Under the pieces are notes generated by a model. It searched no databases, had not been told where the DNA came from, and saw nothing but the letters and a program-made list of their open reading frames with translations. This document shows, one piece after another, positions 1-64,000 of a stretch of DNA of 64,000 bases. The position numbers and the translations under genes were made by a program. Numbering within the stretch: position 1 is the stretch's first letter; each line of letters starts with the position of its first letter. Origin of the DNA: Nevskiaceae bacterium (GTDB lineage Bacteria; Pseudomonadota; Gammaproteobacteria; Nevskiales; Nevskiaceae); NCBI GenBank assembly GCA_008012115.1, contig SSEB01000004.1:124001-188000 (forward strand), written 5' to 3'.

Positions 1-380
1 CACCGATTCGACCTTGAGCGCCGGCGTGGTGCGCGGCATCACGATCCAGGCCGTCAGCCCGAGTTTCTTCGCCGCCAGCGCCACGCCCTGCGCGTGGTTG
101 CCGGCAGAGGCGGTGATGACACCGCGTGCGCGCTCGGCCTCCGGCAGGCCGGCGATCTTGTTGTAGGCGCCGCGCAGCTTGAACGAGTAGACCGACTGCT
201 GGTCCTCGCGCTTGAACAGCACGCGGTTGCCCAGGCGCTGCGTCAGCTTGGGCGCGTCCTCCAGGGCGCTGACGCGCGCCACGTCGTAGACGCGCGCCGC
301 GTCGATGCGCGCACGGTAGGCGTCAAGGATTTTCTGCACGTCGGCGCTGGCGCGCGGCGTGTGGGCGGGGGCGTTCACGC
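1..380 (-). CDS. ilvA: Threonine dehydratase, biosynthetic (partial, N-terminal 126 residues)
   Basis: The gene runs off the left edge, so only the N-terminal part is visible. IlvA is a PLP enzyme that deaminates threonine to 2-oxobutanoate, the first step towards isoleucine. The segment SFKLRGAYNK carries the Schiff-base lysine and is followed by the substrate-loop motif ASAGNHAQG, both hallmarks of fold-type II dehydratases. The start is taken as GTG at 378-380 because no ATG precedes the conserved KILDAYRARI region; this start is a judgement. It is divergent from proC. The C-terminal ACT regulatory domain, if present, lies outside the window. Confidence 0.9.
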
Positions 381-463
381 GGGATCGTTTTAGCGGGCTT
401 CGTGCCATATGATAGCGCGCCCGGCCCGCCGCCCCTCTTCATCCAGGTCCATCCACCGTCCAA

Positions 464-1282
464 ATGCAACCCACGATCGCCTTCATCGGCGGCGGCAACA
501 TGGCCGCCGCGCTCATCGGCGGCCTGCTCGCCGCCGGCCACGGCGCGACGCACCTGCGCGTCGCCGAGCCCAACGCCGAGCGCGCCGACTGGCTGCGCCG
601 GCAGTTTGCGATCGAGGTGCGCGGCAGCGCCGCCGCGGTGGTGCGCGGCGCGCAGGCGGTGGTGCTGGCGGTCAAGCCGCAGCAGATGGCCGAGGCGCTT
701 GCCGGCCTGCGCCTCGACGACGGCGCCACGGTGGTGTCCATCGCCGCCGGCGTGCGTCTCGCCAGCCTGCGCCGCTGGCTGGGCGACGGCGTGCACCTGG
801 TGCGCACCATGCCCAACACGCCGGCGCTCTACCAGAAAGGCATCACCGGCCTGCACGCGCCCAAGGGCACGCCCGAGGCCGCACGCGCGCTGGCCGACAC
901 CATCCTCAAGGCGGCGGGTCAGACCTGCTGGCTGGCCGACGAGGCCGATCTCGACGCCGTCACCGCGCTGTCGGGCTCCGGCCCGGCGTATTACTTCCTG
1001 CTCACCGAAGTGCTGCGCGAGGCCGGCGAGAAGCTCGGCCTCGACGGCGAAACTGCGGCGGCGCTGGCCCTGCAGACCTTCGTCGGCGCCGCCGAGATGG
1101 CGGCACGCACCGGCACCGACGTCGCCACCCTGCGCGCCCAGGTCACCTCCAAGGGCGGCACCACCGAGGCGGCGCTGCGCAGTCTTGAATCCGCCGGCAT
1201 CCGTGCCATATTTGAGCGCGCCCTGGGCGATGCCGCCCTGCGCGGCAAGGAACTCGGCGATCTGATGGAGAACCAGAGCTGA
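464..1282 (+). CDS. proC: Pyrroline-5-carboxylate reductase
   Basis: This cytoplasmic enzyme reduces 1-pyrroline-5-carboxylate to proline with NAD(P)H. The 272-residue product has the N-terminal dinucleotide-binding motif FIGGGNMAAALIGG, the central VRTMPNTPAL segment and the C-terminal family signature region around SKGGTTEAALRSLE. Its length is normal for ProC. The stop codon overlaps the yggT start (TGATG), so the two are probably translationally coupled. The operon proC-yggT-metX-metW is conserved in pseudomonads and relatives; yggS, the usual upstream partner, is not here, and ilvA lies divergently instead. Confidence 0.96.
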   Translation: MQPTIAFIGGGNMAAALIGGLLAAGHGATHLRVAEPNAERADWLRRQFAIEVRGSAAAVVRGAQAVVLAVKPQQMAEALAGLRLDDGATVVSIAAGVRLASLRRWLGDGVHLVRTMPNTPALYQKGITGLHAPKGTPEAARALADTILKAAGQTCWLADEADLDAVTALSGSGPAYYFLLTEVLREAGEKLGLDGETAAALALQTFVGAAEMAARTGTDVATLRAQVTSKGGTTEAALRSLESAGIRAIFERALGDAALRGKELGDLMENQS

Positions 1283-1839
1283 TGGGCGCCAACGCCAACA
1301 ACGCGATCTTCTTCCTCGTCACCACGCTGTTCGACCTGGCGATGTGGGCGCTGCTGCTGCGCGTGCTGCTGCAGTGGGTGCGCGCCGACTTCTACAACCC
1401 GATGTCGCAGCTGGTCTGGCAGACCACGCGCTACCCCACCGACTGGGTGCGCCGCGTGGTGCCGCGCTGGCGCAACCTCGACACCGCCGCGCTGCTGGTG
1501 CTGATCGCGCTGGCCATGCTCTACGTCTGGGCCGTCGCCGCCCTGCTCGGCTTCGGCGTCGGCGCCGTCAATGCCTTCGGCTACGCCCTGCTCAAGCTGG
1601 CGGTGCTCACCGTCAACCTCTACACCTTCACGCTGTTCGTGCAGGCCATCCTGTCCTGGCTCGGACCCGGCGTGAACAACCCGGCCAGCAACGTGCTGTG
1701 GAGCCTCAACGAGCCACTGCTGCGCCCGGTCCGCCGCATCATTCCGCCGATGGCCGGCCTCGACCTCGCGCCGCTGGTGGTGATGCTGGCGCTGCAGGTG
1801 GTGTCGCGCCTGATCCCCCTGCCCGGCCTGTTCCGTTGA
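1282..1839 (+). CDS. yggT: YggT family integral membrane protein
   Basis: The 185-residue protein contains two copies of the YGGT domain, each a pair of hydrophobic helices with a short charged link. The first is near residues 8-65, with the motif [17 protein letters not shown]; the second is near residues 100-180, with [16 protein letters not shown]. It is an inner-membrane protein of uncertain function. In other bacteria members are linked to osmotic-stress tolerance and cell-division factors. The ATG overlaps the proC stop by one base, so proC and yggT form one translational unit. The metX start follows 16 bp after its stop. Confidence 0.92.
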
Positions 1840-1855
1840 TGGACGCACGCTGTTG

Positions 1856-2998
1856 ATGAACGCCTATCCGGCCGACTCCGTCGGGCGCGTGGTTCCGCGC
1901 AAGATCGCCATCGAACAGCCGCTGGCGCTGGATTGCGGCCGCACGCTGCCGCGCCACGAGCTGATGGTGGAAACCTACGGCACGCTCAACGCCGATGCCT
2001 CCAACGCGGTGCTGATCTGCCACGCCCTGTCCGGCGACCACCACGCCGCCGGCTACCACGGCGACGACGACCGCAAGCCCGGCTGGTGGGACAACTGCAT
2101 CGGTCCGGGCAAGCCGATCGACACCGCGCGCTTCTACGTCGTCAGCCTCAACAACCTCGGCGGTTGCCGCGGCTCCACCGGACCCAACTCGATCAACCCC
2201 GACACCGGCGCACCCTGGGGACCGGATTTCCCGCTGCTCACCGTGCGCGACTGGGTGCGCTCGCAGGCGCTGCTGGCGGACGTGCTCGGCATCCGCCAGT
2301 GGGCGGCGGTGATTGGCGGCTCGCTCGGCGGCATGCAGGTGATGCAGTGGGCGATCGACCTGCCGGAGCGCATCCGCCACGCCGTGGTGATCGCCAGCGC
2401 GCCGAAAATCTCGGCGCAGAACATCGCCTTCAACGAGATCGCGCGCCAGGCCATCCTGTCCGACCCGGATTTCCACGGCGGCCGCTTCTATGGCGAAAAC
2501 GTCGTGCCCTCGCGTGGCCTCAAGCTGGCGCGCATGCTCGGTCACATCACTTACCTGTCGGATCAGGCGATGCGCGCCAAGTTCGGCCGCGAACTGAAGG
2601 CGGCGACGCCGAGCTTCAACTTCGACGTCGAGTTCGAGGTCGAGAGCTACCTGCGCTACCAGGGCCAGTCCTTCGTCGACCGCTTCGACGCCAACACCTA
2701 TCTGCTGATGACCAAGGCGCTGGACTACTTCGACCCGGCGCGCGAGTTCGGCGACGATCTCGCCGCCGCCTTCCGCCAGGCGCGCGCGCGCTTTCTGGTG
2801 ATCGCCTTCACCTCCGACTGGCGCTTCTCGCCGGCGCGCTCGCGCGAGATCGTCAAGAGCCTGGTCGATGCCGGCCGCGACGTCAGCTATGCGCTGATCG
2901 ACTCGCAGCTCGGCCACGACGATTTCCTGATGCCGCTGCCGCAGTACCACCGCGTGCTGCGCAGCTACCTTGCCCGTGCGCTGGAGCCCGCCGCATGA
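1856..2998 (+). CDS. metX: Homoserine O-acyltransferase (MetX; probably the succinyl-transferring MetXS type)
   Basis: This alpha/beta-hydrolase-fold enzyme activates homoserine by acylation in methionine synthesis. The nucleophile elbow is GGSLGGMQ, and the acid and base of the triad lie in SDWRFSP and LGHDDFLM. The family signatures [12 protein letters not shown] and [14 protein letters not shown] are present. The sequence resembles pseudomonad MetX proteins annotated as succinyltransferases, but donor choice cannot be settled by eye. The ATG at 1856 is preferred over the in-frame TTG three bases upstream. The gene overlaps metW by four bases (ATGA), as is usual for this pair. Confidence 0.95.
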
Positions 2999-3606
2999 GC
3001 GCCGCCGCTCTGCGCCCCGACCTGGCGCTGATCTGCGACTGGATCCGGCCCGGCAGCCGCGTGCTCGACCTCGGCTGCGGCGACGGTGCGCTGCTGTCGC
3101 ATCTCACCCGCGGCTTCGGCGTCCGCGGCTACGGCCTCGAGATCGATCCCGAAAACCTGGCGCGCTGCGTCGAGTCCGGCGTCAACGTGATCCAGGCCGA
3201 CCTCGACGATGGCCTCAAGGATTTCGAGACCCGCTCCTTCGACTACGTCCTGATGACCCAGGCCCTGCAGGCGCTGCAGCGGCCGGACCAGGCGCTGTCG
3301 GAAATCCTGCGCGTCGGCAAGACCGCCATCGTCACCTTCCCCAATTTCGGCCACTGGCGCGTGCGCGCGGCGCTGGCGATGGGCCGCATGCCGGTGACGC
3401 CGTCGCTGCCGGAGACCTGGTACAACACGCCGAACATCCACCTGTGCACCGTCGCGGATTTCGAGGAACTCTGTCGCGAGCGCGGCTGGCGCATCATCCA
3501 CCGCCGTCTGCTCGACCGCACCCATCACGACGGCCTGCGCATCCGCCTGGCGCCCAACCTGTTCAGCGAAGTGGCGCAGTACATGCTGCAGGGACCGGCG
3601 GCGTGA
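2995..3606 (+). CDS. metW: Methionine biosynthesis protein MetW (SAM-dependent methyltransferase fold)
   Basis: The 203-residue MetW homologue has the class I SAM-binding motif [12 protein letters not shown] near residues 25-36, followed by [13 protein letters not shown]. MetW partners MetX in methionine synthesis in many Proteobacteria; its methyl acceptor, if any, is not firmly known. Its start ATG lies within the metX stop (ATGA), and its own stop overlaps the start of the next gene (TGATG), so metX, metW and the DUF4426 gene are almost certainly co-translated. The length is typical for the family. Confidence 0.94.
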
Positions 3607-4055
3607 TGCGCGCCGCCGTCCGCACGCTCTTGCTGGCCGCGCTGCTCGCTGCAGGCTTCCCGGCCGCCGCCGACCCGGTGGTGCGCGACGGCGGCTACAC
3701 CGTGCACTACGCTGCGATGAGCACGCGCGATCTCTCGCCGGAGATGGCGCGTCGCTACGGCATCCGCCAGGCCGCCAACCGCGGCCTGCTGCTGCTCAAC
3801 GTGCGACACGAGAGCGCGCCGGGGACATCCGCGCCGCTGGCGGCACGGGCCGAAGGCAGCGCGCGCACCCTGCTCGGCGAGGCGCAGACGCTGGCGTTCC
3901 ACGCGCTACCCGGCGGCGATGCCGCCGGCGACCTCGTCGCGGAGTTCGCCTTCACGCCGCTGGAGACCCTGCGCTTCGATCTGCAGGTGCGTCCGCAGGG
4001 GGCGCCGCGGGCGCTGCCGGTGCAGTTCCAGCAGCAGTTCTTCGGCGACGACTGA
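3606..4055 (+). CDS. DUF4426 secreted protein
   Basis: The 149-residue protein begins with a clear Sec signal peptide (charged RAAVRT, a hydrophobic stretch, then FPAAA before DP). The mature part has the DUF4426-type features YTVHYAAMSTRDLSPEMARRYG and a C-terminal QFQQQFFGDD. A DUF4426 gene regularly follows metXW in pseudomonads, which supports the call. The function is unknown and the location is predicted to be periplasmic. It is coupled to metW by TGATG and is the last gene of the operon, followed by a strong symmetric terminator. Confidence 0.85.
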   Translation: MRAAVRTLLLAALLAAGFPAAADPVVRDGGYTVHYAAMSTRDLSPEMARRYGIRQAANRGLLLLNVRHESAPGTSAPLAARAEGSARTLLGEAQTLAFHALPGGDAAGDLVAEFAFTPLETLRFDLQVRPQGAPRALPVQFQQQFFGDD

Positions 4056-4073
4056 ATCGCAGCGCCAGAAACG

Positions 4074-4101
4074 AAAACGCCGCCGGAACCGGCGGCGTTT
4101 T
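4074..4101. terminator. Bidirectional rho-independent terminator
   Basis: This is a perfect 28-bp inverted repeat: AAAACGCCGCCGG, a two-base loop, then the exact complement ending in TTTT. Because each side has both the A run and the T run, it works on paper in both directions. It lies exactly between the convergent DUF4426 gene and the outer-membrane protein gene. Confidence 0.9.
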
Positions 4102-4116
4102 CACATCGGCCACGCC

Positions 4117-4839
4117 TCAGAACGACAGACCGAGTCGCAGGTTGTAGCTGTTGTCGCTGCCGACGTGCTCGTACTCGGGCGTGATCTCGAGCAGCAGCAG
4201 GCTGAAGCGCAGGCCGGCGAAGAACTTGCCCTTGTTGACCGTCTCGGCCTTCAGGCCGGTGCTGGCATCGGGATCGGCCTTGCCGCGCACCCAGCCGCCG
4301 CCGACGAAGGGCGTCACCACCGCGAAACCCTTGGACAGCACGGCATCGACGCCGGTGGTGCTGACCTTGAGCTTGTCGATGCCGGAGCTGCCGGTGTAGG
4401 ACGCGCGCAGGGCCAGCGCCGGCTCGGCGATACCGCCCGCCAGCAGCGCATAGCGCAGTTCGAAGCCGTAGAGCCGCGCGCTGGTGCCCGGCACCGCGGT
4501 GTAGGTGGCGCCGACGTCGAAATTGAGCGGCAGCCCCTTGTGCAGGGCGATGCCGGCCATGCCGACGGCGTTGACGTCGCTGCCGGTGAGATTCCTCCAG
4601 GCGCTCTTGTTCTGCACCGGCGTGTAGCTGCCGTAGGCACCGACACCGATGCCGGTCAGACCCGTGGCCGCGGCCGGCGCGAGCGTCTTGTAGTTGAGAC
4701 CGCCGGTGATGTCCTCGGTGACGGCGCGGAAATCGGCCTGGCAGTTCGGATTGAGTCCGCAGCTGACGTTGAAATCGGTGCTGGCAAACGCGGGGGCGGC
4801 AGCGGCGCCCAGCAGGACGGCAAGAAGGATACGGCGCAT
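4117..4839 (-). CDS. YfaZ-like outer-membrane beta-barrel protein
   Basis: The 240-residue protein has an N-terminal signal peptide (RRILLAVLLGAAAAPAFA) and a mature region of alternating polar and hydrophobic strands typical of a small barrel. It ends in LRLGLSF, giving the C-terminal phenylalanine recognised by the BAM complex. The pattern recalls the YfaZ family, whose role is unknown, but family membership is not certain. The gene stands alone. A bidirectional terminator follows it, and a 110-bp AT-core repeat element lies about 80 bp upstream of its start. Confidence 0.7.
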   Translation of the reverse strand: MRRILLAVLLGAAAAPAFASTDFNVSCGLNPNCQADFRAVTEDITGGLNYKTLAPAAATGLTGIGVGAYGSYTPVQNKSAWRNLTGSDVNAVGMAGIALHKGLPLNFDVGATYTAVPGTSARLYGFELRYALLAGGIAEPALALRASYTGSSGIDKLKVSTTGVDAVLSKGFAVVTPFVGGGWVRGKADPDASTGLKAETVNKGKFFAGLRFSLLLLEITPEYEHVGSDNSYNLRLGLSF

Positions 4840-4918
4840 CGTAGGTCTCCTCGGATGATGGTCGGCGGCAAGCGTAACAAACGTGGTGTTGCGGGGCGGG
4901 ACAGCGCCGTTCAGGAGC

Positions 4919-5028
4919 CACCCGCTGTTCCCCTGCCGACACCGCGTTGCGTTATTAAATATTAATCGATTTTAAAATCGATATCTATTTTATAACAGTA
5001 TTGCGGGGCGCCACCCTGGGAGCGGGTG
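4919..5028. repeat. AT-core inverted element, copy A (110 bp)
   Basis: CACCCGCT at 4919-4926 and its exact complement AGCGGGTG at 5021-5028 frame two 24-bp arms and a 46-bp A/T-rich core at 4951-4996 (GTTATTAAATATTAATC at its left end, TATAAC at its right end). One further base on each side also pairs twice over, so here the terminal inverted repeat is 10 bp. The element ends six bases before the stop codon of the minus-strand hydrolase gene and lies upstream of the outer-membrane protein gene (tandem context). Confidence 0.9.
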
Positions 5029-5034
5029 GCGGCG

Positions 5035-5727
5035 TCAAAGCCAGTTTTCCTTGATGAAAGGCACCACGGCGTTCTGGATGTCGCCGAGGCGCGCGTGGAA
5101 GAAATGTCCGACGCCGTCGGCGCTGACCAGCAGCGGCGGCGGATCGAAGCCATTGAGGATCTGCACGGTGTCGTCATAGCTCACCACCTCGTCGTCGCGG
5201 CCGTGCACCACCAGCCACGGGCAATCGGGACGCGGCGGCACCGGCTCGCTGAAGTATTTGCTGAACGGCGGCGCGATGCTGACCTGCAGATACGGCCGCG
5301 CCCGCGCCGCCGCCTTGACGCTGACGAAGGCGCCGAAGGAAAACCCCATCAGCACGAGGCGGGCGCCTGGCAGGCGCTGGCGCATCCAGTCCACCAGGAA
5401 CAGCACGTCATCGGTCTCGCCGCGACCCTCGTCGTGCAGCCCCTCGCTGCGACCGACGCCGCGGAAATTGAAGCGCAGCGCGTGCAGCCCGGCCTTCTGC
5501 GCACTCGACGCCAGGGTGTAGGCGACCTTGTTGCTCATCGCCCCGCCCATCAGCGGATGCGGATGGCAGACGATGGCGAAGCCCGGTGGCGACACCGGCT
5601 CCTTCGGCGCCGACAGCAGGGCCTCGATGCGTCCGGCCGGACCGCGCGGCAGGACCTCGAGGGTCTCGCCCGGCCGCGGCCAGGCGGCATCGGGCTTTCC
5701 CGCTTGATCGTCTGACGGTGTGCTCAT
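5035..5727 (-). CDS. Alpha/beta hydrolase (COG2945-like)
   Basis: The 230-residue cytoplasmic protein has the oxyanion region CHPHPLMGGAM, the segment LRFNFRGVGRSEG, the nucleophile elbow GFSFGAF, an acid in VVHGRDDEVV and the base histidine in GVGHFFHARL. The layout matches the short alpha/beta hydrolases of COG2945, whose substrates are unknown. The ATG at 5727 is chosen because GAGGA lies just upstream; an in-frame extension of 29 codons lacks family similarity. Downstream, repeat copy A begins within a few bases of the stop. Confidence 0.85.
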   Translation of the reverse strand: MSTPSDDQAGKPDAAWPRPGETLEVLPRGPAGRIEALLSAPKEPVSPPGFAIVCHPHPLMGGAMSNKVAYTLASSAQKAGLHALRFNFRGVGRSEGLHDEGRGETDDVLFLVDWMRQRLPGARLVLMGFSFGAFVSVKAAARARPYLQVSIAPPFSKYFSEPVPPRPDCPWLVVHGRDDEVVSYDDTVQILNGFDPPPLLVSADGVGHFFHARLGDIQNAVVPFIKENWL

Positions 5728-5826
5728 GCCATCCTCATCAACGCTTGCAAAATTTCCCGGCATTCTGCCATCCGGCGAGGTACGGCAGGCGGCCGCCCGG
5801 CGCGCCGCCGCCACCGCTGCTTACGC

Positions 5827-5855
5827 TTGCCTTGTCCGCAGGGCGTCCCTATAGT
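5827..5855 (+). promoter_or_regulatory. Candidate sigma-70 promoter for the secreted protein gene
   Basis: TTGCCT at 5827-5832 and TATAGT at 5850-5855 are separated by 17 bp, an ideal spacing. The pair lies about 75 bp upstream of the start codon at 5929. It has not been tested; the call rests on consensus and position only. Confidence 0.45.
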
Positions 5856-5928
5856 TCATCAAGGTCTGGACGCGCTGCACATGACAGCGCCTGAAAGCCA
5901 CTCAACGACACCACGTGCGGGGGATTGA

Positions 5929-6660
5929 ATGCGTAAACTCTTGATGGCGACGGCCGCAGGCTTGAGCATGGGCATCGCGTCGCTGGCCATGGCGGCCAGC
6001 CCGAATGAAACCTCTCCGGAGCTGCGGGCCTATGTGAACCTGGACTTCGGCGGCAAAACGTCGAACTTCTCCCGCAGCTTCCACTACGGCCTGCGCCTCG
6101 ACCAGGACAGCCGCGTCGCCGCGCGCCTCGGCCGCCTGACGCCGCTGCCGTCGATCATGCAGGTGGACTTCACCGGTCACAGCGGCTTCGACTCGGCGCG
6201 CATCAACGGCGTGCCCTTCGCCAACCACGTCGCCCAGCTCAACGAGGACGGCAGCGAAGGCAGCGGCTACAACGCCTGGGACTGGGGCCTGCTCGCCGTC
6301 GGCGTCGTCGGCCTGGGCTTCGGCATCGCCGAAGTCGTCAAGACCCACGACTCGCCGGATCCGAAGACGACGCAGCAGACCGTCACCACCACGGACGCCA
6401 ACGGCAACCCGGTGACCGTCGTGGTCACCACGGTCAACGGCGTCATCACCTCGGTCACCAACGTCCTCACCGGCGCCGGCATCCCGGTGAACCAGTTGCC
6501 GACGGTGCTGCCGACGCTGTGCTCGACCACGCACCTGTGCATGAGCGGCAACTCCTACGAGCGCGCGCTGTCGGCCGCCACCGCCGAGCGGGACATCCAG
6601 CGCCTGGACTGGCTGGAAACCGAGAACGGCCACATGGGCGATCTCTACCCGGCACACTAA
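5929..6660 (+). CDS. Secreted protein of unknown function with a central hydrophobic segment
   Basis: I do not recognise this 243-residue protein. It opens with a good signal peptide (RKLLMATAAGLSMGIASLAMA), followed by a beta-rich stretch ending in QVDFTGHSGFDSARING. A hydrophobic helix-like segment, WGLLAVGVVGLGFGIAEVV, sits near residues 117-135. After it comes a threonine/valine-rich strand region (VTVVVTTVNGVITSVTNVL) and a CxxxxxxC pair in LCSTTHLC. A GGGGGA ribosome-binding site supports the start. It may be envelope-associated. A rho-independent terminator-like hairpin follows, so it is probably monocistronic. Confidence 0.6.
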   Translation: MRKLLMATAAGLSMGIASLAMAASPNETSPELRAYVNLDFGGKTSNFSRSFHYGLRLDQDSRVAARLGRLTPLPSIMQVDFTGHSGFDSARINGVPFANHVAQLNEDGSEGSGYNAWDWGLLAVGVVGLGFGIAEVVKTHDSPDPKTTQQTVTTTDANGNPVTVVVTTVNGVITSVTNVLTGAGIPVNQLPTVLPTLCSTTHLCMSGNSYERALSAATAERDIQRLDWLETENGHMGDLYPAH

Positions 6661-6677
6661 GCAGCACCCGTGTCCAT

Positions 6678-6704
6678 ACAAGGGGAGCCGCGGGCTCCCC
6701 TTGT
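6678..6704 (+). terminator. Hairpin terminator after the secreted protein gene
   Basis: ACAAGGGGAGCC and its perfect complement GGCTCCCCTTGT flank a three-base loop (12-bp stem). The downstream T content is only moderate (CGTTTCC). It separates the secreted protein gene from the HTTM gene, whose ATG at 6730 lies just beyond it. Confidence 0.65.
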
Positions 6705-6729
6705 CGTTTCCGGCCTACCTTTTCAAGAC

Positions 6730-8547
6730 ATGAGCAACGATTTCGCCACCCGACACCCGCGACTGGCCGAACTTTTCGGCATCGACCTGCGCTCCCTGGC
6801 GCTGTTCCGTTTCGTCATCGGGCTGGTGCTGCTGCTGGTGCTGCTGCGCGACTTTGCCGACCTGCGCGCGTTCTACACCGACTGGGGCGTGATGCCGCGC
6901 GCCTGGGCCATCGAGTCGGACAGCCTCAATCGCCTGTCGCTGTATTTCCTCAACGGCGAGACCTGGTTCGTGGCGGCGCTGCTCGGCGTGCAGGTCGTCT
7001 TCGCCTTCATGCTGATGCTGGGCTGGCGCACGCGACTGGCGGTCATCGCCAGCTTCGTGCTGTGGACGTCGCTGCTCAACCGCAACACCCTGGTGCTGAT
7101 CGGCGGCGACCTGCTGCTGGCCTGCCTGCTGTTCTGGGCCATGTTTCTGCCGCTGGCCGCGCGATACTCGGTGGACGCGGCGCTGGCCAGCAATCCGCCG
7201 CCGCAGGAGCGCCTGCATCTCTCCTGGGGCTCGCTGGGCCTGCTGCTGCAGGTGGTGTCGGTCTACTTCTTCAGCGCCCTGCTCAAGACCGGCAGCGAGT
7301 GGCGCCCGGATTTCACCGCCGTCTATTACGCCCTGTCGCTGGACCGCTACGCCACGCCGCTGGGTCACTGGCTGCTGAATTTTCCCGACCTGCTGCACGG
7401 CCTGAGTGGCTACGTCTGGTGGCTGGAACTGCTGGGACCGCTGCTGGTGTTCGTCCCGGTGTTCAACCGGCCGCTGCGCCTGCTGATGGTGCTGTGCTTC
7501 ATGTCCATGCACATCGGCTTCAAGCTGTGCCTGGAGCTCGGCCACTTCCCCTTCGTCAGCCTGGCGTCGTGGACCGTGTTCCTCGGCGGCTGGCTGTGGG
7601 ACGCCGCCGAACGCCGTCACCAGCGCCGCCAGCCGGGTCCGCTGCGCATCTATTTCGACCGCGACTGCGGTTTCTGTCTCAAGAGCGTGCTGCTGCTGCA
7701 GCAGTTCCTGATCCTGCCGCGCGCGCAGGTCGCGCCGGCGCAGTTCACGCCGCGCGCCAAGGCCCTGCTCGAAGCCAATTACTCCTGGGTGGTGATCGAC
7801 AGCGACGAGCAGGCGTACATGAAATGGTCGGCCTTCACCATCCTGATCCGGCATTCGCCGCTGCTGGGCTGGCTGTGGCCGCTGGTGCGGCTGCCGGCGC
7901 TGGTGAAACCCGGCGACCGCGTGTACGAATTCGTCGGCCGCCACCGCGGCTTTTTCGGCCGCCTGAGCGAGCGTCTGCTGCCGTCACGCGAGGTGCGCTA
8001 CGAAGTGTCAGCCGGCTGGCAGCGACTGGCGGCGGTGTTCATCGTCGCCGTGCTGGCCTGGAACCTGACCACCGTGCAGGCGCTGCCGGCCGCCACCTAC
8101 CGCTACCTGACGCCGCTGCGCGTGGTCCGCATCGACCAGCTCTGGAACATGTTCGCGCCCTATCCGCTCAAGGACGACGGCTGGTTCGTGATCCCCGCGC
8201 ATCTGGCCGACGGCACCGAGCTGGACCTGCTGCATCCCGGACGCGGCGCGCCGTCGTACGACAAGCCGGTCCAGTACTCGCAGACCCACCGCAACATCCG
8301 CTGGCACACCTACCTCGGCCGTCTTGCCGAGGAAAACTACACCTCGCAGCGGCTCTACTACGGCCAGTACCTGTGCCGGCAATGGAATCGGGATCATCTC
8401 GACACGCCGCAGCAGCGCCTGATGACCTTCAAGCTGATCTACATGCTCGAGCGCACGCCGCCGCCCGGCCAGCAGCCGCAGGTGGAACAGGTGGTGCTGT
8501 GGCGTCACGAATGCTTCCCGCAGGAAACCAAGGGGCAGATCCCCTGA
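6730..8547 (+). CDS. HTTM-domain membrane protein fused to a DCC1-like thiol oxidoreductase domain
   Basis: The first roughly 290 residues form a multi-helix membrane domain of the HTTM type, related to the membrane part of vitamin K-dependent gamma-carboxylase (segments such as LFRFVIGLVLLLVLL, NTLVLIGGDLLLACLLFW and CFMSMHIGFKL). A soluble DCC1/DUF393-like segment follows, with the CxxC motif FDRDCGFCLKSVLLL. A further hydrophobic helix and a C-terminal periplasm-like region come after it. HTTM plus DCC fusions are known, but their substrates are not. The ATG at 6730 is preferred to an in-frame GTG at 6670 because the latter would make the terminator hairpin coding. Confidence 0.8.
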   Translation: MSNDFATRHPRLAELFGIDLRSLALFRFVIGLVLLLVLLRDFADLRAFYTDWGVMPRAWAIESDSLNRLSLYFLNGETWFVAALLGVQVVFAFMLMLGWRTRLAVIASFVLWTSLLNRNTLVLIGGDLLLACLLFWAMFLPLAARYSVDAALASNPPPQERLHLSWGSLGLLLQVVSVYFFSALLKTGSEWRPDFTAVYYALSLDRYATPLGHWLLNFPDLLHGLSGYVWWLELLGPLLVFVPVFNRPLRLLMVLCFMSMHIGFKLCLELGHFPFVSLASWTVFLGGWLWDAAERRHQRRQPGPLRIYFDRDCGFCLKSVLLLQQFLILPRAQVAPAQFTPRAKALLEANYSWVVIDSDEQAYMKWSAFTILIRHSPLLGWLWPLVRLPALVKPGDRVYEFVGRHRGFFGRLSERLLPSREVRYEVSAGWQRLAAVFIVAVLAWNLTTVQALPAATYRYLTPLRVVRIDQLWNMFAPYPLKDDGWFVIPAHLADGTELDLLHPGRGAPSYDKPVQYSQTHRNIRWHTYLGRLAEENYTSQRLYYGQYLCRQWNRDHLDTPQQRLMTFKLIYMLERTPPPGQQPQVEQVVLWRHECFPQETKGQIP

Positions 8548-8554
8548 TACGCCG

Positions 8555-9346
8555 ATGCCGGGCTTGATTGATATCGGCGCCAATCTCGCGCACGACAGCT
8601 TCGACGCCGATCTGCCGCAGGTGCTGCAACGTGCCTGGGACGCCGGCCTCGAGGGCGTCGTCGTGACCGGCAGCTCGCGGGAGAGCACGCTCAAGGCCCT
8701 GGCGCTCGCGCAGCGGTATCCGGGGCAGCTCTGGGCCACGGCCGGCCTGCACCCGCACCACGCCAGCGAATGGACCCCGGAGTTCGCGCTGCTGATCCGC
8801 GAACTGGCCTCGGAGGCAGCGCTGGTGGCGCTGGGCGAATGCGGCCTCGACTACTTCCGTGATTTCTCGCCGCGCGTGCAGCAGCGCGAGGCGTTCATCG
8901 CGCAGTTGCAGCTGGCGGCCGAACTGCGCAAGCCGCTGTTCCTGCATCAGCGCGATGCCCACGAGGATTTCCTCGCCATCCTGCGCAAATGGCGGCCGCG
9001 GCTGGGCGCGGTGGTGGTGCACTGCTTCACCGATACCCGCGAGGCGCTCAACGATTACCTCGCGCTGGACTGCCACATCGGCATCACCGGCTGGATCTGC
9101 GACGAGCGCCGCGGCGCGCATCTCATCGAAGCAGTGCGCGACATCCCCGACGACCGGCTGCTGATCGAAACCGACGCGCCCTACCTGCTGCCGCGCACCG
9201 CCGCCAAGAGCGCCTCGCGGCGCAACGAGCCCTGCTATCTGCCGTGGGTGGTCAAGGCCCTGGCCGCAGCGCGCGGCCAGAGCGAGGACAGCATCGCGCG
9301 GATCAGCCGCGACAACGCCCACCGTTTCTTCGAACTCGAGCGCTGA
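8555..9346 (+). CDS. tatD: TatD-family metal-dependent hydrolase/DNase
   Basis: The 263-residue TIM-barrel protein shows the family signatures: LIDIGANLAHDSFDAD at the N-terminus, TAGLHPHHASEW, ALGECGLDYFRD, PLFLHQRDAH, VVHCFTDT and LLIETDAPYLLP. TatD-type proteins are Mg-dependent 3'-5' nucleases implicated in DNA repair. The first metal-site residues read as IGANLAHDSF, as in TatD proper rather than the HxH of YcfH/YjjV. The gene starts 7 bp after the HTTM gene stop, so the two are probably co-transcribed. Confidence 0.93.
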   Translation: MPGLIDIGANLAHDSFDADLPQVLQRAWDAGLEGVVVTGSSRESTLKALALAQRYPGQLWATAGLHPHHASEWTPEFALLIRELASEAALVALGECGLDYFRDFSPRVQQREAFIAQLQLAAELRKPLFLHQRDAHEDFLAILRKWRPRLGAVVVHCFTDTREALNDYLALDCHIGITGWICDERRGAHLIEAVRDIPDDRLLIETDAPYLLPRTAAKSASRRNEPCYLPWVVKALAAARGQSEDSIARISRDNAHRFFELER

Positions 9347-9522
9347 CCCGGTACGCCGGGCGCAGCGCCCACCGCATCGGCCCACACGGCGGCAGCAAGC
9401 CTCATCGCGGCGACGACGAGCCGTGCGGAAAATTTGATCGTGGACATGCACAACGCGCCCTGGCGTCGACACCGTGCATCCTGCAAGGCCGGCAACGGCC
9501 GTGCCGGGGCCTGTTCAGGCGG
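9347..9522. other. Intergenic stretch with no recognised gene
   Basis: Part of the 378-bp gap between tatD and the RMD1-family gene. I find no convincing gene, RNA or promoter in this left part. The only structured item in the gap is repeat copy B, which follows immediately. Confidence 0.5.
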
Positions 9523-9632
9523 CACCCGCTCTCCGTCGGCAGATCCCCAGAATTGTTATTAATTATTATATAAATTTATATTTATAATATATTTAATAAC
9601 ATCATGAGCCTTGCCTGGCATCAGAGCGGGTG
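9523..9632. repeat. AT-core inverted element, copy B (110 bp)
   Basis: CACCCGCT at 9523-9530 and AGCGGGTG at 9625-9632 are the end boxes, and pairing extends two bases inward (CACCCGCTCT with AGAGCGGGTG). The 46-bp core at 9555-9600 contains no G or C except its first and last base. Both arms are exactly 24 bp. It lies between tatD and the RMD1-family gene in tandem orientation, over 170 bp from the former. Confidence 0.9.
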
Positions 9633-9724
9633 GACCAGAACGCTGATCGGCAGAGGGCCGGACGCGGTGGAGTACAACCGCCAAACTCGGGCAGACTGAC
9701 TTCCCTTCACCTCCGCGAGCGCCC

Positions 9725-10846
9725 GTGACCACACAGGATCTGCATGTCGTCTCCGGCAGCATCGTCGCGCTGCGTCTGCTGGATGTCGCCTACGCGATCG
9801 ACCTGACGCAGGCGGAAGCGCTCTGGGCCCAGGCGGCGGGACCGGCCAGCCGCCGCGGACGACTGAGCACGGCGCCCGCCAAGGCAATGGCGTTCGACGC
9901 GCCGCCGGTGATCGTCCCCCTGAGTTCGGTCACCCTGGAGCTGGACGGACAGGTCCACTCCGCCGACGTCACCGCGAGGCTCTACGATTTCGGCGTCGTT
10001 GCCCTTGCCCTGCGCCTGCCGGTGGCCGAGATGGCCTGGGCGGATTACGAGCGCCTGTTCAACGCCGTGGACCGCACGGTCGGACCCGGCACCCAGACCG
10101 CGCTGTGGCGCGACGGTCTGGAGCGGGTGCAGAGGCTGTTCGTGCCCGCCTTCCATCGCCCCCTGGTTTCGGGCGTGGAGGAGGATTACCTGCTCGGCAC
10201 CGTGCGCGCCTGGAACCAGCCGCTGACCGCCGACGAGCTGCTCGATCGCATCGATCTCGCGCCCCTGCTCTCCGGCGAACGGCGGCCATTGTCCGAAGGC
10301 GCGCGGCGCGAGCTGCTGCGGCAGCGCTTCTCCTACTACACCGACGACCTCGCGGTGCTGACCTGGGACCGCGCCTTCATCTACGAGCCGCGCGGCGACT
10401 CCGATGTCGCGGAAGTGCTGGAAGTGGCCAACGCGCAGTTGCTGGAACTGCGCTACTACGACGAACTGCTCGACGCCGAGCTGCCGCGCATCTACGACCT
10501 GGTGGAGGCCGCGCGCCGCAGCCAATACCTGCTGGCGCCGCGCCGTTACGCGGTGCTGGCGGGACGTCTCTATACCCTGGTGGCGGAGGTCACCGAGCTG
10601 ACCGAGAAAGTCGACAACGCCCTGCAGGTCACCGAGGACGTCTACCTGGCGCGCGTCTACAGCGCGGCGCTGGACCTGTTCCGCGTACGCACGGTCGGCG
10701 CCGCCGTGGATCGCAAGCTGGCGATCATCCGCGATACCTACGCCGCGCTGCACGACGAAGCCTCCAGCAACCGCGCGGAATTGCTGGAAATCGCCGTGGT
10801 GGTGCTGATCGTCCTCGAGATCGTGCTGGCGCTGCTGCGCCACTGA
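9725..10846 (+). CDS. RMD1/YagE family (DUF155) protein
   Basis: The 373-residue protein has an N-terminal domain with LHVVSGSIVALRLLDVAYAIDL and RLYDFGVVAL, then the DUF155 core: SYYTDDLAVLTWDRAFIYEP, DVAEVLEVANAQLLELRYYD and a predicted coiled segment. A single hydrophobic helix, EIAVVVLIVLEIVLALL, sits near the C-terminus, as in RMD1 relatives, suggesting a membrane tail anchor. The family is named from yeast sporulation mutants and its bacterial role is unknown. GTG at 9725 is the start used; its ribosome-binding site is weak. It is convergent with a small gene downstream. Confidence 0.85.
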   Translation: MTTQDLHVVSGSIVALRLLDVAYAIDLTQAEALWAQAAGPASRRGRLSTAPAKAMAFDAPPVIVPLSSVTLELDGQVHSADVTARLYDFGVVALALRLPVAEMAWADYERLFNAVDRTVGPGTQTALWRDGLERVQRLFVPAFHRPLVSGVEEDYLLGTVRAWNQPLTADELLDRIDLAPLLSGERRPLSEGARRELLRQRFSYYTDDLAVLTWDRAFIYEPRGDSDVAEVLEVANAQLLELRYYDELLDAELPRIYDLVEAARRSQYLLAPRRYAVLAGRLYTLVAEVTELTEKVDNALQVTEDVYLARVYSAALDLFRVRTVGAAVDRKLAIIRDTYAALHDEASSNRAELLEIAVVVLIVLEIVLALLRH

Positions 10847-10856
10847 GGACGCGGAC

Positions 10857-11069
10857 TCAGTGATGCGAGGCGAGGTACCGGCGGCCGTTCTGGCTGACGC
10901 GGACCAGGCGTTCGGCATCGGAGACCAGGTAACCGACGCCCGCGAGGCGGAACACCTCGTCCACCGACGTTTCCGGCGCCGGCGCGCCCTGGTCCTCGGC
11001 GTCGCGCAGCCGTCGCAGCATGTCGAGATCGCAGCGGTTGAGACGCACGGTTTCCTGCATGCTGAACAT
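10857..11069 (-). CDS. Small hypothetical protein (about 70 residues)
   Basis: I do not recognise a family. The protein has a helical N-terminal part (ETVRLNRCDLDMLRRLRD), an acidic linker, then VFRLAGVGYLVSDAERLVRVSQNGRRYLASHH, which could be a small winged-helix-like or wing-hairpin fold. The ATG at 11069 follows a G-rich Shine-Dalgarno-like stretch; a longer in-frame start at 11129 is possible but not favoured. It is convergent with the RMD1 gene and lies downstream of ilvD's end, apparently alone. Confidence 0.5.
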   Translation of the reverse strand: MFSMQETVRLNRCDLDMLRRLRDAEDQGAPAPETSVDEVFRLAGVGYLVSDAERLVRVSQNGRRYLASHH

Positions 11070-11163
11070 ACCCACCCCCGCTTGGACAGCCCGGGCGCCG
11101 ATCATGCGCCCGCTCCTGCCGCCCGGCAAGTCACCGCACCCGACCTGAGCCGGGCGTCAGCGC

Positions 11164-12849
11164 TCAGTCGGTGACGGCGCCCTTCGAGGCCGTGGACACC
11201 AGCTTGGCGAACTTGGCCAGCACGCCACGGGTGTAGCGCGGCGCCGGCTGCTTCCACGCGGCGCGGCGCCGGGCCAGCACGTCCTCCGGCACGTTGAGCT
11301 GCAGCAGGAGCTGGTGCGCATCGATCGTGATGCTGTCGCCCTCCTCCACCAGCGCGATGGTGCCGCCGACGAAGGCTTCGGGTGCGACGTGACCCACCAC
11401 CATGCCCCAGGTGCCGCCGGAGAAGCGGCCGTCGGTGATCAGGCCCACGCTCTCGCCGAAGCCCTTGCCGATCAGCGCCGAGGTCGGCGCCAGCATCTCG
11501 CGCATGCCGGGGCCGCCCTGCGGGCCTTCGTAGCGGATCACGAGCACGTCACCGTGCTTGATCTTGTCCGACATGATCGCGGCCATCGCCTCGTCCTCGG
11601 AATTGAACACGCGCGCCGGGCCGGTGATGACCGGGTTCTTGAGGCCCGTGATTTTCGCCACCGCGCCTTCGGTCGCCAGGTTGCCCTTGAGAATGGCGAG
11701 GTGCCCCTGCTTGTACATCGGCTGCGTCATCGGACGGATCACATCCTGATCCTTGCGCGGCTCATCCGGCACGTTCTTCAGCGCCTCGGCCATGGTCTCG
11801 CCGGTGATGGTGATCGCGTCGCCATGCAGAAGGCCCGCCTTGAGCAGCATCTTCAGCACCTGCGGCACACCGCCGGCGCGATGGAAATCCACCGCCACGT
11901 ACTTGCCCGAGGGCTTGAGATCGCAGATCACCGGCGTGCGCTTGCGAATCGCCTCCACGTCGTCGATGGTGAACGGCACGTGCGCGGCGTGCGCGATGGC
12001 GAGGAAGTGCAGCACCGCATTGGTGGAGCCGCCGGTCGCCATGATCAGCGCGAAGGCATTTTCGATCGCCTTGCGCGTCACGATGTCGCGCGGCTTGAGG
12101 TCTTTCTTGATCGCTTCGACCAGCACGCGCGCCGAATCGGCGGCGGAGTCGGCCTTCTCCGGATCGGGCGAGGCCATCTGCGACGAACCGAGCAGCGACA
12201 TGCCGAGCGCTTCGAACGAACTCGACATGGTGTTGGCGGTGTACATGCCGCCGCAGGCGCCGACCGAGGGGCAGGCGTTCTTCTCGATGCCTTCGAAATC
12301 TTCCTTCGACATCTTGCCGGCCTGGAACGAACCCACCGCCTCGAACGACGACACGATGGTCAGCGGCACGCCCTTCCAATGGCCCGGCTTGATGGTGCCC
12401 GCGTAGACGAAGATGCCGGGGATGTTCATGCGCAGCATGCCGATCATCGCGCCCGGCATGTTCTTGTCGCAGCCGCCGACCACCAGCACGCCGTCCATGC
12501 ACTGGCTCGAAGCCGCGGTCTCGATGGCGTCGGCGATCACTTCGCGCGACACCAGCGAGAACTTCATGCCCTCGGTGCCCATCGAGATGCCGTCGGTGAC
12601 GGTCGGAAAGCCGAAGCTCTGCGGCATCGCACCGGCCTGCTTGATCGCCGCCGAGGCGCGATCCGCCAGCGGCTGGATGCCGGCGTTGCAGGGGTTCATC
12701 GTCGAGTGGCCGTTGGCAACACCGACAATAGGCTTGTCGAAATCGCTGTCGCCGAAACCGACCGCACGCAGCATCGCGCGGTTGGGAGAACGGGCCACGC
12801 CGGCGGTGATCGTGCGGCTGTGGAAATTCATCGGTTTCTTGTCGCTCAT
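11164..12849 (-). CDS. ilvD: Dihydroxy-acid dehydratase
   Basis: This Fe-S enzyme dehydrates 2,3-dihydroxy acids to 2-oxo acids in valine and isoleucine synthesis. The 561-residue product has cluster-ligand cysteines in NPCNAGIQ (about residue 54), GGCDKNMPG and [16 protein letters not shown], the active-site region [12 protein letters not shown] and the C-terminal motif [11 protein letters not shown]. The length fits the shorter IlvD group rather than the roughly 615-residue E. coli type. The ATG at 12849 (MSDKKPM) is preferred over one 15 bases upstream. A terminator for the preceding gene lies just upstream. Confidence 0.96.
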
Positions 12850-12866
12850 CGGAAGTCCCTGCACAT

Positions 12867-12894
12867 AAAGAAAAGGCCCCGCGTTTGCGGGGCC
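12867..12894 (-). terminator. Rho-independent terminator for the NAD(P)-binding protein gene
   Basis: Read on the minus strand, GGCCCCGC, a four-base loop and GCGGGGCC are followed by TTTTCTTT. It lies between the oxidoreductase gene and ilvD, both on the minus strand. It could alternatively attenuate ilvD, but I see no leader peptide. Confidence 0.85.
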
Positions 12895-12938
12895 GGAATC
12901 GTAACGGAAACAGGGCCAGATTTCAGGATTTCGGCGAC

Positions 12939-13571
12939 TCAGTAAGCGGCAGTGGCAATCGTCCGGATGAACTGGGGCCGCTCAACCTCGGCCACCACCG
13001 CCGCAGCATAATCGACGTAGGAAATGCGGCTATGGCCACTGGCGTCCGTAAGCAATTTCTTCTCGCCGGTGCGGAACCGCCCGCGGGCCTCGCCTGGACC
13101 GATCTCCGCGGCTGGCGAGAAGAACGTCCAGTCAAGATCCCCGACGTCCTGATAAACCGCCAACGCATCGCGGTGTGCCAGCGCGACTGACTTGTAGGCG
13201 GCCGGAAACTGCGGCGTATCGACCAGTTGCATGCCGGGCGCCACTTCGAGGCTGCCGGCACCGCCGACCGCGACCAGTCGACGCACACCGGCTTCGCGCG
13301 CGGCGGTGATCAAGGTGCGGGTGACTTCGCTGAGCGTACCGGGTGCATCCGGTGCCGGGCCGTAGGCGCTGATCACCGCGTCGTGGCCGCGCAGCGCTTG
13401 GGACAGAGCTGCGGCCTGCAGCGGCGCGACCACGATCCTGGCGCCCTGGAGCTCCGGCGGCAGCGCCGCTTTGCTGCGCACGATGGCGGTGACTTCATGC
13501 CCGTTGCGCAGAGCCTGCTGGACGATCTGGCGGCCGATTTTGCCGGTGGCGGCGACGATGGCAATTTTCAT
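12939..13571 (-). CDS. NAD(P)H-binding oxidoreductase (atypical SDR, NmrA-like)
   Basis: The 210-residue protein begins with the Rossmann motif [19 protein letters not shown], of GxxGxxG type (AATGKIG), and contains [13 protein letters not shown] and a [11 protein letters not shown] segment typical of the YwnB/NmrA-like atypical short-chain dehydrogenases. A catalytic YxxxK is not evident, consistent with a sensor or quinone/flavin reductase-like role rather than a classical dehydrogenase. It is divergent from a LysR regulator across about 100 bp, which often marks a regulator-target pair. A terminator follows. Confidence 0.85.
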
Positions 13572-13674
13572 GGACAGCTCCTGAGAGGGTTCTGAAGATG
13601 GAGCCAGCTTATTAACTTCACGATTACTTGATTAGGCGGCTAAAAATGCAATTTATGTTAAGTTCTACTTCACA
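13572..13674. promoter_or_regulatory. Divergent control region between LysR and the oxidoreductase
   Basis: This 103-bp segment is clearly richer in A and T than its surroundings and contains TTGATT and TATGTT-like hexamers towards lysR. It must hold both promoters and, by analogy with divergent LysR pairs, the regulator's binding site. I cannot define exact boxes. It lacks the end boxes of the AT-core repeat family. Confidence 0.4.
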
Positions 13675-14565
13675 ATGGATCAGCTCAGGCGCATGGCCAT
13701 CTTTGCCCGCGTGGTCGAAACGCGCTCGTTGAGCGCCGCCGCGCGCGAGCTGGGCATGAGCACCTCCGCGGTCAGCCAGCAGCTGCGCCAACTCGAGCGA
13801 GAAACCGGCGTCGTGCTCCTGCACCGCTCCACCCGCAAGCTGACGCTGACCGAGGCCGGCGACGTGTTCTATGCCGGCTGTGCGCGCATGGTTCATGCCG
13901 CGCGCCAGGCGGAACAGGATCTCGCCGGCCTGCGCGACGAACTGGTCGGCGAACTGCGCATCGCTGCACCCATCGGCTTCGCCAGCGGCACCCTGCCGAT
14001 GGCGCTTTCGCCGCTGCTGTCGCGGCATCCGCAGCTGAAGCTGCGCCTGCTCGCCGGCGACGAGCGCATCGACCTGATTGAGGCGCGCATCGATCTGGCG
14101 ATCCGCGTCGGCCGCCTCGCCGATTCGACGCTGGTGGCGCGACCGCTGGCGCAGGTACAGGAGGTGATCTGCGCGACGCCCGAATACCTGCGCCGCGCCG
14201 GCACGCCGAAGACGCCGGAAGATCTCGCGGCGCACGAGTGGATCACGCTGACGGCGCTCGGTGAGCCGCAGTTCCTGGAACTGAGCGGTCCCGGTGGCGA
14301 AACGCGGCGCGTACGTATCGAAGGCCGCCTCGCCAGCAACGAGGCGCAGTCGACCAAGCACCTGACGCTTGCGCATCTGGGCCTGTCGCGCAACATCGTC
14401 ACCGATCTGGCTCCAGAGCTGGACGACGGTCGACTGCTGCGCGTGCTGCCGGACTGGCAGTTGCCGGGGGTCGGCATCTTTGCGGTGACACCGCGCAAGG
14501 ACGCGCAGCCGGCCAAGGTGCGGCAGGCGATCAAGGCGCTGAAAGAGCACCTCAACCGCAGCTGA
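13675..14565 (+). CDS. LysR-family transcriptional regulator
   Basis: The 296-residue protein has the N-terminal winged helix-turn-helix (FARVVETRSLSAAARELG, STSAVSQQLRQLERETG) and a C-terminal periplasmic-binding-protein-like effector domain starting near residue 92 (LRIAAPIGFASGTLP). The overall form resembles the CrgA/AaeR-like subgroup with the IDLAIRVGRLADSTLVAR motif. It is divergent from the NAD(P)-binding protein gene, its likely target, and probably represses its own gene too. The ligand is unknown. Confidence 0.93.
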   Translation: MDQLRRMAIFARVVETRSLSAAARELGMSTSAVSQQLRQLERETGVVLLHRSTRKLTLTEAGDVFYAGCARMVHAARQAEQDLAGLRDELVGELRIAAPIGFASGTLPMALSPLLSRHPQLKLRLLAGDERIDLIEARIDLAIRVGRLADSTLVARPLAQVQEVICATPEYLRRAGTPKTPEDLAAHEWITLTALGEPQFLELSGPGGETRRVRIEGRLASNEAQSTKHLTLAHLGLSRNIVTDLAPELDDGRLLRVLPDWQLPGVGIFAVTPRKDAQPAKVRQAIKALKEHLNRS

Positions 14566-14711
14566 ACGTATCGATCAAAAAATAAAACGGGGCCTTGAAC
14601 AGCCGGCTCAGTGACACTGGCAAGAAAGTCCACACGGACCGTCGCCACCACACCGTTGCTGCCGCGACGGTTGCGTTTACCGCCGCAGTTTGTTGAAAAA
14701 GATTTCAGGCC

Positions 14712-16478
14712 TTATTTCTGGGTCGACGTACGCCGACGCCACACGAACCAGCCGACCAGGGCCACCAGCACCAGGGCGCCGCCGATCAGCCTCGTGCGGA
14801 ACAGCTCGACCTGTTTCTTGAAGGCATTGATCGCGACCTGGGTCTGCGGATTGAAGTCGTCCGGCAGCTTGAGCACGCCCACCTGCTTGGCGTAGGCGTC
14901 GTAATCGGCCAGCATCGCCTTGAAGCGTTCGGGCTCCTGCTCGCGCAAATCCTTCGCCTCGCCTGGATCGTCGGCCAGGTGATACAGGTGCCACTGGGCA
15001 TCACCCCAGGGCAGCGTGACGTGCGTGATCTTGTAATCGCCCTTGAACAGCGCGGCGTTGCCGCCGACTTCGATGCCGACCGCGGCGTCCGCCGCGTAGG
15101 TGCGGTCGGACTGTCCACGCAGGACCGGCGCGAGGCTCTTGCCGGTCAGCGGCACCGGGCCGTTCCACTTCGCCGGATCGATGCCGGCGTAGTCGTAGAT
15201 GGTCGGCGTGATGTCAGTGACGAAACTGAGGCTCTCGACATGGGCCGGCACGACGCCTGGCCCGGACACGATCAGCGGCACGTGCAGGCCACCCTCCGCC
15301 GAGTAGAACTTGAACAGGCGGTTGGGCGCGGCAGCGGCGTTGGCCCACTCGGGGCCGATGAAATTCATGCTGCCCTTTTCGCCCAGGGTTTCGATTTTCC
15401 GCTCGTAGCCGTGCTGCGACATCCAGGTCTCGAAGCCCACCTGTGACACCGGGTCGCTGGGCTCGGGGCCATTGTCCGAGGTGATGAAGAAGATGGTGTT
15501 GTCGAACTGCCCGGTCTCCTGCAGATGGGCGACGAGACGCCCGATGTTCGCGTCCATCGCCTCGATCATGCCGGCGTAGACGGCCATACTCTTGGCGAAC
15601 AGCGCCTTCTGCTCGGCGCTCTGCTGGTCCCACTTGCGCAGCCGATCGTTGACCGGCGGCAGCTCCGCATCCTGCGGAATCAGCCCCAGCGCCTTGGCGC
15701 GACGCCAGCGCCGCTCGCGCATAGCGTCCCAGCCGTCATCGAAGGTGTGGGCATAGTGCTCGGTGTATTCGCGCGGCGCCTGCACCGGAATGTGCACGGC
15801 CTGGAAGGGAATGTAGGCCAGAAACGGTGCCGGGTTCGACTGGTCCTGCTTCAGGTAGTCGATCATGCGGTCGATGATCAGTTGCGAGGAGTAAAAATTC
15901 TCCGGCAACTGCACCGGCTTGCCGTCCTCGAACCAGTCGGCATGCGCGTAGTACGGCATGTACGGCTTCTGCTGCCAGTTGTCGGCGCCCGAGGCGTCCA
16001 GCGCCAGCGAGCGGTCGAAGCCGTGACCATTGGGCAGGTCGCCCGGCCCCTGGCCGAGGTGCCACTTGCCCGCCATGTAGGTGCGGTAGCCAGCGCCCTT
16101 CAGCCGCACGGCGACGGTATCGACGCCCGGCTCGAAGTGCATGCTGTAGCCCTTCTTGCCGGCCTGCGCCGCCGGCAGCGTCTCGGGAATTGTGGCGACG
16201 CCGGTACGGTGATTGTCGATGCCGGTGAGGATCATCGCGCGCGAAGGCGAGCACAGCGGCGAGGTGTGATAGCTCGTGAACAGCGCACCGCGCGCCGCCA
16301 GCATGTCGATGGTCGGCGTGTGCGCCTCGCCACCGTAGGGCCCCAGATCGGTGAAGGCGCCATCGTCGATCAGGATGATCACGAAATTCGGACGTTTGCC
16401 GCTCGCGGCAGGGTCCGAGGCGATCGCCGGCAGGCTCAGCAGCGCGCCGATGAGCGCGGCGACGACGTGGATACGCAT
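14712..16478 (-). CDS. Sulfatase (arylsulfatase-like), exported, with a C-terminal membrane helix
   Basis: The 588-residue enzyme has a signal peptide (MRIHVVAALIGALLSLPAIA), metal-binding aspartates in IILIDDGAFTD, and the sulfatase signature CSPSR with Cys76, the residue converted to formylglycine. KWHLGQG and FITSDNGPE provide further active-site residues. A hydrophobic helix near the end (GGALVLVALVGWFVW) followed by RRR suggests a C-terminal inner-membrane anchor with the catalytic domain in the periplasm. The ATG at 16478 has GGGGAGA upstream. Substrate is unknown; a sulfatase-modifying enzyme would have to be encoded elsewhere. Confidence 0.93.
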   Translation of the reverse strand: MRIHVVAALIGALLSLPAIASDPAASGKRPNFVIILIDDGAFTDLGPYGGEAHTPTIDMLAARGALFTSYHTSPLCSPSRAMILTGIDNHRTGVATIPETLPAAQAGKKGYSMHFEPGVDTVAVRLKGAGYRTYMAGKWHLGQGPGDLPNGHGFDRSLALDASGADNWQQKPYMPYYAHADWFEDGKPVQLPENFYSSQLIIDRMIDYLKQDQSNPAPFLAYIPFQAVHIPVQAPREYTEHYAHTFDDGWDAMRERRWRRAKALGLIPQDAELPPVNDRLRKWDQQSAEQKALFAKSMAVYAGMIEAMDANIGRLVAHLQETGQFDNTIFFITSDNGPEPSDPVSQVGFETWMSQHGYERKIETLGEKGSMNFIGPEWANAAAAPNRLFKFYSAEGGLHVPLIVSGPGVVPAHVESLSFVTDITPTIYDYAGIDPAKWNGPVPLTGKSLAPVLRGQSDRTYAADAAVGIEVGGNAALFKGDYKITHVTLPWGDAQWHLYHLADDPGEAKDLREQEPERFKAMLADYDAYAKQVGVLKLPDDFNPQTQVAINAFKKQVELFRTRLIGGALVLVALVGWFVWRRRTSTQK

Positions 16479-16635
16479 GAATGTCTCCCCGGAATGTGAT
16501 GCGCTCAATGGTCCAGGCGCTGGATACAGCCGCGTTTATACACGCAAGGCGGCGCCCGTCCCTTAGCTTTCCCGGTCAACTTTATGGCCCGCCGGCCAGA
16601 CGCCGCGCGACCACCCTTGCCATCATGCGTGCAAC

Positions 16636-16664
16636 AAAAAGCCCGCTCTGCAAGCAGAGCGGGC
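16636..16664 (-). terminator. Rho-independent terminator for the peroxiredoxin gene
   Basis: On the minus strand GCCCGCTCTG, a four-base loop and CAGAGCGGGC (10-bp stem) are followed by TTTTT. It sits just past the peroxiredoxin stop and upstream of the sulfatase gene. The stem resembles the end boxes of the AT-core repeats but has no AT core and is simply a terminator. Confidence 0.9.
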
Positions 16665-16686
16665 CGATGGCCTGACCTTGGGGCGG

Positions 16687-17319
16687 CTACTTCGCCAGCT
16701 TCACCACGCGCAGATAGGGCTTGAGCGCCTTCCAGCCCTGCGGGAACAGTTTCTTGGCGTCCTCGTCCTTGACCGCCGGCACGATGATCACGTCCTCGCC
16801 CTGCTTCCAGTTCACCGGCGTGGCCACCTTGTGGCTGTCGGTGAGTTGCAGCGAGTCGATCACGCGCAGGATCTCGTCGAAGTTGCGGCCGGTGCTCGCC
16901 GGGTAGGTGAGCTGCAGGCGGATCTTCTTGTTGGGGTCGATGATGAACACGCTGCGCACGGTGAAGGTGTCGGAGGCGTTCGGGTGGATCATGTCGTAGA
17001 GGTTGGCCACCTTCTTTTCGGGATCGGCGATCAACGGGAAGTTGAGCGCCACACCCTGGGTTTCCTCGATGTCCTTGCTCCAGCCGTGGTGATCCTCCAG
17101 CTTGTCCACCGACAGGCCGATGGCCTTGGCGTTGCGCTTGGCGAACTCATCCTTGAGCTTGGCGGTGTAACCCAGTTCGGTGGTGCACACCGGCGTGTAG
17201 TTGCGCGGGTGGCTGAAAAAGATCACCCATTGGTTGCCGGCCCACTCGTGGAACTTGATGCGGCCTTCGGTGGTGTCGGCTTCGAAGTCGGGGGCGATGT
17301 CGCCGAGTCTGAGGGTCAT
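16687..17319 (-). CDS. 1-Cys peroxiredoxin (Prx6 type)
   Basis: This thiol peroxidase reduces hydrogen peroxide and organic hydroperoxides. The 210-residue protein has the peroxidatic Cys45 in PRNYTPVCTTELG, preceded by VIFFSHP, and a long C-terminal extension with YPASTGRNFDEILRVIDSLQ and TPVNWKQGEDVIIVP, both characteristic of the Prx6 group. No resolving cysteine is apparent, consistent with the 1-Cys mechanism. The gene stands alone, with its own terminator. Confidence 0.94.
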   Translation of the reverse strand: MTLRLGDIAPDFEADTTEGRIKFHEWAGNQWVIFFSHPRNYTPVCTTELGYTAKLKDEFAKRNAKAIGLSVDKLEDHHGWSKDIEETQGVALNFPLIADPEKKVANLYDMIHPNASDTFTVRSVFIIDPNKKIRLQLTYPASTGRNFDEILRVIDSLQLTDSHKVATPVNWKQGEDVIIVPAVKDEDAKKLFPQGWKALKPYLRVVKLAK

Positions 17320-17413
17320 GTCGGGTCTCCGTTCTGGTCTTCTGAGGCCCGCTATAGTGCGCCTCGAGCACGGGTCTGCAAAGCCATAAGCTCAGAACCG
17401 ATTGGCCCAGCGC

Positions 17414-18754
17414 TTACAGCCGCGCCGACTTGCTGCGAAAGCGCAGCGACAGGCCCAACGCCGCCACCGCCAGGCCGGCGGTGAGCCCCCACCAGAGGCC
17501 GGAGGCGCCCAGCGCGGTGTGGAAGCCCAGCGTCCAGGCCACCGGCATGCCGACCAGCCAGTACGCGGCGACCGTGATCAGCATCGGCATGCGCGTATCC
17601 TTGATGCCGCGCAGCGCGCCGTTGGCGGTGACCTGCAGACCGTCGAAGAACTGGAAGGCGCCGGCCAGCCAGAGGAAGCGCACCGCGAGTTCCGCGATGC
17701 CCTCGTCGTCCGTGTACAGCGCCACCAGCAGCGGCGCCAGCAGCACCATGATGCTGGCATTGGAAGCGGCGTTGAGCACGCCCAGCTTCATGCCGGTGAT
17801 GCCGCGATGCCGCGCCTGCGTGCCGTCGCCGGCACCGATGGCGTGACCGACACGCACCGTCGTCGCCAGCCCCACGCCCAGCGGGATCATGAACAGCACC
17901 GAGGCAAAATTGATCGCCACCTGGTAGGCCGCCACCGTGGTGTCGCCGAAGCGCGCCATCCACAGCGCGGTGAGCACGAACAGGCCCGCCTCCGCCAGCA
18001 GGATCAGGCCGATGGGCAGGCCCAGGCGCAGGATCTCGCGCGCTCCGGCGCCCAGGCGCACACGCTCGCGGCGAAACAGTTGCAGCGCCCGCAGCGGCGC
18101 GTGTCGCGGATATTGCAGCGCCAGCACCGCCGCCATCAGCAGCGCGGAGATGCTGGTGGCGTAGCCGCAGCCCACCGCGCCCAGCGCGGGAAAGCCGAAC
18201 TTGCCGTACATCAGCACCCAGTCCAGCAGCAGGTTGCCCAGCAGGCCGGCGAGGCCCGACCAGAAGATCGGCCGCGTCACGCCCACGCCCTCGGCGACAT
18301 AACGCAGCACGAACCAGGCGCAGAAGCCGAAGCCGGCGAAGCAGTACACGCGCAGGAAATCCACCGCCACCTGCGCCGTCTCCGGTGCGAGACCGATGTG
18401 CATCAGCACCGGCGCGGCGAACAGTTGCGTGCCGAGCACCCAGACCAGCGACAGCAGCAGGCCCAGCCGCAGCGCCTCGCGCGCAAAGGCGCCGACGCGC
18501 GCATCGGCCTCGCCCGCGCCGGCGCGCTGCGCCACGATTGGCGAGCAGGCCATCAGCACGCCCATGAACAGAACGAAGAACACCACGTTGAGGTTGGCGC
18601 CCACCGCCACCGCGGCCAGCGCCTCCTTGCCCAGACGCCCGGCCATGATGGTGTCGACGGTGCCCATGCCCACGCCCGCCAGTTGCGCCGCGATCAGCGG
18701 CAGCGCGAGCTTGAGGATGGCCTTGGACTCGGCCTTGAATACGGTCGTGAACAT
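17414..18754 (-). CDS. MATE family multidrug efflux protein (NorM type)
   Basis: The product is a 446-residue inner-membrane protein with twelve predicted helices in two similar halves (first half LALPLIAAQLAGVGMGTVDTIMAG-like; second half from LRLGLPIGLILLAEAGLF). MATE pumps export cationic drugs in exchange for Na+ or H+. The ATG at 18754 gives the normal start MFTTVFKAE; the longer reading from 18778 would begin inside repeat copy C. The promoter region therefore overlaps the repeat, whose AT core lies about 55-100 bp upstream. Confidence 0.93.
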   Translation of the reverse strand: MFTTVFKAESKAILKLALPLIAAQLAGVGMGTVDTIMAGRLGKEALAAVAVGANLNVVFFVLFMGVLMACSPIVAQRAGAGEADARVGAFAREALRLGLLLSLVWVLGTQLFAAPVLMHIGLAPETAQVAVDFLRVYCFAGFGFCAWFVLRYVAEGVGVTRPIFWSGLAGLLGNLLLDWVLMYGKFGFPALGAVGCGYATSISALLMAAVLALQYPRHAPLRALQLFRRERVRLGAGAREILRLGLPIGLILLAEAGLFVLTALWMARFGDTTVAAYQVAINFASVLFMIPLGVGLATTVRVGHAIGAGDGTQARHRGITGMKLGVLNAASNASIMVLLAPLLVALYTDDEGIAELAVRFLWLAGAFQFFDGLQVTANGALRGIKDTRMPMLITVAAYWLVGMPVAWTLGFHTALGASGLWWGLTAGLAVAALGLSLRFRSKSARL

Positions 18755-18775
18755 GCGATGGACGGTGAAAACAAC

Positions 18776-18885
18776 CACCCGCTGTTGGCGGATGGCGTTG
18801 CAGAATTGTGATTAATTATTTATCTATTTTTAAACTGATAAATATTTTATAACTACTTGCCACCCGCCAGGGACCACAGCGGGTG
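18776..18885. repeat. AT-core inverted element, copy C (110 bp)
   Basis: CACCCGCT at 18776-18783 and AGCGGGTG at 18878-18885 flank 24-bp arms and a 46-bp core at 18808-18853. The core contains the conserved symmetric pair TATTTATC ... GATAAATA-like (C at core position 17, G at position 30). It lies in a divergent gap of about 310 bp between the MATE gene and a small plus-strand gene. The rest of that gap (18886-19066) holds nothing I recognise. Confidence 0.9.
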
Positions 18886-19066
18886 GCGCCCCGTCGATGG
18901 GCTGCGCCATTTTCGCGCATCGCGCGGCGCACCGACAGCGGGTTTTCCCCGCCGCAGGCCATAGCCGGACGCGCATCGGGCGGCCAGCGCCGCTGGTCCG
19001 CACACCGCGTCGCCCGCGACGGCACGGCGCTACCGTGCAGCCTCGCCTTTGCATCGCCGCAACCGC

Positions 19067-19333
19067 ATGCCCCACCGTTTCCACATCGTCGATGAACACA
19101 CCCTCGCCCGCCGCCTCTGGCTGAAGCGCGCGCAGGTGCTGGCGATCTTCGTCGCCGGCACCGGCTGCGGCCTGTGGCTGTCGGCCACGCAGAGCGGCCA
19201 GGCCATCGCCGCGGCGCCGGCCAGCGACGCTGCGCAGGTGACTGCCGACGCAGCCGGTGGCTGCGCGCCCGCCGTCGGCGGCGCCACGCGCCTGCGCATG
19301 GACTGCGAACTGAAATCCCTGTCGCGCGACTGA
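19067..19333 (+). CDS. Small membrane-anchored hypothetical protein
   Basis: The 88-residue product starts MPHRFHIVDEHTLARRLWLKR, then has one hydrophobic segment (AQVLAIFVAGTGCGLWLSA), and ends in a short Ala-rich and Cys-containing tail (GGCAPAV, LRMDCELKSL). I do not recognise a family. The in-frame TTG 18 bases upstream is an alternative start. It abuts putA convergently, its stop lying 3 bp from the putA stop. Coding status is plausible but not certain. Confidence 0.45.
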   Translation: MPHRFHIVDEHTLARRLWLKRAQVLAIFVAGTGCGLWLSATQSGQAIAAAPASDAAQVTADAAGGCAPAVGGATRLRMDCELKSLSRD

Positions 19334-19336
19334 GGC

Positions 19337-22300
19337 TCAACCCTGCGCCAGCAGGCGCGCGTTGCCGCCGACCGCGGCGGTGTTGATGGTGAGCGTGCGC
19401 TCGTTGACGAAGCGCAGCAGGTAGTGCGGCCCGCCCGCCTTGGGTCCCGTGCCCGACAAGCCCTCGCCGCCGAAAGGCTGCACGCCCACCACCGCGCCGG
19501 TCATGCCGCGGTTGACGTAGCAGTTGCCAGCGCGCACGCGCGCCTGCACGTGGCGCCAGGTGGACTCGATGCGTGAGTGCACGCCCAGCGTCAGGCCATA
19601 GCCGGTGGCGTTGATGGCGTCGATGACCTGGTCCAGCGCCTCGGCCGCGTAGCGGATCACGTGCAGCACCGGGCCGAAGTACTCGCCGTCGAGCTGATCG
19701 AGGCGCGCGATCTCCACCGCGCAGGGCGCGACAAAGACACCGTCGGCGCAGGCCGGCGGCAGCTCGCATTGCGCGATCAGGCGCCCCTGCTCGCGCATCG
19801 TCGCGATGTGCGCCAGCAGGCGCGCGCGCGCCGCCTCGTCGATCACCGGGCCGATATCAGTGGCGAGCAGTGCGGGATCGCCAATCACCAGCTCGCGCAT
19901 GGCGCCGGCCAGCAAATGCGTCACCTTGTCGGCGACATCGTCCTGCACGAACAGCACGCGCAGCGCCGAGCAGCGCTGGCCGGCAGAGCCGAAGGCGGAG
20001 TGGATCGCATCCTTCACCACCTGCTCCGGCAGCGCGGAAGAGTCGACGATCATCGCGTTCTGGCCGCCGGTCTCGGCAATCAGCGTGGCGATAGCGCCGT
20101 CGCGCGCGGCCAGCGTGCGGTTGATCCGTTGCGCCACTTCCACCGAGCCGGTGAAGGCGACGCCGGCGATGCGCGCGTCGGCGACCAGCGCCGCGCCGAC
20201 CTCGCCGGCACCGGTGGCCAGCTGCAGCACGCCTGCCGGCACGCCCGCATCGAGCAGCAGTTGCGTCATGTGCATGGCGATCAGCGGCGTCTGCTCCGCC
20301 GGCTTGGCGATGACCGCGTTGCCGGTGACCAGCGCCGCCGCCACCTGGCCGGTGAAAATCGCCAGCGGAAAATTCCACGGCGAGATGCAGACGAACACGC
20401 CCTTGCCGTGCAACTGCAATTCGTTGTGCTCGCCGGTGGGGCCCGGCAGCGTCTGCGGCTGCGCCATCAGCGCGCGCGCCTGCTGCGCGTAGTAGCGCAG
20501 GAAATCCACCGCCTCGCGCAGTTCGGCATTGGCGTCGGCCAGGGTCTTGCCGGCTTCGCGCAGCAGCAGGCGCAGGAACTCGGCACGACGCGCCAGCAGG
20601 CGATCGGCCGCGATCTCCAGCAACCCTGCGCGCCACGCGACGGGGCTCGCCGCCCAGGCGGCCTGCGCCGCCAGCGCCGTCTGCACCAGCGCCGGCGCCA
20701 CGGCCGGGTCCAGTGCCTGCACCTCACCCAGCACGCGGCGGCGGTCGGCGGGATCGCGCAGCGCCTGCGGCGCCTGCAGGGCCACCGGCTGCGGCGTGAC
20801 CGGCGCGGCGCGGCGCGGCATCGGCGCCGCCGTCAGGTCCAGCGCCAGTACCGCCAGCGCCGACTCGTCGGCGAAATGGATGCCCTCCGGGTTGCCTCGC
20901 CCGGCGCCGTAGAGCGCTGCCGGCAGCGGCAGGTCGGGATGGGATTTTTCCTGCTGGCCGCGCACCTGCGCGACGGGGTCAGCCGCGAGCGTCTCCGGCG
21001 GCACTTGTTCGTCGAAGATGCGGTTGACGAAGGAGGTGTTGGCGCCGTTCTCCAGCAGGCGTCGCACCAGATACGGCAACAGGTCTTCGTGCGAGCCCAC
21101 CGGCGCGTAGACGCGACAGGGCACGGCGCAGTCCTCGCGCACGACGCGGTAGAGCGATTCCCCCATGCCGTGCAGGCGCTGGAATTCGTAACCGCGATCA
21201 TCGCCGGCAAAGGCGCGCACCGCCGCCACCGTATGCGCGTTGTGGGTGGCGAACATCGGGTAGAACACCTCGCGCGCCGCCAGCAGGCGCTGCGCGCAGG
21301 CCAGATACGCGACATCGGTGTTGGCCTTGCGCGTGAACACCGGGTAGCCGGGCAGCCCCTGCTCCTGCGCACGCTTGATCTCGGTGTCCCAATAGGCGCC
21401 CTTGACCAGGCGCACGGCGAGGCGACGGCCAGTGTCGCGCGCCAGCGCCTCCAGCCAGTCGATAACGAAGATCGCGCGCTTCTGGAACGCCTGCACGGCG
21501 AGGCCGAAACCTTCCCAGCCCTGCAGCGAGGCATCGCGGAACACCGCCGCGATCACGTCCAGCGACAGCTCCAGCCGGTCCGCTTCCTCGGCATCGACGG
21601 TGAGGCCGATGCCCTGCGCGCGCGCCGCCTGCGCCAGCGCCAGCAGGCGCGGTGTGAGTTCCGCCAGCACCCGCTCGCGCTGCGCCACCTCATAGCGGGG
21701 ATGCAGCGCCGAGAGTTTCACCGAGATGCCGGGCCGCGCGGCCACCTCGCCACCCGACGCACTGGCACCGATGGCGGCGATGGCGTCGTGATAGGCGCGC
21801 AGGTAGCGCTCGGCATCGCCCGCGGTCAGTGCCGCCTCGCCCAGCATGTCGTAGGAATGCCGGTAGGCGCGCTGGGATTTACCCTGGGCGTGGCGCAGCG
21901 CCTCGCCGATGTCGCGTCCCATCACGAACTGGCCGCCCATCATGCGCATCGCCTGGCGGATGGCGAGCTTGATCACCGGCTCGGTGGAGCGGCCGATGAG
22001 ACGGTTGATCGCCGCGCGGAAATTGCCGGTGGTCTGCGGCGTCAGGCGCACCAGGCGGCCGGTCAGCATCAGGCCCCAGGTGGAGGCGTTGACGAACAGC
22101 GAATCCGAGCGGCCCAGATGCGCCTCCCAGTCGGCCTCGGCGAGCTTGTCGGCGATCAGCTTCTCCGCCGTCGCCTCGTCGGGAATGCGCAGCAGCGCCT
22201 CGGCCAGGCACATCAGCAGCACGCCCTCCTCGGACGACAGGTCGTACTGGTGCATGAAGGCATCGAGCGGCGACTGCTCGTCCTTGAGCTGGCGCACCCG

Positions 22301-22483
22301 CGCCACCCAGTCCGCGGCCACGGCGACGGCGCGCGTGCTGGCTTCGCCGGCGCCGGCGGCTTGCAGCAGGCGCTCGAGCAGTGCGGACTCGTCGGCGAGA
22401 AAATGGGCCGTGATCGCCGCGCGCAAGGCCTCGCGCCGGGGCGGCGGCGCGGCAAAGACGAAGCGCGGCGTGTCGCCGCTCAT
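19337..22483 (-). CDS. putA: Bifunctional proline dehydrogenase / L-glutamate gamma-semialdehyde dehydrogenase (PutA)
   Basis: The 1048-residue protein oxidises proline to glutamate. The FAD-dependent proline dehydrogenase barrel shows SALHPRYEVAQ, RLVKGAYWDTEIK and RVYAPVGSHEDLLPYLVRR. The NAD-dependent aldehyde dehydrogenase domain shows SPWNFPLAIFTGQ, AFTGSVEVA, ETGGQNAMIVDSSALPE and the catalytic Cys in GSAGQRCSALR. There is no N-terminal ribbon-helix-helix domain, so it is not autorepressing like E. coli PutA; the length fits the short type A enzymes. The ATG at 22483 overlaps the GNAT stop (ATGA), implying coupled translation. Confidence 0.96.
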   Translation of the reverse strand: MSGDTPRFVFAAPPPRREALRAAITAHFLADESALLERLLQAAGAGEASTRAVAVAADWVARVRQLKDEQSPLDAFMHQYDLSSEEGVLLMCLAEALLRIPDEATAEKLIADKLAEADWEAHLGRSDSLFVNASTWGLMLTGRLVRLTPQTTGNFRAAINRLIGRSTEPVIKLAIRQAMRMMGGQFVMGRDIGEALRHAQGKSQRAYRHSYDMLGEAALTAGDAERYLRAYHDAIAAIGASASGGEVAARPGISVKLSALHPRYEVAQRERVLAELTPRLLALAQAARAQGIGLTVDAEEADRLELSLDVIAAVFRDASLQGWEGFGLAVQAFQKRAIFVIDWLEALARDTGRRLAVRLVKGAYWDTEIKRAQEQGLPGYPVFTRKANTDVAYLACAQRLLAAREVFYPMFATHNAHTVAAVRAFAGDDRGYEFQRLHGMGESLYRVVREDCAVPCRVYAPVGSHEDLLPYLVRRLLENGANTSFVNRIFDEQVPPETLAADPVAQVRGQQEKSHPDLPLPAALYGAGRGNPEGIHFADESALAVLALDLTAAPMPRRAAPVTPQPVALQAPQALRDPADRRRVLGEVQALDPAVAPALVQTALAAQAAWAASPVAWRAGLLEIAADRLLARRAEFLRLLLREAGKTLADANAELREAVDFLRYYAQQARALMAQPQTLPGPTGEHNELQLHGKGVFVCISPWNFPLAIFTGQVAAALVTGNAVIAKPAEQTPLIAMHMTQLLLDAGVPAGVLQLATGAGEVGAALVADARIAGVAFTGSVEVAQRINRTLAARDGAIATLIAETGGQNAMIVDSSALPEQVVKDAIHSAFGSAGQRCSALRVLFVQDDVADKVTHLLAGAMRELVIGDPALLATDIGPVIDEAARARLLAHIATMREQGRLIAQCELPPACADGVFVAPCAVEIARLDQLDGEYFGPVLHVIRYAAEALDQVIDAINATGYGLTLGVHSRIESTWRHVQARVRAGNCYVNRGMTGAVVGVQPFGGEGLSGTGPKAGGPHYLLRFVNERTLTINTAAVGGNARLLAQG

Positions 22484-22968
22484 GGCTCGGGCAGGCCCAG
22501 GCGCTTGAGCGCGTCGCCGGTGACGCGCTGCACCGTCCAATCGCCCATCGGCGTGGCGCCCAGGGCGCGATAGAAACGCAGCGCCGGTTCGTTCCAGTCC
22601 AGTACGCTCCACTCCAGCCGCCCGCAGCCCCGCTCCACCGCCTGGCGCGCAACGAATTTCAGCAGCGCCTTGCCCAGCCCGCGTCCGCGCGCCGCCGGCC
22701 GCACGTACAGGTCTTCGAGATAGATGCCCGGCTTGGCGACGAAGGTGGAGTAGTTGCGGAAATACAGCGCGAAACCTTCCGGCTTGCCGTCGATCTCGCC
22801 GATCAGCACTTCGGCGCAGGGGCGCGGCCCGAACAGGTCGCGCGACAGCGCATCCTCGGTGGCGGTGACTTCGTGCAGCAGCTTTTCGTACTCGGCCAGT
22901 TCCCGCACGAAGGCGAGAATCAGCGCCGCATCGCTGCGGCGGGCGTCGCGGATACGGATGGCGGACAT
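22480..22968 (-). CDS. GNAT family N-acetyltransferase (diamine acetyltransferase-like)
   Basis: The 162-residue protein has the acetyl-CoA-binding motif VRPAARGRGLGKALL (R-x-x-G-x-G/A) and the C-terminal WNEPALRFYRALGATPM segment. FRNYSTFVAKPGIYLEDLYV closely matches spermidine/spermine acetyltransferase-like GNATs, so a polyamine or diamine substrate is possible but not shown. It is the first gene of a two-gene unit with putA (four-base overlap). Repeat copy D lies in the divergent gap between it and cutA. Confidence 0.9.
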   Translation of the reverse strand: MSAIRIRDARRSDAALILAFVRELAEYEKLLHEVTATEDALSRDLFGPRPCAEVLIGEIDGKPEGFALYFRNYSTFVAKPGIYLEDLYVRPAARGRGLGKALLKFVARQAVERGCGRLEWSVLDWNEPALRFYRALGATPMGDWTVQRVTGDALKRLGLPEP

Positions 22969-23050
22969 TGATCGGCGGGTCCCTTCGATGACGGTGGCGC
23001 GTTGCAGACTAGCGCAGGCGCAGGCAGGTGGCCTGAGATGTTTTCCGCGT

Positions 23051-23160
23051 CACCCGCTCAACCCGCCGGAGCGGTTGCTGTTGTTATTATTTAGAGTATG
23101 TTTTTAAATCCATGCGACTTTACATAACAACTTTCCCGTGCGGCGGTGCGATTGCGGGTG
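23051..23160. repeat. AT-core inverted element, copy D (110 bp, degenerate)
   Basis: CACCCGCT at 23051-23058 faces TGCGGGTG at 23153-23160 (one mismatch to the family box). The 46-bp core at 23083-23128 keeps its GTTATTA left end and ATAAC right end but has gained several G and C bases internally. Even in this decayed copy both arms remain exactly 24 bp. It lies between the divergent GNAT and cutA genes, ending 28 bp before the cutA start. Confidence 0.8.
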
Positions 23161-23188
23161 ATCGCCGCAAAGCCCAGAATCGCCGCCC

Positions 23189-23512
23189 ATGACTGCGCCC
23201 GACGCCATCCATCTCGTCTTCGTCACCTGCCCGCCCGCGCAGGCGGAGGCGCTGGCCGCCGCCTTGGTGGAAAACGGCGTGGCGGCCTGCGTCAACCTGC
23301 TGCCGCAGGTGCGCTCGGTGTACCGCTGGCAGGGCGAGGTGCAGCGCGACGACGAAACCCTGCTGCTGATCAAGGCGCCGGCGAACGGCTTCGCGCGTCT
23401 GAAGCAGGCGATCCTGGCGCGGCATCCCTACGAACTTCCGGAGATCGTCGCGGTCCACCCGGCAGACGGCCATGCGCCCTACTTCGACTGGATCCTCTCC
23501 GCTGCGCCCTGA
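23189..23512 (+). CDS. cutA: Divalent cation tolerance protein CutA
   Basis: The 107-residue protein matches the trimeric CutA family: HLVFVTCPPAQAEALAAALVENGVAACVNLLP, SVYRWQGEVQRDDETLLLIKA and YELPEIVAVHPADGHAPYFDWI, in short conserved blocks. It is linked to copper tolerance and is near dsbD in many Gammaproteobacteria. Only one base separates its stop from the next start, so the cutA, nDsbD and tlpA genes form a tight unit. Confidence 0.94.
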   Translation: MTAPDAIHLVFVTCPPAQAEALAAALVENGVAACVNLLPQVRSVYRWQGEVQRDDETLLLIKAPANGFARLKQAILARHPYELPEIVAVHPADGHAPYFDWILSAAP

Positions 23513-23513
23513 C

Positions 23514-23963
23514 ATGCGACCGCTGACCCTCCTGCTCTGCGCCCTGCTCGGCGCGTTGCCGCTTGCCAGCGGCGCGCAGGGCCTGTGGCCGCATGCCGGT
23601 GGCGAGCCCGCGCTGCCGACCGTGGACCAGGCCTTCGAGCTGCAGCCGGCTGAGCGCATCGACGGCCGCGTGCGCATCACCTGGCTGGTCGGCAAGGGGG
23701 CTTACCTCTACCGCGAGCGCCTGCGTTTCGAATCCGCCGATCCCGCCGGCGTCGCCCTGCCCGCGCCGAAGCTGCCGGCCGGCGAACGCCACCACGACGA
23801 GCATTTCGGCGACGTGCACATCTACCGCGCCGGCCTGCTGACCGCGGAATTTCCCGCCGGCGTGCCGGCCTCGCGCAAGCTCAAGGTCAGCTACCAGGGC
23901 TGCGCCGACAGCGGCGTGTGCTATCCCCCGCAATCCCGCATTCTCGACCTGCCCGCGCCATGA
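23514..23963 (+). CDS. Stand-alone DsbD N-terminal (nDsbD) domain protein
   Basis: The 149-residue protein has a signal peptide (RPLTLLLCALLGALPLASG) followed by a complete nDsbD immunoglobulin-like domain. It ends with YQGCADSGVCYPPQSRILDL, which aligns with the active-site cysteines 103 and 109 of E. coli DsbD. The eight-helix membrane domain and the C-terminal thioredoxin domain of full-length DsbD are absent; the ORF ends and overlaps the tlpA-like start (ATGA). It may accept electrons from another membrane protein such as a CcdA homologue, or be a reduced relic. It lies where full-length dsbD normally sits (cutA-dsbD-...-aroQ). Confidence 0.85.
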   Translation: MRPLTLLLCALLGALPLASGAQGLWPHAGGEPALPTVDQAFELQPAERIDGRVRITWLVGKGAYLYRERLRFESADPAGVALPAPKLPAGERHHDEHFGDVHIYRAGLLTAEFPAGVPASRKLKVSYQGCADSGVCYPPQSRILDLPAP

Positions 23964-24493
23964 AACCCGCCACCCGCAAGACCCTGCTGATCATGGTGCT
24001 GGCCCTGGCCGGCGTGCTGGCCGGGTTCTGGACCAGCGCCCGCTGGTCGACCCTGGGCGGCGGCGGCGCACCCCAGCCCGCGCCGGCGCTGGCGTTCGAG
24101 GATCTCGACGGCAAGACCCGCTCGCTCAGCGACTGGCGCGGCAAGCTGCTGCTGGTGAACTTCTGGGCGACCTGGTGCGCCCCCTGCCTCAAGGAAATGC
24201 CGCTGCTGATCAAGGCGCAGAAGCAGTTCGGCGCGCGCGGCCTGCAGGTGGTCGGCCCGGCGCTGGACGACGCTGACGCGGTGCGCAAGCTCGCCGCCCA
24301 GCTTGGCGTCAGCTATCCGGTCATGGCAGACTTCGCCTCCGCCGACAAGGCCATGTCGCAACTGGGCAACACCAGCGGCGCACTGCCCTTCTCGGTCTTC
24401 ATCGACGCGCAGGGGCGCATCGTCAAGACCGTGCTCGGCGGTTTGCACGAGGATGATCTCAATCAGCTCGTGGTGCGGTACCTGCCGCAGTAG
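23960..24493 (+). CDS. TlpA/ResA-like thioredoxin-fold protein, membrane-anchored
   Basis: The 177-residue protein has an N-terminal uncleaved or cleavable hydrophobic helix (KTLLIMVLALAGVLAGFW) and a periplasmic TlpA-like domain. The active site is WCAPC in NFWATWCAPCLKEMP, and the cis-Pro loop is GALPFSVFID. It should act as a periplasmic disulfide reductant, for example in cytochrome c maturation. It overlaps the nDsbD gene by four bases, which makes it the obvious redox partner for that isolated domain. Confidence 0.9.
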   Translation: MKPATRKTLLIMVLALAGVLAGFWTSARWSTLGGGGAPQPAPALAFEDLDGKTRSLSDWRGKLLLVNFWATWCAPCLKEMPLLIKAQKQFGARGLQVVGPALDDADAVRKLAAQLGVSYPVMADFASADKAMSQLGNTSGALPFSVFIDAQGRIVKTVLGGLHEDDLNQLVVRYLPQ

Positions 24494-24606
24494 CAAAATC
24501 AAAATGACGGCAACGTCGTCGAAATTGCCATCATCTGCTGGCATCTTGTTTTTTTCTCGCGGTTTCAGGCAGAATCCGGGCTCACCTTGAGTCGACGGGT
24601 TCGCCC

Positions 24607-25053
24607 TTGAGCCATCTCCTGCTGCTGAACGGTCCCAATCTCAACCTGCTGGGCACGCGCGAGCCCGGCATCTACGGGACGGCGACGCTGGCCGACATCG
24701 AGTCCGGCCTGCGCGCGGAAGCGGCCCAGTTGGGACACCAGCTCGACTGCTACCAGAGCAACCAGGAAGGCCTCCTGGTGGACCGCATCCACGCGGCCCG
24801 CAAGGACGGCGTCAGCTTCATCCTGATCAATCCCGGCGCCTATACGCACACCAGCGTCGCCCTGCGCGACGCCCTGCTCGGCGTCGGCATTCCGTTCATC
24901 GAAATCCACCTGTCGAACGTCTTCACCCGCGAGCCGTTCCGGCATCACTCGTATTTTTCCGATATCGCCGTCGGCTGCATCGTCGGCCTCGGCCCGCTGG
25001 GATACCGGCTGGCCTTGCAGGCCGCGCACGCGCGCCTGACGGCAAAACCCTAA
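24607..25053 (+). CDS. aroQ: Type II 3-dehydroquinate dehydratase
   Basis: This dodecameric shikimate-pathway enzyme converts 3-dehydroquinate to 3-dehydroshikimate. The 148-residue protein has [20 protein letters not shown] with the catalytic Tyr, [17 protein letters not shown] and the catalytic His in [18 protein letters not shown]. The start is a TTG at 24607, as no ATG precedes the conserved N-terminus. The order aroQ-accB-accC is conserved across Gammaproteobacteria; accB begins 13 bp after the stop. Confidence 0.95.
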
Positions 25054-25066
25054 AAGGCACCCCACC

Positions 25067-25537
25067 ATGGATCTCCGCAAGATCAAGACCCTCATCGACC
25101 TCGTACAGGAATCCGGCATCGCCGAACTGGAGGTGAAGGAAGGCGAGGAATCGGTGCGCATCAGCCGCCATTCCGGCCCGGTGACGCAGCTGGTCAGCGC
25201 GCCTGCCCTTGCCGCCGCGCCCGCAACCCCTGCGGCACCGGCGGTGGCTGCCTCGCCCGCACCCGCTGTTGCACCGGCGGCGGAAAAGCCCAAGGCGGAG
25301 CATCGCCACGTGGTGAGGTCGCCGATGGTCGGCACCTTCTACCGCTGCCCCTCGCCGGGCGCCAAGTCCTTTGTCGAGGTCGGCCAGACGGTCAAGCAGG
25401 GCCAGACGCTGTGCATCATCGAAGCCATGAAGATGCTCAACCAGATCGAGGCCGACAAGTCCGGCGTCATTGCCGAAGTGCTCGTGGAGAACGAGCGTCC
25501 CGTGGAATTCGACCAGCCGCTGTTCGTCATCGAGTGA
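25067..25537 (+). CDS. accB: Biotin carboxyl carrier protein of acetyl-CoA carboxylase
   Basis: The 156-residue protein has the N-terminal BCCP motif ([20 protein letters not shown]), an Ala/Pro-rich flexible linker around residues 45-85 and a C-terminal biotinyl domain with EAMKM, whose Lys122 is the biotin attachment site. It carries the carboxyl group from AccC to the AccAD transferase in fatty acid synthesis. It is co-transcribed with accC. Thirteen bases at its 3' end (CGTCATCGAGTGA) recur 35 bp downstream, in front of accC. Confidence 0.96.
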
Positions 25538-25585
25538 TGACGGAAGCAATGATCAGCCCCGTCATCGAGTGAGCGCGGTCGCGCC

Positions 25586-26944
25586 ATGAAAGAAATCAAG
25601 AAAATCCTGATCGCCAACCGCGGCGAGATCGCGCTGCGCATCCTGCGCTGCTGCCGGGAACTGGGCATCAAGACCGTGGCGGTGTATTCCACCGCCGATC
25701 GCGACCTCAAGCATGTGCTGCTGGCTGACGAAGCCGTGTGCATCGGCCCCGCGCCCGCCACCAAGAGCTACCTCAACATGGCGGCGCTGATTTCCGCCGC
25801 CGAGGTGACACAGGCCGACGCCGTGCACCCGGGCTACGGCTTCCTCTCCGAGAACGCGGACTTCGCCGAGAGCGTCGAGAAATCGGGCTTCATTTTTATC
25901 GGCCCTCGCCCCGAAACCATCCGCCTGATGGGCTCCAAGACCAACGCCAAGGCGGAGATGATCGCCGCCGGCGTGCCCTGCGTCCCCGGCTCCGACGGCG
26001 TGCTGCCGGAGGACGACGCCGCCTGCCGCGAGATTGCGCAGCGCGTCGGCTACCCGGTGCTGATCAAGGCCGCTTCCGGTGGCGGCGGCCGCGGCATGCA
26101 GGTGGTGCGCAGTGAGGACGAGTTGATCGAGAAGATCAACATCGCGCGCACCGAGGCGCTCAACGCCTTCAAGGACGCCTCGGTGTTCCTGGAGAAATAT
26201 CTGGAAGTGCCGCGCCACATCGAGTTCCAGGTGCTTTCCGACGGCAACGGCCACGCTATTCACCTGGGCGAACGCGACTGCTCGATGCAGCGCCGCAACC
26301 AGAAGGTGGTGGAAGAGTCGCCCGCGCCGGGCATCACGCAAGAGCAGCGCGACGAGATCGGCAGCCTCTGCGTCGAAGCCTGCAAGCGCATCGGCTACCG
26401 CGGCGCTGGCACCTTCGAGTTCCTCTACGACAACGGGCATTTCTACTTCATCGAGATGAATACCCGCATCCAGGTCGAACACCCGGTCACCGAGCAGGTG
26501 ACGGGCATGGACCTGATCAAGGCGCAGATCCGCATCGCCGCGGGCCTGGGCCTCAAGAAGCAGCAGCGCCACGTCAAGCTGCGCGGCCACGCCATCGAAT
26601 GCCGCATCAACGCTGAAAACGCGCGCACCTTCGTACCCTCGCCCGGCGAGATCAAGAAGTACCACGCTCCTGGCGGTCCGGGCATCCGCCTGGACACCCA
26701 CATCTACGCCGGCTACAAGGTGCCGCCGCACTACGACTCGATGATCGGAAAGCTCATCGCCTATGGCTCCGACCGCAAGTCGGCCATCGCGCGCATGAAG
26801 CAGGCACTGTCGGAGATGGTGGTCGAAGGCATCCATACCAATATCCCGCTGCAGCGCCGCATCATGGAGGACAGTGTTTTCCGCGACGGCGCCCACAACA
26901 TCCACTATCTGGAGAAGATGCTGGAGCAGTGGGAGAAGGAATAA
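25586..26944 (+). CDS. accC: Biotin carboxylase subunit of acetyl-CoA carboxylase
   Basis: The 452-residue ATP-grasp enzyme carboxylates the biotin on AccB. Visible signatures are [16 protein letters not shown], the glycine-rich loop [28 protein letters not shown] and [16 protein letters not shown] with the catalytic Glu/Arg cluster. The length is normal. A hairpin resembling a terminator lies 20 bp after the stop, and the prmA gene often found next in Gammaproteobacteria is absent. Confidence 0.97.
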
Positions 26945-26964
26945 GTCGCGCCCGCTTCGCCAGC

Positions 26965-26985
26965 AAGGCCCGCGCTGCGGGCCTT
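26965..26985 (+). terminator. Hairpin terminator after accC
   Basis: AAGGCCCGC, a three-base loop and GCGGGCCTT form a 9-bp stem, followed by GCCTATTT. The T run is weak, so efficiency is uncertain. Confidence 0.6.
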
Positions 26986-27059
26986 GCCTATTTAGGTCGA
27001 TCTAAAACCATCGGAAACCGATTACAGTGGGCGCTGCCTGGATCTCACGGGGAACGATC

Positions 27060-27713
27060 ATGGCCAAAGATCATTTGCGCCTCCTGCTGCTCTTGCCGGC
27101 ATTGGCTGCTGCGGGTTGTGCGACGCTCAGCGAAAGCGAGTGCCATACCGCCGACTGGCGCGAACTCGGCCGCTCCGACGGCGCGCACGGCTACGAGGCC
27201 TCTCGCCTCGGCGACCACATGGAAGCTTGCGGCAAATACGGCGTGACGCCGGACGGCGACGCCTACCGCGCCGGGCGCTCGGAAGGCCTGCAGCAGTACT
27301 GTCAGCCCGACAACGCCCTGCAACTCGGCCGCAGCGGCAACGGCTACAACTCGGTCTGCCCGGGCGAATCCGGCGCGATCTTCGTCGCTTACTACAATCG
27401 CGGCGCAACACTGCACGCCATCGACGGCGATCTCGTAGACCTTCATGGCTATCTCGACGAGGAACGCCGCGCGCAGGACGCCACCAAGGATCTGGGCGCA
27501 TACAAGCTGATGGCGCAGAACGTCCGCTACCTCGAACGCCAGTCCGATTACCTCAACATGCGTCTTGACCGTGCACAACAGGACATCTCGGCCGGACGCG
27601 ATCCGGAGTACTACGCCGCCGGCCAGTGGAAAAGCGGCATTCCCTACCCGGATGCGCGCAAGGCGGCGGAACATCACGACGAGCATCATGACGACGGCAA
27701 CGGGCATCACTGA
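27060..27713 (+). CDS. DUF2799 family lipoprotein
   Basis: The 217-residue protein starts with a lipoprotein signal (LRLLLLLPALAAAGC, with the Cys as lipidation site). The mature part has the DUF2799 pattern: CHTADWRELGRSDGAHGY, HMEACGKYGVTPDGDAYRAGRSEGLQQYC-like segments quoted in part, GNGYNSVCPGE, and repeated Gly-rich dodecamer-like units. A helical region (RAQDATKDLGAYKLMAQNVR) and a His/Asp-rich tail (AEHHDEHHDDGNGHH) follow; the tail could bind metal. Function is unknown. It is monocistronic. Confidence 0.8.
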   Translation: MAKDHLRLLLLLPALAAAGCATLSESECHTADWRELGRSDGAHGYEASRLGDHMEACGKYGVTPDGDAYRAGRSEGLQQYCQPDNALQLGRSGNGYNSVCPGESGAIFVAYYNRGATLHAIDGDLVDLHGYLDEERRAQDATKDLGAYKLMAQNVRYLERQSDYLNMRLDRAQQDISAGRDPEYYAAGQWKSGIPYPDARKAAEHHDEHHDDGNGHH

Positions 27714-27745
27714 ATCGCGGCTGCAGCATGCGGCGTGAACCGGGA

Positions 27746-27763
27746 CGTGCCCCGCAGGGCACG
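27746..27763 (+). terminator. Possible terminator after the DUF2799 gene
   Basis: CGTGCCC, a four-base loop and GGGCACG form a 7-bp stem followed by AGGCTTTCTC, 33 bp after the stop codon. The T-rich tail is short. Confidence 0.45.
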
Positions 27764-27935
27764 AGGCTTTCTCGCGACGCTGGGCGTCGTGTTTGGCCTG
27801 CTGTCGGCAGCGATGTTTTTATCGATGGATAGGCCCTCGCCTGCATGGCGCTGGACCGCCGGATCGGCCGCCTCGAGACCCTGCTGACCGGATGCCGCTG
27901 ACGCCCGAAAGGCGTCCTTCGTACGTCGACCTACG
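27764..27935. other. Intergenic stretch without a convincing gene
   Basis: This is part of a 384-bp convergent gap between the DUF2799 gene and der. A 50-codon GTG ORF at 27735-27887 with one hydrophobic segment crosses it but also covers the terminator-like hairpin, so I do not call it. The gap is otherwise filled by repeat copy E. Confidence 0.4.
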
Positions 27936-28045
27936 CACCCGCTCTCGACGGCAACCCTGGCAAAATCGTTTAATATTATTTATCTAATTTAATTTTGATA
28001 AATAATTAATAACAGCCCACGGATGCCTTACGGCCAGAGCGGGTG
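27936..28045. repeat. AT-core inverted element, copy E (110 bp)
   Basis: CACCCGCT at 27936-27943 and AGCGGGTG at 28038-28045 enclose 24-bp arms and the 46-bp core at 27968-28013. The core has only four G/C bases, at positions 1, 17, 30 and 46, in perfect mirror positions, and carries TTATTTATC on the left and GATAAATAA on the right. It is the only copy in a convergent context, 53 bp beyond the der stop. Confidence 0.92.
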
Positions 28046-28097
28046 ACACTCCACAATCGCATCGCAGGCCTGTGAACCGCGCACGCCGTTTGCGCAA

Positions 28098-29504
28098 TTA
28101 CTTTCCGCGCTTCTTCACACGCGCCATCAGGCGCTGTTTCTTTTTCTGCTGGCGCGGCGTCAGTTCGTTTTTCTTGTCCTTGAAGGGATTATCGCCGGTC
28201 TTGAACACCAGACCCAGCGGCACGCCCTTTAGCCGGAACATCTCGCGGAACTGGTTGGCGAGATAGCGCTTGTAGTGCGCGGGTAGCTTGTCGGTCTGAT
28301 TGCCGTGGACGACGATCACCGGCGGATTGTTGCCGCCCTGGTGCGCGTAGCGCAGTTTGATGCGGCGGCCGAGCACCGCCGGCGGCGGGTTGCCCTCCAC
28401 CGCCTTCTCCAGTGCACGTGTGAGCTCCGGCGTCGGCATCTCGCGCATCGTTGCCTCGTAGCAGGCCTGCACGTCCTGCATCAGTTCGCCCAGGCCGGAA
28501 CCGTGGCGCGCGGAGATGAAGTGCAGCGGCGCGTAGTCAAGAAACGGCATCTTCAGCGACACCTGGTAGCGCACCGTTTCGCGCATACCGGAATCGAGTC
28601 CGTCCCACTTGTTGACCGCCAACATCAGCGCGCGGCCGCGCTGCGCGACCAGGCCCATCAGGCGCGCGTCCTGTTCACCGATGTCGTTCTGCGCATCGAC
28701 CATCGCGATCACGACGTGGGCGCGCTCGATCGCCTGCAGCGTCTTGACGATGGAGAACTTCTCGATGACCTCGTAGACCTTGGAACGGCGGCGGATACCG
28801 GCGGTGTCGATCAGGGTGAATTTGCGGCCGTCGTATTCGAATGGCACCGCGATGCTGTCGCGCGTGGTGCCGGGCTGATCGGCGGCCAGGACGCGCTCCT
28901 GGCCGAACAGGCGGTTGATCAGCGTCGACTTGCCGACATTGGGCCGGCCAATGATCGCGACGCGGATGGTGCCGTCCTCCTCGACCACGGGCGCGGTGTT
29001 TTCGGGAACATCCTTGAGCACCGCGCTCAGCAGCGCGTGCACGCCATCGCCATGTTCGGCGGAAATCGCGACGGGCTCACCATAGCCCAGGGCATAGAAA
29101 TCGGCTGCGGCGTCGGCGCGCGTCTGCCCTTCCGCCTTGTTGACCACCAGCGTCACCGGCTTCTTGAGCTTGCGCAGATGGCGCGCAATGGTTTCGTCGG
29201 CGCCGAGGCGACCCTTGTGGGCATCGACCAGAAAGAGCACGTGGTCAGCCTCTTCCAGCGCGATCTGGGCCTGCTCCTCGGCCAACACCGCCAGCGCATC
29301 CGCGGATTCCGGCATCAGGCCACCGGTGTCCACCACCATGAAATGCTTGTTGTCGAATTGCGCATAACCGTACTGGCGGTCGCGCGTCAGGCCCGGCAGG
29401 TCCGCCACCAGGGCATCGCGCGTGCCGGTGAGGCGATTGAACAACGTCGACTTGCCGACGTTGGGCCGGCCGACGAGGGCGATCAGGGGCAGCGAAGCGG
29501 TCAT
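28098..29504 (-). CDS. der: Ribosome biogenesis GTPase Der (EngA)
   Basis: The 468-residue protein has two tandem GTPase domains: the first with GRPNVGKSTLFNRL, DTGGLMP and NKAEG; the second with GRPNVGKSTLINRL, DTAGIRR and NKWDG. A C-terminal KH-like domain ends in a basic tail. It is essential for 50S subunit maturation. The ATG at 29504 gives the standard N-terminus; an upstream in-frame ATG adds 28 unrelated codons. It closes the conserved hisS-yfgM-bamB-der run. Confidence 0.96.
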   Translation of the reverse strand: MTASLPLIALVGRPNVGKSTLFNRLTGTRDALVADLPGLTRDRQYGYAQFDNKHFMVVDTGGLMPESADALAVLAEEQAQIALEEADHVLFLVDAHKGRLGADETIARHLRKLKKPVTLVVNKAEGQTRADAAADFYALGYGEPVAISAEHGDGVHALLSAVLKDVPENTAPVVEEDGTIRVAIIGRPNVGKSTLINRLFGQERVLAADQPGTTRDSIAVPFEYDGRKFTLIDTAGIRRRSKVYEVIEKFSIVKTLQAIERAHVVIAMVDAQNDIGEQDARLMGLVAQRGRALMLAVNKWDGLDSGMRETVRYQVSLKMPFLDYAPLHFISARHGSGLGELMQDVQACYEATMREMPTPELTRALEKAVEGNPPPAVLGRRIKLRYAHQGGNNPPVIVVHGNQTDKLPAHYKRYLANQFREMFRLKGVPLGLVFKTGDNPFKDKKNELTPRQQKKKQRLMARVKKRGK

Positions 29505-29563
29505 GGACGCGAATTGTGGGTGATGCGCCCGGCAAGCGCAAAAGCAACGCCGGAAATGCGAAA

Positions 29564-29580
29564 GGCGGGACGAGCCCGCC
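29564..29580 (-). terminator. Weak hairpin between bamB and der
   Basis: On the minus strand GGCGGG, a five-base loop and CCCGCC are followed by TTTCGC, after the bamB stop. The short stem and T run suggest partial termination or none. Confidence 0.4.
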
Positions 29581-29607
29581 TCTCGCAACGATGCAACGAC
29601 GACGGCG

Positions 29608-30750
29608 CTAGCGCTTGGCGCTCACCGCGGTGATCTTGCCCGCCTCGTTCAGCACGTAGAGCAGGTTGTCGGTGGCCACCATCGGCGAGCGGATCGGGTC
29701 GCCGCCGGCGCGCGAGCGACCGACGATGCGGCCGTCCTTGGGATCGAGCCAGTGCAGGTAGCCCTCGAAGTCGCCGACCACCACGTAACCGGCAAAGGCC
29801 GCCGGCGGCGACAGCTTGCGGTAGAGCAGCGCGTCCTGCTTCCAGGCGGCGGCGCCGGTGTGCGAGTCCAGCGCCCAGATCACGCCGCTTTCGTCGGTGA
29901 CGACCACGAGATCGCCCGCCAGCGTCATGCCGGTATAGCTCTTGATCGAGCGGCGCCACAGGATCTGGCCGGTGTCGGCGTCGATGCAGGCGAGATCGCC
30001 GCCGAAGCTGACGGCGTAGATTTCGCCGCCCACCAGCAGCAGGCCGGCATCGACGTCGATCAGGCGATCCAGCTCGGTGCGCCCGGTGGGCACCGACAGC
30101 ACCTGCTCCCACACCGGCTGGCCATCGCCGGTCTTGAGCGCGGCAATGCGGCCGTTGTCGAAGCCGATGAAGACCCGGTTGCCATCGATCACCGGCGCCG
30201 ACAGGCCGCGCAGCGTGAGGTTGGGCACCGAGCGGTCCACCAGCCACTGGGTCTCGCCGGTGGCGGCGGACAAGCCGGCGATGTGGCCGTCGACGCTGCG
30301 CACGACCACGGTGTCGCCATCGCCCGCCGGCGGCGCCAGCACCTCGCTGGGCAGTTTGGCATGCCACAGGATCTTGCCGTCGGCACGGGACAGTGCGATC
30401 ACCTCGGCGTCCAGCGTACCGACGTAGACCGCGTTACCGGCGACGCTGGGGCCGGAAATGACCCGCGCCTTGGTCTTGGTCCGCCAGATGCGGTCGCCGT
30501 TCTTGGGGTTGATGGCATAGACGCGGCCGTCGGCATCCGCGGCGAACAGCGCATCCGGCTGCAGATCCAGCCGCAGACCGGAATACACGCCGCCGCTGCC
30601 GTCGCCGGCCGACGTGCTCCAGGCCTTGGAGGGCTGGACCGCCGGATTGCTGATGTCCTTGAGTTCGGCCGGCTTGCGCAGGTTCTTGTCGCTGCAGGCC
30701 GCCAGCGCCAGAACCGCCGCGACCACCAGGGCGGCGCGGCGCAGGCTCAC
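29608..30750 (-). CDS. bamB: Outer membrane assembly lipoprotein BamB
   Basis: The 380-residue eight-bladed beta-propeller lipoprotein belongs to the BAM complex, which inserts outer-membrane proteins. The lipoprotein signal is RRAALVVAAVLALAACS. Repeated blade motifs such as VYAINPKNGDRIWRTKT, VIALSRADGKILWHAKL and WALDSHTGAAAWKQD are PQQ-like repeats. Its ATG overlaps the yfgM stop (ATGA), a conserved coupling. Confidence 0.95.
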   Translation of the reverse strand: MSLRRAALVVAAVLALAACSDKNLRKPAELKDISNPAVQPSKAWSTSAGDGSGGVYSGLRLDLQPDALFAADADGRVYAINPKNGDRIWRTKTKARVISGPSVAGNAVYVGTLDAEVIALSRADGKILWHAKLPSEVLAPPAGDGDTVVVRSVDGHIAGLSAATGETQWLVDRSVPNLTLRGLSAPVIDGNRVFIGFDNGRIAALKTGDGQPVWEQVLSVPTGRTELDRLIDVDAGLLLVGGEIYAVSFGGDLACIDADTGQILWRRSIKSYTGMTLAGDLVVVTDESGVIWALDSHTGAAAWKQDALLYRKLSPPAAFAGYVVVGDFEGYLHWLDPKDGRIVGRSRAGGDPIRSPMVATDNLLYVLNEAGKITAVSAKR

Positions 30751-31382
30751 GATTTCACCACGTCCGCGAGATCATCGAGCTTGCGCTGGAGACCGACGGT
30801 ATTGGCGCCCGCAGGCGTGTCCTTGACGGCCTCCTCGTACGCGGCCCGCGCGGCGACGCGGTCGCCGGCGGAGAGCTTGATGTCGCCACGCAGTTCCGCG
30901 AACAGCGCGTTGTAGGCGCCATGATCGCCGTCGAGCAGCTTGAGCGCGTCCCCGGCTTTCTGCTGCTGCCAGAGCACGCGGGCCAGGCGCAGCTTGGCCA
31001 GATCGCGCAGGCCGTCGTCCTTGCCGTGATCCGCCACCCACTGCAGGCGCGTCACGGCCTCGTCGAGCTTGCTCTGGTTCACCGCCAGCTCGGCCAGCCG
31101 CAGCGCCGCGCCCGAAGCGTAAGGCGTGCCGGAGAAATCCTTGACCAGGCGATCACCCAGGGCCGCCGCTTCATCGTTCTTGCTGGCCGAGGCCGCTGCC
31201 TTGAGATCTTCGTAGATCTGCGAGGCCTGCTCCGAAACCGACTGCTGGTGCCGCTGATAACCCTGATAGCCGAAGATGCCCAGCAGGCCGATCACCAGGC
31301 CTGCGGCCAGCGACTTCCAGTTCTCGTTCCACCAGCGCTTGAGGTTTTCGACTTCGGCTTCGTCTTCGTAATGGTTGGCCAC
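30747..31382 (-). CDS. yfgM: YfgM family tetratricopeptide membrane protein
   Basis: The 211-residue protein has a short cytoplasmic N-terminus (YEDEAEVENLKRWWNENWK), a single membrane helix (SLAAGLVIGLLGIFGYQGYQ) and a periplasmic TPR-like helical domain. In E. coli YfgM associates with the SecYEG translocon and the chaperone PpiD. It is co-translated with bamB and lies 24 bp downstream of hisS in the conserved order. Confidence 0.92.
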   Translation of the reverse strand: MANHYEDEAEVENLKRWWNENWKSLAAGLVIGLLGIFGYQGYQRHQQSVSEQASQIYEDLKAAASASKNDEAAALGDRLVKDFSGTPYASGAALRLAELAVNQSKLDEAVTRLQWVADHGKDDGLRDLAKLRLARVLWQQQKAGDALKLLDGDHGAYNALFAELRGDIKLSAGDRVAARAAYEEAVKDTPAGANTVGLQRKLDDLADVVKS

Positions 31383-31406
31383 GTTGCGGTCTCTGGTTGT
31401 CGGGGC

Positions 31407-32681
31407 TCACAGCTCCAACAGACCGGCGAGCCTGCCGGACAGTTCCGGCCAGCCGCAGCTGATCTGCTGGGATTCAATGCGCAAGGATTTTACTTGAATG
31501 CTGCGCTCGGCGGTTTCGGCCTCGCCCAGCACCAGCGCGTAGCGGGCACCGGAGCGGTCGGCGCGGCCCAGCTGGGATTTGAGCTTGCCACCGCCGGCGT
31601 TGAGCACCAGCCGCAGCGTTGGCAGCACATCGCGCAACTGCTCGGACAACTGGCGGGCGGCGCGCTCGGCGGCCTCTCCCAGCGTGCAGAAATAGACGTG
31701 CGGCGCGGCTTCCGGCAGCGGCGCGCCCTGCGCCTTGAGCAGCAGGATCAGGCGCTCGACGCCGCTGGCGAAACCCACTGCCGGGGTCGGCGTGCCGCCG
31801 AGTTGTTCGACCAGGCCGTCGTAACGGCCGCCGGCACAGACCGTGCCCTGGGCGCCGAGCTGGGTCGTGGTCCACTCGAACACGCCCTTGGTGTAGTAAT
31901 CAAGACCGCGCACCAGCCGGTGATTGACGGTGAACGCGATGCCGAGATCGCTGAGGCCCTGCTGCAGGCCGTCGAAGTGCGCGCGCGATTCGTCGTCGAG
32001 ATGATCGAGCAGCACCGGCGCATCCTGCACGATGGCTTTCGTGGCCGGCACCTTGGAATCGAGCACGCGCAGCGGGTTGCTGTGCATCCGGCGCCTGGAG
32101 TCGGCATCGAGCGATGCCTCGTGCTGCTCCAGAAACGCCACCAGCGCGGCGCGATAGGCGGCGCGGCTCTGCGCGCTGCCCAGCGAATTGATTTCCAGCG
32201 TCAGGTCTTTCAGGCCCAGTCGGCGGAACAGACGTGCCGACAGCGCGATGATTTCCACGTCCACATCCGGCCCGGCCATGCCGTAGGCCTCGACGCCGAT
32301 CTGGTGGAACTGGCGGTAGCGGCCGGCCTGCGGGCGTTCGTGGCGGAACATCGGGCCGGCGTACCACAGGCGCTGCTGCTGGTTGTGCAGCAGGCCGTGC
32401 TCGAGGCCCGCGCGCACGCAGCTGGCGGTGCCTTCGGGCCGCAGGCTCAGGCTCTCGCCTTCGCGGTCCTCGAAGGTGAACATCTCCTTCTCGACCACGT
32501 CGGTGGCCTCGCCGATCGAGCGCTTGAACAGCTCGGTGTGCTCGAGCAGCGGCAGCTTGATCTCGCCGTAGCCATAGGCGGCGAACACGTCGGCGGCGGC
32601 CGTGTGCAGGTGCTGCCACACCGGCGTATCGGCCGGCAGGATGTCGTTGCAGCCGCGGACCGACTGGAACCGGTTAGCCAT
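31407..32681 (-). CDS. hisS: Histidyl-tRNA synthetase
   Basis: The 424-residue class II synthetase shows motif 1 around [20 protein letters not shown], motif 2 [16 protein letters not shown], the HisRS signatures [13 protein letters not shown] and GRYDGLV, and motif 3 [13 protein letters not shown], followed by an anticodon-binding domain. It overlaps the end of ispG by eight bases. Confidence 0.97.
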
Positions 32682-33786
32682 TCGTGGATTCCTTCGCGGC
32701 CTTGCTTGCGGCGAGCTTCTCGCGCACGAGCTTCTCCAGCGTATCGACCAGCTCTTCGTTCTTGGCCTTGTGCTGGATCTTGCCGTCGACGTAGATCGAA
32801 TTCGGATACCCGCCGGCGACGCCGATCGCGGCTTCGCGCGCTTCGCCGGGCCCGTTGACCACGCAGCCGATCACGGCAAGGTTGAGCGGCTCGTCGATCT
32901 CCTCGAAGCGGCTCTCAAGTTCCGCGACGGTCTTGATCACGTCGAAGTTCTGCCGCGAGCAACTCGGGCAGGCGACGAGGTTGATGCCGCGATTGCGGAT
33001 GTGCAGAGACTTGAGAATGTCCCAGCCGACCTTCACTTCTTCGACCACATCGGCGGCGAGCGACACGCGGATGGTGTCGCCGATGCCGTCGGCCAGCAGC
33101 ATGCCGAGACCGATGGCGGACTTCACCGCGCCCGAGCGTTGACCGCCGGCCTCGGTGATGCCCAGGTGCAGCGGCTGGTCGATCAGCGTCGCCAGCTTGC
33201 GATAGGCCTCGACGGTCATGAAGACCTCGCTGGCCTTCAGCGACACCTTGAAATCTTCGAAGTTGTGGCGCTTGAGAATCTCGATGTGACGCAGCGCCGA
33301 TTCCACCAGGGCGTCGGAATTCGGCTCGCCGTATTTCTCCTGCAGGTCGGCTTCCAGCGAACCGGCATTGACGCCGATGCGGATCGGAATGCCGTGATCG
33401 CGCGCGCAGGCGACGACCTCGCTGACCTTCTTGTCGTTGCCGATATTGCCCGGATTGATGCGCAGGCAATCGGCACCCTGCTTGGCCGCCTCCAGACCGA
33501 CGCGGTAGTTGAAGTGGATGTCCGCAACGAGCGGGATGTAGCCAACCTGCTTCTTGATCTGGCCGAAGGCTTTCGCTGCGTCCATCGTCGGCACCGACAC
33601 GCGCACGATGTCGGCGCCCGCCTTTACCGCCGACTTGATCTGCGCCACCGTCGCTTCGACGTTCTCGGTGTCGGTGTTGGTCATGGTCTGCACGGCGACC
33701 GGCGCATCGCCGCCGACCGCGACGCGGCCGACGCGGATCTGCCGCGACTTGCGGCGCTCGATCTTGTGGTGACTCTGCATCGCCAT
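32674..33786 (-). CDS. ispG: 4-hydroxy-3-methylbut-2-enyl diphosphate synthase (flavodoxin)
   Basis: This [4Fe-4S] enzyme of the MEP isoprenoid pathway is 370 residues long. Conserved blocks are [36 protein letters not shown] and the cluster cysteines in [11 protein letters not shown] and CVVNGPGEA. The ATG at 33786 ([20 protein letters not shown]) is the family start; an upstream in-frame ATG lies inside repeat copy F. The gap to rodZ is unusually long for this operon because that element is inserted there. Confidence 0.96.
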
Positions 33787-33819
33787 GGTCAAAACACCTG
33801 AAACATCTGATTTGAGGCC

Positions 33820-33929
33820 CACCCGCTCTCGCAGCGACCGGCCTTGCTGTCGTTATAAAATATTATTCAATTTATTAATTGATAAATAATTTATAACTAT
33901 TCCGATCCTGTGCCGTACACGAGCGGGTG
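33820..33929. repeat. AT-core inverted element, copy F (110 bp)
   Basis: CACCCGCT at 33820-33827 and AGCGGGTG at 33922-33929 enclose exact 24-bp arms and the 46-bp core at 33852-33897. The core's four G/C bases sit at positions 1, 17, 30 and 46. It fills the gap between rodZ and ispG, two genes that are normally adjacent in one operon, ending 16 bp from the rodZ stop. Confidence 0.92.
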
Positions 33930-33945
33930 ACGTGCCGAGGGCCGC

Positions 33946-34962
33946 TCAGGGCGTCAGCGTGAAGCGCGCCGTCTTGTTTTCCGCCATGTACGGCGTCAGA
34001 TCGACCGGCTTGCCGTTGAGCTGCAGATTGACGCCGGGCGCGTTGCCCAGAAACACGGTGAACGGCCCGCCCCCCTGCAGTTCCTGCTTGTCGCCGGCGC
34101 GGACCAGGCCATTGAGCAGCGTCTTGCCGCCGGCATCGTCCACCCGCGCCCAGGAGGTGATGGTGAAATTCAGCAGCAGCTTCGACGGCGTGGCCGCGAC
34201 GGCAGGCTTGGCCGCCGCCGGCGCAGGATTCGTCGCCGCAGCGGCCCGTGCCGGGGCCGGCGCTGGCGCCACGGTCGCCGCCGGTGCGCCCGCATTCGCC
34301 GCGGCAGGCGCCGCCGGTACAGCCGCCGGCACGGCATGCGGTGCGGCGTCCTCGACAGGCGCGGGGGTCGCCGGTGTTGGCGACGCGGCGGACGCGGCAC
34401 CTGCCGGCGCTGCCGCGGCAGGCACGGCAGCCGCTGGCGCCGCCGCGGCGGTCTTGTCCTCTTCCGGCGTCATCGCCTCGACCTTGGCCGCCACTGCCGG
34501 CGGCACACGGTTGGTTTCACCGCGCGCAAACCAGATGAAGGCGCAGACAACGACCGCGACCGCGGCGGCCAGAAACGCCAGCGCCACCGGCAGGCGGCTG
34601 CCCGAGCCCAGCTCCGTGCCCGAAGCCAGACGCAGCTTGGACGGCGCCACCGGCGCGCGCGGCGCGACCTGCGCCTCGTAGGCATCGACCAGGTCTTTCT
34701 CGGCGATACCCAGCAGCTTGGCGCACTTGCGGTAATAGCCGCGCACGTAGACCGGCTCCACCAGCACCTTGAAATCGTCGCGCTCCAGCGCTTCCAGGGT
34801 GCCGCGCGCCAGCTTGAGCTGCGCCGACAGTTCTTCCGGCGTCAGGCGCGCGCGCTCGCGCGCACGGCGGATCAGCGCGCCTGGGCTGACACGATGGCTT
34901 TCAGCGGCGTTCGACGGCGCGGATTCGACGCTGTTTTGTTCTTGGATCAATTCTGGAGTCAT
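33946..34962 (-). CDS. rodZ: RodZ cytoskeleton-membrane linker
   Basis: The 338-residue protein has an N-terminal cytoplasmic Xre-type helix-turn-helix (GALIRRARERARLTPEELS, YVRGYYRKCAKLLG), a basic-flanked membrane helix (LPVALAFLAAAVAVVVCAFIW), a long Ala/Pro-rich periplasmic linker and a C-terminal beta-rich DUF4115 domain (LLLNFTITSWARVDDAGGKTL). RodZ links MreB to the elongasome. Its ATG overlaps the pilF stop (ATGA). Repeat copy F lies just after its stop. Confidence 0.93.
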   Translation of the reverse strand: MTPELIQEQNSVESAPSNAAESHRVSPGALIRRARERARLTPEELSAQLKLARGTLEALERDDFKVLVEPVYVRGYYRKCAKLLGIAEKDLVDAYEAQVAPRAPVAPSKLRLASGTELGSGSRLPVALAFLAAAVAVVVCAFIWFARGETNRVPPAVAAKVEAMTPEEDKTAAAAPAAAVPAAAAPAGAASAASPTPATPAPVEDAAPHAVPAAVPAAPAAANAGAPAATVAPAPAPARAAAATNPAPAAAKPAVAATPSKLLLNFTITSWARVDDAGGKTLLNGLVRAGDKQELQGGGPFTVFLGNAPGVNLQLNGKPVDLTPYMAENKTARFTLTP

Positions 34963-35708
34963 GGTGAAGGAGATTTGAGATTTGAAGCCTGTTCCGAATC
35001 CGGGAAATCACGCAGCAGGCGCGATGCATAGTTCTGCGCCGCATCGGCGTCGCCGAGCTGGCGCTCGTTGATCACACCCAGCATCAGGGTCTCGGGCGTG
35101 GGCTGGGCGACGTCGGTGTAGCGCTGCAGGAAGGCGCGGCTGCGCAGGTAATCCTTCTGCTGGTTGGTCAGCCAGGCCATCTGCGCCAGGGCTTCCGGGA
35201 ATTTCGGACTGACCTGGAGCGCCTCGCGGAAATAGCGCTCTGCGGCATCGAGGTCGCCGTGGCGGCGCGCGCAGACGCCCGCGTTGGTCCAGGCCGCGGC
35301 CGGCGTCGGGTAGTTCTTATTGCCGGCCGCCTCGACGAAGAAGCGCTGCGCCTCCGCCGGCTTGCCGTTGGCGCACAGGAACACGCCGAAGTTGTTGCGC
35401 ACATTGGCGTCGTCCGGACCCAACGCCAACGCCCTGCGGTACTGCTCCTCGGCGGGCCCCGGCTGCCCCATCTGGGCATAGACGAAGGCCAGCGTGGAGT
35501 GCGACTCGGCCAGCGTGGGATCCTCCTTGATCGAACGCTGCAGCTTCTCCACGGCCAGCGCGTACTCGCCTTTGCGCGCGTAATCCACGCCCATCTGCAG
35601 GTTGAGTCGCGCCGCCTCCAGCGCCGCAGCGCCGGTCGGCAGGCTGGGGTCGCTGGAGCAGGCCGCCAGCAGCGCGACCGAAGCGAGCATAGAAATCCAG
35701 ATTTTCAT
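34959..35708 (-). CDS. pilF: Type IV pilus biogenesis/stability lipoprotein PilF (PilW)
   Basis: The 249-residue lipoprotein (signal KIWISMLASVALLAACSS) has about six TPR units, with motifs such as LNLQMGVDYARKGEYALAVE, HSTLAFVYAQMGQPGPAEEQYRRAL and TNAGVCARRHGDLDAAERYF. It assists assembly of the PilQ secretin at the outer membrane. The ATG at 35708 gives the lipoprotein start. The start codon is overlapped (ATGA) by the stop of a relic rlmN 3' end, not by rlmN itself, which now ends 149 bp upstream. Confidence 0.92.
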   Translation of the reverse strand: MKIWISMLASVALLAACSSDPSLPTGAAALEAARLNLQMGVDYARKGEYALAVEKLQRSIKEDPTLAESHSTLAFVYAQMGQPGPAEEQYRRALALGPDDANVRNNFGVFLCANGKPAEAQRFFVEAAGNKNYPTPAAAWTNAGVCARRHGDLDAAERYFREALQVSPKFPEALAQMAWLTNQQKDYLRSRAFLQRYTDVAQPTPETLMLGVINERQLGDADAAQNYASRLLRDFPDSEQASNLKSPSP

Positions 35709-35714
35709 TGCGTC

Positions 35715-35905
35715 ACCACCGGAATGCCGCTCAAACGGTTCTTTTGACGCGACGGCATGTTGTCGACCAGCGGCCCGCACGAGAGACGCGAGCAGGGAGC
35801 AGGGGCCCCGCTTGCGGGGATGCGACCGTGGCGAGTCGGCTCCAGGCGTGTGGGCTTCACTGGAGCACCACCGGAATCCCGCTCAAACGGTTCTTCTGAC
35901 GCGAC
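35715..35905. repeat. Duplicated rlmN 3' end (39-bp direct repeat, 152 bp apart)
   Basis: Positions 35715-35753 and 35867-35905 match at 37 of 39 bases. The right copy is the true rlmN C-terminal coding sequence ([13 protein letters not shown]). The left copy encodes the same peptide followed by TQ and a stop that overlaps the pilF start as ATGA. The roughly 113 bp between them matches nothing I recognise. The layout is that of a tandem partial duplication or of two attachment-site halves left after loss of an integrated element. Confidence 0.85.
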
Positions 35906-36963
35906 TGCACTTTACCAACAAGCTGCCCACACGCCGCGTCGATATCGTCACCACGGGTTTTGCGCGTGGTGGTGACGATGCGCTTGGCGCGCAGGATTTC
36001 CGAAAACTGCCGGATGGTCTCGGGCTTGGAGCGCCGGTAAGCGCCCTGCGGAAACGGGTTGAACGGAATCAGGTTGACCTTGGCCGGCATGCCCGCCAGC
36101 AGCTTGGCGAGCTGGCGCGCGTGTTCCGGATGGTCGTTGACGCCATCGAGCATCACGTACTCGAACACGATGTGGGTCTTGCGATCCTTGCCGGCGACGT
36201 AGCGGCGGCAGGCATCCATCAGCTCGGCGATCGGATATTTCCTGTTGATCGGCACCAGCTGGTCGCGCAGCTCGTCGTTGGGCGCGTGCAGGGACACCGC
36301 CAGCGCGGTGTCGCAGTCCTCGCGCAGGCGATCCATGTAGGGCACGAGACCCGAGGTGCTGACGGTGACACGGCGCTTGGACAGACCGAAGCCGAAGTCG
36401 TCGAGCATGATGTGGATCGCCGGCAGCACCGCAGCGGTGTTGGCCAGGGGCTCGCCCATGCCCATGAACACGACGTTGGAAATCACGCGCTCGTTCTGGA
36501 AATCGCCGCCCAGCGTGCGCGCCGCGAACCACACCTGCGCGACGATCTCGGCCGTGGTCATGTTGCGGTTGAGGCCCTGCTGCGCGGTGGAGCAGAACGA
36601 GCAATCCATCGCACAACCGACCTGCGACGAGATGCACAGCGTGCCGCGGTCGTCCTCGGGAATGAACACCGTCTCGATGGCATTGCCGCCATCGAGCTTC
36701 AGCACCCACTTGCGGGTGCCATCCTGCGACACCTGCTCCGCGATCAGTTCCGGATGGCGGATGACGAAGCGTTCCTTCATCTTCGCGCGCAGGTCCTTAC
36801 TGATGTTGGTCATCAGGTCGAAATCATCGGCGGTGCGGCGATAAATCCACTGCATCACCTGGTCAGCACGGAAGGGCTTCTCGCCCATCTCCGCGAAGCA
36901 CGCGCGCAGGCTTTCCCGGTCGAGACCGAAAAGGTTCAGCGGCGTGCTTGCGGGTGCGGCCAT
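35857..36963 (-). CDS. rlmN: 23S rRNA (adenine2503-C2)/tRNA (adenine37-C2) methyltransferase RlmN
   Basis: The 368-residue radical SAM enzyme methylates A2503 of 23S rRNA. The CxxxCxxC cluster motif reads [14 protein letters not shown], near residue 110. The C-terminal conserved Cys lies in DIDAACGQL, and other family blocks are [11 protein letters not shown] and NLIPFNPFP. It is 3 bp from ndk and belongs to the ndk-rlmN-pilF-rodZ-ispG-hisS run. Its 3' end is duplicated downstream, so it no longer abuts pilF. Confidence 0.96.
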
Positions 36964-36966
36964 CGC

Positions 36967-37398
36967 TTAGCGAGTGCGCGGGCAGAGCTCGATGGTGCGG
37001 AAGAAGTACGAGATCTCGTTCTTCGCGTTGTCGAGGCTGTCGGAGCCGTGCACGGCGTTCTCGTCGATGCTGCTGGCGAAGTCGGCGCGGATGGTGCCCG
37101 GCGCAGCCTTCTTCGGGTCGGTGGCGCCCATCAGTTCGCGATGGCGGGCCACGGCGTTCTCGCCTTCCAGCACGCTGACCACCACCGGGCCGCTGATCAT
37201 GAAGCTGACCAGGTCCTTGAAGAACGGGCGCTCGCTGTGCACGGCGTAGAAGCCTTCGGCTTCCTTCTGGCTCAGGTGCTTCATGCGGCTGGCGACGATG
37301 CTCAGACCGGCCTTTTCGAAGCGGGTGAAGATCTCGCCAATGACATTCTTGGCAACGGCATCGGGCTTGATGATGGAAAGGGTGCGTTCAACCGCCAC
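36967..37398 (-). CDS. ndk: Nucleoside diphosphate kinase
   Basis: The 143-residue enzyme equilibrates nucleoside di- and triphosphates. [35 protein letters not shown] and the active-site histidine in NAVHGSDS are all present. The start is GTG at 37398, directly after AAGGAG with six bases between; this gives the standard N-terminus VAVERTLSI, and longer in-frame readings are not supported. Confidence 0.96.
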
Positions 37399-37463
37399 GG
37401 GTGACTCCTTGAAATACAAAAAGATAGGCGTCCCGGAGGGACAAAGGAAAATGAAAACAAGAG

Positions 37464-37493
37464 ATTATATTCGCGATTGCCGCAGTGCGGCAA
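37464..37493 (-). promoter_or_regulatory. Sigma-70 promoter for ndk-rlmN
   Basis: On the minus strand TTGCCG (37493-37488) and a perfect TATAAT (37469-37464) are separated by 18 bp. They lie about 65 bp upstream of the ndk start in the 107-bp gap after iscA. The -35 hexamer is also one arm of a 7-bp stem (TTGCCGC/GCGGCAA), which may serve as a weak terminator for iscA. Confidence 0.65.
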
Positions 37494-37505
37494 TTTATGC
37501 AGGGT

Positions 37506-37829
37506 TCAGACGGCGAAGCTCTCGCCGCAACCGCACTCCGCTTTCACGTTGGGATTCAGGAACTTGAATGATTCGTTCAGGCCCTGCTTCTGGAAATCCA
37601 GGGTCAGGCCGTCGAGCATGGGCAGGTGCTCGGTCTTGACCACCACCTTGGCACCGTGGCTGTCGAACACCTGCTCGCCCGGCCCCACCTCATCGGCATA
37701 GTCCATCGTATAGGCATAGCCCGAGCAGCCGGACTTGCGGACGCCAACCCGGAGACCCAGTCCCTTGCCCCGCTGCTGCAACTGCTTGCCAATGCGCCGC
37801 GCGGCGCTTTCGGTCAATTGAATGCTCAT
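37506..37829 (-). CDS. IscA/HesB-type iron-sulfur carrier protein
   Basis: The 107-residue A-type carrier has the three conserved cysteines: Cys in VRKSGCSGYAY and the C-terminal ECGCGESF. QFDFQ-type and GLNESFKFLNPNVKAECGCG segments are typical of IscA. It delivers Fe-S clusters to apo-proteins. Its start overlaps the IscU-like gene's stop (ATGA). It could equally be named iscA or an ErpA-like carrier, so the symbol is left open. Confidence 0.9.
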   Translation of the reverse strand: MSIQLTESAARRIGKQLQQRGKGLGLRVGVRKSGCSGYAYTMDYADEVGPGEQVFDSHGAKVVVKTEHLPMLDGLTLDFQKQGLNESFKFLNPNVKAECGCGESFAV

Positions 37830-38212
37830 GCTGCGACCTGCTGATGGAGAGCCCGGACTGCGTCCTCGCCCATGAGGGCACAATGGGCCCGATCGTCCGG
37901 AATTTCAAGCGCCTCGCGGATCTGCATCGCGTGCAGATCGGGCCACCGCGCGACGGTATTGTGTTCCAGCCAGGCGGCGAGCCACTCGCCGACGGCAATG
38001 GTCGTCGGACAGCCGTAGGCTTTGAACCGCGCCGCGGCCACGCCGCCATCGACGAGGTCCAGCTGCAGCCGCAGCAGGGACTTCGCCGAAGGACTGCCCA
38101 CCTCGACCAGCAGCAGGCGACCCTGCGGACGGTCCAGATCGCCCACGTGCGTCGGTGCGCTGAAGCGCGCCCAGATCGGGCCAGGGTAGCCGTAGGCATT
38201 CGGCGCGCTCAT
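37826..38212 (-). CDS. IscU/NifU-like scaffold homologue lacking the first ligand residues
   Basis: The 128-residue protein aligns with IscU over its length. RFKAYGCPTTIAVGEWL corresponds to the Cys63 region and DRAHCALMGEDAV to His105-Cys106 of E. coli IscU. In place of the GAPACGDVMKLQ segment it has GSPSAKSLLRLQ, so the first ligand Cys (37) and the Asp two residues later (39) are missing. It may not build clusters in the usual way. It is coupled by ATGA overlaps to both the upstream desulfurase and the downstream IscA gene. Confidence 0.82.
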   Translation of the reverse strand: MSAPNAYGYPGPIWARFSAPTHVGDLDRPQGRLLLVEVGSPSAKSLLRLQLDLVDGGVAAARFKAYGCPTTIAVGEWLAAWLEHNTVARWPDLHAMQIREALEIPDDRAHCALMGEDAVRALHQQVAA

Positions 38213-39363
38213 GTCCGCCACCCCGGCGACCACTCGCGCAGGCGGTGTACCACCTGGATCACCTGTGCCGCCGCCTGCTCGATCTCCTCGGCTGTCGTTC
38301 CGCGCCCCAGCGAGAAGCGCAGCGACGCGCCGGCCAGCTCGTCGTCGCGCCCCAGCGCGCGCAGCACGAAGGAGGGCTCGCGGGTGGCCGAGGAGCAGGC
38401 CGCGCCGCTGGATATCGCCAGGTCGCCAAGCAGGGCGCGCAGGCTCTCGCCTTCCACCCCCTCGAAACTGACGTTGAGAATGTGCGGCGCGCGTTCCGCG
38501 GCCAGTCCATTGCCGTGGATGGCCGGCAATGCCTTGCTCAGGCGCTGCCAGAGCCGGTCGCGCAGCGTGACGACGCGGGGCGCCTCCTCGGCCATTGCCG
38601 CGCCGGCCAGCTCGGCAGCCGCGCCCATGCCGACAACCTGGTGCGTCGCCAGCGTGCCGGAGCGCATGCCCTGCTCGTGGCCGCCGCCATGCAGCTGCGG
38701 CGCCAGCCGGGCGCGCGGGCGCTTGCGCACGAACAGGGCACCGACACCCTTGGGCCCGTACAGCTTGTGCGCCGACACCGACAGCAGATCGATCGGCGTC
38801 CGCTCGAGATCAATGGCTAACTTACCCGCTGCCTGAACCGCGTCGACATGGAACAGGATGCCGCGCTCGCGCAGCAGCGGCGCCAGGGTCTCGACCGGGT
38901 TGACGACGCCGATCTCGTTGTTGACCCACATCAGCGACACCAGCACCGTCTCCGGGGTCAGCGCCTGCAGCACCTGCTCGACGCCAATGCGGCCTTCCGC
39001 GTCGGGACGCAGATAGGTCACGCGCACGCCCTGGGTCTCGAGATGACGGCAGGTGTCGAGCACCGCCTTGTGCTCGATGCGCGAGGTCACGATGTGAGCA
39101 TTGCGCGTCGCGCGGAATTCCAGCGCGCCCTTGATCGCCAGGTTGTTCGACTCGGTGGCACCGGAGGTCCAGACGATCTCGTCGGCGCGTGCACCAATCA
39201 GCGCGGCCACCTGGGCGCGGGCCTGCTCGACCGCCGCGCGCGCCTCCCGCCCCAGCGCATGATCCGACGCAGGATTGCCGTAGTGATCGCGCAGCCACGG
39301 CAGCATGGCCTCGAGCGCGCGCGGGTCCAGCGGCGTGGTGGCCGCGTAGTCGAGATAGATCAT
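38209..39363 (-). CDS. Cysteine desulfurase, second of a tandem pair (IscS-like)
   Basis: The 384-residue class V aminotransferase-fold PLP enzyme takes sulfur from cysteine. MIYLDYAATTPLDPRALEAM, GATESNNLAIKG, the PLP lysine in SVSAHKLYGPKG and the persulfide-bearing Cys in SSGAACSSATREPS are present. It overlaps the upstream paralogue and the downstream IscU-like gene by four bases each. It presumably supplies sulfur to the coupled IscU-like/IscA pair. Confidence 0.94.
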   Translation of the reverse strand: MIYLDYAATTPLDPRALEAMLPWLRDHYGNPASDHALGREARAAVEQARAQVAALIGARADEIVWTSGATESNNLAIKGALEFRATRNAHIVTSRIEHKAVLDTCRHLETQGVRVTYLRPDAEGRIGVEQVLQALTPETVLVSLMWVNNEIGVVNPVETLAPLLRERGILFHVDAVQAAGKLAIDLERTPIDLLSVSAHKLYGPKGVGALFVRKRPRARLAPQLHGGGHEQGMRSGTLATHQVVGMGAAAELAGAAMAEEAPRVVTLRDRLWQRLSKALPAIHGNGLAAERAPHILNVSFEGVEGESLRALLGDLAISSGAACSSATREPSFVLRALGRDDELAGASLRFSLGRGTTAEEIEQAAAQVIQVVHRLREWSPGWRT

Positions 39364-40481
39364 GCGGCGGCAATCGCCTTCAGCGCGGTCAGGAACTGGT
39401 CCGTCTCCGCGGCCGTATTGTCCTTGCCCAGGCTGACGCGGACCGCGCCCTTGGCCGTCTCGCGGGGAATGCCCATGCCGATCAGCACGTGACTGGGCTC
39501 GCCCTTGCCGCTGGCACAGGCGGAGCCGCTGGAAACGGCAAAGCCCTTGCGGTCGAGCTGCATCAGCAGCGCCTCGCCGTCATAGCCATGCAGGGCAAAC
39601 TGCAGGGTGTTGGGCAGGCGCGGTGCGGCGGCACCGAAGATTTCAATCCCGCGAATGTTGCGCAGACCCGCTTCCAGCCGCTCGCGCAGGGCCAGGGCCT
39701 GCGCGGCACGCGTGTCCAGCTCGGCCTGCGCCAGTTCGGCGGCAACGCCAAATCCGACGATGGCGGCCACGTTCTCGGTGCCCCCGCGCAACCCACGCTC
39801 CTGGGCGCCGCCATGATGCAGCGGCAGCAGTTCGACCTCGGCCGAGACCAGCAACGCGCCGATGCCCTTCGGACCATAGATCTTGTGGCTGGACAGGCTC
39901 ATCAGATCGCAACCCAGGGCGGTGAAATCGACCGGAATCTTGCCGGCCGCCTGCACCGCGTCGACATGCAGCCAGGCGCCGGCCGCGTGTGCCAGCCTTG
40001 CCGCCCGCGCCACGTCCTGGATCACGCCGGTCTCGTTGTTGGCGCGCATCAGCGAAACCAGCCGCACCGGTCCGCGCGCCAGCTGCGCCTCGAAGGCGGG
40101 CCAGTCCACGACACCCTCGTGATCGACGGCGACGGCTTCGACACCCCAGCCCCGCGCCTGGAGCGACTCGGCGGTTTCCATCACCGCCGGGTGGTCGGTG
40201 ATGCCGTAGAGCACGCGGGTGGCCACCGCGGCATCCGCGACGCCCTTGATCGCGAGGTTGTTGGCCTCGGTGCCGCCGGAGGTCCAGACGAGTTCACCCG
40301 GCTGCGCACCGACCAGCGCCGCGACCTGCGCACGCGCCGTTTCCACGGCGTCGCGCGCAGCGCGGCCGTAGCGATGCAGGCTGGACGCGTTGCCGTAAGG
40401 CCCCGACAGGTAGGGCAGCATCGCGTCCAGCACGCGCGGATCGACCCAGGTCGTGGCGTTGTGATCGAGATAAACCGGCAT
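39360..40481 (-). CDS. Cysteine desulfurase, first of a tandem pair (NifS/IscS-like)
   Basis: The 373-residue paralogue has VYLDHNATTWVDPRVLDAM, GGTEANNLAIKG, the PLP lysine in SLSSHKIYGPKG and the catalytic Cys in SSGSACASGKGEPSH. The two desulfurases differ along their whole length, so this is an old duplication or a functional pair rather than a recent copy. It lies 45 bp downstream of cysE, which makes the cysteine used as sulfur source, and overlaps the second desulfurase (ATGA). Confidence 0.94.
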   Translation of the reverse strand: MPVYLDHNATTWVDPRVLDAMLPYLSGPYGNASSLHRYGRAARDAVETARAQVAALVGAQPGELVWTSGGTEANNLAIKGVADAAVATRVLYGITDHPAVMETAESLQARGWGVEAVAVDHEGVVDWPAFEAQLARGPVRLVSLMRANNETGVIQDVARAARLAHAAGAWLHVDAVQAAGKIPVDFTALGCDLMSLSSHKIYGPKGIGALLVSAEVELLPLHHGGAQERGLRGGTENVAAIVGFGVAAELAQAELDTRAAQALALRERLEAGLRNIRGIEIFGAAAPRLPNTLQFALHGYDGEALLMQLDRKGFAVSSGSACASGKGEPSHVLIGMGIPRETAKGAVRVSLGKDNTAAETDQFLTALKAIAAA

Positions 40482-40526
40482 GTTCCGTCTTAGCGATGGC
40501 GTCGGCGGCGCGCGACCTGCGTTGCC

Positions 40527-41264
40527 CTAGCCCGACTTGGCACCGAAATCTCCGCAGTCTTGCGGCAATTCGATCTTCGACTTGCTGCCCATCGGCTCGA
40601 TGAAGGTGTCCGGCCCCGCCTTGAGCGCCTGCACTTCCGCCTGCAGGGCCTGCACATGGCCGAGCAGCGCACGGATGGCGTTGGCCACCGGATCGGGCAT
40701 GTCCTTGGTGATGCCGTAGGCGTCGAAACCATGATGCGCCGCCTCGGCGGTGTCGCTGATGATGCGCGCGGGAATGCCCACCGCGGTGGCGCCCGGCGGC
40801 ACTTCCTTCACCACCACGGCGTTGCTGCCGATGCGCGCACCCTCGCCGACGGTAAAGCCGCCAAGCACCTTGGCGCCGCCGCCGACGACCACGCCGTTGG
40901 CCAGCGTCGGATGGCGCTTGACCCCCTTGCTCAGGCTGGTGCCGCCCAGCGTCACGCCCTGATAGATGGTCACATCGTCGCCGATCTCGGCGGTCTCGCC
41001 GATGACCACGCCCATGCCGTGATCGATGAACAGGCGCCGGCCGATGATCGCGCCAGGATGAATCTCGATGCCGGTGAGCAGGCGCGCGATGTGCGAGTTG
41101 AAGCGCGCCAGCCATTTCAGCCCATGCGTCCACAGCCAGTGACTGACACGATGTCCCCACACCGCGTGCAGGCCGGGATAGCAGGTCAGCACTTCCCAGC
41201 CGGAACGCGCGGCGGGATCGCGCTGGCGGATGGAGCGGATGTCTTCGCGGATGCGGGAGAACAT
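40527..41264 (-). CDS. cysE: Serine O-acetyltransferase
   Basis: This left-handed beta-helix acetyltransferase makes O-acetylserine, the precursor of cysteine. The 245-residue protein has the helical N-terminus [23 protein letters not shown], the hexapeptide region [20 protein letters not shown] with the catalytic His-Asp, and [17 protein letters not shown]. It starts the block cysE-nifS-iscS-iscU-like-iscA, where E. coli and relatives would have iscR; no Rrf2-type regulator is present. Confidence 0.95.
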
Positions 41265-41360
41265 GGAAGCAGACCTGTATGAAAAACACGGGCCGGCGCT
41301 TTCAGACGCCGAAGGCGCGCAATTTTAGACCCTGGAGGAGAATTTGGCGTTCATCGACGC

Positions 41361-41470
41361 CACCCGCTCCCGGTTCTGGCGAAGGCAATATCGTTACAAA
41401 ATATATACCAAATTTTATTTCGTAATATATTTATTAACATCAAACGTCTTCCTGACCATCCGAGCGGGTG
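41361..41470. repeat. AT-core inverted element, copy G (110 bp), overlapping trmJ
   Basis: CACCCGCT at 41361-41368 and AGCGGGTG at 41463-41470 enclose 24-bp arms and the 46-bp core at 41393-41438. The trmJ stop codon (41440-41442) lies in the right arm, so the right arm and box encode the last ten residues or so of TrmJ. The left end lies about 97 bp upstream of the cysE start. The gene context is tandem. Confidence 0.9.
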
Positions 41471-42267
41471 GCGCTTTCAGGCCGGTACGGACGGCGGATT
41501 TTCGGCGTTTCGATCGACGTCAGGATGCCGCGCAGGATGTTCAGCTCGTTGCGGTCCGGCTGCGCACGGTTGAACAGCGTGCGCAGGCGCCGCATCAGCA
41601 CGCGCGGATTGGCCGGATCGAGGAAGCCGGTGCCGCGCAGGGCCTGCTCGAGGTGGGCGTAGAAACGCTCCATCTCCTCGGCGCTCGGCGGCGCGTACCA
41701 GGGATGCTCGTGCTTGCTGGACACCGGCGGCACCTCCGGCAGCGCCGCCTTGCGCAGCTCGTAGGTCATCACCTGCACCGCCTGCGACAGGTTGAGTGAG
41801 CTGTAACCCGGATTGGCCGGGATCATGGTCACCGCGTTGCAGCGCTGCAGCTCGTCGTTGGTCAGCCCGGTGCGCTCGCAGCCGAACACCAGGGCCACCG
41901 GCGCGTAGCGCGCCCGCGCCGCCAACTGCGCGGCGGCGTCCCAGGGCCGCAGGGGCTCATCGCCGAGATGGCGCGGTCGGGCGGAGGTGCCCACCACCCA
42001 GCCGCAGTCGCTGACCGCCTCTTCCAGCGTCTCCACCACGCGGGCGCGCTCGAGCACGCTCACCGCGCCGGACGCCATCGCCGTCGCCTGGGAGTGCGGA
42101 TACTTGTCCGGGCGCACCAGCACCAGGTCGGTCAGCCCCATGTTCAACATGGCGCGGGCGGTCGAGCCGATGTTGCCGGGATGCGAGGTGGACACGAGGA
42201 CGATGCGGATGGCGGACAGCGGATCGGTCGCGTCCGGCGCGGAGGCGAGAGGGGGAAGTTCGGTCAT
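41440..42267 (-). CDS. trmJ: tRNA (cytidine/uridine-2'-O-)-methyltransferase TrmJ
   Basis: The 275-residue SPOUT-fold enzyme 2'-O-methylates position 32 of tRNAs. SAIRIVLVSTSHPGNIGSTAR at the N-terminus (quoted in part), VALVFGCERTGLTNDEL and IPANPGYSSLNLSQAV form the SAM-binding knot. The C-terminal tail TRSDGQEDV is encoded by the end box and arm of repeat copy G. trmJ is divergent from suhB, as in E. coli and many relatives. Confidence 0.94.
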   Translation of the reverse strand: MTELPPLASAPDATDPLSAIRIVLVSTSHPGNIGSTARAMLNMGLTDLVLVRPDKYPHSQATAMASGAVSVLERARVVETLEEAVSDCGWVVGTSARPRHLGDEPLRPWDAAAQLAARARYAPVALVFGCERTGLTNDELQRCNAVTMIPANPGYSSLNLSQAVQVMTYELRKAALPEVPPVSSKHEHPWYAPPSAEEMERFYAHLEQALRGTGFLDPANPRVLMRRLRTLFNRAQPDRNELNILRGILTSIETPKIRRPYRPESATRSDGQEDV

Positions 42268-42423
42268 GCGTGATATTCTAATGGCCGTTCTTTATTTCCC
42301 ATCCATTTCAGCCCAGCCGTCCATGGCGCGACGGCGTATCGCTGGCAATGTTCGGCCGCAGTGGCGGCCGAACGTGCCGATACGTCCTCGATGCCATCCC
42401 AGGCATCGAAGACGCCCTCACCC

Positions 42424-43206
42424 ATGCATCCGCTGGTCAATATCGCCGTTTCCGCCGCGCGCGCCGCGGGCAATTTCATCATCCGCCACCAGGAGCGCAT
42501 CGAGCAGCTGCAGATCGAGCGCAAGAGCCGCAACGATTTCGTCACCCAGATCGACCGCGGCGCCGAGCGCGAGATCATCGGCATCATCCAGAAAGCCTAT
42601 CCGCAGCACGCGATCCTGGCCGAGGAAAGCGGCGCCCAGGGCGATAACGAGGTGGTCTGGATCATCGACCCGCTGGATGGCACCACCAATTTCCTGCATC
42701 GCATTCCGCACTATGCCGTGTCCATCGGCATCCAGGTCCGCGGCCGGCTGGAGCATGGCGTCATTTACGCGCCCTGCACGCAGGATCTCTACTGCGCCAG
42801 CCGCGGCGCCGGTGCCACACTCAACAATCGCAAGATCCGCGTCAGCAACTGCAAGGACCTCGACCAGGCCCTCATCGGCACGGGCGTCCCCTTGCGGGAA
42901 GAGCACCTCGACCGCTACCTGCCGATGATCAGCAGCATCGCCGCCCAAACCGCCGGCGTCCGTCGTGCTGGCGCAGCCTCGCTGGACCTGGCCTACGTCG
43001 CGGCCGGGCGCCTGGACGGCTTCTGGGAACTGAACCTCAAGCCCTGGGACGTGGCGGCGGGCATCGTCCTGGTGCAGGAAGCCGGCGGCGTGGTCAGCGA
43101 GCTTTACGGCAAGGACGACCCCCTGGCGACGGGTAATGTCCTGGCCGCCAACATCAAGCTGCACCCGCTGCTGGCGCAAAGCATCGCACCGGCCGCCGCA
43201 GACTGA
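42424..43206 (+). CDS. suhB: Inositol-1-monophosphatase family protein SuhB
   Basis: The 260-residue protein has the Li-sensitive phosphatase metal sites ILAEESGA, WIIDPLDGTTNFLHRIP and WDVAAGIVLVQEAGG. In E. coli SuhB also joins the ribosomal antitermination complex. The ATG at 42424 (MHPLVNIAVSAARAAGNF) matches the family start. It is divergent from trmJ across 156 bp and convergent with the glycosyltransferase gene. Confidence 0.94.
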   Translation: MHPLVNIAVSAARAAGNFIIRHQERIEQLQIERKSRNDFVTQIDRGAEREIIGIIQKAYPQHAILAEESGAQGDNEVVWIIDPLDGTTNFLHRIPHYAVSIGIQVRGRLEHGVIYAPCTQDLYCASRGAGATLNNRKIRVSNCKDLDQALIGTGVPLREEHLDRYLPMISSIAAQTAGVRRAGAASLDLAYVAAGRLDGFWELNLKPWDVAAGIVLVQEAGGVVSELYGKDDPLATGNVLAANIKLHPLLAQSIAPAAAD

Positions 43207-43236
43207 CCGCGGCCGCACGCGAGAGGTCCGAGAGGA

Positions 43237-44382
43237 TCAGCGTTCCGAAGGAATGGAACGCGCAGCGGGCGCCGACGCCGGCACGCCGCGACGCTTCGCC
43301 ACCAGGAAGCGCGGCGCGCGGAAACGCACCAGCCGGCGGTAGAACACCACGTAGCTGAACACGAACAGCAGACTGAACTGCACCAGCAGAGCCGTCTGGT
43401 TCCAGAACAGGACGGCAGGCACGGCACACATGACCGCGAGCGCCCACAGGTATAACGAAGTGAAGGAATTGCGCATCAGGCGGTGATGCGGGTCCTTGCT
43501 GCTGCCATAACGCTTGACCAGGCGTCGATAGATCAACTGGTGCAGGTGCAGCGCGTCCGGCTGCCCCATGCGGCCGAGACTCTGCATGGCGCGCCGCGAC
43601 ATCGAAAACAGCGTTTCCCACACCGGGTAGACCACCAGCAGCAGCGGGCACCACGGCGAAACCTGCGGATTGCGCGCCACCAGCATCATCGCCAGCTCGG
43701 CGACCAGGAAGCCCAGCAGGTAGGCGCCGGCGTCGCCCATGAAGATGCGCCCGAACGGGAAATTCCAGATCAGGAAGCCCAGCACCGAGGCAGCAGCCAG
43801 CAAGGCGATCCGCGCCACCAGGGCGTCGCCCACCTGCCCTGCGACCAGCGCCAGGGACACCAGCACCACGATGACAAAGAAGCCCGACAGTCCGTTGTAG
43901 CCATCGATGATGTTGACCGCGTGCGCAACGCCGCCAGCGGCGACCAGGGTCAGCAGAAGCGCAAACAAGGGTGACGCCGTCAGCAGATCGTCAACCAATG
44001 GGATTCCGAGGCGGTGCAGACCGGCATGCAGCAGCCACCAGCCCAGGCCGGCGGCGACCATGGTCATCAGCAGCCGCGGCAGCACGCCCGCGCGGCGGGT
44101 CACGTCCTCCAGCAAGCCGATGCCGAATGCTGGCAACGTGCAGGTAATCAGGTAGGAATAAATCTGCGCGTCGTCCTGGCTGACCCAGGCGGACAGCAAC
44201 AGGCTGGCGAACAGCGCGACGAAGATCGGCACGCCCCCCAGGCGGGGCACCCAGTGATCGTGGAATTTCTGTACGCCCTTGGATTCGTCGCCGCCAAACT
44301 TGAGCTGGTGCGCGATGCGGATCGTCAGCCAGCCGGCCCAGAAGCTGGTCGCCGCCGCAAAAAGACTGAACCCCCAGATCAT
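43237..44382 (-). CDS. Undecaprenyl-phosphate sugar-1-phosphate transferase (glycosyltransferase family 4, WecA-like)
   Basis: The 381-residue protein has about ten membrane helices and the MraY/WecA signatures: KFHDHWVPRLGGVPIF, VNIIDGYNGLSGF with the catalytic acidic residues, NFPFGRIFMGDAGAYLLG and the basic-His loop DALHLHQLIYRRL. It probably transfers a HexNAc-1-phosphate to undecaprenyl phosphate to start an O-antigen or other surface polymer. ATG 44382 is chosen because the 33 extra upstream codons do not resemble the family. No other polysaccharide gene is adjacent. Confidence 0.88.
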   Translation of the reverse strand: MIWGFSLFAAATSFWAGWLTIRIAHQLKFGGDESKGVQKFHDHWVPRLGGVPIFVALFASLLLSAWVSQDDAQIYSYLITCTLPAFGIGLLEDVTRRAGVLPRLLMTMVAAGLGWWLLHAGLHRLGIPLVDDLLTASPLFALLLTLVAAGGVAHAVNIIDGYNGLSGFFVIVVLVSLALVAGQVGDALVARIALLAAASVLGFLIWNFPFGRIFMGDAGAYLLGFLVAELAMMLVARNPQVSPWCPLLLVVYPVWETLFSMSRRAMQSLGRMGQPDALHLHQLIYRRLVKRYGSSKDPHHRLMRNSFTSLYLWALAVMCAVPAVLFWNQTALLVQFSLLFVFSYVVFYRRLVRFRAPRFLVAKRRGVPASAPAARSIPSER

Positions 44383-44540
44383 CGCGTCATTCGCTGTTCG
44401 ATTTGTAAGAAAACCAGCCGTCGGCAACGGCGAGGTTGCAGAGTATACAAAGATCGATGGCGATAATGTGATCAGCCCCACACTTGGCAGAGCCGGGAAA
44501 ACTGGATGACGCGGGCGTCACCGGATAGATGCGCCCGATT

Positions 44541-45470
44541 TCACGGCATTTCGTCAATTTCCTTTTCCTTGGGCGGCAGCAGGTCCTCCCGCGATACCCC
44601 CAGGACGATTGCCAGGCCGGTCGAGACATAGATCGACGAGTAAGTCGCAACAATCACGCCAACAATCATCGAGATGGCGAAACTGTGCACGCTGGGTCCG
44701 CCGAGCAGGTACAGCGCGGTGCAGACCAGCAGGGTGGTGACGTGGGTGATGACCGAGCGCAGCAGGGTCTGGTTGACCGAGAGGTTGACCACCTCGTAAA
44801 TCGTGCCCTTGCGCTGGTTGATCAGATTTTCGCGGACACGGTCGAAAATGACGATGGTCTCGTTGTTCGAGTAGCCGATCAGCGCCAGGATGGCCGCCAG
44901 CGTGGTCAGATCGAATTCGACCTGGAACAGCGACAGGAAGCCCAGCACCATCAGCGCATCGTGAATCAGCGCGGCGATGGCACCGACCGCGAATTTCCAT
45001 TCGAAGCGGAACATGATGTACAGCGCGATGCCGATGAACGCGAACAGCATCGCCAGGCTGCCGTTGACGGTCAGCTCGTCACCGACCTGCGGGCCGACGA
45101 ATTCGATGCGGCGCAGCTGCACGCCCTTCTGCTCGGCACCCAGGGCCTGCAGCACCTTGGAGCTGATCGCGGCGGAGTTCGACTTGTCCTCCGGCGCCAG
45201 GCGGATCAGCACATCGTTGCTGCCACCGAAGTACTGCACGATGGCGTTGGCGTAACCTCCCGCGCCCAAGTCCTGGCGCACGGCGTCGAGCTCGACGGTC
45301 TGCGGGTAGACCACCTCGACCAGGACGCCGCCGGTGAAATCGATGCCGAAATTGAGGCTACGGAACAGCAGCAGCAGCAAGACGCCGACGCTGAGCAGCG
45401 ACGACACCCACAGGCCCGTCTTGCGCTGGGCCATGAAATTGATGTTCGGGACTTTGGCGAAGATACGCAT
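44541..45470 (-). CDS. secF: Protein translocase subunit SecF
   Basis: The 309-residue inner-membrane protein has six helices, with FGIDFTGGVLVEV after the first helix and GYSNNETIVIFDRVRENL in the membrane core, both SecF hallmarks. With SecD it forms a proton-driven motor aiding periplasmic release of exported proteins. ATG 45470 gives the normal N-terminus MRIFAKVPNINFM. It follows secD after 78 bp. Confidence 0.96.
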   Translation of the reverse strand: MRIFAKVPNINFMAQRKTGLWVSSLLSVGVLLLLLFRSLNFGIDFTGGVLVEVVYPQTVELDAVRQDLGAGGYANAIVQYFGGSNDVLIRLAPEDKSNSAAISSKVLQALGAEQKGVQLRRIEFVGPQVGDELTVNGSLAMLFAFIGIALYIMFRFEWKFAVGAIAALIHDALMVLGFLSLFQVEFDLTTLAAILALIGYSNNETIVIFDRVRENLINQRKGTIYEVVNLSVNQTLLRSVITHVTTLLVCTALYLLGGPSVHSFAISMIVGVIVATYSSIYVSTGLAIVLGVSREDLLPPKEKEIDEMP

Positions 45471-45510
45471 GTTCAGCTTCCTAAATTTGTGCAGGCCGGG
45501 CTGAGCCGGG

Positions 45511-45535
45511 GGCGGATGTCCACCGGACATCCGCC
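45511..45535 (-). promoter_or_regulatory. Stem-loop between secD and secF
   Basis: GGCGGATGTCC, a three-base loop and GGACATCCGCC form a perfect 11-bp stem. An outer pair, GAGCCGGG (45503-45510) and CCCGGCTC (45543-45550), could extend it across the secD stop codon. There is no T run, so it is more likely an mRNA-stability or ratio-setting structure than a terminator. Confidence 0.5.
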
Positions 45536-45548
45536 AGAGCCTCCCGGC

Positions 45549-47402
45549 TCACCAGATCGGCAGGTCTTTCAGCTTGCGCTTGGCAAACACCAGATAGGCC
45601 AGCGAGCGCGAGCCGACGATGGCGGTGAACTGAGAGGTGAGGATGCCCAGCGCCAGGGTGATGGCAAAGCCCTTCACCGGACCCGCGCCCAGCGCGAACA
45701 GCACCACGGTGCCGATCAGCACGGTGACGTTGGCGTCGGCGATGGTCAGGAAGGCGCGGTCATAACCCGCCTCGATCGCCGCGTGCGGCGTTTCGCCATC
45801 GCGCAATTCCTCGCGGATGCGCTCGTAGATCAGCACGTTGGCGTCCACCGCGATACCCATGGTCAGCACCATGCCGGCGATGCCGGGCATGGTCAGCGTC
45901 GCCTGCAGGATCGACAGGCCGGCAATGATCAGCACGATATTGAGCACCAGGGCCGCGATCGCGAAGAAGCCGAACACGCGGTAGTAGACGATCATGAACA
46001 CCATCACCAGCGTCAGGCCCAGCACGGCCGCCTGGAAACCGCGGCGGATGTTGTCGGCGCCCAGGCTCGGGCCGACGGTGCGCTCCTCGACGATATCGAC
46101 CGGCGCAGCCAGCGCACCGGAGCGCAGCAGCACGGCGAGATCGTAGGCCTCCTTGCTCTGCAACCCGGTGGTCTGGAAGCGCTTGCCGAAAACCCCGCGG
46201 ATGGTGGCGATGGAGATGACTTCCTCGACATCGCGATGCTCGCGGATCGGTTCGCCCTTGGCGTTGTAGTTGGTGACGACCTCGCGCTCCTTGAACAGCA
46301 CCGCCATCGGCTTGCCGACGTTCTTCTCGGTGAACTCGAACATCTTCTTGGCGGCGCCGCCGTCCAGCGTCACGCTCACTGCCGGGCTGCCGTCCTGGTC
46401 GACCGTCGACTGCGCGTCGGTCAGCTGCGAACCGGCGGCGATCACATCCTTCTTCAGCAGCACCGGCCGGTGGCCGTTGCGGGTATAGAACAGTTCGGTG
46501 CCGACCGGGACCACGCCAGTGGCGGCGGCGCCGTTGGCGTCACCGTCATCGACCGCGCGGTATTCCAGCGTCGCCGTCGCACCCAGCAGATCCTTGACGC
46601 GCGTAGTGTCCTGCACGCCCGGCAACTGCACCACGATGCGGTTCTGGCCCTGGCGCTGCACCAGCGGTTCGGCGACGCCGAGCTGGTTGACGCGGTTGCG
46701 CAGCGTGGTGAGGTTCTGCTTCACCGCAAAGTCGACGATGCGCTTGGCCTCCTGGTCGGACATGCGCGCTTCCAGCGTCAGCGGCGTCGCCGTCGGCACG
46801 TTCAGCGCCAGTTCCGGATATTCGCGCGCCAGCGCCTTGCGCGCGGCATCAAGCTTGTCGGCCTCGGCGAAGTCGAGCAGCACCGCGTCCGCGCTCTGGT
46901 GACGGCCCACGTAACGGATGTCCTCCTTGCGCAGGAAGGCCGGCAGGTCGTTGAGGTAGCGCTCGACCGCCTTTTTCTTGACGTCGTCGATGTCCACTTC
47001 GAGCAGGAAGTGCACGCCACCGCGCAAATCCAGGCCCAGGGTCATGGGCTTGGCGCCCAGCTTGCGCAGCCAGGTCGGCGTCTTCGACGCAAGGTTCAGC
47101 GCGACGACGTAGTCGTTGCCCAGCTCGCGCTTGAGCGCATCGGCCGTCTTGAGCTGCGCGGTCTCGTCGCCGAGGCGCACGATCCACTGCTGGCTCTCCA
47201 GCTCGCTGAGCGCGGGCGTGATGCCCTCGGCGGTGAGGGTCTTGCCGACCAGCTCGCCGAAATCGGCCGGCAGCGGATCGCCGGACACGCGCGTGATCTG
47301 CACCGCGGGGTCCTCGCCGTAGAGGTTGGGCGCGGCGTAGACCGCGCCCAACAGCATGACAAGGATCAGGACGACGTACTTCCAGGTTGCGTAAGGCTGC
47401 AT
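45549..47402 (-). CDS. secD: Protein translocase subunit SecD
   Basis: The 617-residue protein has an N-terminal helix (YVVLILVMLLGAVYAAPNLYG), a large periplasmic P1 domain containing GLDLRGGVHFLLEVD, and the C-terminal six-helix domain with VLTMGIAVDANVLIYERIREEL. ATG at 47402 is used; a TTG six bases upstream is possible. The order yajC-secD-secF is standard. Confidence 0.96.
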   Translation of the reverse strand: MQPYATWKYVVLILVMLLGAVYAAPNLYGEDPAVQITRVSGDPLPADFGELVGKTLTAEGITPALSELESQQWIVRLGDETAQLKTADALKRELGNDYVVALNLASKTPTWLRKLGAKPMTLGLDLRGGVHFLLEVDIDDVKKKAVERYLNDLPAFLRKEDIRYVGRHQSADAVLLDFAEADKLDAARKALAREYPELALNVPTATPLTLEARMSDQEAKRIVDFAVKQNLTTLRNRVNQLGVAEPLVQRQGQNRIVVQLPGVQDTTRVKDLLGATATLEYRAVDDGDANGAAATGVVPVGTELFYTRNGHRPVLLKKDVIAAGSQLTDAQSTVDQDGSPAVSVTLDGGAAKKMFEFTEKNVGKPMAVLFKEREVVTNYNAKGEPIREHRDVEEVISIATIRGVFGKRFQTTGLQSKEAYDLAVLLRSGALAAPVDIVEERTVGPSLGADNIRRGFQAAVLGLTLVMVFMIVYYRVFGFFAIAALVLNIVLIIAGLSILQATLTMPGIAGMVLTMGIAVDANVLIYERIREELRDGETPHAAIEAGYDRAFLTIADANVTVLIGTVVLFALGAGPVKGFAITLALGILTSQFTAIVGSRSLAYLVFAKRKLKDLPIW

Positions 47403-47441
47403 GACCAATCCATCAAGGCGCGCGACGCGCGCTGCAGTACA

Positions 47442-47771
47442 TCAGAGATTCTTCAGGGTGCCCTTGGGCAGGACGCTGCTGACCGAAGACTTCTGGATCT
47501 TGATCACCACGTTGTCGGCGACTTCCAGCGACAGGTAGTTCTCGCCAATGGTGGCGATCTTGCCGGCGAGGCCGCCGGCGGTGACCACTTCGTCGCCCTT
47601 GGCCAGAGAGGACAGCATCTCCTTCTGCTCCTTGGCGCGCTTCATCTGCGGGCGGATCAGCATGAAGTAGAACAGGATCACCAGCACCACCAGCGGCGCG
47701 AACTGGATGAGGGCACCGGGCTGCTGGCCCGCTTGCTGGGCATAGGCCGGGCTGAGAATGAAATCCAACAC
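47442..47771 (-). CDS. yajC: Sec translocon accessory protein YajC
   Basis: The product of about 109 residues has an alanine-rich N-terminus (ILSPAYAQQAG), one membrane helix (FAPLVVLVILFYFMLIRPQ) and the cytoplasmic domain KRAKEQKEMLSSLAKGDEVVTAGGLAGKI-like, quoted in part. The start is GTG 47771 or the adjacent TTG 47768, both well placed after GGAG; the longer ATG reading from 47831 does not match the family. The tgt gene that usually precedes yajC is missing; repeat copy H lies there instead. Confidence 0.93.
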   Translation of the reverse strand: MLDFILSPAYAQQAGQQPGALIQFAPLVVLVILFYFMLIRPQMKRAKEQKEMLSSLAKGDEVVTAGGLAGKIATIGENYLSLEVADNVVIKIQKSSVSSVLPKGTLKNL

Positions 47772-47856
47772 TTGCGACTCCGTAAAGCGAAGGAAAAGGG
47801 CTTGAAAATCGAGCGGCGGATTATGCCACAAGGCCTGCGGGGCCCCGTGACCGGGC

Positions 47857-47965
47857 CACCCGCTGTGCCTGGGCTCGCGGGATAGCTTGTTAATAAATAT
47901 TTAACAAATTTATTTCTATAAATAATTAATAACAAACTTCCCGGCCTTGAACCCACGAGCGGGTG
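47857..47965. repeat. AT-core inverted element, copy H (109 bp)
   Basis: CACCCGCT at 47857-47864 and AGCGGGTG at 47958-47965 enclose two exact 24-bp arms, but the core at 47889-47933 is 45 bp, one base short. It is the only copy with an altered length. The core begins GTTAATAAATATTTAAC and ends TTAATAAC. It lies in the divergent gap between yajC and the acyl-CoA dehydrogenase gene. Confidence 0.9.
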
Positions 47966-48040
47966 GCGCGAAAAGGCCGTCGGGCGACCTGCTGTGCTAA
48001 CCTTCGCGCCCGTTTTTCTCCCACGTAAACCCTCCGAATC

Positions 48041-49789
<1,749 letters not shown>

Positions 49790-49797
49790 GCGGAGCG

Positions 49798-49826
49798 GCG
49801 TCGCCCCGCTCGACGCGGGGCGACGC
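49798..49826 (+). terminator. GC-rich stem-loop after the acyl-CoA dehydrogenase gene
   Basis: GCGTCGCCCCGC and GCGGGGCGACGC pair perfectly around a five-base loop (12-bp stem). No T run follows, so it may stabilise the transcript end or cause pausing rather than terminate by itself. Confidence 0.5.
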
Positions 49827-49846
49827 CCGGCTCGAACGGACTCACG

Positions 49847-50467
49847 ATGTTCAAACCGCTGATCGACTGGTACCTGGCACAGCTCGCCACCGGCGGCTAT
49901 CCGCTGATCGTGCTGCTGATGGCGATCGAGAGCTCGTTCCTGCCGCTGCCCAGCGAACTGGTGATTCCGCCGGCGGCGGCGCTGACCTCGCGCAGCGGCG
50001 AACTCAGCACCACCGGGATCGTGCTGGCCGGCACGCTCGGCTCCTGGCTCGGCGCCACGGTGATGTACTGGGGCGCGCGCTGGCTGGGCCGTCCGCTGGT
50101 GCTGCGCTACGGACGCTACGTCATGATCGCCGAGGACAAGGTGCATGCCGCCGAACGCTGGGCAGCGCAGTACGGTGCCGGCGGCGTGTTCTTCTCGCGC
50201 CTGCTGCCGGTGATCCGGCATCTGATCGGCATCCCGATGGGGATCGTCGAAATGAATTTCTGGCGCTACTCGCTGTTCACCGTGCTGGGCTCGGCGCTGT
50301 GGTGCACGGTGCTGACGGTGGTGGGCGTGAAAGCTGGCCAGGACGAAGCGCTGATGCAAGGCGACCTGCATCGGATTACGCTATGGCTGATTACAGGCGT
50401 GGCCGTCCTCGGCACGCTCTATTACTTCATGGTCCATCGCACCATGAGCAAACCGAAGGAGTCGTAA
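49847..50467 (+). CDS. DedA family membrane protein
   Basis: The 206-residue protein has the DedA/SNARE-associated domain: FLPLPSELVIPPAAALTSR near residue 27, GSWLGATVMYWGARWLGRP, and FFSRLLPVIRHLIGIPMGI with the conserved arginines. Some DedA proteins flip undecaprenyl phosphate or phospholipids. Its stop lies 2 bp before the glutathione peroxidase start, so the two are one transcript. Confidence 0.92.
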   Translation: MFKPLIDWYLAQLATGGYPLIVLLMAIESSFLPLPSELVIPPAAALTSRSGELSTTGIVLAGTLGSWLGATVMYWGARWLGRPLVLRYGRYVMIAEDKVHAAERWAAQYGAGGVFFSRLLPVIRHLIGIPMGIVEMNFWRYSLFTVLGSALWCTVLTVVGVKAGQDEALMQGDLHRITLWLITGVAVLGTLYYFMVHRTMSKPKES

Positions 50468-50469
50468 CC

Positions 50470-50946
50470 ATGGGCGTTTATGATTTCGCGGCAAAAACCA
50501 TCGACGGCACCGAACAGAAGCTCGACGCCTACAAAGGCAAGGTGCTGCTGATCGTCAACACTGCCAGCAAGTGCGGCTTCACGCCGCAGTACAAGGGGCT
50601 CGAGGCGCTGTACCGCAAGTACAAGGATCAGGGCCTCGTGGTGCTGGGCTTTCCCTGCGACCAGTTCGGCCACCAGGAACCGGGCGACGAAAACGAGATC
50701 AAGAATTTCTGCTCGCTGTCCTACGACGTGAGCTTTCCGATGTTCGCCAAGATTGACGTCAACGGCGCCAACGCCCACCCGCTCTACCAGTACCTGAAGA
50801 GCGAGGCCACCGGCATCCTCGGCAGCGAGGGCATCAAGTGGAACTTCACCAAGTTCCTGATCGACAAGAGCGGCCAGGTGGTGAAACGCTACGGCTCGGT
50901 CGACACGCCGGAAAAGATCGACAAGGACATCGCCAAGCTGCTTTGA
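50470..50946 (+). CDS. Glutathione peroxidase family protein (Cys type)
   Basis: The 158-residue peroxidase has the catalytic Cys in NTASKCGFTPQY, in the place of selenocysteine, the Gln/second-Cys block LGFPCDQFGHQEPG and the Trp-Asn of KWNFTKFLI. Bacterial members usually use thioredoxin rather than glutathione. It is co-transcribed with dedA and followed by a terminator that lies inside repeat copy I. Confidence 0.93.
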   Translation: MGVYDFAAKTIDGTEQKLDAYKGKVLLIVNTASKCGFTPQYKGLEALYRKYKDQGLVVLGFPCDQFGHQEPGDENEIKNFCSLSYDVSFPMFAKIDVNGANAHPLYQYLKSEATGILGSEGIKWNFTKFLIDKSGQVVKRYGSVDTPEKIDKDIAKLL

Positions 50947-50973
50947 GGCGATCGCGACATCGCAAAAATGCGT

Positions 50974-51083
50974 CACCCGCTAGGCCTCCGATCGGAGGCC
51001 TAGTTGTTTTTAAATGTTGATCAATTAAAAATACTATAAATACTTTATAACTCATTGTGCTGCTCAGGACCGGAGAGCGGGTG
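50974..51083. repeat. AT-core inverted element, copy I (110 bp)
   Basis: CACCCGCT at 50974-50981 and AGCGGGTG at 51076-51083 enclose 24-bp arms and the 46-bp core at 51006-51051. Here the left arm has become a palindrome that works as a terminator. The right box ends five bases before the start codon of the GDPD-nitrilase gene, so the element also supplies that gene's ribosome-binding region. The context is tandem. Confidence 0.9.
50980..51010 (+). terminator. Rho-independent terminator for gpx, within repeat copy I
   Basis: A 24-bp perfect palindrome (CTAGGCCTCCGA and its complement, 50980-51003) is followed by TTGTTTTT. It uses the left arm of the AT-core element as its stem and the first bases of the AT core as its U tract. 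Confidence 0.8.
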
Positions 51084-51088
51084 CCGAC

Positions 51089-53512
51089 ATGAAGGGGATT
51101 TGCCAACGCGCCGGATTCATCGGCCTGATCGCCACGGCGGCGCTGCCCGGCTGCAGCCGCAGCACCGACCCCGCGACCGCGCCGCACTTCGCCTGCGAGA
51201 CGGCACGGGCGGCCAACGGCGCCATCGTCTCGGCGCATCGCGGCGGCGCCGCCTATGCGCCGGAGAACACGCTGCCCGCCTTCCGCAACGCCGTGCGCCT
51301 GGGCGTCGATCAGTTGGAAATGGACACGCAGCTCACCGCCGACAACCAGCTGGTGATCCTGCACGACGACACCCTGGACCGCACCACCGACTGCTCCGGC
51401 GCGGTCAACGCGCAGACGCTGGCGCAGGTCCAGGCCTGCGACGCCGCCTACTGGTTCACGCCCGGCCAGGGCGTGACCGTACCGGGCACCGATGTGCCGC
51501 ACCCGCTGCGCGGCACCGGTGTGCGCGTGCCGACCTTGCGGGCCCTGCTCGACTGGTACGTCACCCTGCCCTGCGGCCGGCCGACGCTGTCGATCGAGAT
51601 CAAGAACATCCCGGGCGAGACCAACTTCGATCCCGCCGGCGACAAGACCGCCAAAGTGCTGTTGCCGCTGCTGGCGCGCTACGGCGTCGACAAGGACGTG
51701 GTGATCCAGTCGTTCTGGCCGGTCACGCTGGTGCAGGTCAAGCAGATGAACCCGGCCCTGCGCACGCAGTTTCTCACCAGCAGCGCCTCCGGCGAGACCG
51801 CCGCCGCCAATCTCGCCGATGTGATCGCCACGGGTCAGGACATCAGCGCGCCCAACTTCGACGCACCGGACTTCCTCGCGCCCGTGGTGCAGGCCGCGCA
51901 CGCCGCCGGCAAGCAGGTGCTGCCCTACACGCCCGATGCCTACGCCGACCTGCAGAAGACCCTGGGCCTGGGCGTCGACGGCCTGATCACCAACTTTCCG
52001 GCCTGTGCGCTGCAGGCGCTGGGCCGCGCCGTGCCGGCGCGCATCGCCACCGATGGCATCCCCGAGACCGCCGCCTGCCCAGACGTCTCCGCGCCGCCGG
52101 CCGCCAGTCTCGCCGACCGCCCGGACGCCGCCACCTGCGCGGCGCTGCGGCCCACGCGCTGGCTCGCCGCCACCGGCACCGCCGACGCCCACGCCCGCCT
52201 GCGGGTGGTGGGCATCCAGTACAAGCAGGAGGTGCGGCACGTCGGGAGCTATGCCAGTTTCCGCACCAAGATGCGCTGCCTGATGCAGGATCACGCGGTG
52301 CCGCTGATGCGGGCCGGGCTGCCCATGCTGGTGGTGTTCAACGAAGACATCGGTTTGATGACGCTGGCCACCGGCACGCGCGGCGCGGCGGTGCGCGAGC
52401 AGGCGGCGACGCCGCTGCGCGGCCCGCTGGGCGACCAGGTGCCGGCCGGCATCCTCACCGGCCTGGGCCTGCTCAACGCGGCGTATGCACCGCAGGTGGC
52501 CGCCTACCAGGCGATGTTCCCGGGCATCGATCCGCGCAAGCAGGTCTTCGTCGCCGCCACCGACACCTTCGCCCGCGCCTTCTCGCAGACCTTTTCCGAT
52601 ATCGCGCGCGACTACGGCGTCTACGTCGTCGCCAGCAACAACATGCCGCGCTACCGCGCCTCGCGCGATCCGGTGGAGATGGCCCTGTTCAGGGACCCGG
52701 ACCTCGCCGGCGCCGAGGAGGTCTACGTCGCCACCAGTGCGCATGTCGCCAACACCACCTTCCTCTGGGGCCCGGCCGATCTTCATCCCGAAGCGCCGCG
52801 TGGCGAAACCAACCTGATTTTCCGCAACGAGAAAGTGCCGCTGACCGACATCGAGAAAACCCTGATCGGCCTCGACGAAGGTCCGGCCACGGGCGACGCG
52901 GCCAGGGCCAATGCCGCCGGCGCGGTGGTGGCAGGCTTCCGCCTGGGCTTTGCCACCTCGCTGCCGGCCTTTGCCTGGGGCTACGACTTCGGCCAGCGTC
53001 CCGCCGGCCTGCAGCCCTGCGCCGACGTGCACCTGAGCTACATGCCGTGCATGGACAGCCTGGGCGTCGATGTCGTGGTGCAGGCGGAAGCCAACCCGGG
53101 TCGCTGGGCAGCAAACGTGAGCAAGGGCTGGCAGCCGCTGGAGTGGATGAACTCGACCTGGCGCAGCGTTGCCGAGCCGACCGTGAAGTTCCGCTACAAC
53201 ATCACGCCGATGCTGACCGGCAACCTGCTCGACCTCGCCTTCGATGGCCAGTCGGCGATCACCGCACGTGGCGCACAGCAGACGCCCCGGCACTACATCG
53301 GCAACACCGTGTTCACCGCGGGTAGCGATGCCGAGGCCTACCGGCCGTATGTCGGCGGCAAGCTGGAATTCCTGGCGCTGGCCCCCTGGGTCACCGGCGA
53401 CGCCGACCGCGATGCGCTGATCGCCACGGGCAATGCGCTGTCTCCAGGCAGCAACGCAGCGCTGGAGAACGACTATCTCGAAACGGCGGTGTGGGCCGAC
53501 CTTACGCGCTGA
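51089..53512 (+). CDS. Lipoprotein fusing a glycerophosphodiester phosphodiesterase to a nitrilase-like domain
   Basis: The 807-residue protein has a lipoprotein signal (IATAALPGC). Residues about 45-330 form a GDPD barrel with AHRGGAAYAPENTLPAF, DQLEMDTQLTADNQLVILHD and SIEIKNIPGE. From about residue 370 a carbon-nitrogen hydrolase-like domain follows, with a candidate catalytic Glu in VVFNEDIGL, a candidate Lys in RNEKVPLTD and a candidate Cys in YMPCMDSLGVDVVVQAEAN. The first activity would release glycerol phosphate from glycerophosphodiesters; the second would cleave an amide or nitrile. Both would act outside the cytoplasm. The catalytic triad of the second half is my reading and needs alignment. 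Confidence 0.8.
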   Translation: MKGICQRAGFIGLIATAALPGCSRSTDPATAPHFACETARAANGAIVSAHRGGAAYAPENTLPAFRNAVRLGVDQLEMDTQLTADNQLVILHDDTLDRTTDCSGAVNAQTLAQVQACDAAYWFTPGQGVTVPGTDVPHPLRGTGVRVPTLRALLDWYVTLPCGRPTLSIEIKNIPGETNFDPAGDKTAKVLLPLLARYGVDKDVVIQSFWPVTLVQVKQMNPALRTQFLTSSASGETAAANLADVIATGQDISAPNFDAPDFLAPVVQAAHAAGKQVLPYTPDAYADLQKTLGLGVDGLITNFPACALQALGRAVPARIATDGIPETAACPDVSAPPAASLADRPDAATCAALRPTRWLAATGTADAHARLRVVGIQYKQEVRHVGSYASFRTKMRCLMQDHAVPLMRAGLPMLVVFNEDIGLMTLATGTRGAAVREQAATPLRGPLGDQVPAGILTGLGLLNAAYAPQVAAYQAMFPGIDPRKQVFVAATDTFARAFSQTFSDIARDYGVYVVASNNMPRYRASRDPVEMALFRDPDLAGAEEVYVATSAHVANTTFLWGPADLHPEAPRGETNLIFRNEKVPLTDIEKTLIGLDEGPATGDAARANAAGAVVAGFRLGFATSLPAFAWGYDFGQRPAGLQPCADVHLSYMPCMDSLGVDVVVQAEANPGRWAANVSKGWQPLEWMNSTWRSVAEPTVKFRYNITPMLTGNLLDLAFDGQSAITARGAQQTPRHYIGNTVFTAGSDAEAYRPYVGGKLEFLALAPWVTGDADRDALIATGNALSPGSNAALENDYLETAVWADLTR

Positions 53513-53515
53513 GAC

Positions 53516-54346
53516 TCAGCGGCTACGGTAGTAGCGGCTCGGATTGAACAGATCTGGCGAGAGATCGGCGTCGATCACCGGATCGCGCAACTCGATGCGC
53601 GAGGTGCTGCCCTCGCGCAAATCCTTCAGGTTCAGCACCGTCGCCAGCCAGCGACCCTCGACCCGCTGCACGCTGTTGGGCTCGATGGTCAGGGTCTTCC
53701 AGGGCACGCCGCCGTAAAGCTCCGCACGCACCGGCAGGCACCAGTCGTCGTCGACGGTGAGATCGACACGGTCGTAGAGAATGTCGGGATCGGCCGGCGG
53801 CTGATACCGCCAGCGGGTGGCGGGCCGCGACGCCTCGGTCACCGCGCCCAGTGGCTGCAGGCGCCCGCCGCGCAGACCGCTGAACAGGAACTTGAGATCG
53901 AAGGCGGAGATGCCGCTTTCGAACAGCGACTGTGCCGTGGTGGCGCCGGTGACGTGACGCACCTTTTTCACCGAGGGCAGGTACAGGTAGTAGTCCTGAC
54001 GCTGTCCCGAACCCAGGAACAGATAGGCTGCGCCGGCAAGATCCTTGGGCGCCGTCAGGCGCAGCATGCCGTTCTGACCGTCACCGTTGATGCGCCAGTA
54101 CCAGTCGCCGGCGATGCGTCGGCGCGTGCCATCGGCTGCGGTCTGGGTGATCACGATGCTTTCCGACAGCGAACGCTGCGGCAGGCTCTTGGCGAAGCAG
54201 GTCCGCAGTTCCGTTTCGTCGGCCGCAGGTGCGGCCCCGGCGGCGCTGCACGCACTTCCCGCAGCGACGCCGGCCAGCATCGCAAAAAAGCGCGCCTTCT
54301 GCAGTGGACCCTGCAGGACCTGCCAGCGAAGGCGCGCGCGCGTCAT
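53516..54346 (-). CDS. LolA-like periplasmic protein (outer membrane lipoprotein-sorting family)
   Basis: The 276-residue exported protein has the LolA_like pattern: RLTAPKDLAGAAYLFLGSG, DYYLYLPSVKKVRHVTG and FDLKFLFSGL, with a C-terminal half-barrel ending NPSRYYRSR. Such proteins often accompany DUF1302 outer-membrane proteins and RND transporters and probably carry hydrophobic cargo. ATG 54346 is used, four bases after the DUF445 stop; an earlier ATG at 54379 would overlap that gene. It is the last gene of the seven-gene envelope operon. Confidence 0.78.
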   Translation of the reverse strand: MTRARLRWQVLQGPLQKARFFAMLAGVAAGSACSAAGAAPAADETELRTCFAKSLPQRSLSESIVITQTAADGTRRRIAGDWYWRINGDGQNGMLRLTAPKDLAGAAYLFLGSGQRQDYYLYLPSVKKVRHVTGATTAQSLFESGISAFDLKFLFSGLRGGRLQPLGAVTEASRPATRWRYQPPADPDILYDRVDLTVDDDWCLPVRAELYGGVPWKTLTIEPNSVQRVEGRWLATVLNLKDLREGSTSRIELRDPVIDADLSPDLFNPSRYYRSR

Positions 54347-54350
54347 GACA

Positions 54351-55646
54351 TCAGCCCAGGGGCAGTGCCGAAAGCACATTCATGGCCGCCTCCGGCACGT
54401 GCTTGGCGAGATGCTCCATGACGATGACCTGGAATTCACCGACGATGAAGCCGAGCGCGGCGCCGACCGCGATCAGAATCCACTCGTCCTGCTCGAAGGC
54501 CGGGTGCAGCAGCGCCTCGAACTCCTCGATGCTGAGTTCCTTCATCTTGCCGGCCAGGGTGTTTTCGAGATCCATCGCCTCGCCGGCATATTTCTCGACG
54601 TGCTTCATGGTATCGGGCAGGCGGTTCATGATCTCCTGCGACACCAAGCGCTTCATTTCCTGGTACTTGCTGCTGCCGACGGCGAACACCACCAGCGGCT
54701 TGGCGACGCCGGCCTGCTCGTCGACCACGCGCTGCACCTGCTTCTGGATCATGCCGAACAGGCGGTCGGACAGCGGGCCGCGCAGCACCGCGGCAAGGAT
54801 GTTCTGCGGCGTCACGATCTCGCGGGCGACCAGGCGGCCGTACTCCGCCGAGACCTCGGTGCGACGCTTGAGGAACAGGCCCTGCCACTCGAACAGGCCG
54901 AACAGGTACTTGGTCGGGTGCTTGGGGTTGAACACCATCTTCAGCGCCAGCCAGTCGGTGAACCAGCCTGTGAACAGACCAAAGATCGGCATGATCCAAA
55001 CGTTGTGCGTCAGCGCCCAGGTGACCGCCTGCACGCAGCCGATAGCAAAACCGAAGAACAGGCCGGAGTTGCGGATGAAGCGGAACTCGCCGTGTCCCGC
55101 CTCCAGGAAGATGCGGTTCAGCAGCGGCTTGTCTCGCAACAGGCTGCTGACCACCATGTCCTTCAGGTCGAACACCGAGTCGATGTTGTTCTTGATGTCG
55201 TTCATGATCTGCTTGACGATCAGCGGCGCTTCATCCTGGATGCGGCGGATGATCATGTTCTTCACCGTCTCCGGCGCCGCTTCCCACAGACCCGGCGAGA
55301 ACTGCGAAGCGACGCTGCGGGTGATCTCCTCAACGGCATCCAGCAGCGGCCTCTCGATCTCTTCGGCGATGCGGTCCGGGTCGAGGCGGTCGAAAATGTC
55401 CTTGGGCTTGATCAGCTTGGTCGTCATGGTGTCGCAGGCGATGCTGGCCATCACCGCCGCCTTGCGCGGCACGATCCCCTGCCAGCCCAGGTAGGGCGGC
55501 TTGCCGATGAACTCGATCGGCAGGAACATCATCTTGATCGCCACGATCTTGGTGATGTAACCGACGGTCGCCGCGACGAACGGCATGGACGCATACAGCA
55601 TCCAGTTTTCCTGAACGTCCAAAATAATCGCGTGCATGCTTTGCAT
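54351..55646 (-). CDS. DUF445 family membrane protein
   Basis: The 431-residue protein has an N-terminal membrane helix (WMLYASMPFVAATVGYITKIVAIKMMF), a paired repeat of the same motif later (FGLFTGWFTDWLALKMVFNP), amphipathic helices between them and a C-terminal helix (WILIAVGAALGFIVGEFQVIV). This is the DUF445 (YheB-like) layout. Function is unknown. AGGAGG lies upstream of the ATG at 55646. It sits between the DUF4393-like and LolA-like genes in the operon. Confidence 0.85.
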   Translation of the reverse strand: MQSMHAIILDVQENWMLYASMPFVAATVGYITKIVAIKMMFLPIEFIGKPPYLGWQGIVPRKAAVMASIACDTMTTKLIKPKDIFDRLDPDRIAEEIERPLLDAVEEITRSVASQFSPGLWEAAPETVKNMIIRRIQDEAPLIVKQIMNDIKNNIDSVFDLKDMVVSSLLRDKPLLNRIFLEAGHGEFRFIRNSGLFFGFAIGCVQAVTWALTHNVWIMPIFGLFTGWFTDWLALKMVFNPKHPTKYLFGLFEWQGLFLKRRTEVSAEYGRLVAREIVTPQNILAAVLRGPLSDRLFGMIQKQVQRVVDEQAGVAKPLVVFAVGSSKYQEMKRLVSQEIMNRLPDTMKHVEKYAGEAMDLENTLAGKMKELSIEEFEALLHPAFEQDEWILIAVGAALGFIVGEFQVIVMEHLAKHVPEAAMNVLSALPLG

Positions 55647-55700
55647 CGTTCCCCTCCTGACTTTCTATCTATAACCCTGATTCATTGCAGATCGGCGAGG

Positions 55701-56411
55701 CTAGGCCTGGGCCGGGTTGTCATCCAACTGGCAGCGATTCCACATCGCCTGCCCGAAATCGGAAATTTTCAGGCTGCGCCGCACGATGCGGCTGCGCTCG
55801 CCGCGTTTCTCGATACGGGCAATCGCCTTGCGTACGCCGTCGTCGGTTTCCAGGATCTCGTAGGCCGTCGTCTGCGTCAGATCTTCCGGCGCCGATTCGG
55901 TCAATCCCCACTGCGCCAGTTGCCGCACATACAGCGGCGTGAGCTCCAGGCCCAGCACGCCGGCAGCGCGCCCGACGCTGCAGACATACTCGACCACCGG
56001 CACCGCGGTCAGGCCCAGGCGTGACGTCGCATAGAGGTGCACCATCGGGTAAGTGGAGCCGTCGGAAAGCGCCGCCAGAATCCGCGCCTGGTCGGGGACC
56101 ATGTTGCGCAACATCGAGGCGTAATAGGCATCAACAGCCTGCTCACGGCTCTGATCGCCGGACTGCGCCAGCAGGCTGCCCAGCAGCGTGCCGGGCGCGT
56201 CGGGCCCGCGTCCGGAATTGGACACCGAAACCGCCACGACCGACACGGTCGGACTGCGTTCGAGACGATCAAGGCGCTGCTTCAACTCGCCCAGGGCAAT
56301 ATTCTCGATGCGATCGAGTTGCTCCTTGATGAAGGCGCCACCGGGCATCCGTTGCAGCAGGCGCCCCGTCAGTCCGGCAGGCTGTGACGCACCAGTCAAC
56401 TTGTTGTCCAC
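55701..56411 (-). CDS. DUF4393-like (Abi-alpha-type) protein
   Basis: The 236-residue soluble protein has helices with FIKEQLDRIENIALGELKQRL, then AYYASMLRNMVPDQARILAALSDG, which resembles the DUF4393 core (a MA..-x-SPDEAKIL-type motif), and a winged-helix-like part with VLGLELTPLYVRQLAQWGLTE. Some DUF4393 proteins are annotated as abortive-infection proteins, but the setting here, inside an envelope operon, argues against a stand-alone defence role. Family assignment is moderate. Confidence 0.5.
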   Translation of the reverse strand: MDNKLTGASQPAGLTGRLLQRMPGGAFIKEQLDRIENIALGELKQRLDRLERSPTVSVVAVSVSNSGRGPDAPGTLLGSLLAQSGDQSREQAVDAYYASMLRNMVPDQARILAALSDGSTYPMVHLYATSRLGLTAVPVVEYVCSVGRAAGVLGLELTPLYVRQLAQWGLTESAPEDLTQTTAYEILETDDGVRKAIARIEKRGERSRIVRRSLKISDFGQAMWNRCQLDDNPAQA

Positions 56412-56424
56412 GAAAAATCCCCGT

Positions 56425-57159
56425 TCATTGCGACGCGGCGGGCGTTGCGGCCGTTGACGACTGCGGGCTTTGCGTTTTCTGCAGGCGCAATGTGTTGAGT
56501 TTTAGCCGAAGATCGGCGTGCTTCACAATCACCGGAATGGGATGATCCGGCCAGCGCACGTTCAGCCCGAAGCGCGCCAGGATCGGCGTCGTGATGTCGC
56601 GCACGGCCAGCAGCCGCGTATTCAACGTCGTATCCACCGGCGCCGAGACCGTCTGATTGAAGCGCACCCCCAGCGGACCATGGTAGACCAGATGCAGCTT
56701 GGCGTTGACCGGCACCGTCAGCGCGATCGGCTGTTCGAACTTCAATGGGATCTGCGCCGAGAACGCGACGTTGCGCAGCCGCTTGACCTTCTGGTAGTTG
56801 AAATCGGTGACGCCATGAATGGTGGCCATCGTATTCACCGGTATCGCACCGCGATACTGAATCGTGAAAGACACCGGCACCACGATGTCAAAACGCGCAT
56901 CCGTGTCGTAGCGCCCGTTGAGCGGCAGGCTCAGCGTCTGCTTGAACGGCACCTTGGCATCGATATAGCCGTTGAGCTTGATCGCGATCTTGTTGCTGGC
57001 CGAGGCGCTGACCATCGTGGTCGGCGGAAACTGCACCATGCCGGGCTGATCCGACAGGGTGAATCCGAAAATCAGGTGCGCGTAAATCCAGAAGCCGAGC
57101 GCGCCGCCCGCCACCGCGAGTACGACGGTGCCCAGCCCGAACAGCGCGATCCGCCCCAT
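56425..57159 (-). CDS. Membrane-anchored beta-repeat protein, paralogue 2
   Basis: The 244-residue protein has one N-terminal membrane helix (IALFGLGTVVLAVAGGALGFWIY) and a periplasmic region built of short strands with recurring VPV/IPL motifs: FKQTLSLPLNGRYDTDARFD, VVPVSFTIQYRGAIPVNT, AQIPLKFEQPIALTVPVNAK. Its end (RLKLNTLRLQKTQ) matches the end of the upstream paralogue (RLPLSTLRLQTGD). The start overlaps the paralogue's stop by one base. I know of no named family; an extended beta sheet carrying lipid along the periplasm is one possibility. Confidence 0.65.
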   Translation of the reverse strand: MGRIALFGLGTVVLAVAGGALGFWIYAHLIFGFTLSDQPGMVQFPPTTMVSASASNKIAIKLNGYIDAKVPFKQTLSLPLNGRYDTDARFDIVVPVSFTIQYRGAIPVNTMATIHGVTDFNYQKVKRLRNVAFSAQIPLKFEQPIALTVPVNAKLHLVYHGPLGVRFNQTVSAPVDTTLNTRLLAVRDITTPILARFGLNVRWPDHPIPVIVKHADLRLKLNTLRLQKTQSPQSSTAATPAASQ

Positions 57160-57914
57160 CACTGCGCGGGCTCCGCAGGCTGGGCCGGCGCCGCGGCCGC
57201 CGGCGTGGCGGGTTCCGGATTCGCGGTATCGCCGGTCTGCAGACGCAGGGTGCTGAGCGGCAGTCGCAGATCGGCGGTGGTGATGATGATATTGGCCGGA
57301 TCCGGAATCGTCGCCTCGGCCTGCAGGGCCGACTTCACCGGCACGCTCATGCGGCTGTGAATGGGGATGGTCGCGGCGATATCCGCCTTCAGCGGCACTT
57401 CCAGTGCCTGCACCAGGCGAACGTCTGCCGGGGCGTTGAACTTCAGGTGCACGTTCTGATCGACCGGGATGTTCAGGTTGATCGGCACCGTCGCCTTGAC
57501 CGGAATCTTGCCGCGGATCGGCAGATCGTGGGTATCGCCCAGCAGATCCGCCTTGATCACCGTATCCACGTCGAGCACCTGGTCGATGGTGATCTTGTCG
57601 TGCACCGGCACCGTCATCTTGATGGGAATGTCGTTGTCGAAGCTGGCCTGGACATGCAGGACGTCCTTGATCGGAATCTTGATCACCTGATCGACCGGCA
57701 CTGTCGTGGTGATGGCATCGTTGATCTCGATGTCGAGATCGTTGAGCACGTCGGCACTGATCGCCACCGGCTGCGGCACGATCACCGTCGCCGGCTGATT
57801 GGTCAGCATCAGGCGGGCATCGATATTGCGTAACACCCACCAGCCGATCACGACACCGCCGATCACGGCACCCACGACGATCAGCAGGCCGGCACGGAAC
57901 ATGACACGGTTCAT
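57159..57914 (-). CDS. Membrane-anchored beta-repeat protein, paralogue 1
   Basis: The 251-residue protein has an N-terminal membrane helix (MFRAGLLIVVGAVIGGVVIGWWV) and a strikingly periodic periplasmic region. Units of roughly 20 residues repeat a two-strand pattern: VPVDQVIKIPIKDVLHV, IPIKMTVPVHDKITIDQVL, LPIRGKIPVKATVPINLNIP, VPLKADIAATIPIHSRMSVP. The C-terminus is a disordered Pro/Ala-rich tail. The strand periodicity suggests a regular beta solenoid or groove. It is coupled to its paralogue by TGATG and follows the DUF1302 gene by 18 bp. Confidence 0.65.
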   Translation of the reverse strand: MNRVMFRAGLLIVVGAVIGGVVIGWWVLRNIDARLMLTNQPATVIVPQPVAISADVLNDLDIEINDAITTTVPVDQVIKIPIKDVLHVQASFDNDIPIKMTVPVHDKITIDQVLDVDTVIKADLLGDTHDLPIRGKIPVKATVPINLNIPVDQNVHLKFNAPADVRLVQALEVPLKADIAATIPIHSRMSVPVKSALQAEATIPDPANIIITTADLRLPLSTLRLQTGDTANPEPATPAAAAPAQPAEPAQ

Positions 57915-57932
57915 TTTCTTGATTCCCCTGGA

Positions 57933-60152
57933 TTAGAAGCGCATGCCGAGGCTGACCGAAAAGAAATCGCGGTCGTTGAGGGTATTGCGATTGCCGCCGC
58001 CGAACAGGAAGGTCTGCGTCACGCTTGCGTCGAGGGCGCCGTAGGCGAAATGCACGTCCACCACACCCAGTTTGCGCCCCCGCAGGAAATTCTCGCCGAG
58101 TCCCGGCGAGACGCCCGATACGTCATGCGTAAACACCAGGAAGGGCCGCACATGCAGGCCTGGGATCAGCACATCGGTGTAGTGCAGCATCGTGCCGAGG
58201 CGATAGCCCCAGGAAAACGGCGTCACGTACCCACCGGTATTGCGGATCGGATTGAGATAGAGCGAATTGCCCGAATCGGAAGCGCCGGGTCCGGCATGGG
58301 TGTCGGTGCCCGGCCCCTCGAACTGCAGACGGCTGGGAGACGGAAGGTTCGGGACCCAGATATCGGTGAACTCCGCCAGCAGCAGGGCGTCGTTGGTCCC
58401 AAGGAAATCGCTGTTGCCGAAAATCTTGGTCAGGCCGAGGGAGCTCTGCAACACCCCCAGGCGCTCGTAACCGCGGATGTACTGGCCGGGTCTGATCTCG
58501 CCGGGCTGACCGCCACGATATGCGGTTACGAAATCGGGGATGCGCCGCGAGCCGGGCACCGTCAGATTCGTCGCGTTGGGCGTACTCGCCAGCGTCTGCA
58601 AGGCGGTGATCGCGCTCGGCAGATTACCGGCCTCGCTGGCTGCAACCGAGAGCGCGTTGCTCGGATCCTGTAGCGCGGAAATCAGCCCAGGCAGCGTGGT
58701 GCTGGCACCTACGCCGAACAGCGGAATATCGCGCCGGGGCAGCGCCGGCTGCAGCGCCGCAAACAGCACATCCTCCAGATCGACCTGCACCGGCTGGTTC
58801 GGCCGGTAGGCAGCCTCGCCACGCACGGCGACACCGCCGATCACCGTGCTGAAACTCAGGCCGATCAGGTGGATGTTGTCGGGGTAGTCGAGAAAATAGT
58901 GCGCGGTATCCAACGGCACCGCCTCGCGCACATGCGCACCGGGCGCGCCGCAGGCGGCGATCAGCGAGGTGAGGTCGACGGCGTCGATACCGGACGGGTT
59001 GCCCTCGCGACGCAGGCAACTGGCCGCAGCGGCGGTGGCACTCGCCGTCGGAATGCGCGCGTGGTAGTTGGCGTAATACAGCCCGATTTCGGACTGATCC
59101 AGCCAGGTCGGGTGGTAGTAGAGCGCCGCGCCGTACTGCCCCATGTCACGCGGCTCATGGTTGGCGGAACGGCTCAGCGTGAAGCTGGTGTTGGTCAACA
59201 GCGCGAAGACCTTGTTGGCCGGCGTGCCGATCTGCAGGGGATCGTAGGGGGCCTTGGCGAACGGCGCGATGATACCTTCATGCGGCGTCACTTCGTTGCC
59301 GGCGTTGAAGAACGAGATGTAGGCGCCACGCGGCGGCAATTCCACCGGCCGCCACTCGAACTGGTAGAACCCTTCGCTGCTCAGTTCGTCGTTCAACGGC
59401 GCGCGCACGATGAGCATGCCCTCGGGCTTGTAGACCTCGTCGAGGTCCATGCCCGGGCGCGTCAGGTTGTTGGCATCCGGAGGATTCAGGAAGTTGAGGC
59501 TTCCCTGAGTCACGAAAGTGGATTCGCCCCAGACCATGCGCTGGCGGCCGATACTGACATCGACCGCACGCCCCCCGAGATCGAACGTGTCCTGCACATA
59601 GGTGTCGAGCAGTTGCACGTTGTAGCCGATGTCGCGCAGGGTCTGACGCGGACGCTTGTTGCGCACCGGCACGCCATGCTCGGGCCCGGCCTGCACCACT
59701 TCGTTCGGGTGGTTCTCCTCCAGCGTCGCGTTGACATAGTCGTAGAACGCGAGGAACCCGGTTTCCAGTTTCAAGGAACCGCTGCGTGCGGTGAAGCCCG
59801 AGGTCCACTTGATCGGCGAGGCGATCGGATCGCCCTTGTCGTAGTTGAGATCGCCCTCGTCGTAGACCGAATTCTTCGCGCCGGGCGCGGCGAGATAGCG
59901 GTTGTTGGGCGCGCTGTTGTTCGGGTCGGCCGTCAGGCACTCATCGGCCGCACACAGACTCGGATCGAGATTCGACTTGCCGATCAACTGCGCATTGCGC
60001 CCTTCCGTGCGCCAGGCGGCGCCGACGGTGATGTGATTGTTCCAATCGAACGTCCAGTCCTCGATACCCAGATCGAGGTTCATGGCGGCTGCCGGACTGC
60101 AGATGCCGCCCAACGTCGCCGTCGCCAGGCAGAGCCCTACCAGACGCCTCAT
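57933..60152 (-). CDS. DUF1302 family outer-membrane protein
   Basis: The 739-residue protein has a signal peptide (RRLVGLCLATATLGGICSPAAA), starts the mature part with LDLGIEDWTFDWNNHITVGAAWRTEGR, has GRQRMVWGESTF and EVTP-type segments, and ends in FSVSLGMRF with the C-terminal Phe. These are DUF1302 features. DUF1302 proteins are predicted large barrels often linked to uptake or export of hydrophobic compounds such as sterols and hydrocarbons. It overlaps the DUF4282 gene (ATGA). Confidence 0.88.
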   Translation of the reverse strand: MRRLVGLCLATATLGGICSPAAAMNLDLGIEDWTFDWNNHITVGAAWRTEGRNAQLIGKSNLDPSLCAADECLTADPNNSAPNNRYLAAPGAKNSVYDEGDLNYDKGDPIASPIKWTSGFTARSGSLKLETGFLAFYDYVNATLEENHPNEVVQAGPEHGVPVRNKRPRQTLRDIGYNVQLLDTYVQDTFDLGGRAVDVSIGRQRMVWGESTFVTQGSLNFLNPPDANNLTRPGMDLDEVYKPEGMLIVRAPLNDELSSEGFYQFEWRPVELPPRGAYISFFNAGNEVTPHEGIIAPFAKAPYDPLQIGTPANKVFALLTNTSFTLSRSANHEPRDMGQYGAALYYHPTWLDQSEIGLYYANYHARIPTASATAAAASCLRREGNPSGIDAVDLTSLIAACGAPGAHVREAVPLDTAHYFLDYPDNIHLIGLSFSTVIGGVAVRGEAAYRPNQPVQVDLEDVLFAALQPALPRRDIPLFGVGASTTLPGLISALQDPSNALSVAASEAGNLPSAITALQTLASTPNATNLTVPGSRRIPDFVTAYRGGQPGEIRPGQYIRGYERLGVLQSSLGLTKIFGNSDFLGTNDALLLAEFTDIWVPNLPSPSRLQFEGPGTDTHAGPGASDSGNSLYLNPIRNTGGYVTPFSWGYRLGTMLHYTDVLIPGLHVRPFLVFTHDVSGVSPGLGENFLRGRKLGVVDVHFAYGALDASVTQTFLFGGGNRNTLNDRDFFSVSLGMRF

Positions 60153-60631
60153 TTCGTATCCCCGCCTTCAGCACTCCCCTCAGGCGCTGCGCGACGGCGC
60201 GACCGCCAGAACTGGATACGGGGCAAGGGCAGATCCTCGACGCGCTCGGCGATGCTTTCGGTCTGCCCGCGCAAGGTGTGCAGCTGCTCCATCAGGGTCT
60301 CCATCAGCAGGACGATGCGGAACAGGCTCAGCAGCGATTCGAGAATCACGCGCACGGCGATCAGGCCGACGACGGTGCCGATGGGCATGATCAGCAACAG
60401 CCAGCTCAGGCCCGAAACCAGCGAGAGCTGGAAAGCCTGGATGGTGAGAAACAGATTGATCGCAACAATCCCCGCAGACAGGAACACGTAAATGGCCGGC
60501 GCCATCGTCGTGGTCATGATCGTTCGGAGTTGCACGTCGCCCAGATTGCGCAGAACCCCGACGCCTTCCTCGCGCAGCGTGCGCCAGCCGTTTCCCGCGG
60601 CGGCATCCGCCTGCTCAGCATTCTTGTCCAA
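60149..60631 (-). CDS. DUF4282 family small membrane protein
   Basis: The 160-residue protein has two membrane helices (PAIYVFLSAGIVAINLFLTI and LSWLLLIMPIGTVVGLIAV) and the DUF4282 signature RVILESLLSLFRIVLLMETL. The start is taken as TTG at 60631, eight bases after GGAGGT; no suitable ATG lies near. It leads the seven-gene operon and overlaps DUF1302. Its role is unknown. Confidence 0.75.
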   Translation of the reverse strand: MDKNAEQADAAAGNGWRTLREEGVGVLRNLGDVQLRTIMTTTMAPAIYVFLSAGIVAINLFLTIQAFQLSLVSGLSWLLLIMPIGTVVGLIAVRVILESLLSLFRIVLLMETLMEQLHTLRGQTESIAERVEDLPLPRIQFWRSRRRAAPEGSAEGGDTK

Positions 60632-60811
60632 GAGATGAAACCTCCAATCGCACGGCAGATGCCCGATGGCGACCAGAAGCACCCCGGGAGCCGCGAATTC
60701 CCTGGCGGCGCATGCGCGCCGCGGTTTTCGCTGTTATGTCCTCAGGATACCTTTATCCTTGACATCAAATAATGGCATCATGGGTCACAAAATTAGCATT
60801 TTGGGACATCG
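60632..60811. promoter_or_regulatory. Divergent control region between the envelope operon and the AraC gene
   Basis: This 180-bp region is AT-rich near the AraC side and contains TTGACA (near 60755) and a quasi-palindrome AAAATTAGCATTTT. It must carry both promoters. The inverted ATGTCC ... GGACAT pair flanking the AT-rich part could be a regulator site. Boxes are not certain. Confidence 0.35.
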
Positions 60812-61849
60812 ATGCCGCTGCCCTGGCCAATCAAACGTCACATCTGCAATGTCCGCATCCTCACGGAAGTGGCGTCCGAGCATGACATCGGCCTGCACGT
60901 CAGCCTGGCCGGGACGGCCGTGGATCCCGCCGCGCTGGACAGCCACGATACCTACGTCAGCATCGATGACGAACTGCGTGTGGCGCGCAACCTGCTGGAC
61001 AGACTGGGCGACCATATCCCGCTGGGTCTGGAGGCGGGTTCGCGCTACCACCCCACCACCTTCGGCGTCTGGGGCTTCATGATCTTGTGCAGCCCGACCG
61101 TGCGCAGCGCCATCGACGTCGGGCTGCGCTACCTGGCCCTGACCTCGTTCGCCTGCCACATGCAGGTGGTGGAGCGCGACGATGAAGTGCTGGTGATTGC
61201 GGATGACCGTCACCTGCCTGCAGACCTGCGTCCTTTCCTGGTGGAACGCGACGGCGCCACGCTGATGAGTCTCGCGCGTGACGTCCTGCCGCCGGATTTG
61301 TCTTTCACCCGCCTGGAGGTCCGCCAGCCGCGCTCGCCACACGATGCGCTGACCACGGCTTTTTTCGGCCGCGCCATCGACTACGACCAGCCACGCAACT
61401 GCGCCGGTTTCGACCGTGCGCTGATGAGCCGTCGCCTGCCGCAGGCCGATCAACCGATGCGCCGGCGCTTTGAAGCCGAATGCCAGCGTCAGCTGGCGCA
61501 TTTCGCCGGCATGGACCACGTGGTCAGTCGCGTCCGGGATCGCCTCCTGGCCAACCCGGACCGCATCCCGACCATGGACATCGTCGCGCAGGAGATGAAA
61601 ATTACCGCGCGCACCTTGCGCCGGCACCTGGCCGACAGCGGCACGCAATTCGAGGCCCTGGTCGATCATGTCCGGCAGGACGTGGCGGAACGTCTGCTGA
61701 TCCGCACCGAGCTGGCCATCGCCGACGTCGCGGAGCGCCTTGGTTATTCCGAGTGCGCCTCCTTCATCCGCGCCTTCAAGCGCTGGAAATCGGTCACGCC
61801 GCGCCAGTACCGCATCAGCGCGCTCAACGGCGCCCCCGACAACGCCTGA
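60812..61849 (+). CDS. AraC-family transcriptional regulator with arabinose-binding-like N-terminal domain
   Basis: The 345-residue protein has an N-terminal effector domain (LGLEAGSRYHPTTFGVWGFM, PTVRSAIDVGLRYLALTSFA) of the type found in OruR/ArgR-like regulators, and a C-terminal double helix-turn-helix (TMDIVAQEMKITARTLRRHL, IADVAERLGYSECASFIRAF). It is divergent from the seven-gene envelope operon and is its most likely regulator, responding to an unknown small molecule. Confidence 0.92.
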   Translation: MPLPWPIKRHICNVRILTEVASEHDIGLHVSLAGTAVDPAALDSHDTYVSIDDELRVARNLLDRLGDHIPLGLEAGSRYHPTTFGVWGFMILCSPTVRSAIDVGLRYLALTSFACHMQVVERDDEVLVIADDRHLPADLRPFLVERDGATLMSLARDVLPPDLSFTRLEVRQPRSPHDALTTAFFGRAIDYDQPRNCAGFDRALMSRRLPQADQPMRRRFEAECQRQLAHFAGMDHVVSRVRDRLLANPDRIPTMDIVAQEMKITARTLRRHLADSGTQFEALVDHVRQDVAERLLIRTELAIADVAERLGYSECASFIRAFKRWKSVTPRQYRISALNGAPDNA

Positions 61850-61982
61850 TCCGGCGCGATTGCCCCGTACCGCCATCCGAGCCCCGTGCCCGCCCAGCCG
61901 ACAAGGGACGGCGCCGCCGCTCGCGCACGGAAACCCCTAGGCTCACGACGCGGCCCGGACTTGCCTCGTCTCGCGGTCTGCG

Positions 61983-62010
61983 CTTTAATTCATCAAACGA
62001 TGAATTAAAG
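61983..62010. promoter_or_regulatory. Palindromic operator, probably for the TetR regulator
   Basis: CTTTAATTCATC (61983-61994) and its exact complement GATGAATTAAAG (61999-62010) flank four bases. The 28-bp palindrome ends five bases before the TetR start codon and stands out by its low G+C content. Its size and symmetry fit a TetR dimer site, implying autorepression. Confidence 0.75.
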
Positions 62011-62015
62011 TCCGC

Positions 62016-62675
62016 ATGCCAGTTGCCGGTCGTTCCCCTGCACGCGCCCACGCCTCACGCTCGAAGCGGCAGCGCGGCCGCCCGGTCCGCGCGGCCACGC
62101 CGGAGCAGCGCCGGGCGCGGCTGGTGCAGGCGGCCATCACCGCCATCGCCCGCGATGGTCTCGCCGCCACGTCGACCCGCTCGGTCGCCGCTGCCGCCGG
62201 TGTCGATCCCGCGATGCTGCACTACGCCTTCGACAGCAAGCACGCGCTGCTGCAGGCCGTGATGGCGGCGATCCACGACGAAATCCGCTCGCTGCTCTCG
62301 GCCTCGATCAGCGACGCGCGCACCTTGCCGGATGCCGTCGCGCAGATGGCGCGCGGCTATTGGGCGCATGTCCTGGCCACACCCCAACTGCAACGCGCGC
62401 AATACGAACTCACGCTGCATGCACTCGCCACGCCGGGCAATGCAGACCTCGCGCGACTGCAGTACGAGGGCTACCGGGATACCCTGGCTGCCGCGCTGGC
62501 GCAGAGGCTGATGCGGCCAACCAACGCTGCGTTGACCACTTTCGCCGGACTCTGCGTGGCGACCATGGACGGCCTGATCCTGCAGCATCTGGCCTGCAAC
62601 GATCACGCCGCCGGCCAGGCGCGCCTGGAACTGGCCATCGACCTGCTGCGCCGCCAGGCCCGGAGCCTCGCATGA
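62016..62675 (+). CDS. TetR-family transcriptional regulator
   Basis: The 219-residue protein has a basic N-terminal arm (RSKRQRGRPVRAATPEQRRARL), the TetR helix-turn-helix (TSTRSVAAAAGVDPAMLHYAFDSK) and a helical ligand-binding domain. It is translationally coupled to the HD-domain gene by ATGA, and both lie just upstream of the amine oxidase gene. The palindrome immediately upstream is its likely operator. The ligand is unknown. Confidence 0.92.
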   Translation: MPVAGRSPARAHASRSKRQRGRPVRAATPEQRRARLVQAAITAIARDGLAATSTRSVAAAAGVDPAMLHYAFDSKHALLQAVMAAIHDEIRSLLSASISDARTLPDAVAQMARGYWAHVLATPQLQRAQYELTLHALATPGNADLARLQYEGYRDTLAAALAQRLMRPTNAALTTFAGLCVATMDGLILQHLACNDHAAGQARLELAIDLLRRQARSLA

Positions 62676-63211
62676 CCGAACCGCTGCGTCATCCGCTGAT
62701 CGATACCCTCCTCGACGACTGGCGCGCCGCCCTGGGCAAGGACGACGAGGGCTACCGCAATCACTGTCACATCCTGCTGAACGTCGTCGACGCCTTGGCG
62801 CAGCCGACAGACCGCGAGCGCGAACTCATCGCCATCGCCGCCGCCTTTCACGACCTCGGCATCTGGAGCGACCACAGCTTCGACTACCTCGATCCTTCGG
62901 CTGCCCGTGCCCGTGCCTGGTTGGCGGCGCAGGGCCGCGAGGCCGATGCGCCCGTCGTGGAAGCGATGATCCAGGGCCACCACCAATTCACCCGCTGCCG
63001 CGGGCCGCACGCCCGGCTGGCCGAAGCCTTCCGCCGCGCGGACTGGAATTTCGTCAGCCTCGGCCTGCTGCCCATGGGCGTGCCGCGAACGCTGCGGCGC
63101 CGGCTGGTGCGCGCGTTCCCCAACGCCGGCTTCCACGCCAAGCTGTTGCGGCTGATTGGCCGCGAATTCATGCGCCGGCCGTGGCGGCCACTGCCGATGA
63201 TGCGCTGGTGA
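62672..63211 (+). CDS. HD-domain hydrolase-like protein
   Basis: The 179-residue protein has an early His (NHCHILLNVVDAL) and the metal pair HD in AFHDLGIWSDHSFDY, with later conserved His in IQGHHQFTRCRG. This is the HD phosphohydrolase fold, possibly acting on a nucleotide, but the substrate is unknown. The ATG at 62672 overlaps the TetR stop. The amine oxidase gene starts 43 bp downstream. Confidence 0.85.
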   Translation: MTEPLRHPLIDTLLDDWRAALGKDDEGYRNHCHILLNVVDALAQPTDRERELIAIAAAFHDLGIWSDHSFDYLDPSAARARAWLAAQGREADAPVVEAMIQGHHQFTRCRGPHARLAEAFRRADWNFVSLGLLPMGVPRTLRRRLVRAFPNAGFHAKLLRLIGREFMRRPWRPLPMMRW

Positions 63212-63253
63212 ACGACTGATCGATCCATCAAAAAAAATGACGGGGGAGCCGGG

Positions 63254-64000
63254 ATGAGCGAGGAAACCATCAATCCAAAACGCCGCACGCTGTTGAAGGG
63301 CGCACTCACACTTGGTGCCGGCGCAGGTCTCGCCGCCTGCGGCCGCAGCTCACCGCTGGCGACGGCGGACGCAGCGACGCCTGGCACCAGCGGCAGTTAC
63401 AGTGCGGACGTCGCCATCGTCGGCGCCGGCATCGCCGGGCTGAGCGCGGCACGACGACTGGCCGCGGCCGGCAAGAGCGTCTACGTGGTCGAGGCGCGCG
63501 ACCGCGTCGGCGGCCGCACGCTCAACCATGCCGTGACGGCGCCCGGCGCCAGTCCCGGCACCATCGTCGAGATCGGCGGCCAGTGGGTCGGCCCTACGCA
63601 GGACCGTGTGCTGGCGCTGATCGACGAACTGGGCCTGAAGACCTTCAAGACCTACGACGACGGCAATTACCTGGACTATCGCAACGGCCAGAAACTGGCC
63701 TACGGCCATCTGCTGCCCGACCCGCTCAACCTCGGCCTCAATCGCCTGCCGCCCACCGATCCGGTGGGTGCGGCGGAGGCGGAGAAGGCCATCCTGCAGC
63801 TCGACCAGATGGCGCAGCAGGTGCCGCTGGACGCGCCGTGGACCGCCGCCAGCGCCAAAGCCTGGGACAGCATGACCTTCCAGACCTGGATCGATCAGAA
63901 CGTGCTGACCCCTGGCGGCCAGTCGCTGATCACGCTGGCCATCGAATCGGTGTTCTCGGTGGAGCCGCGCGACACCTCGCTGCTGCACGTGCTGTTCTAC
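63254..64000 (+). CDS. Flavin monoamine oxidase family protein (partial, N-terminal 249 residues)
   Basis: The gene runs off the right edge. It begins with a Tat-type signal (PKRRTLLKGALTLGAGAGLAACG), which also contains a lipobox-like Cys. The FAD-binding motif follows (VAIVGAGIAGLSAARRLAAAGK), then VVEARDRVGGRT and IVEIGGQWVGPTQDRV, all characteristic of amine oxidases. It would oxidise an amine outside the cytoplasm. A GGGGGAG site precedes the ATG. It may be controlled by the TetR regulator encoded upstream. Confidence 0.9.
   Translation, partial: MSEETINPKRRTLLKGALTLGAGAGLAACGRSSPLATADAATPGTSGSYSADVAIVGAGIAGLSAARRLAAAGKSVYVVEARDRVGGRTLNHAVTAPGASPGTIVEIGGQWVGPTQDRVLALIDELGLKTFKTYDDGNYLDYRNGQKLAYGHLLPDPLNLGLNRLPPTDPVGAAEAEKAILQLDQMAQQVPLDAPWTAASAKAWDSMTFQTWIDQNVLTPGGQSLITLAIESVFSVEPRDTSLLHVLFY

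Follow-up and report, generated by a model that had tools for sequence, protein, structure and literature searches.

The seven minus-strand genes running from 60631 to 53516 of the window (the whole 64,000-nucleotide stretch analyzed here, positions 124001-188000 of contig 10 in the 3.25-Mb draft genome of a Nevskiaceae bacterium) may encode a DUF1302-based conduit for hydrophobic compounds, in which a pair of β-ribbon proteins replaces the RND pump; we judge this reading about as probable as its negation. Comparison with related loci supports the view that the seven-gene cluster is a true functional unit. A sequence-only reading of this DNA had described the genes, their places and their families, and gene coordinates and Pfam matches agree with it, the family then called DUF4393 now being Abi_alpha. 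The features are as follows.

60149..60631, minus strand: DUF4282 small inner-membrane protein, 160 aa, TTG start (PF14110, 30.5 bits)
57933..60152, minus strand: DUF1302 outer-membrane β-barrel, 739 aa (PF06980, 469 bits)
57159..57914, minus strand: betaA, an N-terminal TM helix and an alternating β-repeat body of ~200 residues; unnamed family
56425..57159, minus strand: betaB, a betaA paralogue with the same architecture
55701..56411, minus strand: Abi_alpha (formerly DUF4393), no TM helix predicted (PF14337, 103 bits)
54351..55646, minus strand: DUF445 inner-membrane protein, operon paralogue (PF04286, 52 bits)
53516..54346, minus strand: LolA_like periplasmic protein (PF17131, 76 bits)
60812..61849, plus strand: AraC-family regulator, divergent (PF12625 and HTH_18)
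60770..60811, plus strand: non-coding block just before the AraC gene, candidate operator or promoter, TAATGGCA..ATGrGyCA..GCATTTkGGGACA

The Pfam matches to DUF4282, DUF1302, Abi_alpha, DUF445, and LolA_like each exceed the curated cut-off. The DUF4282 and DUF1302 genes overlap by 4 nt and betaA and betaB by 1 nt, with gaps of 4 to 54 nt between the remaining genes. Hydropathy predicts 2-3 TM helices in the DUF4282 protein, and the DUF1302 barrel protein has a signal peptide and a C-terminal F. The LolA_like gene has its start codon at 54346 or 54379; its product has solved relatives (9tp6, 3bk5, 4z48) and scores 11 bits against the Pfam DUF1329 profile, under the cut-off. Convergent with this gene lies that of an 807-aa GDPD-family protein (window 51089-53512), no relatives of which were labeled in neighbor loci.

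The sequence-only reading had staked its proposal on the seven families occurring together in other genomes, and this held in many genomes and several orders. A search for betaB in 100 relatives found it in 27 genomes, whose neighborhoods were then gene-called and labeled, and scanning named genomes brought in Solimonas, Nevskia, Panacagrimonas, Polycyclovorans, a Salinisphaeraceae MAG, Zhongshania (which belongs to an order other than that of the window genome), and two Burkholderiales contigs. Across 26 loci from 26 genomes, six of the seven families are jointly present in 17 and all seven in 12. Counted singly in the same loci, betaA is found in 26, betaB in 25, DUF1302 in 23, DUF445 and Abi_alpha in 22 each, LolA_like in 18, DUF4282 in 16, and the AraC regulator in 7. 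Solimonas and Nevskia share the gene order of the window; in Panacagrimonas, the Salinisphaeraceae MAG, Zhongshania, and others the order is reshuffled or the set is split into divergent halves, with most of it retained. The Salinisphaeraceae MAG and Zhongshania carry most of the families, and LolA_like is absent from the Zhongshania and L041 loci. Since the families remain together elsewhere despite changed order and strand, their clustering is not a matter of chance, and persistence through such changes is hard to explain other than by joint function. The pairwise distances of the gene families correlate at 0.74 to 0.95, which partly reflects species phylogeny. We found no paper that pairs DUF1302 with DUF445 and none on Solimonas with DUF1302.

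The earlier picture of one seven-gene system holds insofar as the families co-occur, but the set is not indivisible and resolves instead into two or three modules. Judged by gene content across loci, the constant core is DUF1302-betaA-betaB. These three genes stand alone in L041, where the remaining families are absent, and the two Burkholderiales contigs carry the β pair alone, with no DUF1302. On the same grounds, Abi_alpha and DUF445 make up a module of their own, two genes that can occur without the core: Abi_alpha adjoins DUF445 in nearly all loci examined and in 17/17 further Abi_alpha loci (L072-L088), in which no β genes were labeled, and the pair is found as neighbors in genomes that lack β genes. 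Across 85 genomes of the order, Abi_alpha is present in 51 and DUF445 in 78, and the window genome has a second DUF445 copy near rpoH.

The presence of Abi_alpha raises a different explanation, that this is an anti-phage or abortive-infection locus with the membrane proteins as effectors. The family match itself and a weak PADLOC candidate match (PDC-S47, E 3e-8) speak for it, and a paper on phage resistance in E. faecalis (PMC6356687) reportedly mentions AbiAlpha/DUF4393 many times. Against it, PADLOC identified no recognized defense gene set in the cluster, its weak single-gene candidate matches falling on Abi_alpha alone and the other six proteins matching no model. Abi_alpha is moreover bound to DUF445 in every one of the further loci, and neither a DUF1302 barrel with a signal peptide nor a LolA-like protein would be expected in a defense system. 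We consider a defense function very improbable.

Other genes lie beside these modules. Oxidored_FMN (L035, L047, L065), sulfite reductase with TauE (L024), TetR with OEP (L028), and T6SS genes (L065) recur as neighbors but vary from lineage to lineage, and are not counted as parts. The FMN oxidoreductase/Pyr_redox_2 fusion lies near β genes or the LolA-like gene in three contexts (L035, L047, L065). PF10118 'Metal_hydrol' genes adjoin betaA in one locus (L034:8012-8935) and Abi_alpha–DUF445 in another (L075:4301-6064), and in L073, L074, and L076 two genes of comparable size lie before Abi_alpha–DUF445. Directly after the minimal set in L041 is an OmpA-domain protein (L041:11151-12158).

The barrel of the core belongs to a clade of its own. 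In a DUF1302 tree built from 15 operon proteins together with 7 of the 13 DUF1302 proteins that the window genome encodes elsewhere, the operon proteins, Zhongshania among them, fall on one side of a single branch with support of 100/100, and the 7 others sit outside this clade. The operon barrels thus constitute a dedicated subfamily, inherited along with the β genes.

The β proteins themselves are paralogues (hhalign 100%, E 4e-40 over 235 columns) whose proline positions are mostly common to both. BetaA has no significant match in Pfam or NCBIfam, and betaB has none in NCBIfam, the one profile scan made for it. In each, a single membrane helix at the N-terminus precedes a body of ~200 residues, which by the positive-inside rule would be periplasmic. 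Hydrophobic and polar residues alternate in these bodies with hardly an interruption, at a phase score 14 to 25 SD above composition shuffles in nearly all members tested (one betaB reaches 6), and when 919 proteins from the fetched loci were ranked by alternation the highest 60 were exclusively betaA or betaB. In the best 120-residue window the copies studied here reach 0.35 and 0.29 and those of Zhongshania 0.26-0.27, against a background maximum of 0.108; among E. coli controls TamB reaches 0.187, YhdP 0.075, and YdbH 0.029, with LptA, LptC, and MlaD at ~0. Such strict alternation, a sequence result independent of any structure model, argues for very long amphipathic β-strands in betaA and betaB.

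AlphaFold models were built from the window protein with 16-19 relatives, using window and named-contig sequences only. At low confidence (pLDDT 58 and 50 for betaA and betaB, pTM ~0.24), they draw no compact fold; the helix is followed by two antiparallel strands of 40 residues in betaA or 57 in betaB. By simple arithmetic a 57-residue strand would be ~19 nm long, comparable to the width of the periplasm. A PDB fold search with both low-confidence models gave no meaningful match: among the top matches listed are pore-forming toxins such as lysenin and aerolysin, phage collar and tail proteins, spike chains of SARS-CoV-2, and parts of flagellar rings, all at TM-scores <=0.16 and taken to reflect long hairpins only. 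A PDB sequence search gave no match for betaA, and for betaB gave VgrG and RXR at E 0.033 or worse, which we judged to be chance. Kinship of betaA with YnbE was likewise rejected (weak Pfam match, E 0.011; hhalign probability 1%), hhalign found no homology to TamB (0.7% probability for the betaA profile), and betaA has no AsmA match in Pfam. We propose, tentatively and as the less probable outcome, that betaA and betaB are the first members of a new class of putative bridge across the periplasm. Such a bridge would be a hetero-oligomeric tube or groove of β-ribbons that needs no pump, leads from the inner membrane to the DUF1302 barrel, and has no sequence relationship to AsmA/TamB, Lpt, MCE, or RND proteins.

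An outer-membrane barrel combined with an alternating β protein anchored in the inner membrane is also the general layout of TamAB, YhdP, and YdbH, and TamB is the closest of the E. coli controls in alternation. The cluster might accordingly serve envelope maintenance, moving phospholipid or assembling outer-membrane proteins and handling no foreign compounds. Its distribution is unlike that of housekeeping genes, however: betaA is found in 26/85 genomes of the order and is missing from many close relatives, including a genome of the same genus (G001), and only 3/369 genomes drawn from the class have it, the window genome being one of the 3. So patchy a distribution is more in keeping with an accessory function, in metabolism or tolerance, than with a housekeeping one. 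With hhalign also detecting no homology to TamB or YnbE, we regard envelope maintenance as unlikely.

For the conduit reading, the central question is that of the pump. As the sequence-only reading had stated, the cluster contains no RND pump gene; none of the cluster proteins scanned against Pfam has an MMPL match, and the nearest RND-like profile match is weak (43 bits) and lies ~8 kb away. A COG4447/YCF48 protein is likewise absent among the scanned cluster proteins (betaB by NCBIfam). A link to pump-containing loci comes from an extra gene pair, X72 (72 aa) and X450 (440-485 aa), present in four related loci. In Panacagrimonas, X72-X450 follows betaB. In the window genome (L122:2814-10047), genes for DUF1329, a YCF48-like protein, MMPL, X72, and X450 lie in series, and the DUF1329-YCF48-MMPL composition is that of AmeBCD (PMC6394551). 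That X72-X450 accompanies β loci as well as this cassette suggests that betaA and betaB take the place of the pump and its adaptors. The proposal of hydrophobic transport is thus strengthened by the DUF1302/LolA precedent of AmeABCD (PMC6394551) and by accessory genes shared with an AmeBCD-like cassette, from which we still infer transport itself. A further link to hydrophobe transport is found in L047, where a betaA relative is divergent from an MMPL and LolA_like pair.

The same evidence can be turned toward another reading, in which the cluster is a DUF1302/LolA RND system that is incomplete because its MMPL pump lies elsewhere in the genome, betaA and betaB then being membrane-fusion-like adaptors and no passive bridge. 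The window genome is rich in MMPL genes, so a pump could act in trans: it has 28 MMPL profile matches, 14 DUF1302 genes, and 18 LolA_like matches within 3.25 Mb, with LolA/DUF1329 matches numerous. MMPL sits with X72-X450 in L122, and the arrangement of the betaA relative beside MMPL and LolA_like in L047 keeps a pump working with the β proteins as an alternative. On the other hand, no MMPL was identified in the examined operon clusters of Nevskiales and Zhongshania, where neighboring genes were partly scanned, and other DUF1302 genes of the window genome do have MMPL nearby. We hold a pump in trans to be rather unlikely. In its own right, the count of DUF1302, MMPL, and LolA_like genes in this genome represents a large stock of hydrophobe-transport genes.

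The divergent AraC regulator noted earlier is present at 60812-61849, but it accompanies the genes in only 7/26 loci and so is no fixed component. The non-coding block before it is conserved at the same place in 5/5 aligned AraC-type loci. A scan of 53400-60900 for sigma-70 consensus promoters gave 0, where shuffles average 1.2.

Returning to the DUF1302-based conduit, the barrel, the β pair and, in most loci, the LolA-like protein are inherited together, and their cargo would be lipid or hydrocarbon-like hydrophobic molecules carried across both membranes. BetaA and betaB would bridge the periplasm in the form of long amphipathic β-ribbons, their hydrophobic face making up a groove or tube. 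They would exchange substrate with the DUF1302 barrel in one direction or the other, and the LolA-like protein would act as a soluble acceptor or adaptor. The pair would thereby substitute for the RND pump and adaptors with which DUF1302 barrels work in systems of the AmeABCD type. Abi_alpha–DUF445 and DUF4282 may provide a platform or gate at the cytoplasmic face of the inner membrane, and AraC with its conserved upstream block may govern expression in part of the lineage. Such a conduit could import hydrophobic growth substrates or maintain outer-membrane lipid. How hydrophobic compounds cross the Gram-negative envelope without a pump is an open question, to which AsmA-like bridges are the main recent answer. 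If the conduit reading is true, a DUF1302 barrel with two small β-repeat proteins would be a second, independent solution, DUF445, DUF4282, and Abi_alpha would acquire functional partners, and the DUF1302/β system would be small enough to be rebuilt in the laboratory.

Among known systems, the roles of TamB, YhdP, and YdbH are the subject of PMC8593681 and PMC11014939. TamAB and the AsmA-like bridges YhdP and YdbH share with the window operon a barrel and an alternating β protein anchored in the inner membrane, an anchor that is predicted for betaA and betaB. However, betaA has no sequence homology to TamB, betaA and betaB are ~250 aa each and paired, and the barrel is DUF1302 rather than TamA/Omp85. 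The Pseudomonas putida proteins PP_0765/PP_0766 (DUF1302/DUF1329), which are required for growth on Tween20 and predicted to form a complex (PMC10866462), resemble the operon in combining a DUF1302 barrel with a LolA-superfamily partner; they differ in having a periplasmic protein and an efflux transporter (PP_2018/PP_2019) as partners and no β pair. Pairs of MMPL and LolA_like genes share PF17131 with the window operon, which itself has no MMPL gene. AmeABCD of Castellaniella defragrans, which protects against monoterpenes, consists of DUF1302, a DUF1329/LolA-superfamily protein, COG4447, and an HAE3 RND protein (PMC6394551). The window operon lacks the RND pump and the COG4447/YCF48 protein and instead has betaA/betaB, Abi_alpha-DUF445, and DUF4282. 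Like AmeABCD, it has a DUF1302 outer-membrane barrel, together with a periplasmic protein that probably belongs to the LolA superfamily, and X72-X450 accessory genes occur with AmeABCD-like cassettes and β loci alike.
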